Assembly (NCBI GenBank): GCA_007644065.1
Contig: VJWN01000007.1
Span: 2,262,167 to 2,326,166, forward strand
Length of the DNA: 64,000 nucleotides
Source of the DNA: Margaritispora aquatica
Lineage: Eukaryota > Ascomycota > Leotiomycetes > Helotiales > Discinellaceae
Reading direction: 5' to 3'
The first letter of the stretch is position 1. Every line of letters starts with the position of its first letter. The translations under genes and the position numbers were made by a program. Positions 1 through 64,000 of the stretch are shown piece after piece. The notes under the pieces were generated by a model, which saw only the letters and a program-made list of their open reading frames with translations, did no database searches and was not told the origin of the DNA.

Positions 1-723
1 AACTTGTCACAACTCCAAAGTCTCCAAGTGTTGAGCTGCCGAGAGCTCTGGGTGTGGTGTTGTCGTTCTGAAACGGTTTGTAGTGTCTTGGCGAATTTTT
101 CCCAAGTCTCAACTTGTGCAGGTGGAGGTGGTGCACCAGGTCAGGAGCTCAGAATTCTGAATTCGAAGCTTCGGAAACCTCAGAAGATTCGAAATTCGAA
201 ATTCGAGATCCGAGAGTTGAAACAATTCTCCCCTGCTCCCCGGACTATTGGTATTATCCCGCTATCAATATCATCCTGCTCTCAATGGCTAGATGGAGAT
301 ATATTATGGACACTTGCACGTGCTCATATCAATTAAAGCGGAACGAGATTTACTATCGATAATCAAGTCCTCATGGTACAGTAGTCTTGGCTAAGCTTTT
401 TCGTATGATTGAGATTCCCGTGTCGTTCTGCTTTTTGGTTCCCGGATGTTTGATGCCGTCCGACCCTCTCAGAGCGAGCTCAAGCTGTGGAAAGCTAGAA
501 AAAATATGTCCACCTGCCTGCATGCCGTACCATCCATTCAAAGATGGGGTTATACTCGATCACTGACCAATCATGCCTAAGCAAACGATTTCTAAGAAGC
601 CATCAACAACATCGACATTGATATTTTCTCCTCTTCAATTCTCACGATCCACCATGTCCAAGACTCCTCGTCACCAAGAGGGGCGTTGAGAAGTCGATTT
701 TTCGCTTCAATATCCAGACAATA
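1..723. other. Intergenic, no gene recognised
   Basis: No supported gene lies here. The open frames at the left edge are short, match no family I know, and lack convincing splice structure. The right part is the 5' flank of the MFS gene that starts at 724. Confidence 0.5.
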
Positions 724-2682
724 ATGGCCCGAGATGGAATAGCCGAGGTTGATTATGTCAATCCTACCTCACCAAAGAATGAAGATGAGAAACGCCAAGC
801 AGATGCGAATGATACTACGTCAACATCGAGTAGTGATGAGAAGAAAAGGTTTGCACGTCTAAGAGAAAATCAACATGCAAGGACAATATGGAATTTCGTT
901 ACTTGGACGCCGAAGAGATGCCGTTGGGATCCTGTCGAACCTCCCAAGTTCTCAATGGCATTGAATCTACTTTTCGGATTTGGTGGGTTTCCCGATCAGG
1001 ATTGGTTAATTTCTCCTTCTCTAGATGATGTGGCACGTCAAGATGGTTCATTAAATATTACACTCCAAGTGTTGTCAAACAAACAGTTTCTGACATTGTA
1101 TAGCCGGTACTTTTACTGTCGCGAATCTCTACTACAATCATCCAATTCTCAACATCTTGGCCATCGAATTCAATGTCAGCAATGAAAAAGCATCACTTAT
1201 TCCAACGGTCATGCAAGCTGGCTATGCAGGTGGCCTGCTATTCCTCTGTCCCTTGGGCGACATTTTCCGCAGGCGAGCATTCGTCCTTATCTTGGTCCTC
1301 TTCACAGCTGTCGTTGTAAGTTATCAGCCAAAGTTAAGCATTACAATTCTAATATAGGTACTCAGTGGGTAGGACTATGTGTCACCAAGTCATATCCCGT
1401 ATTTCTTGCTCTGTCCTTCATCACAGCAGTGTCAACAGTCACGCCTCAGCTCATGCTTCCCTTGGTAGGCGACTTGGCCCCACCAAATAGGCGAGCAACC
1501 GCCCTCTCGATCGTCGTCTCTGGACTCCTGTTGGGGATGCTCATTGCACGTCTGTTGTCTGGAATTCTTACACAATATACCTCATGGCGAAGCATTTACT
1601 GGTTCTCATTTGGTGTCCAGTCTTTGATTTTTGTTCTCCTGTTTTTGTTCATGCCAGATTATCCTTCCACGAATCCAGGTGGGCTTAACTACTTCAGGAG
1701 TAAGTCTTTTATACTTTACTTACTTATGATAATAATACCTCCCTACGCACTTGCTCTTCACATATGTTCATACACTAACACCAAAGCAGTGCTCTTCTCA
1801 ATCCTCCAAATGGTATTCAAATATCCCGTCCTCGTGCAAGCCTGCCTCGTAGGCTTCCTAACCGCCAGCATCTTCACATCCTAGTACGTTCCTCTCTCCA
1901 TTCCCATCCAATTCCACCCTCAACCTAAATTTCTTCACTACTAACACCACACCAGCTGGACAACACTAACCTTCCTGCTCTCATCCCCGCCCTACTCCTA
2001 CTCACCCCTCATAATTGGTCTCTTCGCCCTCATCGGCATCGGCGCCATGGTCTTCGGGCCCTTCTACTCGCGCGCCATAATCGACCGCTTCGTGCCCCTC
2101 TTCTCCGTGATCCTCGGGCTCAGCTACTCCCTCATCGGCGTCGTCATCGGGACCTACACGGGGCGCATCACGGTCGCAGGACCCATCATCCAAGCCTTGG
2201 CCATCGACCTCGGTTTGCAAACCAGCCAGATCGCCAATCGCTCGGCCATCTACGCCATTGCGCCGAAAGCGAGGAATCGTGTCAATACGGCATACATGGT
2301 CTCGGTGTTCTGCGGACAGCTGATGGGCACCGCGGTCGGAAATAGGCTCTATGCGAGAGGTGGATGGGTCGTGAGTGGGAGTGCGAGTGTGGGGTTTGTG
2401 GGGATGGCGTTGCTGGTCTGTTTGGCGAGGGGCCCGTGGGAGAAGGGCTGGGTCGGTTGGGGTGGTGGGTGGAGTTTGAGGAGGAGGGATTTGGGTGGTC
2501 AGGGTCAGGCTGCGAAGAAAGGAGAAAATGCCGTGGAGGAGGCGTTGGAGGAGGTAGCTGCTGAGGAAGGCAAAATTGATAATGGTTTGATGAGAGGGGA
2601 TCAGAAGGTGACGATTTCTGGAGAAGAGAAAGGTGAACCGCCGAACAAGCTAGACGATGATGAAAACAAGGCGAAAAGCTAG
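724..2682 (+). CDS. MFS transporter, five exons
   Basis: Predicted plasma-membrane major facilitator of about 541 aa; the substrate is unknown. I place exons at 724..982, 1104..1315, 1366..1699, 1790..1883 and 1956..2682. All introns are GT-AG and the frame is continuous across every junction, including split codons for Ala, Met and Tyr. A hydrophilic N-terminus of about 75 residues precedes the first membrane helix (ALNLLFGFAGTFTVANLYYN). The loop GDIFRRR corresponds to MFS motif A after helix 2. Later helices include TPQLMLPLVGDLAPPNRRA and the IYAIAPKARNRVNTAYM segment. The C-terminus is long, charged and cytosolic. The pattern resembles bacterial YnfM/arabinose-polymer-type MFS proteins found in ascomycetes. 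Family is clear; transported compound cannot be read from sequence. Confidence 0.88.
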
Positions 2683-3626
2683 CTCGGAATAAGCACACGA
2701 TCATAATCTTAATTGATACGAACTCACCGGAACCTAGCTACTTCTGTATCCAACCCACAACATAATCAGATAACTTCATTATGCCTTTGCTAGGCTCAAC
2801 TACAAGACGAGAGGGGAGACATCTCGTCTCAAGTTCATTTTCGCAAAAGTGAGGCTCGCATCTTTCATACACGCATACACAGATTCAAACAACCAAACCC
2901 ACCAGTCTCTTCCACGAACACTTCAGCATTACCTATCATATCTCAGCAAGATCTCGCGGTTGACCTATAACTTTTCCCCCCACCATCCACCACCCACCTT
3001 CAGCATACTCAGAGTCGGGGTATACTTCCTTCCGTCGTTGCCTGCCTGCCTGCCTGCAAATCGTATAGCTTACCGACAAGACGATTTGTATCCTCAATCT
3101 CACATTAATCAAGACGAGGCCTCCCTGGAGATTGTTGATCTTACTGCAACGATTTTGTCTCTCTAGCCAAGTAAGATTACCACCGAACAAGGTAGGGTAC
3201 CATACTAGTGCTACCTACCTAGGTAATTAATTACTCAACCCGGCTGTAAGCGAGCCTCCTGAATCACGGCATGACTCTAGCTCGCGTCGTCTGCACATGG
3301 TGCCTTTACCTACCCACCTACTTATCTCCCATCCTCACTATTCAAATCGATGAATGCGATGAGTTTCTCAAATATCTGACGAAGTTCTGTAGCAAGGGCA
3401 TGATAGTGCAACACACTATTTTCACCAAGTCCAAGACGCGGTGATAGTCTTCAAACCTGTACCATAGGCTTCACATATGTAATAGCAGTGCAGGCACGAT
3501 GATCAGTCGTTGATTAACATCCAATAAAAAGTAACCATTGAACGAAAACCAAATATAAGCAACATGGCTGCTCACAATTATCAAGAACCCCTCGCAGGAG
3601 CATACTCAATTAACACTCTTCAATCT
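2683..3626. other. Intergenic, convergent 3' flanks
   Basis: Lies between two convergent genes. It contains short pyrimidine-rich stretches and several CTACCTACC-like motifs but no convincing coding region or RNA gene. Confidence 0.5.
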
Positions 3627-6440
3627 TCAATCGGTCCCCATCCTTCTATCCAACGCTCGACCTAGCTCATCCCCTCTTTCTGGATGTCTCAGATCATCGC
3701 ACTGATGCGATCCCTCGCCAGTTCGCTCCTGCACAACACCTTTCTGGTTTATAAAGCTACTGCCTCTTGACCTTGTAATCTGGCCATATATCCCAACTTT
3801 CTCGACCTTAACTGAAGGCGGACTCGTATCCCTACTTGATCCAAGACTCTTCTTTAGGACACTTTTGATTCTCTCCAGATGGGAGACATGATGTATTTTT
3901 CTGGCAGTTGGTGGAAGATTAGCCGTGTCTGACGTTGTATCTTCAGCTTCAGATTTGCTAGTCATTCTAGGAAGAGGACAAATTGATGGTGGTCTCCATT
4001 TCGAGTGCCCAGTTCTCTGTGCTCCCTTCTGGATATTATCGATCGTTCGCACTCGAAAGATGTGAGGCGCAGAATTAGATCTAGATTCCAATCCAGGGAA
4101 TGAATTTGATTCGGATGTTAGTGTGGTAGGCGGGAATGTTACTGTTTTAACAGATGGGCGTCGCTTACATCGTCTCCTCTCGTGGTGGCTTGTCCCAAGA
4201 GATGAGCCAATCGAGGATGGGGAGCCAGTACGAGCAGGTGCATGGGGATGAAGCTTCACTACACTCTTGCGATGCGGGCTTTGAATCGTAGACTCTTGAT
4301 CCGAAGTTTCCACAGTAGAATGGATTTCTGGAACCTCGTGCTTTGTTGGAAGATTCCATTGGAACTCAGTATTTAGATCGAAAGACGAGTATGGTGGGGA
4401 AATCTCAGCTGGGCCAATATGAAATCCTGTAAAACGCTTAGGCTTGAGATTTATGCTAGCTGGTTCTGGTGTTTTGCGTAGGCTTGGACTTGAAAACGGA
4501 GATCTACTTTCGATCCCGGGAAGTGGTGAATGCCAATCCGAGGTGTACTTTCTCTGGGGCAGTGCCGGAAACGATTCGACATCTTGCAGTGTATTAGATG
4601 AGCTAGTATACCTTAGAAATGGTTTGAGCCGAAGCCGTTCCTTATGTAGGGGGCTCGTGGACGTGGCTATTGATCCCATTCTGCCATCGCCTAGCAGTTG
4701 TTCTGTTCCCATGTGGTTGTCATCATCTGAAGATGTTACCACAATGGGAATGTTGTTTTGCCACTTGCTTATAGATGAGCGAGTGTTTGACGGGTCAAAA
4801 ACATGACCATATTCTTTCTGTGGAAAGAAATGTAGAGGTACAGAGTCTTGGTGTTCAGAGTCGCCTAGATTTGGAGCTACAAGTGAAGTAGTTTCTTTCA
4901 GGTCCTCTTCATAAATTGAACCTTCAGTATAAGGCGATGCACTTCCCTCCCATATTACCTCATCGTCACTCTTGAAGGAATCCACCCGCCGGCAATGTTT
5001 ATCTCTCTTGTAACTGGGAACTACCTGTAAAAAGTTGGAGGCATTACGGTGATTTTTGCCAGAAATGGGAGGTATCGGCAACAGATGTTTCGAAGAGTCC
5101 ATTGTCGTATGTTTCGGAGGTGTTGATTTGAGGTGCCTTTGTTTACGGTATCGAGATTCAATTTTGGCAGCTATCAAATTCGTGATACTTTCAATGTCTT
5201 CACTTGTGATCAGATAGGTGGCGGAAGTTTTCCTTTCGCCCTCAGGTATCGCAAAGTGAGCAGCAAGATAACCTCTCATTGTCTCTTCATGAGATACTAC
5301 CGCGGCGGGCATATCACTCACACTAGCAATATCCTCTTCACTAGCCTTCCTCAGTGTGATGGAGATTGGTACATCCGCTGGTAGAGGTCTGATCTCACGC
5401 AGAGTTAATCGTTGACGTACCGTGTGAATAATATCATGTTCTATAGCTCCTTGAGTGTAGGATGAACTTCTGACACGTCTTCCAAATTCGATATGAGGTA
5501 AAGTAGTCTTAACTGCTGTTAATTTTCCTGTTCCTTTCCGCAATTTTTTGACTGGGAGATTGGACGCCAAAGAAACCTGATGGGACCCAACTTCGACAGA
5601 ACTCCATCTTCGGTCTACTTTTGGACGAGACCGAGAGATGTTCAAATTAGGGTGGTAATGACCATAGGTATCAGTATTTCCAAGACTAGTAGTTGTAGGT
5701 TCGTATTTTCCAGTATGACTCGTGCACAAATCTTGCTGTCCAGAGGGAGCCGTGGGCGCAACTTGACAGCTATGCTGGGGCCAATTTGAGCAATCTTTGT
5801 GTTTACTCGATCTTGACGTTAGGTAACGAGATCTATGTTTTTTGTGTCTTCTTGGTGTCAAAATTTGACCTTCCCTACCAGGATTTGTTTGCGATCTTTT
5901 CAACTTCATCATTGTCAAACTGTTCGTATCTCCTTGAAGAGCCTTGAACGGTGGATTTTCGTAGTCAGGATAGAGAAAAGCTGGAGGAGTTAGACGCTCA
6001 CCAGTGCTGTGACTGGCAAGGCTATGATCTTGTTCGGAAGAGTGAATTGACCTCTGTGACGACGAGCTTGCTGTCACCCCGCATGGCGTTGAAGGATATT
6101 CTGAGGGTGTGCTGTAATGTGTATTTTGCGATGTGGTGGTTCTGCTGTTGAAAATTGAAGAGATAGTTGTCAGGTGCGATTGCATGTCAGATAATACACC
6201 AGTCTGAAGAGACAAGCTCCGGGATCTTGATGAGAAGACAGAGGAAGAATTGCCATTCGGCTGTAGGCCAGGACGTGGTCGAGTGTCCGAGGAGACGGGT
6301 TCAATTGGTGGTGTAGGCGTCGACGAACCAGGGATAATTTGGACTATTGGGGTTATTGGTAGAGACATTCCGAGTTTTATGAAAGGATGAAGTAACTCAA
6401 GATGTAGGGATTGAAGCTCTAGGAATGATGATGGAGACAA
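3627..6440 (-). CDS. Ser/Thr-rich disordered protein, unknown function
   Basis: A single uninterrupted frame of 937 codons, far too long to be chance. I do not recognise a family. The product is rich in Ser, Thr, Pro and basic residues, with many S/T-P and R-x-x-S patterns, as in phosphoregulated scaffold-type proteins. The only stretch that looks folded is the middle region (about residues 345-440), with VRQRLTLREIRPLPADVPIS and later an amphipathic segment ITSEDIESITNLIAAKIE. No signal peptide or membrane helix is seen. The first ATG is at 6440, but the second Met, 24 codons in (start 6371, MSLPITPIVQ), is a reasonable alternative. Small introns near the C-terminus cannot be excluded. Confidence 0.75.
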   Translation of the reverse strand: MSPSSFLELQSLHLELLHPFIKLGMSLPITPIVQIIPGSSTPTPPIEPVSSDTRPRPGLQPNGNSSSVFSSRSRSLSLQTGVLSDMQSHLTTISSIFNSRTTTSQNTHYSTPSEYPSTPCGVTASSSSQRSIHSSEQDHSLASHSTGERLTPPAFLYPDYENPPFKALQGDTNSLTMMKLKRSQTNPGREGQILTPRRHKKHRSRYLTSRSSKHKDCSNWPQHSCQVAPTAPSGQQDLCTSHTGKYEPTTTSLGNTDTYGHYHPNLNISRSRPKVDRRWSSVEVGSHQVSLASNLPVKKLRKGTGKLTAVKTTLPHIEFGRRVRSSSYTQGAIEHDIIHTVRQRLTLREIRPLPADVPISITLRKASEEDIASVSDMPAAVVSHEETMRGYLAAHFAIPEGERKTSATYLITSEDIESITNLIAAKIESRYRKQRHLKSTPPKHTTMDSSKHLLPIPPISGKNHRNASNFLQVVPSYKRDKHCRRVDSFKSDDEVIWEGSASPYTEGSIYEEDLKETTSLVAPNLGDSEHQDSVPLHFFPQKEYGHVFDPSNTRSSISKWQNNIPIVVTSSDDDNHMGTEQLLGDGRMGSIATSTSPLHKERLRLKPFLRYTSSSNTLQDVESFPALPQRKYTSDWHSPLPGIESRSPFSSPSLRKTPEPASINLKPKRFTGFHIGPAEISPPYSSFDLNTEFQWNLPTKHEVPEIHSTVETSDQESTIQSPHRKSVVKLHPHAPARTGSPSSIGSSLGTSHHERRRCKRRPSVKTVTFPPTTLTSESNSFPGLESRSNSAPHIFRVRTIDNIQKGAQRTGHSKWRPPSICPLPRMTSKSEAEDTTSDTANLPPTARKIHHVSHLERIKSVLKKSLGSSRDTSPPSVKVEKVGIYGQITRSRGSSFINQKGVVQERTGEGSHQCDDLRHPERGDELGRALDRRMGTD

Positions 6441-7305
6441 TCTGAGTGTTAGGATGATGACGGGAGTAGAGAATAAGCTGCGCGACTGCGCATTATTGTG
6501 AACGAGGTTTATCGGTATCGAGAGGGAACAAGAAGAAGGAAGTTATTCTGATGGCATCAACTTAGGAAGGAGCCTAGAAGGAATGATCTTGATCATTTTC
6601 CTCATGTTGCAACCGATCTAAGGTAACTGCATTCTCGCTTACGCTTAGATGGATGCACTTGCTTGGGATGTAGGTAACTTAAACGCAAGCTAATAGCAAG
6701 TTATCCGAATCAGATAACCTGTTTCTTACAGTACCTCGTAGTTAACTACCGACATTCGACTTCTCGTCCCTTTCGACAATAGATAGACCTAAACTATTTT
6801 TACAACCGTAACCGTACTCACTGGAATGTCTATATACCTGTTGATCTCACAAGCATGTTACCATCAATGTCTAGGTTCCATTGCGATGAGATTGATGTTT
6901 GGCGTTGACCGATAGGCTCCATATGGGGAGAATCGTAGTATTGTTGATCTTATACGCTGTGCAATGAAATTGGGGTCTGGTCCAAGGACAGAGAACATAT
7001 CTGTAAACTTCCCAACGGCTCAGAACAATACGAAGAACTCTTAAATCCAGCACGCAAAGAACAAACAAAATATCACTACAGCCGAGAAACACTTGTTCTC
7101 ATTCCTGTTACACCTACAAGAAATAGACGAATAGCTCATCGGGAAAACTCTGCAAAGTGGAAAACTTTGTATCCACTTCTCCCGGAGTACACCAACCACA
7201 TCCAAAGAAGATTGAAAAGGCCATTCACACACCCCACAGTAAGCTATATAAAATCAAACAAGGCTATTGTCCACATCGAAGCACAACAAACAGTTGCTCC
7301 AAACA
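6441..7305. other. Intergenic, promoter flank of the Ser-rich gene
   Basis: No gene recognised. The left part is the 5' flank of the minus-strand gene at 3627..6440; the right part leads into the tRNA-Glu gene. Open frames here are short and unrelated to known families. Confidence 0.45.
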
Positions 7306-7399
7306 TCCGAACTGGTGTATCGGTAACATTTCCGCCTCTCACGAGCCTTCAAAAGCTCAAAGTTCGCGGTAGCGCGGGGTTCGATTCCCCGGTTCGGAA
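7306..7399 (+). tRNA. tRNA-Glu(CTC) with intron
   Basis: Acceptor arm TCCGAAC (7306-7312) pairs perfectly with GTTCGGA (7392-7398), discriminator A at 7399. The T arm is CGGGG-TTCGATT-CCCCG (7375-7391) and supplies a good B box. The D arm carries the GGTAAC pattern typical of fungal tRNA-Glu. The anticodon loop has T33 followed by CTC (7338-7340), which decodes GAG. An intron of about 23 nt lies at the usual site after position 37 (about 7342-7364). The anticodon stem then closes with GCGGT; its outermost pair is a T-T mismatch. Identity is confident, the exact intron ends less so. Confidence 0.9.
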
Positions 7400-7802
7400 A
7401 GAGTCATTTTTGAAGATTTTGAAGTTGTGAAACAAAACAGAAGATTTTTTTTGGAACTTTGTTTTTTTGATGAAATTTTGGTCAAATTGTTGCCGATACC
7501 TTGCCGGACAAGCGAGTGCATTATCATGCTGCCCCAGCACTCAATGTTTTCTTGGTAGGCTAAGGTAGGTAGGTATCTATGACACAAGGCAGCTGAGCAT
7601 GATCAAGCCACTAAGTCATATGATAGATATTTCGTAGCAATGGTGCGAACAATTATCTTCTGAAGGGAGCACAAGAAATTCTAGGAAGAAAGTATGATGC
7701 CTCTCAGCATAACGAGATTTTGGGTATCTACGGCCATGAAACAATATGCAGCTATTCTAATGAGCATGATATGTATGGACAACTTAATCATGTCCCTGTG
7801 GA
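7400..7802. other. Intergenic between tRNA-Glu and the nucleolar gene
   Basis: Contains a T-rich run soon after the tRNA (around 7446-7470), usable as a Pol III stop, and the 3' flank of the minus-strand gene. No gene seen. Confidence 0.45.
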
Positions 7803-9428
7803 TCAAGGAGCATGCCTCTTCTTACTTTCTCTTTGCCTCTTCTCTTTCGACACCGTTCTCTTACGCTTCTTCCATGCTCTATTGACATTTCCTCGATTCT
7901 CCCAAAACCATTTTTGAAAATCGCTCTCCTCCTCGCCAGTTTTAGCGGCTGTACCCTTAGTCTTTTCAGCCCTCCTGATAGGCGAGCTTGCTTCAGGTTG
8001 ATCGTCCTCGTCATCATCTTCATCCTCTTCCTCGTCATCCTTGCTAGGCCACAGGAATCTCTTGTTGGCGTGTGCTGTATCAGGAGTTGGAGCAGCGCTA
8101 CGCATGCCTCTGTACTCAAAATCCTTCTGTGTGAATGGAGTAAGGGGAACCTGAGTTTCGACTTCAATGTCATCATCCTCCTCATGCTGCCCACCGAAGA
8201 AGCTGAACGACGATGGTTCCGCCTTTGGAGTGCTGGAGTTATCTTGTTTGGGTCGTTTGTATAAAGCTTCTAGAGGGTGAACATCTGAGGTAACAGGTGA
8301 TTTCGGTATTTTAATCTTCAGTGGAAGGCCTGCCGCTGATTGAGGACGGGAGACTATTGGAGATGGAGAAGCATCTGCTTCCGAATCATCGTCAGAAGAA
8401 CTCGATGCTTCTGATTCAGAAAGTGGTTTGTCAGGGCTGGGAGATAGCGATTTTTCCTTGACTTCTTTAGCTGGTTCTGCCTTGTCCTCCTCAATCTCGT
8501 CCTCAGAGCTTTCGTCGCTCGAATCTTCTGGGTTAAGACTGGTCTCTTCTGCCGGATCTGGTATGGCATCCTCTTCCTCGGAAGGGTCTAGTTCATTTGC
8601 AGGGTTCGCAACCTCCATTTCTTCAGGCTCAGCAGGCGAACTTGGTGCTGCATCATCTTTCTCGGAGTCTGACGAGCTCTCAACTTCAGGTTCAATTGGA
8701 GGAGTGGCTGCCTTCTTCTTCGATGCAGATTTTGATTTTCGTGATTTCTTGGCGGCTTCTACAACATTTCCGTCCTCATCGACCCATCCTTTGTCCTCCA
8801 CATACTCCGCCACGGCCTTTGTCTTGCTCGGTCCAGAGCTGCCGCGCAGGAATGAGGCATACTTTGTAGTCTTCGTAAACTCATGCACCACAGTCTCTTT
8901 CCCCAATCTCTTCTTCTTCTTGTCCGGCTTGACCTCTGTAATCTTGCCCTTCGAAGCCACGTTTGGGGGCAGAACCGTCTTGAACAAACATTCTGGCCCG
9001 GTTGTAAATTTTGATTTGGGTATGATCTTAATTTTGTCCTTAGGAATATCCTTTCCAGGGGTAGTCCAGCCTCTCTTCACATGCCTCTCTCCAATATCAA
9101 CTCCCGGCAGTTCATCCCTCTTGCGTTTCTTCTTTTCCTTCTTTGGACGCTCCGGTTCTGCGACAGCTTGCTCGGTCACGACCTCCTTCTGCGGTCGCGC
9201 CTTGTCGATCTTGACTTTTGTGCCTTTAAGAATTGATCCATTCAGCTTCTTCTTGATCTTCTCTGCATCCATGGTGGGTAGGTCTACATAGCCATAGCCT
9301 TTTTCGGGGAAGGTCTGGATCTCGTGGTAGGATATATTGCGCGCATTGGGTAGTATTGAAGGCGGCAGGATTACATTGAGTAAAGAGGGGTTAAAGGGCG
9401 TGATGTGAAGGCGGGTATACTCTGTCAT
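7803..9428 (-). CDS. Acidic nucleolar protein with RRM-like N-terminus (Nop8/SRP40-like)
   Basis: Single-exon frame of 541 aa. Residues 1-80 look like an RRM: an opening strand RLHITPF, then GYGYVDLPTMDAEKIKKKLNGS and GTKVKIDKARP, matching the RNP1-containing strand and the last helix-strand unit. A lysine-rich segment (about 80-235) follows. A long Ser/Asp/Glu tract (about 235-350) resembles nucleolar chaperone-like proteins. The C-terminal part ends in a conserved-looking basic motif, EESDFQKWFWENRGNVNRAWKK followed by RKR. This layout (RRM, acidic middle, basic tail) fits the ribosome-biogenesis protein Nop8/NOL8 and its fungal relatives, so a role in large-subunit assembly is likely but inferred. 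The C-terminal Asp/Glu run DDEEEDEDDDEDDQ is typical of nucleolar proteins. Confidence 0.75.
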   Translation of the reverse strand: MTEYTRLHITPFNPSLLNVILPPSILPNARNISYHEIQTFPEKGYGYVDLPTMDAEKIKKKLNGSILKGTKVKIDKARPQKEVVTEQAVAEPERPKKEKKKRKRDELPGVDIGERHVKRGWTTPGKDIPKDKIKIIPKSKFTTGPECLFKTVLPPNVASKGKITEVKPDKKKKRLGKETVVHEFTKTTKYASFLRGSSGPSKTKAVAEYVEDKGWVDEDGNVVEAAKKSRKSKSASKKKAATPPIEPEVESSSDSEKDDAAPSSPAEPEEMEVANPANELDPSEEEDAIPDPAEETSLNPEDSSDESSEDEIEEDKAEPAKEVKEKSLSPSPDKPLSESEASSSSDDDSEADASPSPIVSRPQSAAGLPLKIKIPKSPVTSDVHPLEALYKRPKQDNSSTPKAEPSSFSFFGGQHEEDDDIEVETQVPLTPFTQKDFEYRGMRSAAPTPDTAHANKRFLWPSKDDEEEDEDDDEDDQPEASSPIRRAEKTKGTAAKTGEEESDFQKWFWENRGNVNRAWKKRKRTVSKEKRQRESKKRHAP

Positions 9429-9811
9429 GATTACATTAGGCCATGCTGTATGACAGAGGTAAGTTGGTATATCCTTGGCGAAGCAAGAAATTTGAGGTTC
9501 GACCGTTCAGCAAATCAGGACTGACTAGGTCACCGTACAAAGGAAGCAAGAACAAGGAACTTGAAGCGCAAACCAAATCTTGCCTAAATGTTAAGATTAA
9601 GCATGAGAGAATAGTTTCAATGTAAAAGCGTAAATTAAAGATCTAAATGCTCTCGATAAGCTCTAGAGAATGCCCAAACGCAATCTTATATAACTATATT
9701 TTTAAGCACAGAAAGAGAATTTTTGAGGAGTTCGGTTATTTTACGGCTCAATTTTTGACGATTTTGTCAGTCAAGTAAACAATGACTCACCTCGCTTTCA
9801 TTCGTCAAACA
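9429..9811. other. Intergenic, promoter flank
   Basis: The 5' flank of the minus-strand nucleolar gene and upstream region of tRNA-Ala. No gene recognised. Confidence 0.45.
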
Positions 9812-9908
9812 GGGCATTTGGTCTAGGGGTATGATATTCGTTTCGCATTCGGCTTCGTGCTGAGTATTACATTATGAATGGTCGAGGGTTCAATTCCCTC
9901 AATGTCCA
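9812..9908 (+). tRNA. tRNA-Ala(CGC) with intron
   Basis: Acceptor GGGCATT (9812-9818) pairs with AATGTCC (9901-9907), discriminator A. The third pair is G3-U70, the classical alanine identity element. D arm GTCTAGGGGTATGAT is normal. The anticodon stem TTCGT (9837-9841) pairs with ATGAA (9874-9878) with one G-U. The loop reads T33 then CGC (9844-9846), decoding GCG. An intron of about 25 nt sits after position 37 (9848-9872). The T arm GAGGG-TTCAATT-CCCTC (9884-9900) is intact. A T-rich run downstream (about 9940-9966) can terminate Pol III. Confidence 0.9.
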
Positions 9909-10694
9909 AATCACAGAACAGTCACTTGTACTGTGGTGTTTCTTTTAATTTTTGAAAAATTATTTTTGAGCTACACTAGACAGGAACCTTGCATCCATTT
10001 TTGCCTGGATGATTAAGCGATTTGTGCTATGGGTATTTAGGAATACATTATTAACCTAATTAGGTTTTCTGGCTCGCTTAGCCAATATGCTCATGAGGCT
10101 CTTAGCTTTGACTACATTGTGTACAAAGTACGCCTGAGCATCTATCTAGTCTGCGAAATGATGCCATGGCACACAAAGCACACCTTGGCCTTGCTATCTC
10201 GCCACTTCTACGGGGGGGAAGCGTCTATCTATTTAAGGTTATTTTTTTTAATTCATCCCAATCCGGCTACACCAAGAAATTACCTGAAGCGCCACGATCT
10301 TCAGCCGTTCAGCTGCCAACCACATCCGAAGGGGAAAACCCAGTATCCCTCGCTGCCAAGTTGATCATGCTATTAATGAGGGGTAAAAAAAAATCGCTTG
10401 GCAGAATCCACTATTCGGACATGGAGTCTGTGGAATGGCATTTTGGTCTTGGCAAGGAGTGTAGAAGAATGCCTTGGCGAGAATGCCTTTCTGGATGCAA
10501 ACGAACGAGACATTTATAAGATGTCTCTGAACCCTTCTTTGGAAAAGTATCTCTCTCTCTACTTGAAGTGAGATTTAGAAAACCGGGGTAAGAGCGACGG
10601 TAGCATATATCAATGCTCCTTGTGTCCTTGCTTTTGTCTCGAATATTTTCCTTCAAAGAAACTCGCTTGATCAACAACTTTCTCAGCAGCAGCT
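9909..10694. other. Intergenic, promoter flank of the astacin gene
   Basis: No supported gene. It has two A/T homopolymer tracts (near 10240 and 10385) and a CT repeat near 10550. The final part is the 5' flank of the protease gene. Confidence 0.45.
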
Positions 10695-13533
10695 ATGTTG
10701 TTTTCGAAAGCTCTGCCATTCATTGTGCTTTTGCACGGAGGTCTAGCAGTCCAACTTGCCGACCTGCCTTTGGATGAAATTGAAGTGCCAGACGAAAATG
10801 CAAGTATAAATGTTTTCCACTTTTAAACCTCAACAACTGACTTTAGCAGACCATGACAAATGGTGATCAAGTTTATAAGTCTGTTGTTGTCGACATACCG
10901 GATTATTGCGAGGATCCAGACAGTCTAAACTGCACATATCTGCTACTTGGGCCTGGGTTGCAGGAGGTATCATACGTTGAATCCGGAGGGGATGCTGTGG
11001 TCTTTGGAGATATTGGCATTGGCTCTGTTGAGAACTTGCTTTCATTCAGGTCTAATGATTCAGCACCGCAATCTAACGTTACTCGACGAAATAACTTCCA
11101 TACGAAGCGTGCCTTGACGACATCAAGTATCTGGCCAGGCGCAGTAAGTGGTTCAACATACCTCCAAGACTTTACGAGATTCTGATAGTATACTAGATTG
11201 TTCGTTACCGCTACCAAGATGTTGGCACCAGGATCCAAATGAAGGAACTGATGGATGTTGCGTTCTCGCGGTGGAGGCGGATGGTGCCTTTCTTACAATT
11301 CATCGAAGATATTGATCCAAAAGACGTCCTCAAAGGTCCGGCCTTTGGTGCTGTGGCTGGCCGCTTGACCCTACGCATCAATGTCGAAGGTCTTTGTCGC
11401 ACGGATCTTGGATACTCTGCATCCAGTCCGATGATTTTAACCCTAAATATAGCTAAAAACATCCCGGGCAAAGGTTGGTGCGGTATCCCGCAAGCCGTTC
11501 ACGAAATTGGGCACACGCTTAGTTTTCATCACGAGCATCAACGATCGGATCGAAAGACAAGCGGTGGGATCACTTACAACTGCGAAAATGTTAAAGGAAC
11601 TGTACGTAATGTCTCTTTCTTCGTTGGAAGAAACTATTGAGTGTCAAGTCTAATACAAAGAACACAGACTCAAGTGAAGGGAGTGTGTACCAAGGCAGCT
11701 GTTGACGACAAAACCCATAACTTCGTCTTCGCAAGCGGTCTCATGAACACCCCTTACGATGCACTCAGTATCATGCAGTACGAGTCTACAGCTTTCGGGA
11801 AAGAAGACCCAAAGACGAAGGCAAAAGCCATTACTCTTGCCGGAGCACCAGTCACAACTGAAGTCAAGAGCCGCCAATTTCCCAGTGCCCTTGACGCTCA
11901 AAGACTATGCAACAATTACCCTAAGGAATGCGCAAAGACAGGATATTGTGGGGACGGTAAAGTGCAAGGTAGCGAGCAATGCGACACTGGTGTCTTCAAC
12001 GCAAACTGTGTTCGAGGCTGCTGGCGCTCATTCTGTGGAGATGGGATTGTGGAATCGGATCGTGGCGAGGAGTGCGAGCCTGGTGTCGGTGTCACCGGAT
12101 CCAAGTGCACGAAGACATGTAAGTTGCTGCGTTGTGGTGATGGAATTATTTCTCCTGAGATTGGCGAGCAATGCGATGATGGCAACAAGAAGAACGGCGA
12201 CGGTTGTTCCTCAACTTGTAAGCTGGAGCCAAGATGCGGTGACGGGATACGACAAACGGGAGAGGAATGTGACGATGGCAACACTCTCAACAACGATGGC
12301 TGCTCCTCAACATGCAAGATAGAGAGGTGTGGAGATGGAATCATCCAGAAGTCGGAAGAATGCGATGACAAGAACAACATCGACGGTGATGGCTGCTCAG
12401 CATCGTGTAAGATAGAAAAGTGCGGGGATGGAAAAATCCAAGGAAGCGAACAATGCGATGACGGAAATCTTATCGATGGAGATGGCTGTTCTTCAACCTG
12501 CAAACTCGAGAAATGCGGCGATGGCAAGCTACAAATTGCTCTCGGCGAAGAGTGCGATGATGGAAACTTAGTCGACGGCGATGGCTGTACTTCAATGTGT
12601 AAAATTGAAAAGTGCGGCGACGGTATTGTTCAGAAGGGCGAAGAGTGTGATGATGGAAACCTGGTGAATGGTGATGGGTGTTCTTCCACCTGCAAGCTTG
12701 AAAAAGCTTTACCACCAAAAGGGAAATGTGGGGATGGTATAATCCAACCTGGTTCGGGAGAAGAGTGTGATGACGGAAATTTGATCAATGGTGATGGCTG
12801 TTCATCAACTTGCAAGCTTGAACCAGGAACGAAGTGTCCTGTCCCCAAGATGTGTGGAGATGGCATCGTCCAACCTGAACTGGGTGAACAGTGCGATGAT
12901 GGCAACACAATGCCGGGTGATGGATGTTCGTCAACTTGCCAGCTAGAAACACCAAGGAACTGCACGACTTGCGAGCTTCCCAAACCAGCTCGATGTGGGG
13001 ATGGCATAGTTCAGCTCGACGAAGAATGCGATGATGGCAACCAAGTGAATGGCGATGGCTGCTCCTCAACCTGCAAGTTGGAGAGAAGCCCGGTTTGCCT
13101 GACTTGCGTCCCTTCAGGAAGAGGGGCATGTGGTAATGGCGTACTAGAGGCTGATGAGGAGTGTGATGACGGCAATCTAATCAGTGGCGATGGATGCTCC
13201 TCGACATGCAAGGTTGAAGCGAGAAGTCCAGTATGTAGCACTTGCACAGGCTCAACTGGATATTGCGGCGACAAAATTATCCAGTCTGGCGAGGAGTGTG
13301 ACGACGGTAATCTAGTCAATGGCGATGGCTGCTCTTCAACTTGCAAGCTCGAAAAGCCAGGCACAGGAACACCTGGAACACAGAAACCCTCGAATTCGAG
13401 CACCACGATATCCGTGTTGTCCACCCCCACGGCAATTATTCAGGTCGTTCAGGGATCTGGATTCGCTGTGGTGCCAGAACTTATGTATTGTGTGTTTTCT
13501 GGGGGTCTGTTGTCCTTGTTTTTGATGTTGTAG
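10695..13533 (+). CDS. Secreted astacin-like metalloprotease with Cys-rich (DUF4215/myxo-type) repeats
   Basis: Four exons: 10695..10799, 10850..11143, 11197..11601, 11668..13533, about 889 aa. The first intron has a GC-AG donor (GCAAGT); the acceptor could be 3 nt earlier. Exon 1 encodes a signal peptide (MLFSKALPFIVLLHGGLAVQ). The zinc site HEIGHTLSFHHEHQR fits the astacin (M12A) signature HExxHxxxFxHExxR, and SIMQY supplies the Met-turn Tyr. After about residue 365 come 13 tandem Cys-rich modules. Two are divergent, then eleven carry CGDG..EECDDGN..GDGCSSTCKLE, the pattern of the repeat called DUF4215 or myxo_disulf_rpt. The tail is Ser/Thr-rich and ends in a hydrophobic segment (VFSGGLLSLFLML), suggesting a GPI or membrane anchor. 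Likely cell-surface or secreted proteolysis. The architecture is commoner in bacteria, so past transfer is possible. Confidence 0.9.
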
Positions 13534-14443
13534 TATGGATGTAATACTAGATTTCATTGCGCATCGCTTCTCCGCGATTTTCACCCCGTAATTTAGATAA
13601 GTCGTCAATATCGCTTCAGAATTAGGATAAAAATGGTAGATACTTAATAAAATCCATACCTCCAATTTGCTGGATTAACATTCAAACGTGAAACGCATGT
13701 ATTCGAGCTATCCATTGACCCAGATTAAAATGAATTGGGTTTCGGGCTGAAATCATGCGAAATTTCAACCAGACACTTCACGTATTCCGGACTTTTGCTT
13801 CATCTGAGTACCAAGGCAGCGACGCGAGGTATAGGGACGACCAGGCATTATGATGCACGATGTCTTGGAGGCACAAATCTATTATCTCCGTCAAGGACAA
13901 CCTCTTGTAATGAACCCTAAATGCCCCACTACCATGCAATTCTAGCAAAAACCTTTCCCGGTCCACCCTTTTCTCAATGTATGAGTCAAGTCATACATTG
14001 ATAGATATTACGCCTGCTGAGGTGCACGGCTGTTTTATGCCGTTATGGGGTGCATTTAAATCGTAGATTGAGAATAAACAGGCAAGGAAAAGGTTTATAG
14101 GAATCATGCAATCGACTTTGCCTTGTGCGAACTTCCGCAACAACCATGTATAGATAGAAGAGGAGTAGTAAAAGTATGACTTTAGAGGCAGGGTGCAACT
14201 AATGAAGTACATCTTGAAAATAGAAGATGCTTTCAAACTGTAATATTCTCGTATATGCAAGGCATACAAAGCATTTAGACAGGTCTGATTCAAAGAGAAT
14301 CAGTAGTCCATTGCCTAGACCTGTTTCTCTTTAATAAGCTCACTAACTCCTCCAGACCTGATACAAGTCTAACCATGCAGTTCTTGCTGTAACGCCAGTC
14401 GCCATCCTTGCTATACCCTAGTCGACAATCCATATCCATATAC
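13534..14443. other. Intergenic between convergent genes
   Basis: Shared 3' flank of the protease and verprolin genes. No coding region or RNA gene recognised. Confidence 0.5.
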
Positions 14444-15970
14444 TTACTGGAGAGAGCTAAGGTCTAGAGGAACGCTGCTTCCTCTACCCGCTCGGTATTT
14501 CTTCGGCCCTCCAATAAACTCTCTTGGTTTGGGTAACTGGCTTTCGTCCTGAAATTTCCATCTCGAATCATTAATGATTGGCCTGCTCGAAGATGCTGAG
14601 CCTCTGTTTGGGCTTGAGCCTTTTGACGAAGGTCCATTCGATGATAATGTGTACGCACTCGGATCCAGCATTGCTCGTTGCGGCGCCTGGGAGGGAGGTC
14701 TGGAGGTAGGGGCAGGTGGCGCGGCTGATGGAGGGGCGAACGAGGGTGGAGATGGTGCGCGGTAAGAGTCTCTGTGAGGCGGAGCACCAGGGGGTGGTGG
14801 AGGAGGCGCTGCAGCTGGAGATGCTTGTGCTGCGGCACGTATAGCTGCTTGCATCGCAAGACTTTGTCCACCACCATTCAGGGAGGGAGGTGATGTAGGA
14901 GGGGGTGGAGGTGGCGGAGGTGGCTGAGATCGGGAAGGGGGTCCAATAGGCGGTCGAGGAGCTGCGGAGGGTGGAGGTGGAGGTGGAGCAGGAGGTGGAG
15001 GCGCTGAAGATGATGGCGGAGGCGGGGGAGGAGGAGCGGGAGCTTGAGGTTGAGATTGTGCAAAAAGCATCGAAGGCTTCCTCGAACCAGGTGGAGCGGG
15101 TGGTTTCTTTCCAATTGGTGGTGGAGGCCCTCTTAGCGAGGCAGAGGATGCTGGTCTTTGAGCAGTATTTCCCGGTTTTCGTAGATTGGCTATTGACGGC
15201 ACAAAATTAGGCGCAGTAGATCCGTTTTGTGCTCCAGGTCGAGGGGGAGTAGACGTTGGTGGTCTTGGAGCCATTGAAGAAGGAGGTTTGGGTGCAGAAC
15301 TTCTAGACGATTCAGGATCTGATGTATAAGACCCTTCGTTGCTTGCTAGAAATCATCAGCCACCTGTCACTCGGAGTCCTTCTCATGGCCAACATACCTC
15401 CAGTATCGACACCTCCTCCACGCTTCTTCAATTTTGGCATTCCTCCTGCAAATATGCCTGCCAACTGAGGTGGTTGCTCCATGCCCGTTGCACCACTAAC
15501 TTCCCTGCCACTTTGATCACTATTGCTTCGCGCTCTGTTTCCTCCATTGGGCACTGGCGGTGCAAGGCCGCCTGGTGGTCTTGACATTCCTGGTACTGGA
15601 GGCGCACCTCCTAAAGGTGATGGTCGAGAGGCTCCTGAAGTTCCTGCTACAATAGGTGCTGACCGATCATTCGTGACTGCTTTCTTGAGAGCCTTCCCTT
15701 TATGAATATCTGACAGTAGTGCGCCCTATCTATTGATCAGCATGATGAATTGACTTGCGTAAGCCCAGTGAAGTTCTTGGGCATAGCTACGACTGGAGGT
15801 GCCTTCACCCTGTTACCATTCCCAGCCGGTCTGGATGGCATATTTCCTGGCGGAGGGGGCGGAGGCGGAGGAGGTCCACCCATCATTGCTGTACACTGTT
15901 AGAAGTTGTCCAAATTCCTGGGAGACTTCAACGTACGGGGAGGAGGTGGAGGGGGTGGTGGGGGAGGCAT
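14444..15970 (-). CDS. VRP1: Verprolin/WIP-like actin regulator
   Basis: Proline-rich WH2 protein of about 453 aa that binds actin and WASP/Las17 and promotes Arp2/3 actin assembly at endocytic patches. Exons in transcript order: 15970..15937, 15888..15791, 15725..15398, 15345..14444. The start reads M followed by a run of prolines. Exon 3 opens with the WH2 motif GALLSDIHKGKALKKAVTND (verprolin motif ALLxDIxKG..LKK). The long middle has many PPPPPP blocks and S/P motifs. The C-terminus has WKFQDESQLPKPREFIGGPKK, the WASP-binding region of WIP/verprolin, and ends PLDLSSLQ. The exon 2 donor is uncertain: GTAGCT at 15790 gives a normal-length intron, while a GTCAAT site slightly downstream would leave an implausible 29-nt intron. 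Confidence 0.88.
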
Positions 15971-16333
15971 CTTGATGATTTGTATGAGGACAGGGCTGCT
16001 GTGTAGCAATGGCGTCGTGCAGTAGGTGTACCCAGACGTTGTATCGCGGATGACAGACTTGCTATTCTCTGTTTGAATTGTAGGCTTGAGAAGTGGTTGA
16101 ACAGAGTGAATTGTCTGTTAGTTTTGTACAATTGAGCTGCCTGAATGTGTCAATGAACGCGCGAACTTCTGGAACAGTCGTCACAGCGGAACTGAATCGT
16201 GGCGCAGCTCAGCCACAGCTCCAAGGATTAAGTGCTAGGTACCTTGAGTTGGTACTCTGCAACCTCATGGGCTAACCTCACCACGAAATCGCAATTCGTC
16301 GTGTACCATTGATCAACCACCTGCATTCCCACG
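15971..16333. promoter_or_regulatory. Divergent promoter, verprolin / mitochondrial protein
   Basis: The 363 bp between two divergent start codons must hold both promoters and 5' UTRs. No specific site is recognised. Confidence 0.4.
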
Positions 16334-17599
16334 ATGTCGAGACGGCTCCTGCGCCCTCGTAACGATGTCTGTCAGCTTTGCGACTTTATGCTGGCGAAGC
16401 AATCGACCGGAAATAGGACAGTTCGAGCTCAAAGATTCTCAACACCAACGCGAGTATTTTCCACTGGAAGACGACTTCACAACACAATTTCACAAGATTT
16501 AAATGCCGGCAAATTATCTAGGAAAACTAGGGTAGAGCCTGCTAGCTCTGGAGAACAGGATAAGGTCGTGGCTCGACATGCGACGGAGGCTGAGATGCAG
16601 AAAGCATTGCAGCAAGTTAGAGCTACATGCGCAAAGCTTCTTTCCTTGAGCAGGGTGCCGACAGAAGAAGAGACGTCTAACGCTCTATCACAATGTGAAG
16701 CTGTGGCAAGACTACTGGTTTTGGATCCTCCGATTCCATCTGAGGATAAGAAGAACGGAGCAACATCAGCATTACTGTCCCTGGGCGAATCTGGATCCAA
16801 GAAAACTTTACCTCCAAAGATTACCCCCAATATCCAAAACATGATCTACGAGTTGACCGAGATTTCATACTCTGTGATTAAGTTTCCCCCGGTCTTCATC
16901 ACACCGGGAATCCTGGATATATATGTCACAATACAAGCAATACTTGGAGCTCCAGAAACTCTTCCCGATGCAATGTATCTATATGCAAATAAGCCCGTAG
17001 CTGTGGAAGGCTCTTCTCCAATACGTTATTCAAAACCGACTCCTAATAAAGTAGCCAATGCGATTCCCAAGGCGGTGGCTGATCGAGCTCTACAAACAGC
17101 AATCAACGCAAAGCGATTGGTTCCTGCTATGGATATCATTCAGGCTGCATTCACTACACCTGCATTTCGGCGAGATAAACTTGTACGAAAAGCTCTCCTG
17201 CCAGCAACAGCTTTGACGGCTGCTCCAGTAGCAATATACGCTGCCGCATCCCAGTTGGCGGAGTTCCAAACGTCTATGGATAGTGCTGCATTCACTAAGG
17301 TTGCGTTTGTTGGAGGAATGGCGTATCTTGTCTTCACAACAACTGTCGGCGTCATAGCTGTTTCCACTGCTAATGATCAAATGGTTCGGGTCACATGGGC
17401 ACCTGGAGTTCCGCTCAGATCGAGGTGGATGCGGGAAGAGGAACGAGCCGCAATGGACAAGGTGGCAGTTGCATGGGGCTTCCGAGAAGTCTGGAGACGT
17501 GGTGAGGAAGAGGGCGAGGATTGGGATCTATTACGACAGTGGATAGGTGGAAAGGCCATGATGCTCGATCGTGTAGACTTGATGGAGGGTATGGAGTAA
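16334..17599 (+). CDS. Conserved mitochondrial membrane protein, unknown function
   Basis: Single exon, 421 aa. The N-terminus is basic, lacks acidic residues early (MSRRLLRPRN...) and is Arg/Ser-rich to about residue 50, as expected for a mitochondrial presequence. Two hydrophobic stretches near residues 290-310 (LTAAPVAIYAAASQLA) and 325-345 (FVGGMAYLVFTTTVGVIAVS) look like inner-membrane helices. They are followed by a conserved-looking tail with VTWAPGVPLRSRWMREEERAA and WGF. I have seen this type of fungal protein annotated only as hypothetical. It is divergent from verprolin with 363 bp between starts. Confidence 0.75.
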   Translation: MSRRLLRPRNDVCQLCDFMLAKQSTGNRTVRAQRFSTPTRVFSTGRRLHNTISQDLNAGKLSRKTRVEPASSGEQDKVVARHATEAEMQKALQQVRATCAKLLSLSRVPTEEETSNALSQCEAVARLLVLDPPIPSEDKKNGATSALLSLGESGSKKTLPPKITPNIQNMIYELTEISYSVIKFPPVFITPGILDIYVTIQAILGAPETLPDAMYLYANKPVAVEGSSPIRYSKPTPNKVANAIPKAVADRALQTAINAKRLVPAMDIIQAAFTTPAFRRDKLVRKALLPATALTAAPVAIYAAASQLAEFQTSMDSAAFTKVAFVGGMAYLVFTTTVGVIAVSTANDQMVRVTWAPGVPLRSRWMREEERAAMDKVAVAWGFREVWRRGEEEGEDWDLLRQWIGGKAMMLDRVDLMEGME

Positions 17600-18117
17600 T
17601 GGAACCAACACTTTCCAAGATGTAAATCAGATACCCTTCTTTATTGTACTATACCTGCAACATAACCGGACAGGAAAATCGGACAAGTTAACTCTTCACT
17701 ATTTCATATACCATTGTGCATCATAGTGTTACACCACACTCACAATCAGAAGAACTCTGAGAAAGTACTTGATTTTCCTTAAGGAGAGAAGAGCTTATCC
17801 TAGAGGAGAAGCTCTTCTCTAATATATCTAGAGCTACATAAAGATCTACTGATCCTACAAAGATTATGTAACCTGTAAACCTACAGGTCTACATACAAAG
17901 ACAGTAGAAGAAGAGAAGCTTCTAGAGATTCTAGAGTCTCTGAGAACAACACAATCCCAAGTCGTTTTACATTTGATTCCCATCTGTCAGTTCCCGCAAC
18001 ACTATCTCTTCAATTTGTGTTCCACACAAAGATTCAATTTTTTTCTTCTTCACAAACTTCCAGTACAGCAATTCCTGTCTATACTATATCGTTCACCAAT
18101 ATCAAAACACACTCACC
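17600..18117. other. Intergenic, rich in inverted repeats
   Basis: No gene. The centre (17780-17950) is packed with short inverted repeats, listed separately for the strongest one. The right end is a pyrimidine-rich 5' flank of the next locus. Confidence 0.5.
17785..17820. repeat. Perfect 12-bp inverted repeat
   Basis: AGAGAAGAGCTT (17785-17796) and AAGCTCTTCTCT (17809-17820) are exact reverse complements separated by 12 nt. Further small palindromes follow, such as ACCTGTA/TACAGGT near 17875-17892 and AGAAGCTTCT near 17915. Could be a small MITE-like relic or a structured 3' region. Confidence 0.7.
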
Positions 18118-19087
18118 ATGGATGCCGGACTAAAAGCAGATTTAAGGGCTGATATCACAGCTCGAGTTTTTCAAGTAGTATCGGAAAATGTTAGAGCCAA
18201 CACTTTATACGAATGCCACAAGTACGCTCGCTTTTTCGAGAATACCTCTGCTAGCCATGCGAATGCAATCTTCTGGTGTCTCTTCCTTTTCAACATCATG
18301 TTGCTCGCTGTCTTATCATTACTCTAGGCAAGCCAGGGCAAGCACTCGAAGTACGTCTGTCACTTCTTGTGTTACCATTCGTACCCTTTCAATTTCAATC
18401 TACTCGATATTAACACAACCCAGTAATTTCCACCAAGCTACCCTCGCCCCTCTTCCCCGCAACCTAACCTTCCTCGCCAGTAAGAAGAACACCGCCCATG
18501 ATCGCGTCGTTCTCTTCTCAATCCTGTGCTTCTTGATCGCCATCCCCGCCGTCGTCGTCGAGGCTTTCGCCGGCATGGCCATCGCCTTCTGTCACGCTGA
18601 AGATGTGCCTTTCCTGTACTAGGGCGTCTTCTTCCTCATGAGCGTTGGAGGTTTAGTGGCGATCATTGGGCTCAGCTTGGGCATCGTGTTCAGCAATCGC
18701 AGACCACTGTGGAATTTGAACTTAAGGACCCCCGTGCTGGTTATTGCTCGACTGGTCCATTTGGTGTGGGATGTTGCTAGGGAGGGGATTGGGAAGAGAA
18801 GAAAGAGAAAACAAAGGGGGGTCGTGGAGGTTGTGAGGTTTGTTGTTTGCGGGCTCAAGTCTGGCCTTGTGCTGTCGATGTCTTTAGCGAGGAAGCTATA
18901 CTCATCTACCGTTCGTCCGTCGATACATGTCATCGCTCCCCCGCAACCTCCACCTACCAAATCGGCACCGGCGCCTATATTCCAGACTATTCCAGACGTT
19001 TCCAGCAGCTGCGGCATTGGCAGAGAAAGCGATACTCATATGTACGTTTCCGGAAACAGGTATTATGCTCGTTGCTCTCAGTCCTGA
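18118..19087 (+). pseudogene. Putative broken multi-TM protein gene
   Basis: Two coding-like blocks lie in different frames. The first (18118-18327) encodes MDAGLKADLRADITARVF and onward, ending in a membrane helix FWCLFLFNIMLLAVLSLL then a stop. The second (about 18482-19087) encodes KKNTAHDRVVLFSILCFLIAIPAVVV and continues in the same frame through a TAG at 18620-18622 into GVFFLMSVGGLVAIIGLSLG and a basic tail. An intron could join the first block to the second, but no good donor precedes the first stop. No plausible intron removes the TAG. The simplest reading is a decaying four-TM protein gene. Recoding or a mis-modelled splice form is possible. Confidence 0.4.
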
Positions 19088-19602
19088 CACTAAAAGTGCC
19101 CTTTTCTTCTCTCATGGGAAGTAGAAAGCAATTTTATATCCGAGATGAGATAGAGAAGGAGCTAACAAGATGATTGATCCCAAGCACTTCAATACAACAG
19201 AAAATAGAGGTTGCGTGGAAAAGGCGATCTTACTGATTTAGTGTGTGTTCTGGGAATAATTTTGGGTTATAGAAGTAAGCGACACGAAATTTGTATACCA
19301 GCGCCTATACAAGAAACCGCGAGCTCCGGGACTGTTATAAGGTCGGCGGTCATTGGCTAGATTGTTGAAGACAATCTTAGAACATAGGATCAAGAGGACC
19401 TAATTCAGATATACAATAAATTTTTGGGCACCTTGCCAAGCCCACCTCGCTTCTGTCATTTTGCACTTTATTCACTTCCTTCGCTAAACATGTGAAGTGA
19501 GAAACAAAATTGCGGACAAGCTTTAGCTTCAAAGCTTTTATTTCGTTATCATTGGTCTAGTTATCTATGATATGCAGAGTACTTGATACTCAACTTCATG
19601 TC
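19088..19602. other. Intergenic between the broken gene and the CHORD gene
   Basis: No gene recognised; 3' flank of the minus-strand CHORD gene. Confidence 0.45.
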
Positions 19603-20703
19603 TCAAACGACCCGGCCAGCCTTGCCAACTTGTATGATTTCTCCAGTCCTTTGCTCATCACTCCTCAGCACCGGCCACGAAGCACCATCTGCCTTTGCAA
19701 ACGTTACCTCAAGTTTTGTACCCATGATCTTAAAGGAAGAAGCCTTGGTGTCGATGAGACCAAAAAGTGGAATTGAGGTTTTGTATCGTTTAGGTGGCGT
19801 GTCTGTGGTAACGAGGTTCAGAGAGAGAGAATTCGAGTGAAATTCGACTACTGCGGTGTCTTTCTGGATCTTCTTGAGAAAGAACGAGGCGATTAATGTT
19901 GTTGGTGTTTGATAAAAATCGCGTCTGTTTGGATTTCCGTTAGTTCCGCTCTTTTGCCTTTGCGTGGGGACAGTCTTACCTGACAGTCTCCAAAACCTCC
20001 TCACCACCCTCACTCATACCCTTCTTCTTTCCACTCCCAATGAATAAATGCCGTTCCTTCGTCTGACATCCTTCAATCTTCATAAACTCGTCAAACTCTA
20101 ACACCCTCCGCTTGCAGCAGGTGTAACCCTTACTACCCTCGTGAAATAATGGCGCACCAGGATGATGTACACACTTCTCTCCTTCCCTATCACCTCCCTC
20201 ATAAGATTGACCACATGCCTTGCGTCTGCAGATCTTGCCCTTGGGGATCTCGAGGCTGGGTTCGTCGTTTTCGGATTCTGGTGGGGGTGGTGGAGGGGTA
20301 GCTGTCGATTGAGGCGCTGCAACAGGGGCGCGAGCTGGAGGTGATGGAGTAGGGGCAACGGACTTGAGAGAAGGCGCATCGGAGGCTGCTGTCTCTTTCT
20401 TTTCGATTGTTGGAGGAATGTCTGTAGTGCTATGTCGGCCCGTTGAACATGGTGGGATAGAGAGGAACTCGTCGAAGGTCAGGACGCGGGGTTTGCAGCA
20501 TTTCCAGCCTATTTTGCTAACTGTTAGCTTCTACTTGGCTCGGGGAGTCAGAGAGAGATTTGCAAGAGTAGCAAATGCACAGCTTATGAGAACTCACCTT
20601 TCTGTCCTTCATGGAAGATAGGTGGGCCAGGGTGAAAGAGGCACTCCTCTTCAGGATCCGTATACATCTTCCCGCAGGATTGGTGAACGCATTTTTGCGC
20701 CAT
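19603..20703 (-). CDS. CHORD-CS domain protein (Hsp90 cochaperone type)
   Basis: Three exons: 20703..20598, 20508..19980, 19924..19603; about 318 aa. It has two CHORD zinc modules. The first starts CVHQSCGKMYTDPEEECLFH and includes the split residues joining at GWKCCKPRVLTFDEF. The second has CRRKACGQSYEGGDREGEKC, HHPGAPLFHEGSKG, and YTCCKRRVLEFDEF. A proline-rich linker (about 80-125) separates them. The C-terminus (about 215-318) is a CS (p23-like) domain with the strands DTAVVEFHSNSLSLNL and LFGLIDTKASSFKIMGTKLEVTFAKA. The family (Rar1/CHORDC1/ChpA) binds Hsp90 and Sgt1. In fungi ChpA is linked to development. All splice sites are canonical and the frame is exact. Confidence 0.92.
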
Positions 20704-21064
20704 GGTGTGTTGAAGAAACCTTTGGAGAACGGAAAAGAACTAAAGTAAGAAGAATTTCAAAACTAAAGAATTATGCAGCGTGCTTTCTAAATTCAACTTT
20801 TGGAAACTGACAGAAAGCATAGCATAATTCTGCCGCATTACACCGTCCGTTTACCCAACCACGACAACCAGGGTGTGATTGACTGCTTCCGGGTTTTCCC
20901 AGACATAGCTCCAGCACCGAGCTGTCCTGCATTCGCCCCCGATGTCACAGCAGTAGGCCTGGATTTACAACTCTTCCATTGGCTGGGGAACACGACATAC
21001 TATCGCTGTTGAGGCTCTGCAGACACAAGCAATTTCAACATCCGAAGCCGATCCCGAACCCGAC
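20704..21064. promoter_or_regulatory. Divergent promoter, CHORD / glutaredoxin-like
   Basis: The 361 bp between two divergent start codons. No specific motif identified. Confidence 0.4.
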
Positions 21065-21438
21065 ATGTTTCCCTCAATCCGGCTACTTCAGCATGCCTGT
21101 CGGATAACGCTGTTTACTCGGGCGAATTGCCAGCTTTGTGTCAATGCAAAACAAACTTTATCAAACGTTTGGGATACAAGGCCGTTTGAATTCAAGGAAT
21201 ATGATGTTATGACGGACGAGGGCAAGAAATGGAGGGATCTGTATGAATTTGATACCCCAGTTGTAAGTGTTCGAAGTGAATATCTTGAATTTGAGTTAAC
21301 ATATTGTAGATTCATGTCAGTAAAGCAAAGGATGCCGAGGAGATTCCGGCTCTTTCTGCCCAGGCAAAGAAGCTCATGCATAGATTTACGGAGGATGAAG
21401 TCAAAGCAAAGATGGATGCCGCGGAGGCTGATGCATGA
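21065..21438 (+). CDS. Glutaredoxin-like protein (DUF836 type)
   Basis: Two exons, 21065..21262 and 21310..21438, joined by a 47-nt GT-AG intron; 108 aa. The N-terminal strand RITLFTRANCQLCVNAKQTL carries the thioredoxin-fold CxxC (CQLC), followed by FEFKEYDVMTDEGKKWRDLYEFDTPVIHV with the cis-Pro (TPV) loop. This matches the glutaredoxin-like YDR286C/C5orf63 family, probably mitochondrial or cytosolic. Substrates are not known. The C-terminal helix is charged. Confidence 0.88.
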
Positions 21439-21844
21439 ATTCAGATGTACAGTAGTGCTTCAACTGATCCATGGTCTCCTCAGCTTGTTTCAGTCCTTTT
21501 TTGTACTGTCTTCATTTGTCAGTTGCCTATTTATATTTATTCGGGTTGTCGAGCTGTTTAGGTTTGCAATCGAGTCTGAAAGCCCATGACTTCTAAGTTG
21601 AACGTTTCAGGTCAGCTTGCCAAGAATAGCACTCGATCTTCCTCAATATAATTATATATGATTATGCCCGCTTTAATAGATGTAAATGCGATTCAATGGG
21701 ATTGCTTAATCTCTGTGCCAAAAAGCACATTCAAACGGTATCCCAGATGCCAGAAGAGGGTCGCTTAAGCTCAGGGCTCCTTTTTTCTCTTTCCCACATG
21801 CATCTATTCAATATCTCTTGAGAGCAATATCCAAACGAGAATCG
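21439..21844. other. Intergenic upstream of tRNA-Ser
   Basis: 3' flank of the glutaredoxin-like gene and 5' flank of the tRNA. Nothing else recognised. Confidence 0.45.
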
Positions 21845-22011
21845 GGCGCTTTGGCGGAGTGGTTATCGCGCTAGCCTAGAATTGTCTTCTCACGAAACAT
21901 CTAGATTAAGCTAGTTCCTTCGGGAGCAAGAGTTGTAAGTATTGTAATCCACACCACGATCATGCAGTTCAATGTCACTAACAAACTATCTAGCAAATCT
22001 CTTAGGCGTCG
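21845..22011 (+). tRNA. tRNA-Ser(AGA) split by two introns, one of mRNA type in the T loop
   Basis: When two insertions are removed a complete tRNA-Ser remains. Acceptor GGCGCTT (21845-21851) pairs with AGGCGTC (22004-22010) with two G-U pairs, discriminator G (22011). D stem GCGG/TCGC and loop AGTGGTTA are normal. Anticodon stem CTAGC (21871-21875) pairs with GCTAG (21910-21914), loop T33 then AGA (21878-21880). The long variable arm TTCC-TTC-GGGA (21915-21925) is the serine hallmark. T stem AAGAG (21928-21932) pairs with CTCTT (21999-22003). Intron 1 (about 21882-21908, 27 nt) is at the normal 37/38 site. Intron 2 (21935-21993) interrupts the T loop after TT, so that TT plus CAAAT re-forms a standard loop. 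The B box is therefore split in the DNA. Confidence 0.82.
21935..21993 (+). other. Spliceosomal-type intron inside the tRNA T loop
   Basis: A 59-nt insert between T-loop positions 55 and 56. It starts GTAAGT (ideal 5' splice site) and has CACTAAC (21976-21982, ideal branch site). It ends CTAG, 11 nt after the branch motif. Length and signals match the protein-gene introns in this window. It does not form the bulge-helix-bulge expected of tRNA-endonuclease substrates as far as I can see by eye. Confidence 0.75.
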
Positions 22012-22022
22012 TGCATAGTTTA

Positions 22023-22028
22023 TTTTTT
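22023..22028 (+). terminator. Pol III T-run terminator
   Basis: Six T residues begin 12 nt after the discriminator base of tRNA-Ser, the usual position for Pol III termination. Its presence argues that the split tRNA gene is a Pol III unit. Confidence 0.6.
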
Positions 22029-22758
22029 GCCTTTTCGTGCTCTTTGCTCAAGAAAGAGCCGAGCTACCGCCATCTGATATGGATTCGGTATTTTTTGAAA
22101 GGAGGGTACCGAATATGTATAACTAAAGTTCAGCTACTACTAGTATATCTAGGGAGGATACAATCGCATGGGAATTCGAAACTCACGACTTTAGATTTAT
22201 GGTTGCTGATATGCATGGAAAAGAATATGACAAGGAAGTCTTAGAATTAGCTTATGCCTTCTTAGTTTGGCTTAACTTTATCGATTGTTTTGTGGTAAGT
22301 TTCAATCTCGTTCTTTAGATCTTGAATTTTGAGGAATTGTTCTTTTACTTCAAAACTTCAAACAAGAGTTTGCTATTGTAAAGCCTCTCGCATGTTGTCA
22401 TATATAGTCTGAGAAATCTAGTTTGTTCTCCTCAAATCCTCGAAAATTTCAAAATTCTACAGTCTGATGTCGACCTTAAGTTGAGCCTTGGTCAAAGGAA
22501 TTATAGACCTTAAAACTACCCTGTAAGAATATTTTCGCACATTACATACAGTTTCAATTAGTGCACGGAACACTGCATTATTTTAAACACTCACTTATGC
22601 ATTCTACCACTCATTTCATAGTTCAACCACTTCGATCTGCTGATGATCTATGGCGCTAATACATCTGGCTGGTGAGTTCTCTGCCCTAACAGACAAGCAT
22701 ACAAAGTTTGGTAGGCTATGATTCTGTACTTATATACACCAACCATTATCTTTCAGGC
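22029..22758. other. Intergenic, tRNA to aldolase 3' flank
   Basis: No gene recognised. AT-rich, with only short open frames. Confidence 0.45.
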
Positions 22759-24032
22759 TCATCGGCCATAAGGCCCGGTCAATTTCGGCGCCTCACCCTG
22801 CCCCTTAGCTTTATAAACAGCTCCCATAACACTGCTCTGCAATATCAACACATCCGTCGCACAACTCACCATCCCGAACCCCATATCCGCATACCCCTTC
22901 GCCTGCTCCGCACTTGTACAGAAGATGCCCGATTTCTTCCCTGCTTTCTTAGCTGCCTCAAGCACCTTCTTAATGCCTGTTTGCAACTCCTCGCTCATCA
23001 CGCCATTGATGACGGGATGACCAATGTTGTTGCCTAGATCAAATGGGCCTACGAATAGCACATCGATGCCAGGAAGGGCAGCAATGGCATCGACGGCTTC
23101 GAGCGCCTCTCTAGTTTCAATTTGCACAATGGTGAGAATGGACTCGTTGGCTTGCTGGAGGTAGTCTGTTGAGCTGAGAGCTGGTGAGAAGTTGGGATGT
23201 GGGAAAGGAGAGCCGAAGCCTCGCTGGCCGAGCGGTGGGAATTTGGCTGAGAGCACTAGGCGCTTGCAGTCTTCGACCGTGTAGATGAGCGGGACAAGAA
23301 CACCGTGCGCACCGGAGTCAAGAGCACCTGTTTGGTGTTAACCGAGCTTGAGGTAAAGGGAGGGGGGGAAGGACTATAATGGGGAAACTTACGCTTTACC
23401 ATCCAGCCTTGGTTGTCTGGTATGCGGACAATTGGTGATACTCCACAGGCTGCTATCGCTGGTACTGCTTCGTGCATTGCTTTATCTGAGAATTGTGAGA
23501 ATTCTGTGCAATAGAGACATAATCATATGATGTCCGGCTCGCATAGCAGATACTTCACTTTTGCAGGACTGCAAGTGTAACTTGGAGGCAGCACGCTCCA
23601 AGATCAAATGAACGAGCATCCAGATGAGATCTAAAATTCTGCGTTTGTCCGAAGATACCAACTCGAAGTACAGATCTTCGCGATGGTACTAAAGAGATAG
23701 TGCATACCGAAAAGGAGACTCAACTATGGAAATCAAGAAATATAGTAACTCACCATCCATATTTCCATGTTCGCCTATTCCAAGAAGTCAGCATTCATAT
23801 TTAGCCTGACTATAATTCAATTGTATTCTTACTTACAGTCCACCAAAACCCAATCCACCCCGGTTCTCGCCAAAGCTCTTGAAACATTAGCCCCAGGAAG
23901 CATTTGCCTAATCTTGATCAGAACCACTATTCATATCTCATAATGATTGAAAGTCCAAGTATACCAAGCTCCCATACTGGGTCCTTTCTCCAACGCCACC
24001 TTCAAGACATTAGTCTCCTTCATTGAAGCCAT
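22759..24032 (-). CDS. HpcH/HpaI aldolase family protein
   Basis: Five exons in transcript order: 24032..23965, 23907..23837, 23774..23754 (only 21 nt), 23485..23393, 23327..22759; 273 aa. Class II pyruvate-type aldolase of the HpcH/HpaI family, which cleaves 4-hydroxy-2-oxo acids with a divalent metal. Spliced motifs: GAWQMLPGANVSRALARTGV, DWVLVDCEHGNMDDKAMHEAV (catalytic His and nearby acidic residues), PIVRIPDNQGWMVKRALDSG, AHGVLVPLIYT, TIVQIETREAL, and IDVLFVGPFDLGNNIG with the Asp that helps bind metal. Start chosen at MASMKET, where the family begins; an upstream in-frame Met (24161) would add a 43-residue leader, possibly mitochondrial. Physiological substrate unknown. Confidence 0.9.
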
Positions 24033-24792
24033 TATGCGTTGATTGATCTTGGAAGTTGAGAGATCTCTAGTTTGCTTCTTGATAGAGAACAAAACTTGCA
24101 AAGAACGGAGTACAAGTGAGTGTGTAATACCTGAAGATAATTGAAGATTATGAGCTCGCATACTTCAGAGAAAACAACGGACGTTGCAAGTGATGACTGA
24201 AGTCATGATGCTGAATTAGCTTACCCCACACTTTGAAACCCCACTAGGCGAAGAATGGGGGTGAAGTGGGGCAATGAGGCGTTCTTAACTTCGACAAGTA
24301 TTGCTTATTACAGTAAATCATTGACGTACTAAGTTTGCTAAAGGTAGGAAACCATTTCATCCGCTTGTTTCAATGAGAAAGTGAGAATAAGAAATAGCAA
24401 AGTAGAGTTGAAAAAAATCCTGAAGAGAGTATGAAGCATCTTCGATGTGTCTTTTTTCTAATTTCTGACTCCTAAGTGTTTGGTTTCTTGACAACGCACG
24501 TTTATGACTGCCAACTCGTCCAGATGAAGAGTCAGAAAGGACGAAGGGCAATGATAGCCCTGCCTAATCTAAATATATATATATGGGAGAGCAGATACCC
24601 CACTTTAGAGTATATCTCCAATTCTGAGATGGACTCCCATTGAGCATCTAGGCGTATCTTATGCTCCGGAGCACTTTGCTGAATGTGTGTACCTCCTCTG
24701 ATGCACAGACTGCGGATACTTTTCCAAGTCCTTATCCACCTGTGCAAATGCCCTTGTAATCTCTTATCCTCTCGAATGGTCCCAACATTTGA
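24033..24792. other. Intergenic, aldolase promoter and BCKDH E2 3' flank
   Basis: Contains the 5' flank of the aldolase gene and the 3' flank of the next gene. A TA repeat lies near 24572-24586. No gene recognised. Confidence 0.45.
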
Positions 24793-26220
24793 TCAGCGGA
24801 GGTGCATAACCATAGAATCTGGATCTTCGACAAATCCTCGGACAACCTCAGCTGCCCGTGCCATGGTAGCACCATCGATGACTCTGTGGTCAGCACTCCA
24901 GCTGAAGTTGCACACTTGTTTCCTGACAATCTCACCGTTCTCGCCAAAAGCAGGAATGGTCTTCATCTTGCCAATTCCTAGAATAGCCACTTCCTTTTCA
25001 ACAATGACTGGCGAGACATAGGTACCACCGATGCTTCCGATGTTTGAGACTGTAATGGTGCCACCACTCAGATCCTGGCTGCTGAGCTTACCTAAGGAAG
25101 CTAAAGACTGTAGACGATTAAGTTCGGCGGCTATTGCTAGAACATTCATACTGGACACATTCTTGATAACCGGGACAATGAGCCCATTGGGGGTGTCCAT
25201 GGCGACACCAATGTTGTGCTGACTTCTCATGATAAGAACTGGCTTTGACGAGGAGGAATCGATGCCAACCTTAGCGTTCAATGTGGGGCATTGGTGAAGT
25301 GACATAGAGACGGCTTTTATAATAAATGGAAGGAAAGACAATTTGCTGACGTCGCTGACAGCTCTTTTTGAGAGATTATTATTGAGTCTGATTCGTAGTT
25401 CAGCTAGCCCAGTGAAATCGATTTCGTCTGCATAAAGAAAGTGAGGTATTGACAAAGACTTGGCCATGGTCTTGAACATTTGATGCTGGGTATTGGATAA
25501 TGGTTGGACAGTTTCCTCTTGAGATCCAGTCGAATTTGCTGATAGAGACTTCGTTGAAGTCTCACAAGTAACAGGCGATGTATCGCGAGCTTTTGCAAAT
25601 TGATAGACATCTTCTTTCAAGACACGACCATCTCTCCCTGAGCCATCCACATCCTCAATATTGACGTTCAACTCCTTTGTTAAATGCCTTACGGCTGGCG
25701 TAGCCAGAGTTGTATGCTTGCCCTTTGGCTTCAAGGATTCCTCGGATTTTGGTGGGGATTCCGAAGCAGAGGACCCTGGTGGTGGGGTAGATGGTGGGGT
25801 GCCTTTGGTCCTTTCTTGGGTTTCTTCTCCAGCTCCAGGTTCCGTCAAAGCAGCCATATCTTCGTCCTTGATTTCTCCTTGTATATCAATATCGACTAAA
25901 GGCTTTCCAACCTTTGCCATTTCCCCAGCATCATAATGAAGCCTCTTGATCACACCAGCAAACCTGCTAGTGATCTCCACAGATGCCTTGTCGCTCTGTA
26001 CTTCACATAACTTATCCCATTCTTCCACCCTTGCCTCTGGTTCAACGAACCATTGAATAATCTCGCACTCTCGAATCCCCTCTCCAATATCTGCAAGTAA
26101 GAAAGGCTTTATGGCACAGAGTCTTGTCGATGTATGAAACTGAGAGAAGTGACCTGGAAGATTAAGCTTATTGTAGGCACGGAGTTGCCGTAAAGACTGA
26201 AGAGGAAATCGAAAATGCAT
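24793..26220 (-). CDS. Branched-chain 2-oxoacid dehydrogenase E2 (dihydrolipoyl transacylase)
   Basis: Single exon, 475 aa. Core acyltransferase of the mitochondrial complex that oxidises the keto acids of Leu, Ile and Val. Presequence to about residue 35, then a lipoyl domain (about 38-115) with the lipoyl-lysine motif EVQSDKASVEI. A Pro/Ser-rich linker leads to a peripheral subunit-binding domain (about 168-205, TPAVRHLTKELNVNIEDVDG with GRDGRVLKEDV). The catalytic domain starts near 240 and ends with the active-site motif SADHRVIDGATMARA. The SVSNIGSIGGTYVSP-type stretch (seen as TVSNIGSIGGTYVSPVI) is also characteristic. Divergent from ATP10. Confidence 0.95.
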   Translation of the reverse strand: MHFRFPLQSLRQLRAYNKLNLPGHFSQFHTSTRLCAIKPFLLADIGEGIRECEIIQWFVEPEARVEEWDKLCEVQSDKASVEITSRFAGVIKRLHYDAGEMAKVGKPLVDIDIQGEIKDEDMAALTEPGAGEETQERTKGTPPSTPPPGSSASESPPKSEESLKPKGKHTTLATPAVRHLTKELNVNIEDVDGSGRDGRVLKEDVYQFAKARDTSPVTCETSTKSLSANSTGSQEETVQPLSNTQHQMFKTMAKSLSIPHFLYADEIDFTGLAELRIRLNNNLSKRAVSDVSKLSFLPFIIKAVSMSLHQCPTLNAKVGIDSSSSKPVLIMRSQHNIGVAMDTPNGLIVPVIKNVSSMNVLAIAAELNRLQSLASLGKLSSQDLSGGTITVSNIGSIGGTYVSPVIVEKEVAILGIGKMKTIPAFGENGEIVRKQVCNFSWSADHRVIDGATMARAAEVVRGFVEDPDSMVMHLR

Positions 26221-26430
26221 CTTTAATTCGTAATCTATAGATTTGTCTCTTCACGAGAGCAAAGAATTGAGTCTCCTACATTTTAAATGGGGGAGGAATG
26301 GAATGGGAGGACGTTTGAAGTGAACCAGAATCCGGGGTCGAGACATCTGGAGAGCCGCTTGTAACCGGCGCAAAGGTTATCTTAGCCTCATCAGGGGTAA
26401 GTCACTAGCGTACCTCGGCCTTGCTCCCGA
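26221..26430. promoter_or_regulatory. Divergent promoter, BCKDH E2 / ATP10
   Basis: Two genes for mitochondrial proteins start back to back about 210 bp apart. No specific element recognised. Confidence 0.45.
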
Positions 26431-27615
26431 ATGAACTTTTTAGAACGTGTGACGGTTATGGATCATTCGCTGGGCATCATGATATTGTCACGGAGAACTT
26501 TACGACCTTCCAACCTCAGACTTGACTCTGCGTCATGCCTGGCCTGCCAATGGCGGACTTTCAGTGTCTCGTACCAGCGCCTAGCTGAGAAAAATGCCAC
26601 GGCAATAGACAAACCACAGGGAACACTAGAATCTACAAGCCAAGTTGCAACAAAACCAATCCAACCTCCTCAAGTTCCATCTCCACTTGAGGATGCCCCT
26701 AGGTCATATGGCAAAGCGGTTGATGAGTTCACACCCAAACCACTCAGCCGGCCAATTGGTCTTCCTAAACCTCCTATACCTGGAGATAATGCCGGTATTG
26801 ATACCAGGTCATGGAAGCAGAGAAGGGAGGACTTCGTGAATTACGACAAACATTTGATTAGGCGAAAAGAACTGTATGAATACCAAATCTAAGAAAAGAC
26901 TCACCTGCTGATTGCAAATAGAACCCAGAAGATATCGACGCCTTATTTTCGAGAATGGAGCAATATGCGAATGCACAAAGGAAAGTCTTTCCTGGCACCC
27001 CCAGGGATCTTTAAGGCCGAGAAATCGCTCTTCTTTCCCAACTTTCAAGGACAGACTCTGGTAAAGGATAAGAAGCCCAAGGATACAACTCTAGTATTGG
27101 ACGATAAGATATCTGTTGTCTGCGTCTTCAGTAGTACATGGGCAGAGAACCAGGTAGCGACATTTGTGTCAGCAAAAGCCAATCCAGCACTAGAGGAAGT
27201 GGTGAAAGGAAACCCAGACCTCGCGCAGATTGTTCATATCAATGTGGAGGAGAACAGCTTTAAGGCATTGCTCATCAGGTTTTTTATGTACCGCCTGAGG
27301 AAGAAGTTCGGTCCACAGAATTGGGGCAAGTACTTCTTGATCCGCAGAGGCATTACCGGCGAGATCAGGGATGCGGTGGGATTACTGAATAGCAAGGTCG
27401 GCTACATATATGTGCTTGATGGAGATTGTAGGATCAGATGGGCTGGAAGTGGTGTTGCGGAAGGTGATGAAAAAGAGGGTCTAGTTAAAGCCACCAAACG
27501 ACTGATTGAGGAAGCGAACGCGAAACGGATGGCAAAACTCAGGATACCACTTCCGCCCGTGGTTCAGAATAAGAAACCCGCGAAGAACCATGAAAGTGCT
27601 GCACCAGCAGCATGA
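26431..27615 (+). CDS. ATP10: ATP10, mitochondrial F1F0-ATPase assembly factor
   Basis: Two exons, 26431..26873 and 26922..27615, with a 48-nt GT-AG intron splitting a Leu codon; 378 aa. Atp10 is an inner-membrane chaperone for subunit 6 and its assembly with the subunit 9 ring. The N-terminus is a basic presequence. The conserved core reads [74 protein letters not shown] and [19 protein letters not shown]. This is a thioredoxin-like fold typical of the family. The first ATG is used; Met at 26458 is a possible shorter start. Confidence 0.9.
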
Positions 27616-27711
27616 TATTCATCGGATATATCCATAATTGTACAACAACCATTGGCTTGCCGGCCAGAGAACGCCCGCTTTCCATGCGACTGTAAAGTGT
27701 GTAATATACCC

Positions 27712-28489
27712 TCACATAAAGTACAATAAAGCAAGAAAACAGAGAGCAATGAAGCTTCCCATAATAATCCCATCTCTCCTCTTCTTCGCCGATATCCTTC
27801 CAATCAAACTGTTCAATCCTGGTACTTGTGCCGCAGCCCCAGTGATCCTCCGATTGATGCTCATGAGGGTCTCCCTCTGCATTCCAAAGCTCTCGTTGAC
27901 GGCATAAGCTTGACTTAGAACGCTGTCGGCCATGTTGTGACTGTTGTCTATTCTGCCTCTTTCGTCTAGCATATAGTCTGCTTCTGCGGCCTCTGGATTA
28001 CTGGAGTGGTATGCGTCGATATCACTGCGTACATTGGACAACAGGTTTGCCCTGTTCCGTGCATCCTGTATTTGGGACCTTAGCCGGGTAAGCTCGCGTC
28101 GGTGCTCGATTAGAATTTCCCGATGCCGTGAGAGGTTGTTTTGCTTCAGCGCCGATGCTGTGAGTGTAGCTTCTGAGTCGAGGAGGCGGGAGAGTTGGGC
28201 TATGAGTGTTTCGCGCTGCAATATGTTAGGTTTGGCTGGGCATTCCAAGTTTGATGGGCTACCTTTTCAAGGATATCTTGTAGTTTGGCCTCAGTTTGCC
28301 TCTCATCATCGGTAGGTTTAGGTGGTATATTGGATACTGCTCCGTATTGCGAATATGTATGGAATAGTGTCTCTGTCTATCACGAGGTCAGTAACAGGTA
28401 ATCTGCCGGCAATACAAACATGGTACCTGAGTTTCTAAAGATCTCGCCTGCTGCCTCAGTTGGGCCCATCCAGTTCCAGTTGAAGACAT
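27712..28489 (-). CDS. GOS1: GOS1, Golgi Qb-SNARE
   Basis: Three exons: 28489..28427, 28376..28263, 28215..27712; 226 aa. v-SNARE-type protein for intra-Golgi and endosome-to-Golgi fusion. The N-terminus has SSTGTGWAQLRQQARSLETQ and TETLFHTYSQYG, as in GOS28/Gos1. A coiled-coil Habc region follows. The SNARE motif includes RGRIDNSHNMADSVLSQAYA and QRETLMSINRRI with the central Gln. The protein ends with a tail anchor GIIMGSFIALCFLALLYFM. All splice junctions are in frame. Confidence 0.95.
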
Positions 28490-28787
28490 GTTGTGGTATT
28501 AATTAGTTGAAAGAGTACCTTACTGCTATTTGGCACATTGAATTTCGCCGCCTCGTCACCTCACCTCAGTCGAGAGCCAAGCCTCCGTGCCGAGCGCAGC
28601 CGCGGAATCCTTGAGGAATCAGGTGATGCGACCCACCTTTAAATTTATTGGCCAATCGTACCAAAGCATCCTTAGCGATCCTCCCACGCAGCAGCATTTC
28701 CCCAAAACTTCTCGAAGATAATCTCGATTTGCGCAATTCCACGACGACGACCTCTCCCCAATCGACAACTAACGACCAACCATCAAC
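28490..28787. promoter_or_regulatory. Divergent promoter, GOS1 / RPL35
   Basis: 298 bp between divergent start codons. The segment just before the RPL35 ATG is pyrimidine-rich on one strand, as is common for fungal ribosomal protein promoters. No defined box assigned. Confidence 0.4.
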
Positions 28788-29482
28788 ATGGTAAGGACGA
28801 CCTCTGCTAGATCATAATGCGGCAATTGGGAGGAATATAGCAGGAATGAAGGCTAATTTGGCATGCGACAGTCGTCCGGAAAAGTCAAGACTGGCCAGCT
28901 TTGGTCCAAGAGCAAGGCAGATCTTGCATCGCAGCTCACATCTTTGAAGACTGAGTTGGGTCAACTGCGCACACAGAAGATTGCTGGAGGATCAGCATCT
29001 AAGCTCACCAAGATGTGCGTTTGACACCCATTTCCCCCAAGCCTGCAGGTTGCAGCACCTATACATCCAACACGAGACGACTCGAGCACTGCAGATAGAG
29101 AGGAATGGAAAGCTAATGGGATATTTTCTGCAGCCACGATATCCGCAAGTCCATCGCAAAGGTTCTCACAGTCATCAACGCCAACCAACGCTCGCAACTC
29201 CGCCTCTTCTACAAGAACAAGAAGTACCTACCTCTCGATCTCCGCCCAAAGCAGACACGCGCTATCCGCAGACGTCTTAGCAAGTCCGAGAGTGCGATGA
29301 CCTTGGAGAAGACAAAGAAGCGTGCAATTCATTTCCCTCAGCGAAAATACGCCATTAAGGTACGTTCTACCTTGCCCCACTATCTAGAATCGACATGCCG
29401 GACTTGAAGCGAGCAAGATGGAGATAGGGCAGTGTTGGCTATCCATGGAACAGTACTGACACATATACAGGCAGAGGCTTGA
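28788..29482 (+). CDS. RPL35: Ribosomal protein L35 (uL29)
   Basis: Four exons: 28788..28790 (only the ATG), 28872..29014, 29134..29359, 29471..29482 (12 nt); 127 aa, the usual length. Large-subunit protein next to the peptide exit tunnel. Spliced protein contains [76 protein letters not shown] and a tail [17 protein letters not shown]. The ATG-only first exon and tiny last exon are supported by GT-AG sites and by exact matching of the family C-terminus. Confidence 0.95.
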
Positions 29483-31340
29483 GCGCTAGATTCCGGACAA
29501 TGAATTTGATTTCTGGCAGCATGGGCATGGGATTCTTTGCAGACGGCTTCTGGGTTTTTATCTGAGGGGTTGTTTCACGGTGTATCAATCGAAAATAGCA
29601 TGGCTGGCATGGAAGCCAACCCCCAACCAATCACGAAATGAGCAAAGAAGAAGTCCAATCTGGTGCAGGTGATTTGGCTTGTGTTTGCTGTGTGGTCAAG
29701 ATATGTGAAGTCGTCGATTAGCCAGGATAACAATAACCCCATTTTGGAGCCGCATTTGGGTACGAATTTTTCGAGCCTTAACACGACAATACAGTTCAGC
29801 ACTTGCAATTGGAGGTTTAGTAGGATTGGACGATCTTCGTTTTCTTGTCAAACAGAAGCCAATTTCAAAGCATCTGTATTGCTTACACCTCGAAGAATTT
29901 CAACCCTGGAAAAGCTTTTCGCAGAACAACACCTCAGCCCCGCTCGTGTATCATTTCTTCTCAAAGTCTGAGCTTTGTCTTCACGTTATCACCCAAACCA
30001 AATGCCTTTTCCACCTATGGACACTGAAAAGACAGATGCAAGGCGTCCCTCTTCAAGTTGCAAAACTACCTATTTTCCCGAAGTTCTTGCACGTCATTTT
30101 TCCATGTCAATTTTTTTCCCACCGATTGCATCACAAATCCTCACTTCGCTTCACTCCAAATCACATCACTTATCCATTTCTTGTTACTACTCTACCGGAC
30201 TAATTCACTATCACCGACACTCATTCACTCATTCATTCACTGATCAACACCATCTAATCTAACAAACCAACACCTCTCTTTATGAGTATCCAACCAGGCG
30301 AATGTCAAATATCACCAACCATGAAACACGACCAGAGAACCTAGGTAGCTACCCACTGTTAAAACCCTTCCCTTCAAACTACCTTAGTTAAAACGACCGC
30401 CCTTTCTTGCCTCTGATTCCTACGCCATGCTATGCCCCCTAAACGACTTACTTAACTCACATTGCACCTACTACAAATATGTCAAAGACAAGCAGACAAA
30501 GCCAGAATCAAGTAAAATCAAACCCGTCCAAAAAGCCCCACCCACACCAACACCCCATTTCATTCATCCGTTCATTCATTCATTCTCTGTCCTCCTTAAT
30601 TAACCACCAACACCACAGATCCTAAATCCCAAATCCCAAACCTCAACACTTAAACCTCTCTCTATAGCTCCTCATTTCCATATCTAATATCCATATCCAT
30701 ATCAATATCCCTCAAACTCAAACTCAGGATCGACGAAACAAGACGAAACAAGATCGCGAGGTTTACATACCTGAATCCCTACCTACCTATCTAAACAGGG
30801 AAATAGATAGCTTAATGAATTAACTCTCAATCAATCACCCAGTCATCAAAAGACAGATCCATACATAGTTCCGCCTCAAGGTATCGCAAAGCAAAACATA
30901 CCTCCCTACACGTAGATTCCTTTCCCCCTCTTTTCCCCTTTTTCTGTTCCTTTCGTTTCTTTTCTTTCACAAGCCAATGTGAAATTTCGAGTGAAGGAAT
31001 CCAAGTGGACATTTCATCTTCTTTCGATATTAGGTATCAACATACAGAGATGTTTGTTGAGTATCGAAGCATGCTCTGTTGCTCATGGTTGATTTCTCTC
31101 AGAGCCTTTTTTCGTTCGAGGCTGTTTTTCGAGGCAGTATGGCAGAAATGGAAATCTGACGTACCATCGTGTAGTTGAGCTAAGGATATAAACTTATTTT
31201 CATCCAGATTGATGACCCTTCTTTCTTATGTAGGGTATATCTATTATAAACTCCCACATTTCATTACTTTTATTCCTCATAACATGATCCTATCAACCTT
31301 TCCTCATCTCCAAACCGATCTCTTTTGCACTTCATCAAAT
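29483..31340. other. Long convergent intergenic region
   Basis: Nearly 1.9 kb between the 3' ends of RPL35 and the zinc-finger gene. The stretch 29960-30720 is strikingly C/T/A-rich on the plus strand with few G, and holds CATT tetramer runs near 30225-30240 and 30565-30585. Open frames inside are biased-composition artefacts. A long 3' UTR or noncoding RNA is possible but not shown. Confidence 0.45.
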
Positions 31341-33638
<2,298 letters not shown>

Positions 33639-34944
33639 CGCAATCGCAATGTCAATAATCCGATGTACTCAAAAATAGAAATTTCCCCTGGTCGAGTATG
33701 CAGCATTGAGATAATCCGTCGCTGTCGCTTCAAAGAAGGTAATTCCAAATTCAACCTCCGTACAACCTTCAAGACGTCAGAGATGCAGTGATTCCGGCTA
33801 AGTACTTTTCAAAGCTGGAATAACAAATCCGAGCAAAGGTTCGTGCAACAAGACAAAAAAGGACGAGAGACAGGAACCAGAACGTGATTGCCAGCAGATC
33901 ATATCAGACTTGGAGAGGTAACCATCCGGGTACTCAAAAGGCTGACACCAAAAAACACTGACTTTTTCAGGGACTTGACATTGATCAAAGAAAAGCACGC
34001 AGTTTACTAGGCTAGATATTGATTTGAATGCAGTCGAGAGTATATCTTCATTGTTTAAAGGTATTCGGCTGGTTCATTGAAGAGGAATTGGAAGTGTATA
34101 TTTCATATGTCAACTCATGCTTCCTTCCTCTTTCACCATTTCTCTCAACTCGGTTATCGCGATAAAAGATTGCGGGTTGGATTTTGAAAGGCCTTTTTTC
34201 TCATTGGTCGATGAGGTTTACATAAGACCCCGCGTCCGTATCAGGCTAAAGCGTAATTTAGTCAGCTTAATCGATAAGACATGCGAAAAAGCAACCTGGA
34301 CGACTGAACTTTGGGCTACTTCTTCTTACCTTCCCTTCAAACTCACGGAGAGCCTCCCCTACCTTACGGTAATGAGGCTAAATACCTACCTTACCTTATG
34401 CTCGAATGTACTTCACCGTTCTTTGTCTCTCCTTTCAAATCATCTCTACCCCATCTCATTCCATTACTTGTGTATAATTGATGCTTTTCCAATCCTCCAG
34501 GTAACAACCACGCCAAGCCCACAGCCCACTTCCAGACCCCCCAAAATCCCTCCATCGATTACGTCCCATCCCATCCCATCCCATCTCCAGCCCCCGACCC
34601 GAACGGTTAGATTCTCACCTCACCTCCGCTGTCGTCACCTCCTCCATCAACCAGGCCAAGAGACATTTATGCGCCGGAAGTCACAACTCTCCCAACACAA
34701 CCTCAATCGTCTCCAAACCACCCTCTCTGTCTCCATCTCCCCCAAATCTACCAACTGTCTCACTTCAAGCGTGCCCGTTGCTCAGAACGACGCTGCAGGC
34801 AATCGCTCAAGACATACCTACCTTGGGATAACTATCTAGTCACACCCCCTCCCCATCTCTCCACAATTTACATACAAGTCCAATTCCAACTTCAAGTCCA
34901 ATTCCGATTCCAGCTCCACTTCCACTTCCACTCTCACCACCACA
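33639..34944. promoter_or_regulatory. Divergent promoter region with candidate zinc-response elements
   Basis: The 1.3 kb between the zinc-finger gene and the small myristoylated protein. ACCTTCAAGAC at 33765-33775 matches the Zap1 element ACCTTNAAGGT at 9 of 11 positions. GTTTAAAGGT at 34053-34062 is a half-matching second site. Zap1 activates its own gene in yeast, so autoregulation is plausible but inferred. A CATCC pentamer run lies near 34565-34585. The 240-codon open frame starting at 34117 is not supported as a gene. Confidence 0.35.
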
Positions 34945-35475
34945 ATGGGCAATCTCTGCGGCAAAGAATCCGCCGACCCTTTCTCGCAACCAGGACGAAC
35001 CCTCTCCTCTGCTCCGGCTACGAATACGCCCAAGATCTCCACCCTCCCCAAGAAAGCCCAGGTCGTCGGTGGCCCAGCTCGAACGCTCGGTTCCACGCCG
35101 TCGCCTGCACAAGGAGGAGCAGGAGGGGCAGGAGGGTCGGCACAGGACGAGGCGAGGAGGAAAGCTGCTGAGGCTGCGGAGGTGAGTTAGGCAATTTGTT
35201 TGTTAGTTTTTTCATGTGCGCTGGGTCAGTGTTGATGGTGGAGGAAATGCGTAGTCAGGTTAAGAACAGGGCTAGTGCATTAACGTATTATCATTGTGCT
35301 GATACATGTGGACTAGGCACGAGCGAACGCAGCGAGCAAGCCAAAGGGAAAACTGGCGGCACAATTGGAAGAGCAGAAGAAGCAGACGAGGACGAATACT
35401 CTAGAAGGCTTGAGTAAAGATGAGCGGAGAGCTAGAGATGCAGATGCTGCTGCCGAAGCGAGGGCGTATAATTGA
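34945..35475 (+). CDS. Small N-myristoylated, palmitoylation-type protein
   Basis: Two exons, 34945..35181 and 35317..35475; 131 aa. The N-terminus MGNLCGKES is a classic dual-acylation signal: Gly2 for myristoylation and Cys5 for palmitoylation, implying membrane attachment. The rest is low complexity: Pro/Ser-rich (GRTLSSAPATNTPKISTLPKK), then a charged Ala/Arg/Glu/Lys helix (RRKAAEAAEARANAASKPKG, LAAQLEEQKKQTRTN). Proteins of this shape are widespread in filamentous ascomycetes, without a described function that I know. Confidence 0.8.
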
Positions 35476-35666
35476 TTTTCGTCTTAGAAGAAATTGCATA
35501 TAAAGTAAGACCTTGAGAGTGATGTGCATGATGGGAGGACGGCGTCAGGTGGCAGGTGGTGTCAGTATTCAGGAGTTAAAGGCGTATATTGGGTAGCGAG
35601 ATGATGATATTGTTCATTTTAAGCTACGCTACGCTAAGCCTGGCTACCTAGCCAGTCGAAGTAGGA

Positions 35667-38600
35667 TTATACAACGTTATACCTACCACTCGCAGGTGCT
35701 CGTCCTTCAGTTTCGGCTGCAGCCATCGTCCCCTCTTTCAACAGCCTCATCAACTCTCGCATGGCATTGGTGACTACGACCTCTGTGTCACCCTCTACAA
35801 GAATATAGAGTTTAGGATCACCACCGGCTTGCACCTCCTTTCCTGCAGCATAGAAGCTACCCTTCGTCGTAATAGAAGTGCCTGTTGCCTCGAGGATTTT
35901 GGCGACATTTGTGCGGTTCGTAACTGCCCAACGAGCCTTCTGTGGGAAATCGTTGATCTCTAATGTTGCGTGGAAAGCGCCAGCATCAGGGCCCTTGTTG
36001 TCAATAGGTACACCAGATCGTAATTGGCCAGTCTTATTGAGTCGAGCGTTGATAGCATCGATAGCAGACGTGACTTTATCGAGGGCATTCCTAGATCCTC
36101 CACCAGATGCCGCCGTCTCGGTTCTGTGTACAGTAATTTTACCATCCAGATCAATTCCCTTTGGAACACCATAAAGCTGTGGTGTTGAAACTGGTGCAGA
36201 TGCTGGCTGGACGGTTGACGCTGCTGCAAGAACGACATCTTCATCAGATTTTTCCTCTTTCTCCTCGTCGTCATCGCCGTCTGTCTTGTGAGATTTGCGC
36301 TCCCGATTTCTTGCGGCCTCTCGCTCGGCATCGAGACCTGTGGTCATTAGCAAAGATTTCACATACAATATGGGAAACGGCTTACGTTCGAGTCCTTTAC
36401 CACCAAATCCAGAGCTGTCTTTCATTTTTCCAGTCTTGACTTTATCCCGGAACGACTTTCTCATCTCATTTAATCGTTCGGGTACGGGTTGTCCGGATTG
36501 CTCGAGAGCTTTAGCAATACCAACAGAATACTGCTCCTGATCTTCCGTAACGAATGTCACCGCAGTTCCAGTGTTGCCTGCTCGGCCCGTACGTCCGGCT
36601 CGGTGGACATAATCCTCCAAATGGTTCGGGGCGTCAAAGTTGACCACCAATTTCAACTGCTTAACATCAAGACCTCGCGCCGCAACGGAAGTAGCAATCA
36701 TAATTGGAATGACACCTGCTTTAAAATCATCAATAGTCGAGTCACGGTCGATTTGATCTTTTCCACCATGTATAGACATGCACGGATAGCCTTTACGCAT
36801 GAGATCTTTCAACAGATCATCGGCCTTTTCTTGTCGGTCGACAAAAATGAGTGTACGGGCATCTTCATCCTTGTCGTAAAGTTCTCCAAGCAGCTCCAGT
36901 AAGCGATGGAATTTTTCCTTCTCCTCTCTAACCTCTACCAGTTGAGTAATCTCCGGAGCTACAACACTTCTACCGCCAACTGTGATTTCAACTGGCGATT
37001 GAAGAGTTTTCTTAGCGAGTGCATCCATGATGCGAGGCATTGTAGCTGAAAATAAGATTGTTTGCCTGTTGGGTCGAATGTTTGCAAAAATCTTCATTAC
37101 TTGGGGTTCAAATCCCATATCGAACATGCGATCTGCTTCATCGAGCACAACATACGTGACCCGTCGAAGATTCGTGACTCGTCCAGAGTTTGCGGCCAAC
37201 AAATCAATCATGCGCCCAGGCGTACACACAATGATCTCAGCTCCTCTCTTCAGGTCGGCAATTTGGTCCTTGATTGGGGCTCCACCATAAGCACAAACTG
37301 CTCTAAGATTCATTGCCTTGAGGAAAGGCTTGCATTCCTTGTGAATTTGTGTAGCAAGCTCTCGAGTAGGTGTCATAATGAGTCCTATAGGTCCATCTGC
37401 CCCTTCAAGCGGCCTTTGATCTCGAATGTGCCGGAACATAGGAACAAGAAAAGCAACTGTCTTACCTGATCCAGTCTTAGCTACACCAATAACATCTCTG
37501 CCAGACATGATGGCGGGAATAGCCTGCATCTGAATAGCGGTTGGCCGTTCAAATCCAAGTTTGCGGATAACTTCAAGTGACTGTGAATTGAGCCCACACT
37601 GAGACCATTTCTGGACAGGCTTTGGCACATCCTTCCCACCAACCTTGATACCATCCAGCTCGAGACGCAAGTCAGCAAGCTCAACTTCGGTCATATCAGC
37701 CAGTTCTGCTGGTTCTGTGTAGAAGTTCTTTCTGAATGGCTCGAGATCCATTTTGGCATAATTTATGATTGGTAGCTCTTTCTTTTTCCTAGCTTTATTT
37801 GCCATAGCAAGAATATCATCCGGTTCAGAGTCAAGTGCCTTCAGCTCTATGTCATCATCGCCAAACAAAGGCTCCGGTTCTTGTACGGACTTTTTCGCGG
37901 GGCCTTTCCTGAACGTACCACTATTTTTAGGCGCTGCAAATGGATCTCCCATCTCCTCCATGAAAGCATCCAAAGGATCAATCTCTTCATCCTCTGTAGC
38001 TGGAGGTTCCTTTTGTTGGATGACGACGTCCTCCATCTGTAAGTCACCATTTGCTTGCGGTTCCGCCTGAGATGCTAGCCTCTGTTCCTGCAATCTTTCC
38101 TCACGCTTTTCTGCTGCAGCTCTCGCCGCTGCGGCAGCTTCTTCCTCAGTCCCAGCATCGCCCATGTCGACATCGTCATCCTCTTCTTCGACACCGTTAG
38201 CGAGCGCAGTATCCTCATTCTCAACATTGTCTAAGGGCAGGTTCGGTAGCTTTTCCAATTTCTTCCTAGCTCCTTCGTCCTCGCCAAGATCAATGGTCCT
38301 TTTCGAAGATGCTTTTTCAACGTCCACACCAGATTTGGTTCCTAAACCAAACCCACTTAAATTCCCTCGTGCTTTAGGTAATGCAGATACTGCTGACCTT
38401 TGGTTAGTGAGAGAATAATTGTGATCAATCGATTGAGGGCTCATACCATTGGACGTGCTGTGGAAAGCTGTTGGCTTTTTGTCAGCTTGTAACACTTTTA
38501 CCGCAGAATTCAAGGTTGCGGACGCTTTAGTCAAGTCTTTCATAGGTATGTCTTTGCCCAATGCACTTCCCACACTTGAGCTTGCTCCAGCTTTTTTGGC

Positions 38601-39449
38601 GATGGCTTTCGGGTCAAACTTCCCAGCATAAGGAACTGGTGAGGCTATACTCGCAGGTGTGGCTGGAGATGCTGGAGAGTCAACAGTTGGTAGCAGATTA
38701 GACTTTTGGTCTTTATCATCAGGGATTTTGCTGGTACCACTTGTGGCTAATTCTTTCTCCTTCCGCTCCTTGTCCTCAGCCATCTTTTTCTTCCATGCCT
38801 CTAGCTTTGCAATGCGCTCTGCCTTCTTGTCGGCCTCGCTTTGGATTGCAGAATTAGATGCTTTAGAATTCTGCGTGACTATCTTAGCATATTGGTCATT
38901 GCTGGAAAAGTGGCTTCTGCTGACCTCCACTGGCTTCGAGCTATCCGGCTTTCCTGCGGATTTTCCAGGAATGTTTTCACCTCTGCTACGGGGCCAAGAG
39001 TCAGTAGAGCCCTCTCGGCGTCTTCGAGGCCTATCATCAGAGTCGTCTCGCCTGTCACGATAGTCTCGATCTCGACTTCTACGTCGCCGTCTATCAGGAG
39101 ATCGCTCTCTATCAACATATCTGTCCCGTCGATCTCTTGACCGATCTCTTCGATCATTTCGATAGTAATTATCGTCTCTTCGGTCTATTGAGCGTTCTCT
39201 GCGACGAGGAGGGTCTCGGTCTCGATGGCGTCGCTAGATCAATGATTAGATACCAAAGCAAAATAGAGGGCTAGGTAAACTCACATCAATACTTCTAGAT
39301 CTGCTTCTCCTCCTCTGTCCGCGTGGATCATCTCTGTGCTCGCGATCGCGGTCGCGGTCTCGTCGAACGTCATCTTCTCTTTTGATTCGTTTTGAAGAGT
39401 GTTGACTTCCTGCTGGCGATGGTGAGCGAGTTTCCCTGAGTCGAGCCAT
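35667..39449 (-). CDS. PRP5: PRP5, pre-mRNA splicing DEAD-box RNA helicase
   Basis: Three exons: 39449..39285, 39233..36386, 36337..35667; about 1227 aa. Prp5 remodels U2 snRNP and proofreads the branch-site duplex at prespliceosome formation. The N-terminus is an RS/RD-rich region ([19 protein letters not shown]). The middle is Lys/Glu-rich with [19 protein letters not shown] [10 protein letters not shown], a Prp5 signature. The helicase core has the Q motif with [16 protein letters not shown], motif I AKTGSGKT, Ia PTRELA, Ib [27 protein letters not shown] and [12 protein letters not shown]. The 48-nt intron 36338-36385 is a multiple of three with no stop, so an unspliced reading stays open. 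GLER joined directly to [12 protein letters not shown] is the family-like form. Confidence 0.95.
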
Positions 39450-39816
39450 TTTTGCCTCGGTTGATGGCAGAAATACTTTCTCGCTGTATCGTCAAAATAG
39501 TATATGCGGTTCAATTCTCCTCCGCAGAGCAAATATATTAACCCCAAAAATGATGAGTGCGTAAATCCCTCCGCATGGGTTTTTAATGGAGGACCGATTT
39601 TGAGTCGCATGGAGATCATTGCATGACGGGGATCGGAAAATCGTTTACCGAAGGTGACATTAGCGTGGTTGAGGCTCCTTGCTAGCGCGATTTGGGGAGA
39701 GCTCAACTCGCGTGTCAGAATTGAAGGGGGCTGGAGAGATATTCAAGATCGTGTTTTCCTGGGATGAGACAATTGCAACACTGAAGCTAAATCAATTGTC
39801 TGCTCTTACTGTCACC
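39450..39816. promoter_or_regulatory. Divergent promoter, PRP5 / HMG-box gene
   Basis: 367 bp between two divergent start codons. No particular motif assigned. Confidence 0.4.
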
Positions 39817-41011
39817 ATGCTTTCCAGAATTGGTCGCGCGGCCATAAAGAGGGTAGCAGCTGGATCTCGACTACATGGAGCTGGTATCAGTCGCGACCAA
39901 GGGTTCCAGACCAAGAGGATAGCTTCAAGTCATATTGCATCCCATCTGCCAAAGTCTCGCACATACGCTACAGCTACAGCCACCAAAACTCCCGCAAAGA
40001 AAACTACCGCTGCGAAGAAAACTGCTGGAGCAAAGAAGTCTACCAATGCGAAGACACCCGCTAAGAAACCTGCGAGCAGGTCGCTCAAGGCTCCTCCCAA
40101 GAAGCTTGCAGCCAAGCCTCAAAAGAAAGTCACCTCCAAGGCGAAGACCAAACGGAAAGGCTTGACACAGGACCAGAAGAATGCCTTAGCCTTGCGAAAG
40201 GTCGCAAAGAAGGAGAAAGCTGCAGAACTAAAGGTTAAGCAGAAAGAGAAAGCTGTGGCAGCAAAGGCGAGGGAGAAAGCTGCTGCGGAAAAGAAAAAGG
40301 CCAAAGCAGCCTCGGTTCAATCAAAATTAGATTTGGAGAATTTGAAGGTGGCAGCGTTAGTACCTCCTACTCGTAAACCAAACAGCAGTTGGACAGTGTT
40401 CTCTGCCCGAGAGATGGCATCGGGCGATGCGAAAGGAAAACCAGCTGGATCACAAATGCCAATGATTGCTGCCAAATACAAGGCGCTATCAGCTGAAGAG
40501 CAAGAGGTCAGTCTCAGCCAATGCGTTCGTGCTCTTCTCTAACAGTGTGCAGGATTTGACCAATATTGGCCTTCAAAATGTTGCACTCAACAAGTCCGAG
40601 TTTACTAAATGGGTTGAAAGCCATACACCGTCCGAGATATTTGAGGCCAATAAAGCACGTTCAAAACTACGCAGGCTGACAGGCCAGAAATGGCCGAAGA
40701 TTCTTGACAACAGAATTCCCACGAGAAATTCCACGCCATGGGTTAACTTTCTCAGAGAAAAAACGAATTCACCGCAGTTTGATGGCGTTAAACCCCTCGA
40801 GATATGGAGAGCTTTATCTCCAGTATGGAAATCACTTTCAGACGCAGAACGCCAGGCAAGTATCCAACTATAGTGTGGTCATAGATCTCCAGCTAATTTA
40901 AACCAGCCTTACGTTGACATGGCTGCTGCCCACAAGCTTCGATACGAGCAGGAATACAAGACTGTCTTACATCGAGACACACCAGGTCTTGCAAAAGCCA
41001 AAGCTTCCTAA
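39817..41011 (+). CDS. Mitochondrial HMG-box DNA-binding protein
   Basis: Three exons, 39817..40506, 40553..40855, 40907..41011; 365 aa. Intron 2 has a GC-AG donor (GCAAGT). N-terminus MLSRIGRAAIKRVAAG is a basic presequence. Next comes a long Ala/Lys/Pro region like histone H1 (TPAKKTTAAKKTAGAKKS). A first degenerate HMG box (about 195-270) contains SSWTVFSAREMASG and ALSAEEQEDLTNIGLQN. The second (about 300-360) contains TPWVNFLREK and WRALSPVWKSLSDAERQPYVD. The two-box, basic-tail layout resembles mitochondrial nucleoid proteins such as fungal mtHMG1/HmbB. Start chosen at the ATG at 39817, because the longer upstream frame lacks presequence character. Confidence 0.85.
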
Positions 41012-42009
41012 GGTGCATGGTATAGTAGTCGGTTTGATGTTTTCGGCCTTGAAATTTATAGGTTTGTAAGTGGTATGCTGGCTCATTACTTCCTGGTGTA
41101 TGGCGAAGGCCGACAGCGGATGTCGTTGTAGCAATAGTGAACTTGGTATGATGGTGTATTGAGTAAGATGGGCATTGATCTGTACTGTTTAGGAGTAAGG
41201 GAATATTGTTCTTGAATTGTCCAATCAGTCCAAACTTTTTGCTCCAGATAGTCTGCTTCGAGCTTTGACGCTCTGGTATAGGTAGAAAATGAATCAAAGT
41301 CATTTTCCCTATCGGTACCGGATGATGGGATCTGTAACACTGCATTAAGGACTACCTTTCCTGTACACAGCTAAAGGAATAGGCAGTATCTCGAGTCTGA
41401 GAGCATATATGCGTTGTACTTCCAGAGCTAGGTTTCACGCAATAATTATGGGTGAACGTTCTCAAACAAAACTTCATACCCTACTCCGGCCTTCTGCATA
41501 GCTATAGGCTCTTATGGATCTTATAAAAAATAGTGAAGTTCGGGATAAAAGGCCTGAAGTAGATGCCTTGAATGACTAGTATATAAAGGTGTATAAAGTC
41601 CAGAAACTTTGATTCTCCACCTCTTTAAACATGTCTCATTTGAATTGACCTTCGCTTGCAAGCTTCGAAGAGACGGTTTACTATAAGCAAGTTCTAGTAC
41701 AGAACCCTGGGAGTTTGTTTTCCCGATGTGTGATGGCAAATCATTACAGCTAGCAGGTCGGATTCATTCTAATTCTCATTCACAAATTCGTGGTACAAAC
41801 ACAATATGACAAATGTTCGCTTAAATTTGTCATATTCTCCTCCAATATTCGGTTCCCATCGGCCTCGTTCCCACAACCAACACATGTCTGTATGCTGAGC
41901 AAGTCCAGGACACTGAGCGCACTCCAATCTTGGCCTAGTCATATCGCCATCGTAACCGCAAAATTTCGATTGACCTTCAAACAAGTGTCATCTCATTCCA
42001 CATGCCATC
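41012..42009. other. Intergenic between convergent genes
   Basis: No gene recognised. Several minus-strand open frames are short and without family resemblance. Confidence 0.45.
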
Positions 42010-43296
42010 TCACGAAGAAGGCCAAAGATTACAACACAGCAGAAACTCCCCCAGTCTACTACTAGGGTAATGTCTCCATCTCCATCCCCGACCCCATAGC
42101 AAAGTCGTTGGCACATATATGAAAAGTGGGAACACAACTATGCCATACGCATAGTAAAGCGGCATCAAACCAAGATAGAAAGCCGCGTGTTGACTAAGCT
42201 CATAAGTGCCTTCAATAAATGAACACAGCTTGTCTGTTACAATCCCAAGACTTGTCTCGGAAAAAGGAGGCTGTCGGGTGTAATCTTCCACTTCACTCGT
42301 TCCTAGAAGTGGAATATGCTCTTCGGGAACGGCGACGGTGTCTTCTATCCAGAATTTACAGTCCATCCAGTCGATTTCCTTTTGGGGATTGTATCCATAT
42401 ATCGCACGATCCCATCCCCCTGTGGGGTGGAGTTCATATAAAATATGGTTTCTTAACCCGTGTGGTGTCCAATCGGAGACTAATCGTCTACCCTGTATAG
42501 ATGCTCTCTGCAACATACCTATCTTAACTTTCAATATTGCAATCTCAAGTTCCGTCTCCCAGAGTGCAGTTGGATTGTTGATCGTCTCAAGACAGTTCAA
42601 GGTCGTCAATTGCGTCAGAGCAGATTGGCCCCGAGAATTAGATGCCGGTTCCAAACTTGCAACGTCCTCATGATGAGAGAAAGTACCATAGCTAGTGCTG
42701 CCAGGATTGAGGGCGTTTGTCGTTTTGTCGCAGAGATTTACGTACTGTTCCTTTGTGCGTGCTAGCTCTGTCGTCCTTGTGCTTGCCCAGAGCATCCTCC
42801 TTCTCGGTGGAGCCTTGGCAACCGAGTTGATGTAAATAAAATGTAATGCCAGTTTCTGGAGCGCCACTTTGTTCATAACCAGAAGCTCGAAAATCTCCTC
42901 AAGCGAATATGTATCGTGTGTTGGGACCGCAACACGAAGCGAGCGCAAGCGATGCATCTCCTTCCCCGTCCACTTGAGAAAGAATAGACATTTTAGTGGA
43001 GAATTGAACTTCAGTGTCGGCGTGTTGGTGTAAATTTCTCTTGCGACTTCATCTCGGATCTGGCGGCTGACGAAGAGTAATGGGTAGAGTGCATGAGTGT
43101 TCTCGTGGATATGCAGATATTGACGAAACATTTCACTGCTATGTTTGGGGAAAGAGTGAAAAATTCTCTCGCTTTCTAACTGAGATGAGGCGAGTTGCTG
43201 ATAGATTGCCATTCGTATCTCGACGGGGAAGGCAAGGAAGAAAGAAGGGCGTGGAGGCGACGCCAATTGTGACGAATTTGAGAGTGCTGATGCCAT
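42010..43296 (-). CDS. 2EXR/F-box-like fungal protein, unknown function
   Basis: Single exon, about 428 aa when started at MASALSNSSQ (43296). The open frame extends to 43413, but the extra 39 residues look like leader. The N-terminus FFLAFPVEIRMAIYQQLASS followed by LLFVSRQIRDEVAREIYTNT is the pattern of the fungal 2EXR/F-box-like domain (LPxEIRxxIYxxL... CRQxxxE). A hydrophobic segment near the C-terminus (AFYLGLMPLYYAYGIVVFPLFIYVPTTLLW, given by its ends) may be a membrane helix, which is unusual for this family. These proteins are numerous in Leotiomycetes and rarely characterised. Confidence 0.7.
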   Translation of the reverse strand: MASALSNSSQLASPPRPSFFLAFPVEIRMAIYQQLASSQLESERIFHSFPKHSSEMFRQYLHIHENTHALYPLLFVSRQIRDEVAREIYTNTPTLKFNSPLKCLFFLKWTGKEMHRLRSLRVAVPTHDTYSLEEIFELLVMNKVALQKLALHFIYINSVAKAPPRRRMLWASTRTTELARTKEQYVNLCDKTTNALNPGSTSYGTFSHHEDVASLEPASNSRGQSALTQLTTLNCLETINNPTALWETELEIAILKVKIGMLQRASIQGRRLVSDWTPHGLRNHILYELHPTGGWDRAIYGYNPQKEIDWMDCKFWIEDTVAVPEEHIPLLGTSEVEDYTRQPPFSETSLGIVTDKLCSFIEGTYELSQHAAFYLGLMPLYYAYGIVVFPLFIYVPTTLLWGRGWRWRHYPSSRLGEFLLCCNLWPSS

Positions 43297-44120
43297 TTTG
43301 ATATGTGGGTTTCTAAGTTCCACCGAGAGTATTGCAAGTATGCTCTCGCTTTTCTTTCTTCTACTTATAGTTCCGTTGTTCCAGCGGTTAATTAAAGTTG
43401 TAAAATACAGCAAGTCGTGTGTGTGCCTGAATAAGTTTTTCGAAATTTTCGAAAATGTAAGGGCAACCGATGATTATGCGAACGCTTGAGAGTGAAAACT
43501 TTTAATCAAGTAAGCAAAAGTAAGAAATTTATAGGTTAATTGAGACGTCTTAAGTCTATCGTGGTCCGAATCACTGCAGCCTGGCATTGTTATGTACGAG
43601 CAGCCGAGTTCCCCAGCCACCACAAGGCGTTTCAAAAGTGAACGCCACAAACCGCAATCTCGACCAAGTCAACCTTGCTGACTGTGTAGAAATTTTAGAC
43701 TTTGTCCACCCATTGACATATTTGAGAAGTAATGATGAAGTTTGGAAATGGCGACGACGACAACAGTAATTAAACGCTGGGACACAAACGCTCAATGAAT
43801 TATTTCTGTCACGGGGTGCGTAACCACACCGTGCCTGCCTATGCAGTTCCTCGGTCGAAGTCAGGCTTATCTTGACTTCGACCCAGCAAGTAGTTAGTGA
43901 CACCTTATGAATCAGACTCATAACCAAACCTACTTGTTCCTTTCCATGTTCACTACCTGTCAATTTCTATCAACTTAAAACTAATGTCATTTTAACAAAG
44001 GCTCAATGATAGCACACTAATAGCGTAACTCAAATTTCAGTGAGCGACACCACCAACCATTCATGTGTATGCTGGTCTTTATCCTACAACCCCATCATTT
44101 TCGAAGTAACTTTCAAAAAT
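43297..44120. other. Intergenic, promoter flank of the 2EXR gene
   Basis: 5' flank of the 2EXR gene and 3' flank of the transporter. No gene recognised. Confidence 0.45.
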
Positions 44121-45920
44121 CTACAAGTCATGCCTCGCTCTCTTGCTCGCCTTCCTGATTCTTTCGCCATAAATATACAACACAAAGGGTATAGGTATGA
44201 AAGCAATACTCAAGAAACCCAAAGTGCTACTCGCCCATGCGACACCCAAATTGCGGTACATGGCACTAGCAAACAGAGGGAAGCCAGCACCAAACGAGCT
44301 TCTCATAAAATCGTTGCCCGCATACACACTAGCTGCGTATTTAGGATATGCGTCGCCGAGATAGTTGAGAACGGAGTTGAAGAGCAAGAAAGCACCAATG
44401 GTGAAAAACGACGAGCCAATGATGGGCACGATCCAATGCACCGCAGGTCGTGAAGTCCATCCGAACCAGAATAGACAGATTGGAATGCAAAACGCGCCGA
44501 CGAATGCAGGTGGCAGTCGTTCTTCGGGCTTGATTTCGCCATTCTCGTTGAATTGTGGCTCTTGGAAGTACTTGAGGTACAGAGCGAAAGGTGGCATGAC
44601 GACAAAGCCGCCAACAAGGATACCAACAAATGCCAGGCCTTCTTCTCCTAGATTGAAGCCGTAGATCTCGATGAAGACGATAGCGAAAGACTCGAACCAG
44701 ATGTAGAGAAGACCGTAAATCAACGCGATGTAGAGGTTGAGAAGGAAAAGGATAGGTTCCGTGAAGGTAAGCGAGAATGGCCGGACCAGAACCATCAAAG
44801 CGATATCCTTGCCTGTCATACCCTCGCCTTGAATCTCAGCCTCACACTTCAAGTCATCACGACCGGTGAGCTTGCGAAGGCGACGGGAGCGACGGTACAG
44901 GATGTTCGCCGAGCTTGTTTCGGGTAGGAAGAGAATCAGGACGATGAGCGCGAATCCAGACAACCAAAGAAGTTCCCAGATAGGCCATTGCCAGCCTTTA
45001 TGCTGTGCTGCGAAACCACCAACAAGTGGTCCGAGGACAGGGCCGCAAATAGCTGCTAATCCCCAGACTCCGATCGCATATGCTCGCTTAGCTGGCCGGT
45101 ACATATCTGACAATGAAGCGCCACCCGTTGCGAGGACAGGCGAACCAAAGAAACCTGTCAGAAACCGGAAGGCTAGCAGCATGCCGAAGTTTTTCGCGTA
45201 GATGACTGCGAATTGTAAGAACACGAACACAACGAGTGTACCGATGTACACCGGATTTCGTCCTATCTGTGGGATTTCTGACATTGGAGCCCACACCATA
45301 GGGCCCAATCCATAACCGGCAACAAAGAGTGTAAGTCCAAGTGTTGCAGCAACCTGGCTGACTCCAAAGACCTGCATAATCTCCATAGTTCCAGCAGAGT
45401 AGATAGCAGATCCGATGTACACCGAAAAGGTAAGTAAACAAATCATGCCTGTTACCCAAAACTTTTTCAATGTCGACCAGTTCATTGGATTCTACCCATC
45501 ATCATCAGCTCACGCTCATAGGTATTAGAATGAGGTAAACTTTACCTCTGGGTCAGTGTCGGAATACCAATGGACTACAGCTACATCCCTACCCTTTTCA
45601 GGATCAACCGGTGCTCCGCTCACTTCATTCCTTCTAATGTCCTGGCTCGCAACCCTTGTGCCTGAGCTACTTCTCGAAGCTTGCGTTTCTCTCCTCGCTC
45701 GACTCTGCTCATTCGAGTCCTCTCCTTGTAGATCTTTCCCTCCCTCCTCTCTGGTTTCCTCACCAACATGGCCATGATGAGCCATCTGCGCGCTCTTCTC
45801 GGCATGAATATATCTCTTCCATAGTTCTGGATCTCGTTCTTCTTCAAATGGTAAAACTCCTGACTTCGTGATAAGACGCAGGAAATGTCCTGGAACTGTG
45901 TCTCGAATGAGTTCCCTCAT
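44121..45920 (-). CDS. DHA1-type MFS drug/polyamine transporter
   Basis: Two exons, 45920..45546 and 45491..44121; 581 aa. Plasma-membrane drug:H+ antiporter family (FLU1/TPO-like, 12 helices). The spliced junction forms DPENPMNWS, the motif that precedes helix 1 in this family. Helix 2 onwards shows SAGTMEIMQVFGVSQVAATL and GYGLGPMVWAPMSEIPQIGR (motif A region), then GFFGSPVLATGGASLSDMY (motif C region). The loop PETSSANILYRRSRRLRKLTG after helix 6 is also diagnostic. The N-terminal 120 residues are hydrophilic and cytosolic. Start is the first true ATG (MRELIRD). Efflux of toxic compounds is inferred from the family. Confidence 0.93.
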
Positions 45921-47521
45921 TGTATATGCCAAGAAGACTAGTAGAAGTAGTGGCGGGAGTGAGGTGAACGGTCAGGATCAAAAAGTCTTTTAGATACACA
46001 TACTGGGGCACTTCTTGAATTTATACAAGCACTTGCCTAGCCTTCCCAAGCTCTCAGCAAACGATAGTCTGGCTCAAAAGAATATGATATCGTCATTGTC
46101 TCTTCCCAGTCTCTTCTTTGCGACTCTCCAACACCTGCAACGCTTTGTTATCTTCATCCGGACTCCGGCCTTCACTCGTTTTCCATTTTAGATCTTCAAG
46201 GCTCGAGCACTTTGCTAGCTGCACAGTGATGATATGATATCATATTACAATTTCCAATCAAGTAGTGATCGGCAACGTTAGACGTAAAAGCTTACTGAGA
46301 CAGTTTCTTGGGGAGTCTCGCTAAGCTCTTCAGTGGCCGTTTGGGACACTAGCTCCGGGAGTGACGTCCAAGACTTCCACCATATTTTCTACTTGGGTTT
46401 TTTCCGTTCGCGATATCCGGACTTTCTTTTACATGGTGAGAAATCACTGGCATCGGGAAATATTCAACACAAATCACAACGATAGGCTGTTGAGACAGTT
46501 CTCATCCGATGCAAGCAAAGATCAGTTCCTCTTTATCAAAGATAAAGTCATGTCCTCTGGCATAGATGCCTGTCTCGATACTCCATTTGCATTACCCTTG
46601 ATCGTGTGGCGCGCTATGGAGCTACCTCCATATATTTTCTCTCGTCTGTGAGCTCCTCTTTCACCTATCACCCCACTGCGATTTCACTGGCTGCAAAAGC
46701 TAGCTTACCCAATACCTTGATCATAACGTACTGGAGGCTGAAGCAGATGGTGGCTTTCTTGCGGCAAAGCTGCCTCAGCTGAAGTGGCTGAACGTAGGAT
46801 GAATCAAGTTGGTTTATCAAGCTGGTTGCTTTTCAATATGTTAAAACACTACTGAAAAACAGGGGCTTGTTTGTAGCTTGAAGCCTTTGTGGATTTGTTA
46901 CCTCGCTACTCTTTTCTTTCTTGGAGATCCCTGAGTTCATTGTTTATGTCCCAGACGAAGCAGAGGAGACAAGGCTCTCTCTCTCACATATATACACACA
47001 TTTTTACTCGCTTGATAATTTTCATCGGAGCACAATCAGAAAGCTTCTCAGAATAGTAATCAGGCGAATACACAGAAGCAAGCGCTTTTGCAGCTTCACA
47101 TATGAATGAGACCTACCAGCGAGCGTTTGACTCGGATTCTTGGCGCAAGTCACGTCTCCATATTCATCGTACCAACAAGGCGTATTTGTCTTCATAGCTG
47201 TCGCATAGCTGCAGCCGGTGCAACTCATGAGCATACGGATACAAGCCTGATAGGGTAAATATACCTCCATATGATTCCGCTATCGTACATGTGTGAGGCT
47301 TTGCGTGTGTGCCAATATGCAGGCCTTTTGCAGCCCATGCACCACATTGAGACATGGGGGTGGGGGTGTGGTAACTGTTGTATTTTGCCAGAGCCTCGTC
47401 CGACAGTGTACATAATGCATATCATAGCCTCGAGTATTTGAGCTCTGCATTCCTCACCTCTGTGGTATTTCTATCTGTACATAGTGCTTAAATTTCAATA
47501 GTTTGTACCAGTATTGCGAAG
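45921..47521. other. Intergenic, no supported gene
   Basis: 1.6 kb of flanking DNA. A minus-strand piece near 47100-47225 has a Cys-containing frame (SCTGCSYATAMKTNTPCW) but no coherent gene model. Otherwise nothing recognised. Confidence 0.4.
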
Positions 47522-48507
47522 ATGACCACCGAACATGAGCAAGTGAGTTGCTCTCATGCAAAGGCTTGTAAGAAGCCTCACTGACATCAACGATAGCCAC
47601 CAACCCTACCCCACCTGAGCACCACAGGAATATCTGCTCCTAAATACGATGATTTGATGGTCTCTCCTCCACCAGCTTATTGTCCTCCGGAGGGCATGGC
47701 TGGGCCACCATTTGCCTTCATGCGTAAGTAACACGTGCAGCCAAAGACAGGCAAACCAAAATCACAATTTTTCTGGTTGGCCCAGGAATTCGCATGGCAT
47801 TTCGATAGTTAGGATAAATGCTGACGCGTTAAATGCAGGCACCGCTTCAATTCCAGTCCAGACCGGCGCGTTCGATGCATATGGTGCCCATCACACATCA
47901 CCTACCTCGCCTACCGAGCAGCTCAACCCCGAAGCCCGTAAGCAATCACTATTTCATACAAGCTCTATAGGAATAATATTCAATCCAACACACTTGATGT
48001 GGAGATGCACTTTGAAAATCCACACATTTCCCTGATCCATTCTACTTCCATACCAGACCTCGTGAATTAACACACCCTCCAGAAGCCCTTGTAGAACAAT
48101 ACACAGCATACTTCACCGAGCTCTTCACAACCTGGATAGGCTACGCCGTTGCCTTCTACACCTACGGCTTCCCCATCATCCGCTGGACGTCTCTTTTCTT
48201 CATCCGCGGCTTCGGCGGCTGGCGCGAGACCTTCCTGCTCATCTGCTGGTTCACCATCTGGCAAGCGCCCGGGCTGTACTTTGGCATTCTCGCCAAACAG
48301 GTACAGGATGTGGCGCAGAAGCAGAAGGGTGAGAGGTTTAAGGGCGAGTACGAACTCTGGGGACAAATACTCATGCGCACGACGTTTTGGGGCACCTGGT
48401 CCGTTATGTTGGTGGTTAAGTTTGCGTCGTTGCTGTGGATTACGGGGCTCCAGAACTGGTGGATGTGGGTTTTGTGGGCTGGGTGGATGGGACTCTTTGG
48501 GATTTGA
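47522..48507 (+). CDS. Small multi-pass membrane protein, unknown function
   Basis: Four exons: 47522..47542, 47597..47723, 47839..47937, 48083..48507; 223 aa. All introns are GT-AG and every junction keeps frame. The N-terminal half is Pro-rich and soluble (MTTEHEQPPTLPHLSTTGIS, VSPPPAYCPPEGMAGPP). The last exon encodes three or four hydrophobic segments: FTTWIGYAVAFYTYGFPII, ETFLLICWFTIWQAPGLYF, FWGTWSVMLVVKFASLL, and LQNWWMWVLWAGWMGLFGI. No family is recognised. A role cannot be given from sequence. Confidence 0.75.
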
Positions 48508-49129
48508 GCTGGGCTTGTTTCTTATCTCTGGGATTCGATTTTTATCCTGGGAATTCATCATCGTTAGTTCTGAACGTTGGCTTGAAGCTGGATAGATAAC
48601 TACAGATGGTGTTCATTAAGCGACAACAATGAGGACGACTAAGGCATTGGGCTTTGGAGAATCCGCATTCACACTAACAACTGATCTGAAGCGCTTAAAG
48701 TACTCAATATATCATGACACGAGAAGTCGAGAACGTGATGTTCAAGAAAATTCGTGTAGTAATTGTATGTGAGAGTCAAGTGAGTTGTGATATCGGCTCG
48801 ATGACCTGTAGTATTCGTCTATGTTTGTATAGTTGGATGTATTTCTCCTTTAGTACCTGGACGCCGCGCTGTGTTTGTACAAATTCCTATCCTGTAAACA
48901 CAATATTCCTACCTCACCTAATCGAACACCCTCCCATCTTTCGTTAGATATATGCTGTTGCTTACAGTCCTCGTTGAATAATACACTTTTGCGTCCTACG
49001 AAAGTGCAGCCAAATCTGTCACTTCAGTAAGCTGTGCTCTTCCAGTCTCTGCGTGCATCTGCAGATGTAATTCCACACTTCTTTCGCCCTCCAAAGAAGT
49101 CCAGCCCTATTCTTCACTTACCACACAAT
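48508..49129. other. Intergenic between convergent genes
   Basis: No gene recognised; shared 3' flanks. Confidence 0.45.
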
Positions 49130-50094
49130 CTAAGCACTAAATTTACTCTCCTTGTACGGCCACCTAATCTCATCATCTTTCCTGAGCCAAATCTGCTTCT
49201 TCTTCTTGCTCGGCACATGCTCAACCCAGACCTGCTTTGCCTTCTCCTTCATGAAGTTACGTATATATCTCGGATCCCAGAGCTCGCTTGCAACACCCAG
49301 ATCTTTGCAGCATCGCATTAGGGCGTTGGATTTGCAGCCTTCGGTTGCGGTTGGTATGCCTTCAGGGGAAAAGTAGTCTTGCTCGCCGCGGGCGACGGAT
49401 ACTAATCTATGGTGTGAATGTTAGTCTTGATGCTATAGAAGAGGAGATCAGATCATCAAGGAGATGGGACAAAGACGAACCTCCCATGAGCCAAAAGCGC
49501 ATATTCCCTCGTAATGCTCTTGCCCGTCACAATTGTTTCTCCTCTCGGTGCCAGTCCCCACCCACCAGGTCCGAACGCCTTATTCAATATCCTACGATAC
49601 TTGATCTCAGGCAGGTAGATAATCCCATCAGGCTTGACCTCCACATCATCAAAAGGTATAGCAGCCATTAGAACATCGGCTGCCTCTTTGGCGAAGGGAG
49701 CGGCAGATAGACCATGGAAAGAGCGCGACCAGTCGACTTGCGTCTCATCTGAGGAGAGGAAGATAGGCGTGTCTGCCATGCCGGAGGTTAAGGATGTGAG
49801 GGGCGATTGGGAGTCGATTGAGGGAGTGGCTTTGCGTGATGAAGAGGTACCATTGCTGGTAGATTTACTCGGTGCAGGAGCTGAAGTTGAGCCAGAGGTC
49901 GAATTTGAGTTGGGAGAAGCCTTCGAGTCGCTGCGTTTGGTGTAGGTGGGAGAAGCTGGTGTTGCAGCAAATCGGGGTGTGGTGGATATACAACGTCGCA
50001 GAGCTGGCGATTGAGAGCGTAATGCTCTTGACACTGATCCAGATGATAACTCAGAGATGGCGGAGCGTCCTGCACGGGGGAAAAGAGATGCCAT
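49130..50094 (-). CDS. MGM101: MGM101, mitochondrial genome maintenance protein
   Basis: Two exons, 50094..49481 and 49406..49130; 296 aa. Rad52-like single-strand annealing protein of mitochondrial nucleoids. A presequence ([20 protein letters not shown]) and a Ser/Thr-rich linker lead to the conserved core from about residue 120: [95 protein letters not shown] and [11 protein letters not shown]. The intron donor is GTTCGT, unusual but forced by frame and conservation. Confidence 0.95.
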
Positions 50095-50368
50095 GGTTGA
50101 TATGGTGGTGTGGTTGGGTGCTGAGTGTGTTGGAAGACGCGAGGTTCGCGATAATTTTAAGAGGCGTGGATGTGTCGCGCTTGGACTGACGTCGAGATCG
50201 GGATGACAATTTTCGAATGCACCACTTGGTATATCAATTGGGAACTTTAGAAGAAAGTATACAGTCGCTTGAGTGAGGTATTCTTTGTATTGTACATTGA
50301 TATTACAGTATCCCAATCCCAATTGCCTTCAGCACAGGTTTCTGGTGACATTTCTAGCCTCCATGCCA

Positions 50369-50839
50369 TCATGCATCCTTCTGATCCGTTCTCTGGTCGT
50401 TCTGATGAAGCTTCCAACATGTCCTGAATCTCTCCATCTATTCCATATATATACGTCAGTCAAGTTGCTTCTTCATTCTTCCTATCGTCCATAATATACA
50501 ATCCCCCACGTGATATTTCAACAACAATCTGCACCTGTCATCGGTAAAAGAGGGTCACTTCTCACCTCAGACTTGCACAATCTCCAATCCTTCTTCTCAA
50601 AGTAACAATCCGTCATCTTCATATTCTCCTCTGGGAATTCGAATCAGCAAAGAAGCTCATTCCCTAGAGAAGAGGGAAAGGCTCACTTGAACAGCCAGTG
50701 CTAAAGATCCGCTTGTCCCTGCACCCAAAATTAGCTTGTTGGGTGGACGTTGGGAAGAACCACGGGTTAAATACCACTCATCAGGCTCATCATCATCTAC
50801 CGCAGCGCTGACCTTGGAGTTACTCTCTTCTTTCGACAT
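50369..50839 (-). CDS. COA4: COA4-like twin CX9C protein, cytochrome oxidase assembly
   Basis: Four small exons: 50839..50775, 50718..50687, 50630..50566, 50437..50369; 76 aa. None would be found by ORF length alone. The spliced protein reads through DDDEPDEWDKRIFSTGC, SKENMKMTDC, YFEKKDWRLC, KSEMERFRTC and a tail WKLHQNDQRTDQKDA. Both cysteine pairs have exactly nine residues between them (C-x9-C twice), the hallmark of MIA40-imported intermembrane-space proteins. EPDEWDKRI at the N-terminus and the CW after the second pair match Coa4/CHCHD8. All introns are GT-AG. Start codon is only 82 bp from that of BPL1, transcribed the other way. Confidence 0.88.
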
Positions 50840-50921
50840 TGTGTTGTTGCTTGCCACTTTGACTGTTGCACGATTGCGTTACGAGGGTGAAGGATACTCG
50901 GTTGCACTGACCTAAGCCGAA
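50840..50921. promoter_or_regulatory. Very short divergent promoter, COA4 / BPL1
   Basis: Only 82 bp separate the two start codons, so promoters or 5' leaders must overlap. Confidence 0.5.
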
Positions 50922-53118
50922 ATGGCTTCAAGAAAGATGAACGTTTTGGTCTATTCAGGTATATCATCAACACTAAGCTTTAGCTGAGATCTAACGATAG
51001 TCAAGGCAACGGAAGCACGATAGAGTCAGTCAGACATTGTCTTTACACCCTACGACGTCTTTTGTCACCCAACTATGCCGTCATTCCCGTGACCGACACA
51101 GCCATCATCAAAGAGCCATGGACAGCATCATGTGCCCTCCTCGTATTCCCTGGAGGAGCTGACATGGGATATTGCCGCTCATTGAATGGCGAGGGTAATC
51201 GTCGCATTGATCAGTATGTCCGTCGTGGTGGTGCCTATCTTGGATTTTGCGCTGGTGGATACTATGCTACGGCCAAATGCGAGTTTGAAATCGGTAATCG
51301 AGTGCTCGAAGTTGTGGGCCATAGAGAGTTGGGTTTCTTTCCTGGATCTGGAAGAGGATGTGCTTTCAAGGGATTTGTGTACCACAGTGAAGCTGGCGCG
51401 AAGGCTGTGGAGTTGAGTGTGGCGAAGGAGGCATTCAAATCCGGTATTTTACCATCGAACTTTAGATCTTATTACAATGGAGGAGGTGTGTTTGTCGATG
51501 CAGAGAAATATGCGGACAAGGGAGTTGAGATATTAGCAAGGTATGCCGAGCCCCTTGATGTCGAAGGGGGATCGGCAGCTGTAGTGTATTGCAAGGTTGG
51601 TGAAGGAGGAGCAATCTTGACAGGACCACATCCAGAGTGAGTTTTCTCGTATATTGCTTGAAATATATAGACTGATGACTGCAGGTTCGCTCCTGTCAAC
51701 CTCGATCCTAAATCAGAAGGGCCAAATTACCCCCAGATGGTAAAGGACCTCACCGAAGACGACACAGCGAGAGTCAACTTCTTAAAAGCATGTCTACTCA
51801 AGCTAGGGCTAATAATCAGCGAGGAGGCATCATCTTCGGTACCGTCCCTCTCTCGCCTTCATCTCTCATCTATGCATCACCATTTGATCCCAGAACTGCT
51901 CGCATCTTTTGAAGATGCAGGCATCATCACCAATGAAAATGGTGAGGAGTATATTAAGGGAGAGAATGATACCTTCCATCTTGAGAAACAAGAATCGCGA
52001 TGGACGTTGGATTCTCTTGCCAAATCCCTACCATTGACGGATGCTATCAAGGACACAAAAGCTGACAAGTTGGATGGTTCTTCGGAGGACAGAATAGTCG
52101 ACTATAATGCTATTACCAAGAGTCTCATCCCTCACGAGACGGAATGGCCGGGCACGAAAGAGACTCCATATTTCAATCACCACTCCTTCTATGCAAACCT
52201 ACGTAAGTATCAAGAAGAGAAAGGGACCGAAGCAGAAGAGTTTGGAAAATATTTTATCTATGGCGAAGTAGTATCAAGCACCAACACGTTGCTGGAGAAG
52301 AATCCAAAGTTATTGGAGCATTTACCAATGGGGTTAACACTTTCGGCAACAACACAAGTAGCAGGTCGAGGTCGAGGATCAAACGTTTGGGTCTCTCCGG
52401 CAGGGTGTCTAATCTGGTCTATCTGTGTCTCTCATTCCATGGAGTTAAACATGAAAGCACCAGTAGTGTTCATCCAATATCTTGCTGCCATTGCAATTGC
52501 TGAAGCTGTGCAATCTTATGACAAGGGATACGAGAATCTCCCAGTCAAATTAAAGTGGCCAAACGACATTTGTAAGTCGAGATCCCATCTCTCAACTCGC
52601 AAAAGAAAAACAGCTAATAATATGAATAAGACGCACAAGATCCCTCCAAACCGAACGAAAAGTCCTACGTCAAAATCGGTGGCATCCTCGTAAACTCATC
52701 ATACACTAGCGGCTCCTACTCCCTCGTCATCGGCATTGGGCTCAATACGACCAACTCCCTTCCTACCACCTCTCTCAACGCCCTCCTCCCACCACATCTC
52801 GCTCCCTTCACGCTCGAAAAGCTGCTTGCGCGCTACCTTACCACCTTCGAGAACATCTACAAGCGCTTCTGTCGCACAGGGTGGGACAAGAAACTCGAGG
52901 AGACGTACTACAAGCATTGGTTGCACACGGATCAGATCGTGACGTTAGAGGCGGAGGGAGGTGCTAGAGCAAGAATCAAGGGCATTAGTTCGAAGTGGGG
53001 CTTACTGAGGGCGGAGGAGCTGGGTTGGGGTGACAGGGCTACGGGGAAAGTGTGGGAGTTGCAGAGTGATAGCAATAGTTTTGATTTCTTCAAGGGATTG
53101 TTGAAAACGAAGATTTGA
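50922..53118 (+). CDS. BPL1: BPL1, biotin-protein ligase
   Basis: Four exons: 50922..50958, 51006..51636, 51685..52571, 52631..53118; 680 aa. Attaches biotin to carboxylases. The N-terminal half is the glutaminase-like (BPL_N) domain: NVLVYSGNGSTIESVRHCLY, LLVFPGGADMGYCRSLNGEG and GGAYLGFCAGGYYATAKCEF with its nucleophile-type Cys. The C-terminal BirA/LplA catalytic domain begins near residue 390. It contains VVSSTNTLLEKNP, the ATP/biotin loop TTQVAGRGRGSNVWVSPAGC (GRGRxxxxW), VKLKWPNDIYAQD and KIGGILVNSSYTSG. A small C-terminal SH3-like cap ends KTKI. The intron 3 acceptor is AAG. Confidence 0.95.
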
Positions 53119-53126
53119 AAGGAGAG

Positions 53127-53155
53127 AAAAGGCTGAGGTTACACATCAGCCTTTT
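53127..53155 (+). other. Terminator-like hairpin just after BPL1
   Basis: AAAAGGCTGA (53127-53136) and TCAGCCTTTT (53146-53155) form a perfect 10-bp stem with a 9-nt loop, followed by more T residues, 8 nt after the stop codon. It resembles a bacterial intrinsic terminator. In a fungus it may act in 3' end formation or mRNA stability. Confidence 0.6.
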
Positions 53156-53320
53156 TTCTAACAAAATGAACCCCAAATTTGAGTGGCATTAATGAGCGTT
53201 TACTTACTCGCATCTGTCATTGCTTTTTACCTCGCTACTCACATATCGTCATTTCGTTATCACTAAACCCTTAATCTGTAGTTCCTTTTATTCCCACGCC
53301 AGTCTTTGCTTTCAGCTCTG
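53156..53320. other. Short spacer
   Basis: Nothing recognised between the hairpin and the tandem repeat. Confidence 0.4.
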
Positions 53321-54260
53321 TTGCAGGTCGTGAGCCAGGACAGGGGGCCAAATAGCCCAACTAGATCAAGTACTAGCTACCGATGTCTACCCATCCTCGG
53401 AATCTGTCGCACATCGCAGGCCAGGACAGGGATGTGAATGAGTTCTTTAGACGAGGTACCAGACTTGTACAATAGGTTAGGTAGAGTGCTTAATTGCACT
53501 ACTCTACTCGCTGTTGCCCTGGTTAAGTAGTTCTTGTATCTGGTGTCACTTTACTCTTCGGTCTGGGGATTCGTTGCACATCGCTGACAAGGGCAGGGGG
53601 TGAACGAGATGTCTAGGCTAGGGACTAGAACAACTTAGTAGGTCAGGGTACCCATTAGCATCAACCCGCTCTGTCTTGATCAAGTAGTACTCACAATTAG
53701 TGTTTCTTCTCGCTTGATTCTCGGAGTTCGTTGCATATCGCAATCATGGGCTTGGGTTGTACAGCTACTTGACTAGATGAGATGTTAGGATGGCTTAGTA
53801 GCCGATGATACTCATCCTCATTATCCTCACCTGATTTCTCAAAGTAGTTCCCGTGTCTAGTCTTATTCCTTTCTTGTCCTTGGGATTTGTTGCACGCCGC
53901 AGACCAGGGCACGGCGTTGAATAAGCTACCTTGATTAAGGACTGGAATTACCTAGCACTATTTAGGGCTTCCACTCACGTCAACTAAAGACTTGGTCTTA
54001 CCATCTAGGTAGTCTCCTCTTTCTTTTCATCATCGAATTTGTTGCACATCTTAGACAAGGACATGGGGTGAGTAACCCAACTAACTTAAAAACCAGAGCT
54101 ACCCAGTAGCTTACCCTATACTGCACATTTTCCCCCTCTGCCCTACCGGGTTGTCTAGTTCCCGTGGGCAGTCTCCTCCCCCCAGTCTCTTCGGTCTTGA
54201 AATCTGTTGCACTTTGCAGTGGCGATGTAGAGCCGGGAGCTAATAATGTCGGCTATGGAT
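53321..54260. repeat. Degenerate tandem repeat, period about 150-167 bp
   Basis: A block marked by GTTGCACATCGCAGACCAGG-like sequence recurs at 53321, 53407, 53574, 53731, 53890, 54042 and 54207, so spacings are 86, 167, 157, 159, 152 and 165. Between marks the units share segments such as GAATAAGCT..GACTAG and a GTAGTTC/CTTGTAT piece. Copies are diverged with many transitions. One isolated copy of the block lies near 57645. Probably an ancient minisatellite. Confidence 0.7.
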
Positions 54261-54850
54261 TAAGTGGGTAGAAGTGTTTGCTACATACTACCAAGATGCC
54301 GATACCCGAGTATGAGTCCTGGTTGGATGTCTAAGTTTGCCAAACTTTTTCCCTTGGGGTATCTCTTATATTGATATTGGGATTTGTGGATGTTATAAAT
54401 ACAAGAACAGGATGGTATGCACTTCTTATAATGTAGATAAGCTTGGTGCGTGCTGTCATGATATAATTGCACGATATTGAGAATTATTCCAATGATAATA
54501 AAGTAATTAAACTACATTAGGAACTATCGTTTCTATCTAGTTCTGTTAAAAACTCGGTTTGTCATTCGTGCTGCATGTCCTGTGTCAAGAATCATAATAG
54601 ATTTTCGAAATTACCGAGGATTTATTATTATCATAATCAACACTTTGCTGTCATGACGAAATACGAAGTTAGCGTTCGTCGAGAACAGATTTTCACTTCT
54701 TCAAAACTTCAGTCAAAACTATTAGAGGTAATGTTTGCAGTGTTTGAAGTTTTTTGGGGGATTCCCATATATACTACTTTGACACGCGACTCCTCCTTTT
54801 GCTATGAACAATAAAATAGCTAGCCCTTTCTTGAGGTAGCTATGAGGTTT
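54261..54850. other. Intergenic, 3' flank of the esterase
   Basis: AT-rich, no gene recognised. Confidence 0.45.
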
Positions 54851-56101
54851 TTAGCACACGTTGGGACCGGCTGCTAGTTGTAACCCGACCTCCATGGCCA
54901 TAACATCGTGCATTGGGAAGGTTGGGTGTAAGCTGTTCAACCAGAAGTATTGGTCGACTGGGACACCGCAGCTTGGGTCGTAGGTTGTTGGTAAGGGTGT
55001 GCCACTGCACAAGAGATCGTCAGCTTCTTTCTTGTCCAATTCTACAGCATCAAATTTTCTGACATGAGTAGCATCCCAATCAAACCAATTTTCATGTCCA
55101 ATCTCAGTGACCAGGCCTTGGAAAAAAGTGGCTGTTCATGCATGAAACAGAAATATTAAGAAGAGGTCAAACTTACTTTTGATAAGCAGTGCAATACGCT
55201 GTCGTGTTCTTGTAGTTCTCCGTTGCCTTGAAGCTCTTTGGCTTATCCAGGACCATGGTGAAGTACTTGAAAGCATCCACAACAAAAACGTTAACATCTG
55301 GCTTCTCATCCTTCAAGCAATTCGCCATCTCAGTTAACGCCTTGTTCCAAGCAAGAATATCTGCCTTCTCCTGTGCCTGTTGGTCTGGCGTGTTCGCCAA
55401 AGCCAACGGACTGCGATCCACGGGTGGAACAGTCAAGAACAAGAAGTTCCGTGCACCAGCATAGTACAGCTCCATGACGAGACCGTGGTAAACGGCGAAG
55501 ATCTCGGCATTGAGTACAGTCGTGGCTGGCAGTCCATAGTACCACGAGTTACCGACGTCGTTGATGCCGTCCCAGAAAGCGAAGAGCGTGTCCGAGCCAG
55601 ACCAAGGAGCGGTGGCGGGCTTGGAAGCGTAGGTTGGGAACCACTGGTTCTCGATCTGGTTTGCTACGGAGGAGACCTCGGGTTTCCAGGGCGCGACAAG
55701 TGCGGAGTTGATGGTTGCGCCGCCGTAGGCGAGGTTGTAGGTTAGGAGCTTGGAGGCGTTGTATTTTACTGTTAGGTAGTCAATCCAGTTGGGTCCGTTG
55801 GCAGCGGTCCAGCCTGGGTAGGTTGGGTTGCCCATTGGGTTTGTGGGCGTGGGTTGAATGCCAGCTGGGTCAAAACCAGTAGATGTGTAGGAATCACCAC
55901 TGATATTGAAGATTAGTAATTGGTCTTAATAGTTCAAATGAGTTAGATGAGGAACACTTACAAGACGAAGGCATGCTTCACCTTTGACCAGCCCGGCCAA
56001 TTTGAAGTTGCCTTGCAACCAGACCTTGCAATGGATACTCCTTCGACAGAAGATGCCAGTGACAAGGCAATTGCCACCGCAGGTACTACTTGAGACCACA
56101 T
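54851..56101 (-). CDS. Secreted CE16-type SGNH acetylesterase
   Basis: Three exons: 56101..55962, 55899..55177, 55004..54851; 338 aa. A signal peptide (MWSQVVPAVAIALSLASSVEG) shows secretion. The SGNH blocks are visible: FVFGDSYTSTGF with catalytic Ser (made by joining exons 1 and 2), LAYGGATINSALV with the block II Gly, DTLFAFWDGINDVGNSW with the block III Asn, and SLHPTFPMHD with catalytic His. The family removes acetyl groups from xylan-type oligosaccharides. Intron 2 (172 nt) is longer than usual and has a mostly open frame inside. Joining gives AYQNGTPLPTTYDPSCGVPV, as expected for CE16. An alternative nearer acceptor shifts the frame. Confidence 0.85.
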
Positions 56102-59100
56102 AGTGATTTGAAGTATGTTTTTGAATCAAGGGTCTCGGATTTCAGCAATTAGATCAAGTACCAAAACGAAGTTCGGGCAAAAAAGCCAAGAGCAGGTGTG
56201 TAGCCATCTCTTATACGATATCCCGATTCCAAAACCTTTAAATTTGTTGTCCATAGCATGACCTGGTACCTTGCTCCAGAAAATTAATTGCCTATATCGC
56301 TTAGAACTCAGGCACAAGACGTGGCGGACATGCAGTTTGCATTTAACGGAGTCTGTGGCTCCGGAACTGGTGACCTTTAAATGTATCTCCACTCCTCTGA
56401 AATTCCAATATGCGGGGAAATCTATTACTCCGTAAACATCAGCGGTCAACAAATGATCCAGAGCCGGGGATTTTATGTCGTCGATCTCTTGTTAATCGAT
56501 GTGTTGGATGTGTTGGTGGAAAATCTGCCGGTGATTGGTCTGTGCGATGACGGAGTACCGGATCGTCCAAAGCGATGAGATCGTGAGCAAGGGACTAATG
56601 CCGGATATATATCTAGACATGCGACGGATTATCTTTATTCTTGGTCTGTTGCTGTGTGGTGCTGTCGGAAGGACGGCTAGATCGGGGAGACATTAAATGA
56701 GCTGTTCCTCTGCTTCAAGGAAGTAAAAACCTTCACCCGAATTGATTACTTGCCCCTCTTGGTTGTCCAGCTCCATAGCGGAAGTGGTATCAGTGAAGAC
56801 TGTGGAGTATGCAAACAAGAGGTCATGGGATTTCCAGAATTCGCCAGTAACCGATGCACTGCTCGTCAAGTCGTATTTGGAGCGAACGGCCACTCGGGAT
56901 GTGATCCGAATTCTTGATCATATAGACGAACCAAAACACTTGACACTTCTCGTGTAATTCGGACGGAAGGAAATTCCCCTTACCCTCTGAATGGTTAATT
57001 TCAGAAAACAAGCTCTGCTACCTAGTGAGCACTGGAGCAGGGCCTGAAATCTGGAACACGAAATTTAAGGTAGTCAGAGAGAATTTGGGCAGTTTGCTAT
57101 ACTGAGTGAAGAATGTATCTCAATTTTAGATAGCTTTGTATGGTAGAAATCACTCTAACATAGGTGAATAGCTATACTAAATCGACTTACAATGATGACT
57201 TATCTGGTCTGCCTGCCAAAACACGACCTTGCACAATCGAAAGGTGACAAATCTCTGTGTTGAAGGAAACAATTTGAAGAGACTGCTGTTGATCTGTTGG
57301 ATTTTCAGTGACGTCGAAATCTCATTTCGAGAACAACTAAACATAGAACGGCTGGTTCGCTGTTGCTTGTTCAGATTCAAATGATTATTGTTTTGTACCT
57401 CGCCCATGATAGAAAATGACCGTAACTTTGTGTGCTACTTTCTGACTTTGCAATAGCCCAATAAAGACTTTATTCTCGAACTATTCGGCTTCATAGTACA
57501 GCTTTGTCTGAATGTTGATCTGAGGATCAGGAACTCATCCTAACAATCCTGGTAAAGAGGGAAATCCAAGACGAGATAGCAGGATGGGACACATGTATAG
57601 CTACTAGACGTAGCTTACGAGCTTCGAACAAAAGTATCGATTTGTTGCACATCGTAATTCTCCGGTATGCCTGTAATGGATCTGGATGCATTTCTCGCCT
57701 ACTAACGAGAGGCTTGGGTTGGAATATGAGAACCGAGCCACCTGAATGATAGCAAAGATAACTCGAACCGAGCCAGCGCTTTAGCGGGATGGGACCTTGC
57801 CATCGCTAAGGAACATGATATATTGAGACAGTCACCAAGGACTTGATAGAACGAAGATGACGAACAACTTGAGAGCGGTCATACATCACTCGTAATCAAA
57901 CTCAGATGTTTGGGGCTCCTAAAGTTGGGAAGCGCAGATAGAAGGAGAGACACAAAAATAAAGCTGCAATTCCACAACATTCTCATGTAGAGTTTGAATG
58001 GCGATGATGACGGTTGAATCTCATTCCGAGAGACGTAGAATTCGAGAGATAGAACCAGTTATTGAGTCGAGAATCCAAGCGCTGAACTTGGGTTTGTTGT
58101 GGCCAATTTCTATTGATACTCACTGGCGATGGACCTTTAGATATGCTTGGGAGACTGCAGATATGAGCTTGGAATGACAGTTCTCAGATGTGATAATATA
58201 CCTTGCTCGGACCTAGCGATCGATGGTGTATTCTCTTTTGATCGGTCTGCCATATGTCGAGGATGTAGATAGAAGGTGAGAAGTACAAGTTCCATTTTCG
58301 TAATTTTCAAATTCTTGCAGCACTGAGCTTGATATCTTCTAATGCAGTAAAATTATATTGTGAAAGGATTATGTTTATCAGGTAGGTGGTACTGGGACAT
58401 CTCACTGCACAATGTATACCTAGGGAGGTATCACGAGTAATGAGAAAAGTGGACACGTCATGTGATATCTAGACTAGCCAAATTGGGAAACCGCCGGGAA
58501 CTGGCGGCATAAGATTCCTGGTACGGTATGAGCACTTCCAAGATCACTTTCACTGTTCCATTCTTTGCTTTTTCTCTCATACGATTGCGACAACGACATC
58601 TACACTATTTCATTCTGCATGTCTCACGGTGCATTTCTCGGGGAGAGTGCTAACGCCTCGCTCATATGTTCCTTTTTTACGCTCTCGGGAAATCTCAAAA
58701 TACCGGCTTCAGATAGCAAACTGGATCGAAGTGCCTATCTGAGCATAGCACCATGTCGATACCCATGCGGTGCAGCGTATCTTCTTTGGATGCTTGGTAC
58801 GGCCAACCCGCTCTCTTATCAGCCCTTTTGACGCCTCCATGTTTACGTTGCCGGTAATCCTACAGTACAATGCCGCAAGTATGCATATCTATGAGAGACG
58901 AGGTCTGGAGATAGATCGGCTTTGTTAGAAGACCCTCACATCGTCCACCAAATATTCCTATCGAGGCATCAAAACGTGGACGGTGAAGTCTCCGTTCCCA
59001 CGGCTTATGCCGCCTATCTTTGAGAAAATATTCTTGTCCATTTCCTTTGCTTGTATTCACTGGGCTACAACTTCCCAAATCATGCACATATGTATTGTGG

Positions 59101-59550
59101 CCTGTGTAACATCTTACAGAGGCTCTAGATTGGAAGTCTGGATGTCAAGTTGGATCCCAGAATCCCACGCGAACGGGTTATCCGCAATCCACTGCGATAA
59201 AGCTATCTGCAGCCAATGCTTGTGCTTCTTGTAACGGGCCTTCTTGCTTGATCAAGATCTCACTCCTTGGCATCAATCGCGGGGATACTGCTGTTGGCTG
59301 CTCTGGGCCGATCCGTTCTGGATACGGTCATGTTGTTGACCACCTTACTCGACACCTGGAGAGCATCACCAGGTGAGAGATGGAGCCACTCCAGTAATTA
59401 TCACTCCATTACGGAGACCCCGAAATCTGTTATCAGTCTTTATCTTTTGGTAAAAGTATAATAGAGTTCGGATGGAGTACATATGCAGGTCCCTCCCAGA
59501 GCTCTGGATAATCCCCTCTCATACCAAGCAACAAACATTGGATATCCACA
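56102..59550. other. Gene-poor region of about 3.4 kb
   Basis: I find no supported gene. Short frames near 56693-57011 (minus) and 58565-58831 (plus) lack a start-to-stop gene model. The block at 57638-57660 repeats the marker of the tandem repeat at 53.3-54.3 kb. The last 500 bp are the promoter flank of the permease. Old decayed elements are possible, but no terminal repeats or transposase remains were seen. Confidence 0.4.
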
Positions 59551-61258
59551 ATGACATCTGAAGGACAATTCAATTCCTCTCAGGAGAAGGCTCCTGTATA
59601 TGACGAGAAGCATGCTGGAGCTCACATCTCTTCCGATGGGGAGACTGGCAGTGGAGAGATCGTGCCAATCGAGACGACTAAGCGTGGTCTGAAAGCGCGA
59701 CATGCCCAAATGATAGCTTTAGGAGGAACGATTGGTTTGTAAAAAGAATTCCCCTCGTAAAATTCTCACTAACACAAAATCAGGAACCGGTCTTTTTGTC
59801 GGTAGTGGTGGAACACTCCACCGAGGTGGTCCGTTGTTCATCCTGCTTGCATATTGTCTCTTGTCAATCCTGGTTCTCTTCGTTGTAACTGCCATCACCG
59901 AGGTCGCCGCTTATCTTCCAGTTTCCGGCGGAACGATGAGTTACTATGGACATCGCAATGTCTCAAACAGTCTTGGTTTTGCCATGGGCTGGCTCTACTT
60001 CTATTCGCTCGGTATACTGGTTCCGTACGAGATCACCGCCGCTGGACTAGTCATCGATTACTGGGAGTCTCCTGTCAATATTGCCGTTTGGATTACAATC
60101 TTCATCATCGTTATTGTTGGCTTGAACATCCTTCCAGTGCAATTCTATGGTGAAACCGAATTCTGGTTTGCATCTTTGAAAGTCTTCATGATGATTGGTC
60201 TGTTGATTCTCTCATTCATCCTCTTCTGGGGTGGTGGCCCTAATCAGCATGGAATTCTTGGATTCCATAACTGGAAGGATCCCGGAGCGACAAACACTTG
60301 GCTTAGACCAGGAAACACTGGTCGCTTCATTGCCTTTGTCGAAGTGGTTGTCCTATCTGCATTCCCATTTACCTTCGCTCCTGAACTCTTGGTCGTTACT
60401 GGAGGTGAAATGAAGTCACCTCGTCGCAATCTCCCAAAGGCTGCTAAGCGATACTTTGTTCGTCTCGTAGGCTTTTACATTGGATCCGTCCTTGCTATTG
60501 GTATCATATGCCCATTCAACGATGCTCGCTTAACTAGTGGGGGTGTTGGCGCCAAGTCATCCGCATTTGTTGTTGGAATCGCAGATGCTGGTATTTCAGG
60601 ATTGGGCTCAGTGATCAACGCGATTATCATCACCTCCGCTTGGTCCTCTGGAAATTCATTCCTTTACATGTCCTCTCGCTCGCTTTACTCATTGGCAATC
60701 GCCGGTAACGCTCCACGTATCTTCACCAAGTGCACTAAGCAAGGTGTGCCCTACATGGCTGTCGCAGCCTCCTCCTTGTTCTCCGTTCTCGCCTATCTGA
60801 ACTGCGCCAACAGCGGAAGTGTTGTCTTTGGATGGTTCGTCAATCTTACCAACACATCAGGCTTCATCTCTTGGATTTGCTGTTGTATAGTATACATCCG
60901 ATTCCGCAAGGCGACTATTGCTCAGAACTTGCCCAAAACCGACATCCCATACCATTCCTTCCTCCAACCAATTGGTGCATGGATTTCTATGGTTGCCTTC
61001 ACAATTCTGACACTCATCAATGGCTTTGATGTCTTCTTCCCAGGTCGCTTCACCGCCAGTAGTTTCCTGACTGCGTATGTCGGTATCCCAATCTTCTTGG
61101 GCATATATGGAGTTCACAAGGCTTTCCACTGGAATGAGCCGTGGGCGATTAAGAGTGAGGATGTTGATTTGCACTCCGGTATTGACGCTGTGCTTGCGAA
61201 CGAAAGCCCGGAGGTGAAGAAGACAGGATGGAAGAGGCTGCAGGGTGTTTTCACTTAG
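59551..61258 (+). CDS. Amino-acid permease (YAT family)
   Basis: Two exons, 59551..59734 and 59784..61258; 552 aa. Plasma-membrane H+ symporter with 12 helices of the amino acid-polyamine-organocation superfamily. The junction restores the family signature RHAQMIALGGTIGTGLFVGSG in helix 1. Other marks: GGPLFILLAYCLLSI, TEVAAYLPVSGGTMSYYGHR, the EYW-like LGFAMGWLYFYSLGILVPYE, and FTFAPELLVVTGGEMKSPRRN. The N-terminus is hydrophilic, with Lys residues available for ubiquitin control (inference). The close Gap1/Dip5-type relation is clear, but the preferred amino acid is not. Confidence 0.95.
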
Positions 61259-61869
61259 TTGCGATTGTTCTAATAGGAATCAAGGATGGAAGATAGATGA
61301 GAGTGGTTGCACTATTATTAGATGAGCCAATAAATGATATCAATCTCCAGGTCCTATTTGTTTGTGATCATTGGTATTGTACAGTCGCCAAGGGAGACAC
61401 TTTTGCCACTAAATAAAATCAAAATCCAACTAAATCTAATGCATAATATACAATACACTTCTTGAGGAAGGTTCAAAGTGTCGTCAGACTACTTTGCCCA
61501 ATCCAAAAACTATCCAGACAACCTCGATATGACTTACTAAGTAACAAAAATGAAACCAAAGTTTTGTGATTTGGTAAGAGTAAAGCCGTGCCCGGTGTAT
61601 CACCATATATCACTTATTTCATATCTCACAACCAAATCTCACCTTCACATTGCCTCAACACGTTTCCAAACAAGAAAATATCATTCAATCATCCTAAAAT
61701 TCTAACAACTTGAGCCTACCATCGCAGGGCTCGCAGAGCCACACAATGTGCGCGTGGTATCTATCTATCCTAGCCAACCCAATCCAACCCAAGCAACGTA
61801 CAGAAACAAGCGTGAGGATACTTAAGGTACTTATACTACAAATTTTCACGTAGGCAAGAGCAAGGCATC
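61259..61869. other. Intergenic between convergent genes
   Basis: 3' flanks of the permease and the micro-exon gene. No gene recognised. Confidence 0.45.
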
Positions 61870-63988
61870 TTAAGCATCGGCGCCGCGTGCTGTACCAGCA
61901 CCGCCACCAGCTGCGCCTTTGGTGACTTTGGTTGTTGTTGCTTGCTAAGCAAGAGAGAGGTGTCAGTTTTGGTGAAAGCTAGTGGGAATGGAATTGACAG
62001 GCGAAATAGGTACGAAAAGGGATGAAGCAAGAGACGTGGAAGAATGGAGACATACCACACCAGCCGTTCCGACATTAGCACCTCCAGCTGCGCCTTTGGT
62101 GGCCTTTGTTGTTGCTGCTTTCTGAGATACATATTAGCTTTTGCTGCTAGACATAGTGGAATTCGTCACAAGACGTAGGCATATGGAAGGCAAAAAAAGA
62201 GACAAAAACATACCACATCTGCTGTTCCAGCATCGGCAACGTCTTCGGCCTATATTTGTTAGTTACAGAACACCAATTCTCGCCTAGGAGAAGGGAATCA
62301 TACGGCGGTAACGTCCTACTCGAATCGTTAGCTTTGTTAAGTCAAAATGCGAGGAATAATGAACATACCACTGCTGGTGTAGCTGCTGCTTTTGCGGCCG
62401 CTTTGGCTGCTTTCTTAGCCTATGTAAATTCAAGTCAGCAGTGCTCAATTTTCTTCACCAATGATTTCATGTAATTCATAAAACTGGACAAGAGAAAAGG
62501 AACATACAGCTTTGGCATCAGCAGCTGCAGTTGCAGTTGCGTCTGCGACCTATATTATATCTGTCAGATCTGTTTCCCAGCTCATGGTTCGCTTAACAGA
62601 AATACTTACGGCGGTGTCAGCGACAACAACGGCTGGATCCTGTTTCATGTCAGTCAATTTACACCTCGAAAATTATCAGCGATTAAGCTTACTGCCACGG
62701 CAGCAGCGGCACTCGCGCTGGCTTTTGCTGCGGCTTTAGCGGCCTTCTTAGCCTGTCATGAGTCAGTAAAGTTCATCACAAACACTGTAGGTTGAGAAGA
62801 AGAGACATACAGCTTTGGCATCGGTTGTTGCAGTTGCAGTGGCAGTTGCAGTAGCAATTGCAGTTGCAGCAGGGTCTATGACATCTGCGGTCTACTTCTG
62901 TTAGATATGGGTCCTCATATAACAGGCAAAAAGACTGAAACCCACGTCTGTGACATCAACAGCAGTTGCAGCATCCTAATTAACTGTCAGATAAATACAA
63001 CTTCAATTAGAAACCGGATTCTCACTGCTAATGCGGCGGCGCTGGCTTTTGCTGCAGCTTTGGCGGCCTTCTTAGCCTGTCGTGAGTCAGTACAGTTCTT
63101 CACAAACACTGTAAGCTGGAAGAAAGTGACATACAGCTTTGGCATCGGTTGTTGCAGTTGCAGTGGCAGTTGCAGTAGCAATTGCAGTTGCAGCAGGGTC
63201 TATGACATCTGCGGTCTACTTCTGTTAGATATGGGTCCTCAGATAACAGGCAAAAGACTGAAGCCTACGTCTGTGACATCAACAGCAGTTGCAGCATCCT
63301 AATTAATTGTCAGATATGTACACATTCAATAAGAAACTGGATACTTACTGCTAATGCGGCGGCGCTGGCTTTTGCGGCAGCCTTCGCAGCTTTTTTGGCC
63401 TATCTTATGTTAGTTGATTGTGCTTTATCAGATTCACACAATTTGTCCAGCATAGCCTAGACTGAATTTCCAACCAGGACCACATAAAGAGAAAGAAAGT
63501 AATGATATGTTAGCTCCCAGGGACCCAACTCTGGGTCGAGTCTCATTGCTCCTGAGGTAAGATCGGGTATTGAGTGAGTGATTAAGTCATGTGATAAATA
63601 TCACATGATGCAATTCTCTTGTATTTCCTCCACAGGCCAGTGAGAGCAAATAGGAACACAAAACTTACAGCTTTAGCATCAGTCGTTGCTGTTCCGGTAG
63701 TAAGAGAGTTGGCAGTAGCTGTTCCGTTCTTTTTCCCTTTGCCTTTGCGGGTCTCCAGAATAGGTGCATTTCGTAGTCCAAGATCAGCGATGTTGATGCC
63801 AGTTAGACTTTCCACGATTGCAGCGAGTTGCTCATCTTCCTCGTCAATACTTGCTGTCGTGGCTGCCGTCGCTGTGTTCTATGACATCGAATTAATCGAG
63901 TAACCTTTGTTTTAGAATCAAATTCCATGCGTACCTTTGACTTTTTGGCGGTGGCAGCACCTGTGCTGAGAGTTGCAGCCCCTGTGGC
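61870..63988 (-). CDS. Ala/Lys/Thr-rich protein encoded by at least 16 micro-exons (5' end outside window)
   Basis: Exons in transcript order: 63988..63935, 63878..63669, 63399..63349, 63298..63269, 63215..63135, 63076..63026, 62975..62946, 62891..62811, 62752..62693, 62639..62610, 62549..62508, 62419..62369, 62315..62304, 62249..62214, 62121..62056, 61944..61870. Every one is a multiple of three and phase 0. All introns have GTRNGY-like donors (mostly GTAAGT or GTATGT) and TAG/CAG acceptors, many with CTAAC/CTGAC. The 319 codons seen are low complexity: helix-like AKKAAKAAAKASAAALA, short acidic linkers DAATAVDVTD, and Thr/Ala runs ending TTDAKA. Only exon 2 has normal composition (DEEDEQLAAIVESLTGINIA). 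No family recognised. Function unknown. Confidence 0.75.
62122..63399 (-). repeat. Tandem exon-intron cassette, period about 324 bp
   Basis: Four copies of a three-exon, three-intron unit start at 63399, 63076, 62752 and 62419 (spacings 323, 324, 333). Exons 4 and 7 of the listed gene are identical, as are exons 5 and 8. The introns in copies 1 and 2 differ by only a few bases. Copies 3 and 4 are more diverged and have shortened linker exons. The unit is thus a recently amplified piece of gene. Confidence 0.85.
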
Positions 63989-64000
63989 CTATCAGGAGTT

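Follow-up and report, generated by a model that had tools for sequence, protein, structure and literature searches.

Candidate spliceosomal introns at non-canonical sites in a class of nuclear tRNA genes of a helotialean fungus

Introduction

Introns at position 37/38 of tRNA genes are removed by the tRNA splicing endonuclease and ligase. In the stretch of fungal DNA analysed here (the window, 64 kb long; C47:2262167-2326166 of a 42.36-Mb assembly), a tRNA-Ser(AGA) gene carries such an intron together with a second insert, in its T loop, that has the signals of an mRNA intron. The locus raises the questions of whether this second insert is a spliceosomal intron, whether it is a single oddity and whether a gene interrupted in this way can still supply a tRNA. 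A search of the open-access full-text literature, with subscription papers mostly outside it, turned up no paper describing a spliceosomal intron in a nuclear tRNA gene. The evidence set out below indicates, with a probability of about 0.83, that the gene is one of a class of nuclear tRNA genes bearing genuine spliceosomal introns at non-canonical sites in a helotialean fungus.

Results

The anatomy of the window gene is given in Table 1. The initial annotation had described a tRNA-Ser(AGA) gene with a 37/38 intron and a T-loop insert resembling a textbook fungal mRNA-type intron; its coordinates and junctions proved exact, and the three motifs it named, GTAAGT, CACTAAC and CTAG, are all present in the 59-nt insert. 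Removal of both inserts leaves an 81-nt tRNA with a sound cloverleaf and all stems paired, which ARAGORN calls as tRNA-Ser(AGA). The unspliced gene receives no call, removal of the T-loop insert alone yields a mis-framed tRNA-Asn with an intron, and the minimum-energy fold of the unspliced RNA is no cloverleaf. An Rfam scan of the whole window at the gathering threshold likewise missed the gene. The ends of the 59-nt insert are unable to slide, with T before it and G at its end, and G at its start and C after it, and the 27-nt 37/38 intron contains TCTAG, complementary to CTAGA of the anticodon region. On both strands of the 64-kb window, the strict motif GTAAGT..CTRAC..YAG was found 4 times, compared with 0.6 on average in ten Markov controls, and a looser motif 23 times, compared with 13.9. 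A protein-coding use of the tRNA exons was rejected after inspection of the frames by eye.

Proteins encoded in the window place it near helotialean fungi. The E2 protein has 76-78% identity to its best matches, and the best named match comes from Cadophora, a member of Helotiales. Exact-pattern searches for the same loci in relatives gave no match in two collections, viral contigs and genome contigs, neither of them fungal.

Table 1 Coordinates of the window gene, its surroundings and related tRNA genes elsewhere in the genome (positions without a C prefix are window positions)
Feature	Position	Strand	Remarks
tRNA-Ser(AGA) gene	21845-22011	+	two inserts
Exon 1: acceptor 5' strand, D arm, anticodon arm up to position 37	21845-21881	+	ARAGORN on spliced sequence
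Presumed A box region of Pol III	21852-21862	+	TGGCGGAGTGG; letters equal in the three intact Ser(AGA) genes
Canonical tRNA intron at 37/38	21882-21908	+	27 nt
Exon 2: position 38, anticodon 3' strand, serine long arm, T stem 5' strand, T54 and T55	21909-21934	+	
B box cut by the insert	21931-22000	+	AGTT 21931-21934 and CAAATCT 21994-22000
mRNA-type intron between T55 and C56	21935-21993	+	59 nt; one copy in genome
5' splice site GTAAGT	21935-21940	+	
Weak B-box-like site inside the insert	21966-21976	+	AGTTCAATGTC; 1.8 bits
Branch-site motif CACTAAC	21976-21982	+	branch A 21981, 12 nt before intron end
3' end CTAG of the insert	21990-21993	+	
Exon 3: C56 onward, T stem 3' strand, acceptor 3' strand, discriminator G	21994-22011	+	
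T6 run, presumably the Pol III terminator	22023-22028	+	12 nt past discriminator
Glutaredoxin-like (DUF836) reading frame, upstream	21065-21589	+	Pfam match
HpcH/HpaI aldolase frame, converging from the other side	22759-23256	-	
Second tRNA in window	9812-9908		Rfam 47.7 bits; 25-nt intron near 37/38; ARAGORN Ala(cgc)
E2 protein	24796-26220		
Intact tRNA-Ser(AGA)	C6:139477-139569		as matched; 37/38 intron 30 nt
Intact tRNA-Ser(AGA)	C45:54728-54820		as matched; 37/38 intron 30 nt
Intact tRNA-Ser(AGA)	C47:2544942-2545022		37/38 intron 0 nt
Gln(TTG), L117	C16 ~361286	-	48-nt mRNA-type intron at 6/7, acceptor stem, before A box; 38-nt intron at 37/38
Gln(TTG), L121	C25 ~111022	+	51-nt mRNA-type intron at 6/7, acceptor stem, before A box; 38-nt intron at 37/38
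Elongator tRNA-Met, L169	C3:341290-341560		54-nt intron at 26/27; also 37/38 intron
tRNA-Lys(CTT), L170	C24:323000-323260		54-nt intron at 53/54; also 37/38 intron
tRNA-Lys(CTT), L171	C49:164290-164550		54-nt intron at 53/54; also 37/38 intron
tRNA-Lys(TTT), L125:68-191	C34:1186717-1186840		50-nt GTAAGT..AACTAAC..CAG intron at 60/61, 1186778-1186827

Seven of the 70 nuclear tRNA genes located in this genome carry mRNA-type introns outside 37/38, at five sites (6/7, 26/27, 53/54, 55/56 and 60/61). With six further nuclear tRNA genes interrupted in this manner, the phenomenon is wider than the initial annotation saw: a class of tRNA genes rather than a single oddity. The six were found by an A-box search without a T-arm requirement, followed by reading of the loci that ARAGORN failed to call. 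Once fully spliced, all seven are called by ARAGORN, as Ser(aga), Lys(ttt), Lys(ctt) twice, Met(cat) and Gln(ttg) twice; the Met gene with its 37/38 intron retained is called Ala(agc).

The total of 70 comprises 41 genes found by Rfam and 46 by A box, 17 of them by both, and all seven interrupted genes came by the A-box route. For the Rfam genome search, 62 of 1722 candidates were scored. They yielded 61 matches, of which 40 entered the nuclear count and the 21 on C38 were treated as mitochondrial. Among the A-box searches, the initial one had 13 of its 15 two-mismatch matches left out of tRNA assessment. Another returned 20 matches, of which 16 were counted and three A-box repeats and one chance match left out, and another 27, of which 22 were counted and two on C38 and three others left out. 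A further search returned 47, with 8 counted, 5 on C38 left out and 34 others left out; of these 34, five that were fetched held no tRNA and 29 were discarded on visual inspection because their D stems paired poorly, including five that partly pair (C12:115342, C23:1139113, C24:362708, C27:286079 and C46:1462024). The gene list is incomplete, D-loops of the form TGGTA lying outside the A-box searches. On C38 (42,582 bases), several tRNA matches at about 5.3-7.4 kb reappear at about 39.0-41.1 kb, always some 33.7 kb further on; a circular mitochondrial genome of about 33.7 kb whose ends overlap in the assembly would give such a pattern.

The inserts have in common the signals of U2-type introns. 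Ranging from 48 to 59 nt in length, all seven match the consensus at the 5' splice site (GTAAGT in five, GTAAGC in one, GTATGT in one), at the branch site (CTAAC or CTAAT, with the branch A 10-12 nt before the end) and at the 3' splice site (CAG in six, TAG in one), and exact excision restores the host RNA in all seven, as judged by ARAGORN on the fully spliced sequences. The same set of signals occurs in none of the 31 distinct introns assigned by ARAGORN to 37/38 or its vicinity, of which two have even a bare GT..AG within two bases of their ends. That the inserts are chance insertions, assembly errors or tRNA-like repeats mimicking introns has a negligible probability: this genome does contain tRNA-like A-box repeats that lack a T arm, yet a random insert would start with GT[AG]NG, end with YAG and hold CTAAY at one of five positions with a chance of about 2.4e-6, the three signals are found jointly in 7/7, and six tRNA sequences are restored perfectly across five sites and seven loci. 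The A-box repeats in question (L015, L020 and L024, at C1:670222, C9:293861 and C18:71465) have in common TTAGAAATGGCCGAGTGGTTATGGCGCCAG and, further on, GTGCAACAAAA, and none has an Rfam match at the gathering threshold. Spliceosomal introns in nuclear tRNA genes are very likely real as sequence features.

Removal of the inserts by the tRNA splicing endonuclease would be another route, as is thought for non-37/38 introns known in algae, nucleomorphs and archaea (PMC4090602). We give this only a slight probability. A canonical bulge-helix-bulge, with a 4-bp helix and two 3-nt bulges at the junctions, is absent from all seven inserts; a relaxed form fits one of them, in the Lys(CTT) gene on C24, in one of 16 offsets tried. 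Against the endonuclease stand also the consensus spliceosomal signals in every insert and the strict cutting at 37/38 reported for the yeast enzyme (PMC4033280).

The internal promoter separates the window gene from the other six. Scored with a matrix built from 40 distinct intact tRNA genes of this genome, the B box is retained in 6/7 unspliced genes at 7.5-17.9 bits (Gln 17.9 and 17.9, Met 13.8, Lys(CTT) 15.6 and 15.6, Lys(TTT) 7.5) and lost in the window gene only. In the Lys(CTT) pair, the final AG of the intron supplies the first two B-box positions and so rebuilds the box. Insertions thus look tolerated where the promoter survives, with the window copy as the exception, for which a separate verdict is given below. 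T-run terminators lie 4-37 nt downstream of all seven genes. These features also bear on whether the interrupted sequences sit in Pol II transcripts, for example by 3' UTR read-through, with the introns relevant there alone. The window copy does lie 3' of the glutaredoxin-like gene on the same strand; the Pol III boxes of the other six, the terminators of all seven and the identical exons beside diverged introns described next, which such transcripts leave unexplained, make this very improbable.

Paralogue pairs speak for function of the class. The exons of the two interrupted Lys(CTT) genes are identical to each other and to those of four uninterrupted Lys(CTT) genes, and the mature sequences of the two Gln(TTG) genes are identical. 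The inserts are 63% alike in the Lys(CTT) pair (38/60 columns; shuffled mean 48.5%) and 62% in the Gln pair (32/52; shuffled 47.7%), identities raised partly by shared splice signals. The shared site suggests, and does not prove, that each pair inherited its intron from one ancestor; if so, the exons were held while the introns drifted, unlike a dead gene. The interrupted Met gene and another Met gene (L077) differ at four positions, which make up two compensated pairs of the anticodon stem. In all six Lys(CTT) genes seen (L079, L080, L082, L087, L170 and L171) the exons agree, and a U-U mismatch sits midway along the anticodon stem.

For two codons the interrupted genes may be the only source. 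Under established rules of decoding, AAA and CAA need UUU and UUG anticodons. A DNA search of the genome with the Lys(TTT) gene gave no match beyond itself. A pattern of its anticodon and T arm, allowing up to one mismatch and blind to Lys(TTT) genes with a 37/38 intron, gave 29 matches: the C34 gene, one tRNA-Lys(ttt) on C38, two other tRNAs (Arg and Asn) and 25 without an ARAGORN tRNA. One nuclear Lys(TTT) gene was found in the incomplete gene list, and it is interrupted; both Gln(TTG) genes in the same list carry an insert, and a third Gln gene (L115), Gln(CTG) by its anticodon-loop letters, is without one. With the one Lys(UUU) gene and the two Gln(UUG) genes of this list all interrupted, decoding of AAA and CAA probably requires the spliceosome, although the survey is incomplete and may have missed Lys(UUU) or Gln(UUG) copies that have no intron.

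The window copy itself calls for more caution. The initial annotation had named several intact tRNA-Ser(AGA) genes elsewhere, together with a lack of spliced reads, as the marks of a dead copy; our count found three intact genes, so that half of this picture is in place. At the sequence level, the window copy shows few signs of decay: relative to the intronless Ser(AGA) paralogue (L012) it differs at four positions, which are two compensated pairs, an acceptor-stem pair also present in the C6 gene and a T-stem pair flanking the insert, and uncompensated changes in stems or at conserved bases are absent. The T-stem pair, A50-U64, might have come by gene conversion from a Ser(GCT) gene (L018), which has the same pair; base 57 differs between the two, so the conversion would have to be patchy.

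The promoter tells against this copy. Its B box would score 12.3 bits if joined, and the halves as they stand in the DNA score -12.0 and -4.9, while the weakest box among the 40 intact genes has 7.2 bits and the best remaining match in the window gene 1.8 bits. That match lies inside the insert, much as the U6 intron of S. pombe reportedly carries a B box; an internal B box is not claimed, because 2378 of 20000 insert shuffles reach the same score. With its B box broken, the window copy may be weak, silent or poorly transcribed, and given also the three intact paralogues its output is uncertain; that it makes a usable tRNA is somewhat doubtful.

The chances are about even that the class is real and the window copy was recently silenced, the intron in the B box having stopped Pol III transcription while the three intact genes supply tRNA-Ser(AGA). 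The split B box and these paralogues agree with such a course. Opposed to it are the 81 exon nucleotides without one uncompensated change and the retention of the A box, the 37/38 intron pairing and the T6 terminator. A near-identical donor intron might also be expected after a very recent insertion, yet the genome holds no second copy of the insert, and two of its 21-mers, searched with up to 3 mismatches, found one 3-mismatch match each elsewhere. The window insert and the Lys(TTT) gene with its insert, the two searched in this way, each occur once, which does not mark them as introners or members of a mobile family. Whatever the output of the gene, its intron is, by its sequence, as genuine as those of the other class members. 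Of the arrangement that the initial annotation had proposed, the anatomy and the implied need for two splicing machineries hold, and for this copy the intact paralogues and the split promoter weaken it.

Discussion

The preferred reading of these genes as hosts of spliceosomal introns implies the following course. Pol III would transcribe each gene from its internal A and B boxes, and the spliceosome would remove the GT-AG intron by branching, as suggested by the splice sites, branch site, length and exact restoration of the tRNA. Where a 37/38 intron is also present, the tRNA splicing endonuclease and ligase would remove it. What the data show directly is the anatomy of the sequences, the counts and the pattern of conservation; from these we infer Pol III transcription, removal by the spliceosome, the order of these steps and an origin by reverse splicing. 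The spliced tRNA is likely made and used in the case of the two Gln(UUG), the Lys(UUU) and the two Lys(CUU) genes.

One close parallel is the U6 snRNA. Its mRNA-type intron in Schizosaccharomyces pombe and other fungi is considered to derive from reverse splicing (PMC10484740). The tRNA introns resemble it as GT-AG introns in a short structured Pol III RNA, and differ in that the hosts are tRNAs of several families, with five sites, and that a spliceosomal and a 37/38 intron can occur in one gene. U6 introns reportedly contain a B-box match, going by the title of one paper; the B-box-like site of the window insert scores no higher than expected by chance. Neither of the two U6 genes found in this genome has an intron, and both match the model end to end.

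Fungal U3 snoRNA also hosts mRNA-type introns in a small structured RNA, which is no tRNA, and in some Leotiomycetes intron-bearing and intronless copies occur side by side (PMC5832005). The window gene and several other members of the class also have a canonical eukaryotic 37/38 intron in the same RNA, and the seven inserts differ from such introns in site, in signals and in the absence of a bulge-helix-bulge. In archaea, cryptophyte nucleomorphs and Cyanidioschyzon, introns can interrupt the D arm or the T arm, and some of these genes have another intron at 37/38 (PMC4090602). These introns are endonuclease substrates with a bulge-helix-bulge or short and unexplained (3-24 nt in Guillardia). 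The sites and the occasional pairing with a 37/38 intron are alike; the seven inserts, unlike these, are 48-59 nt long with GT, branch site and AG. As Rfam at its gathering threshold missed five of the seven unspliced genes, similar cases could lie unseen in other genomes.

Reasonably likely, in our judgement, is the stronger reading that the spliceosome is obligatory for tRNA processing in this fungus: the transcripts of the sole Lys(UUU) gene and of both Gln(UUG) genes would have to be spliced before AAA and CAA can be read, and tRNA genes would repeatedly have acquired introns, with reverse splicing of them into Pol III transcripts as the probable route, these surviving mainly where the internal promoter was kept or rebuilt. 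If true, translation would be tied to the spliceosome, and splicing would be possible on Pol III transcripts that have no cap and whose exons are very short (in the Gln genes, 6 nt plus leader). The genes would then also be a natural record of intron gain in a setting with almost no sequence freedom, in which the sites of insertion and the constraints of the promoter could be read directly.
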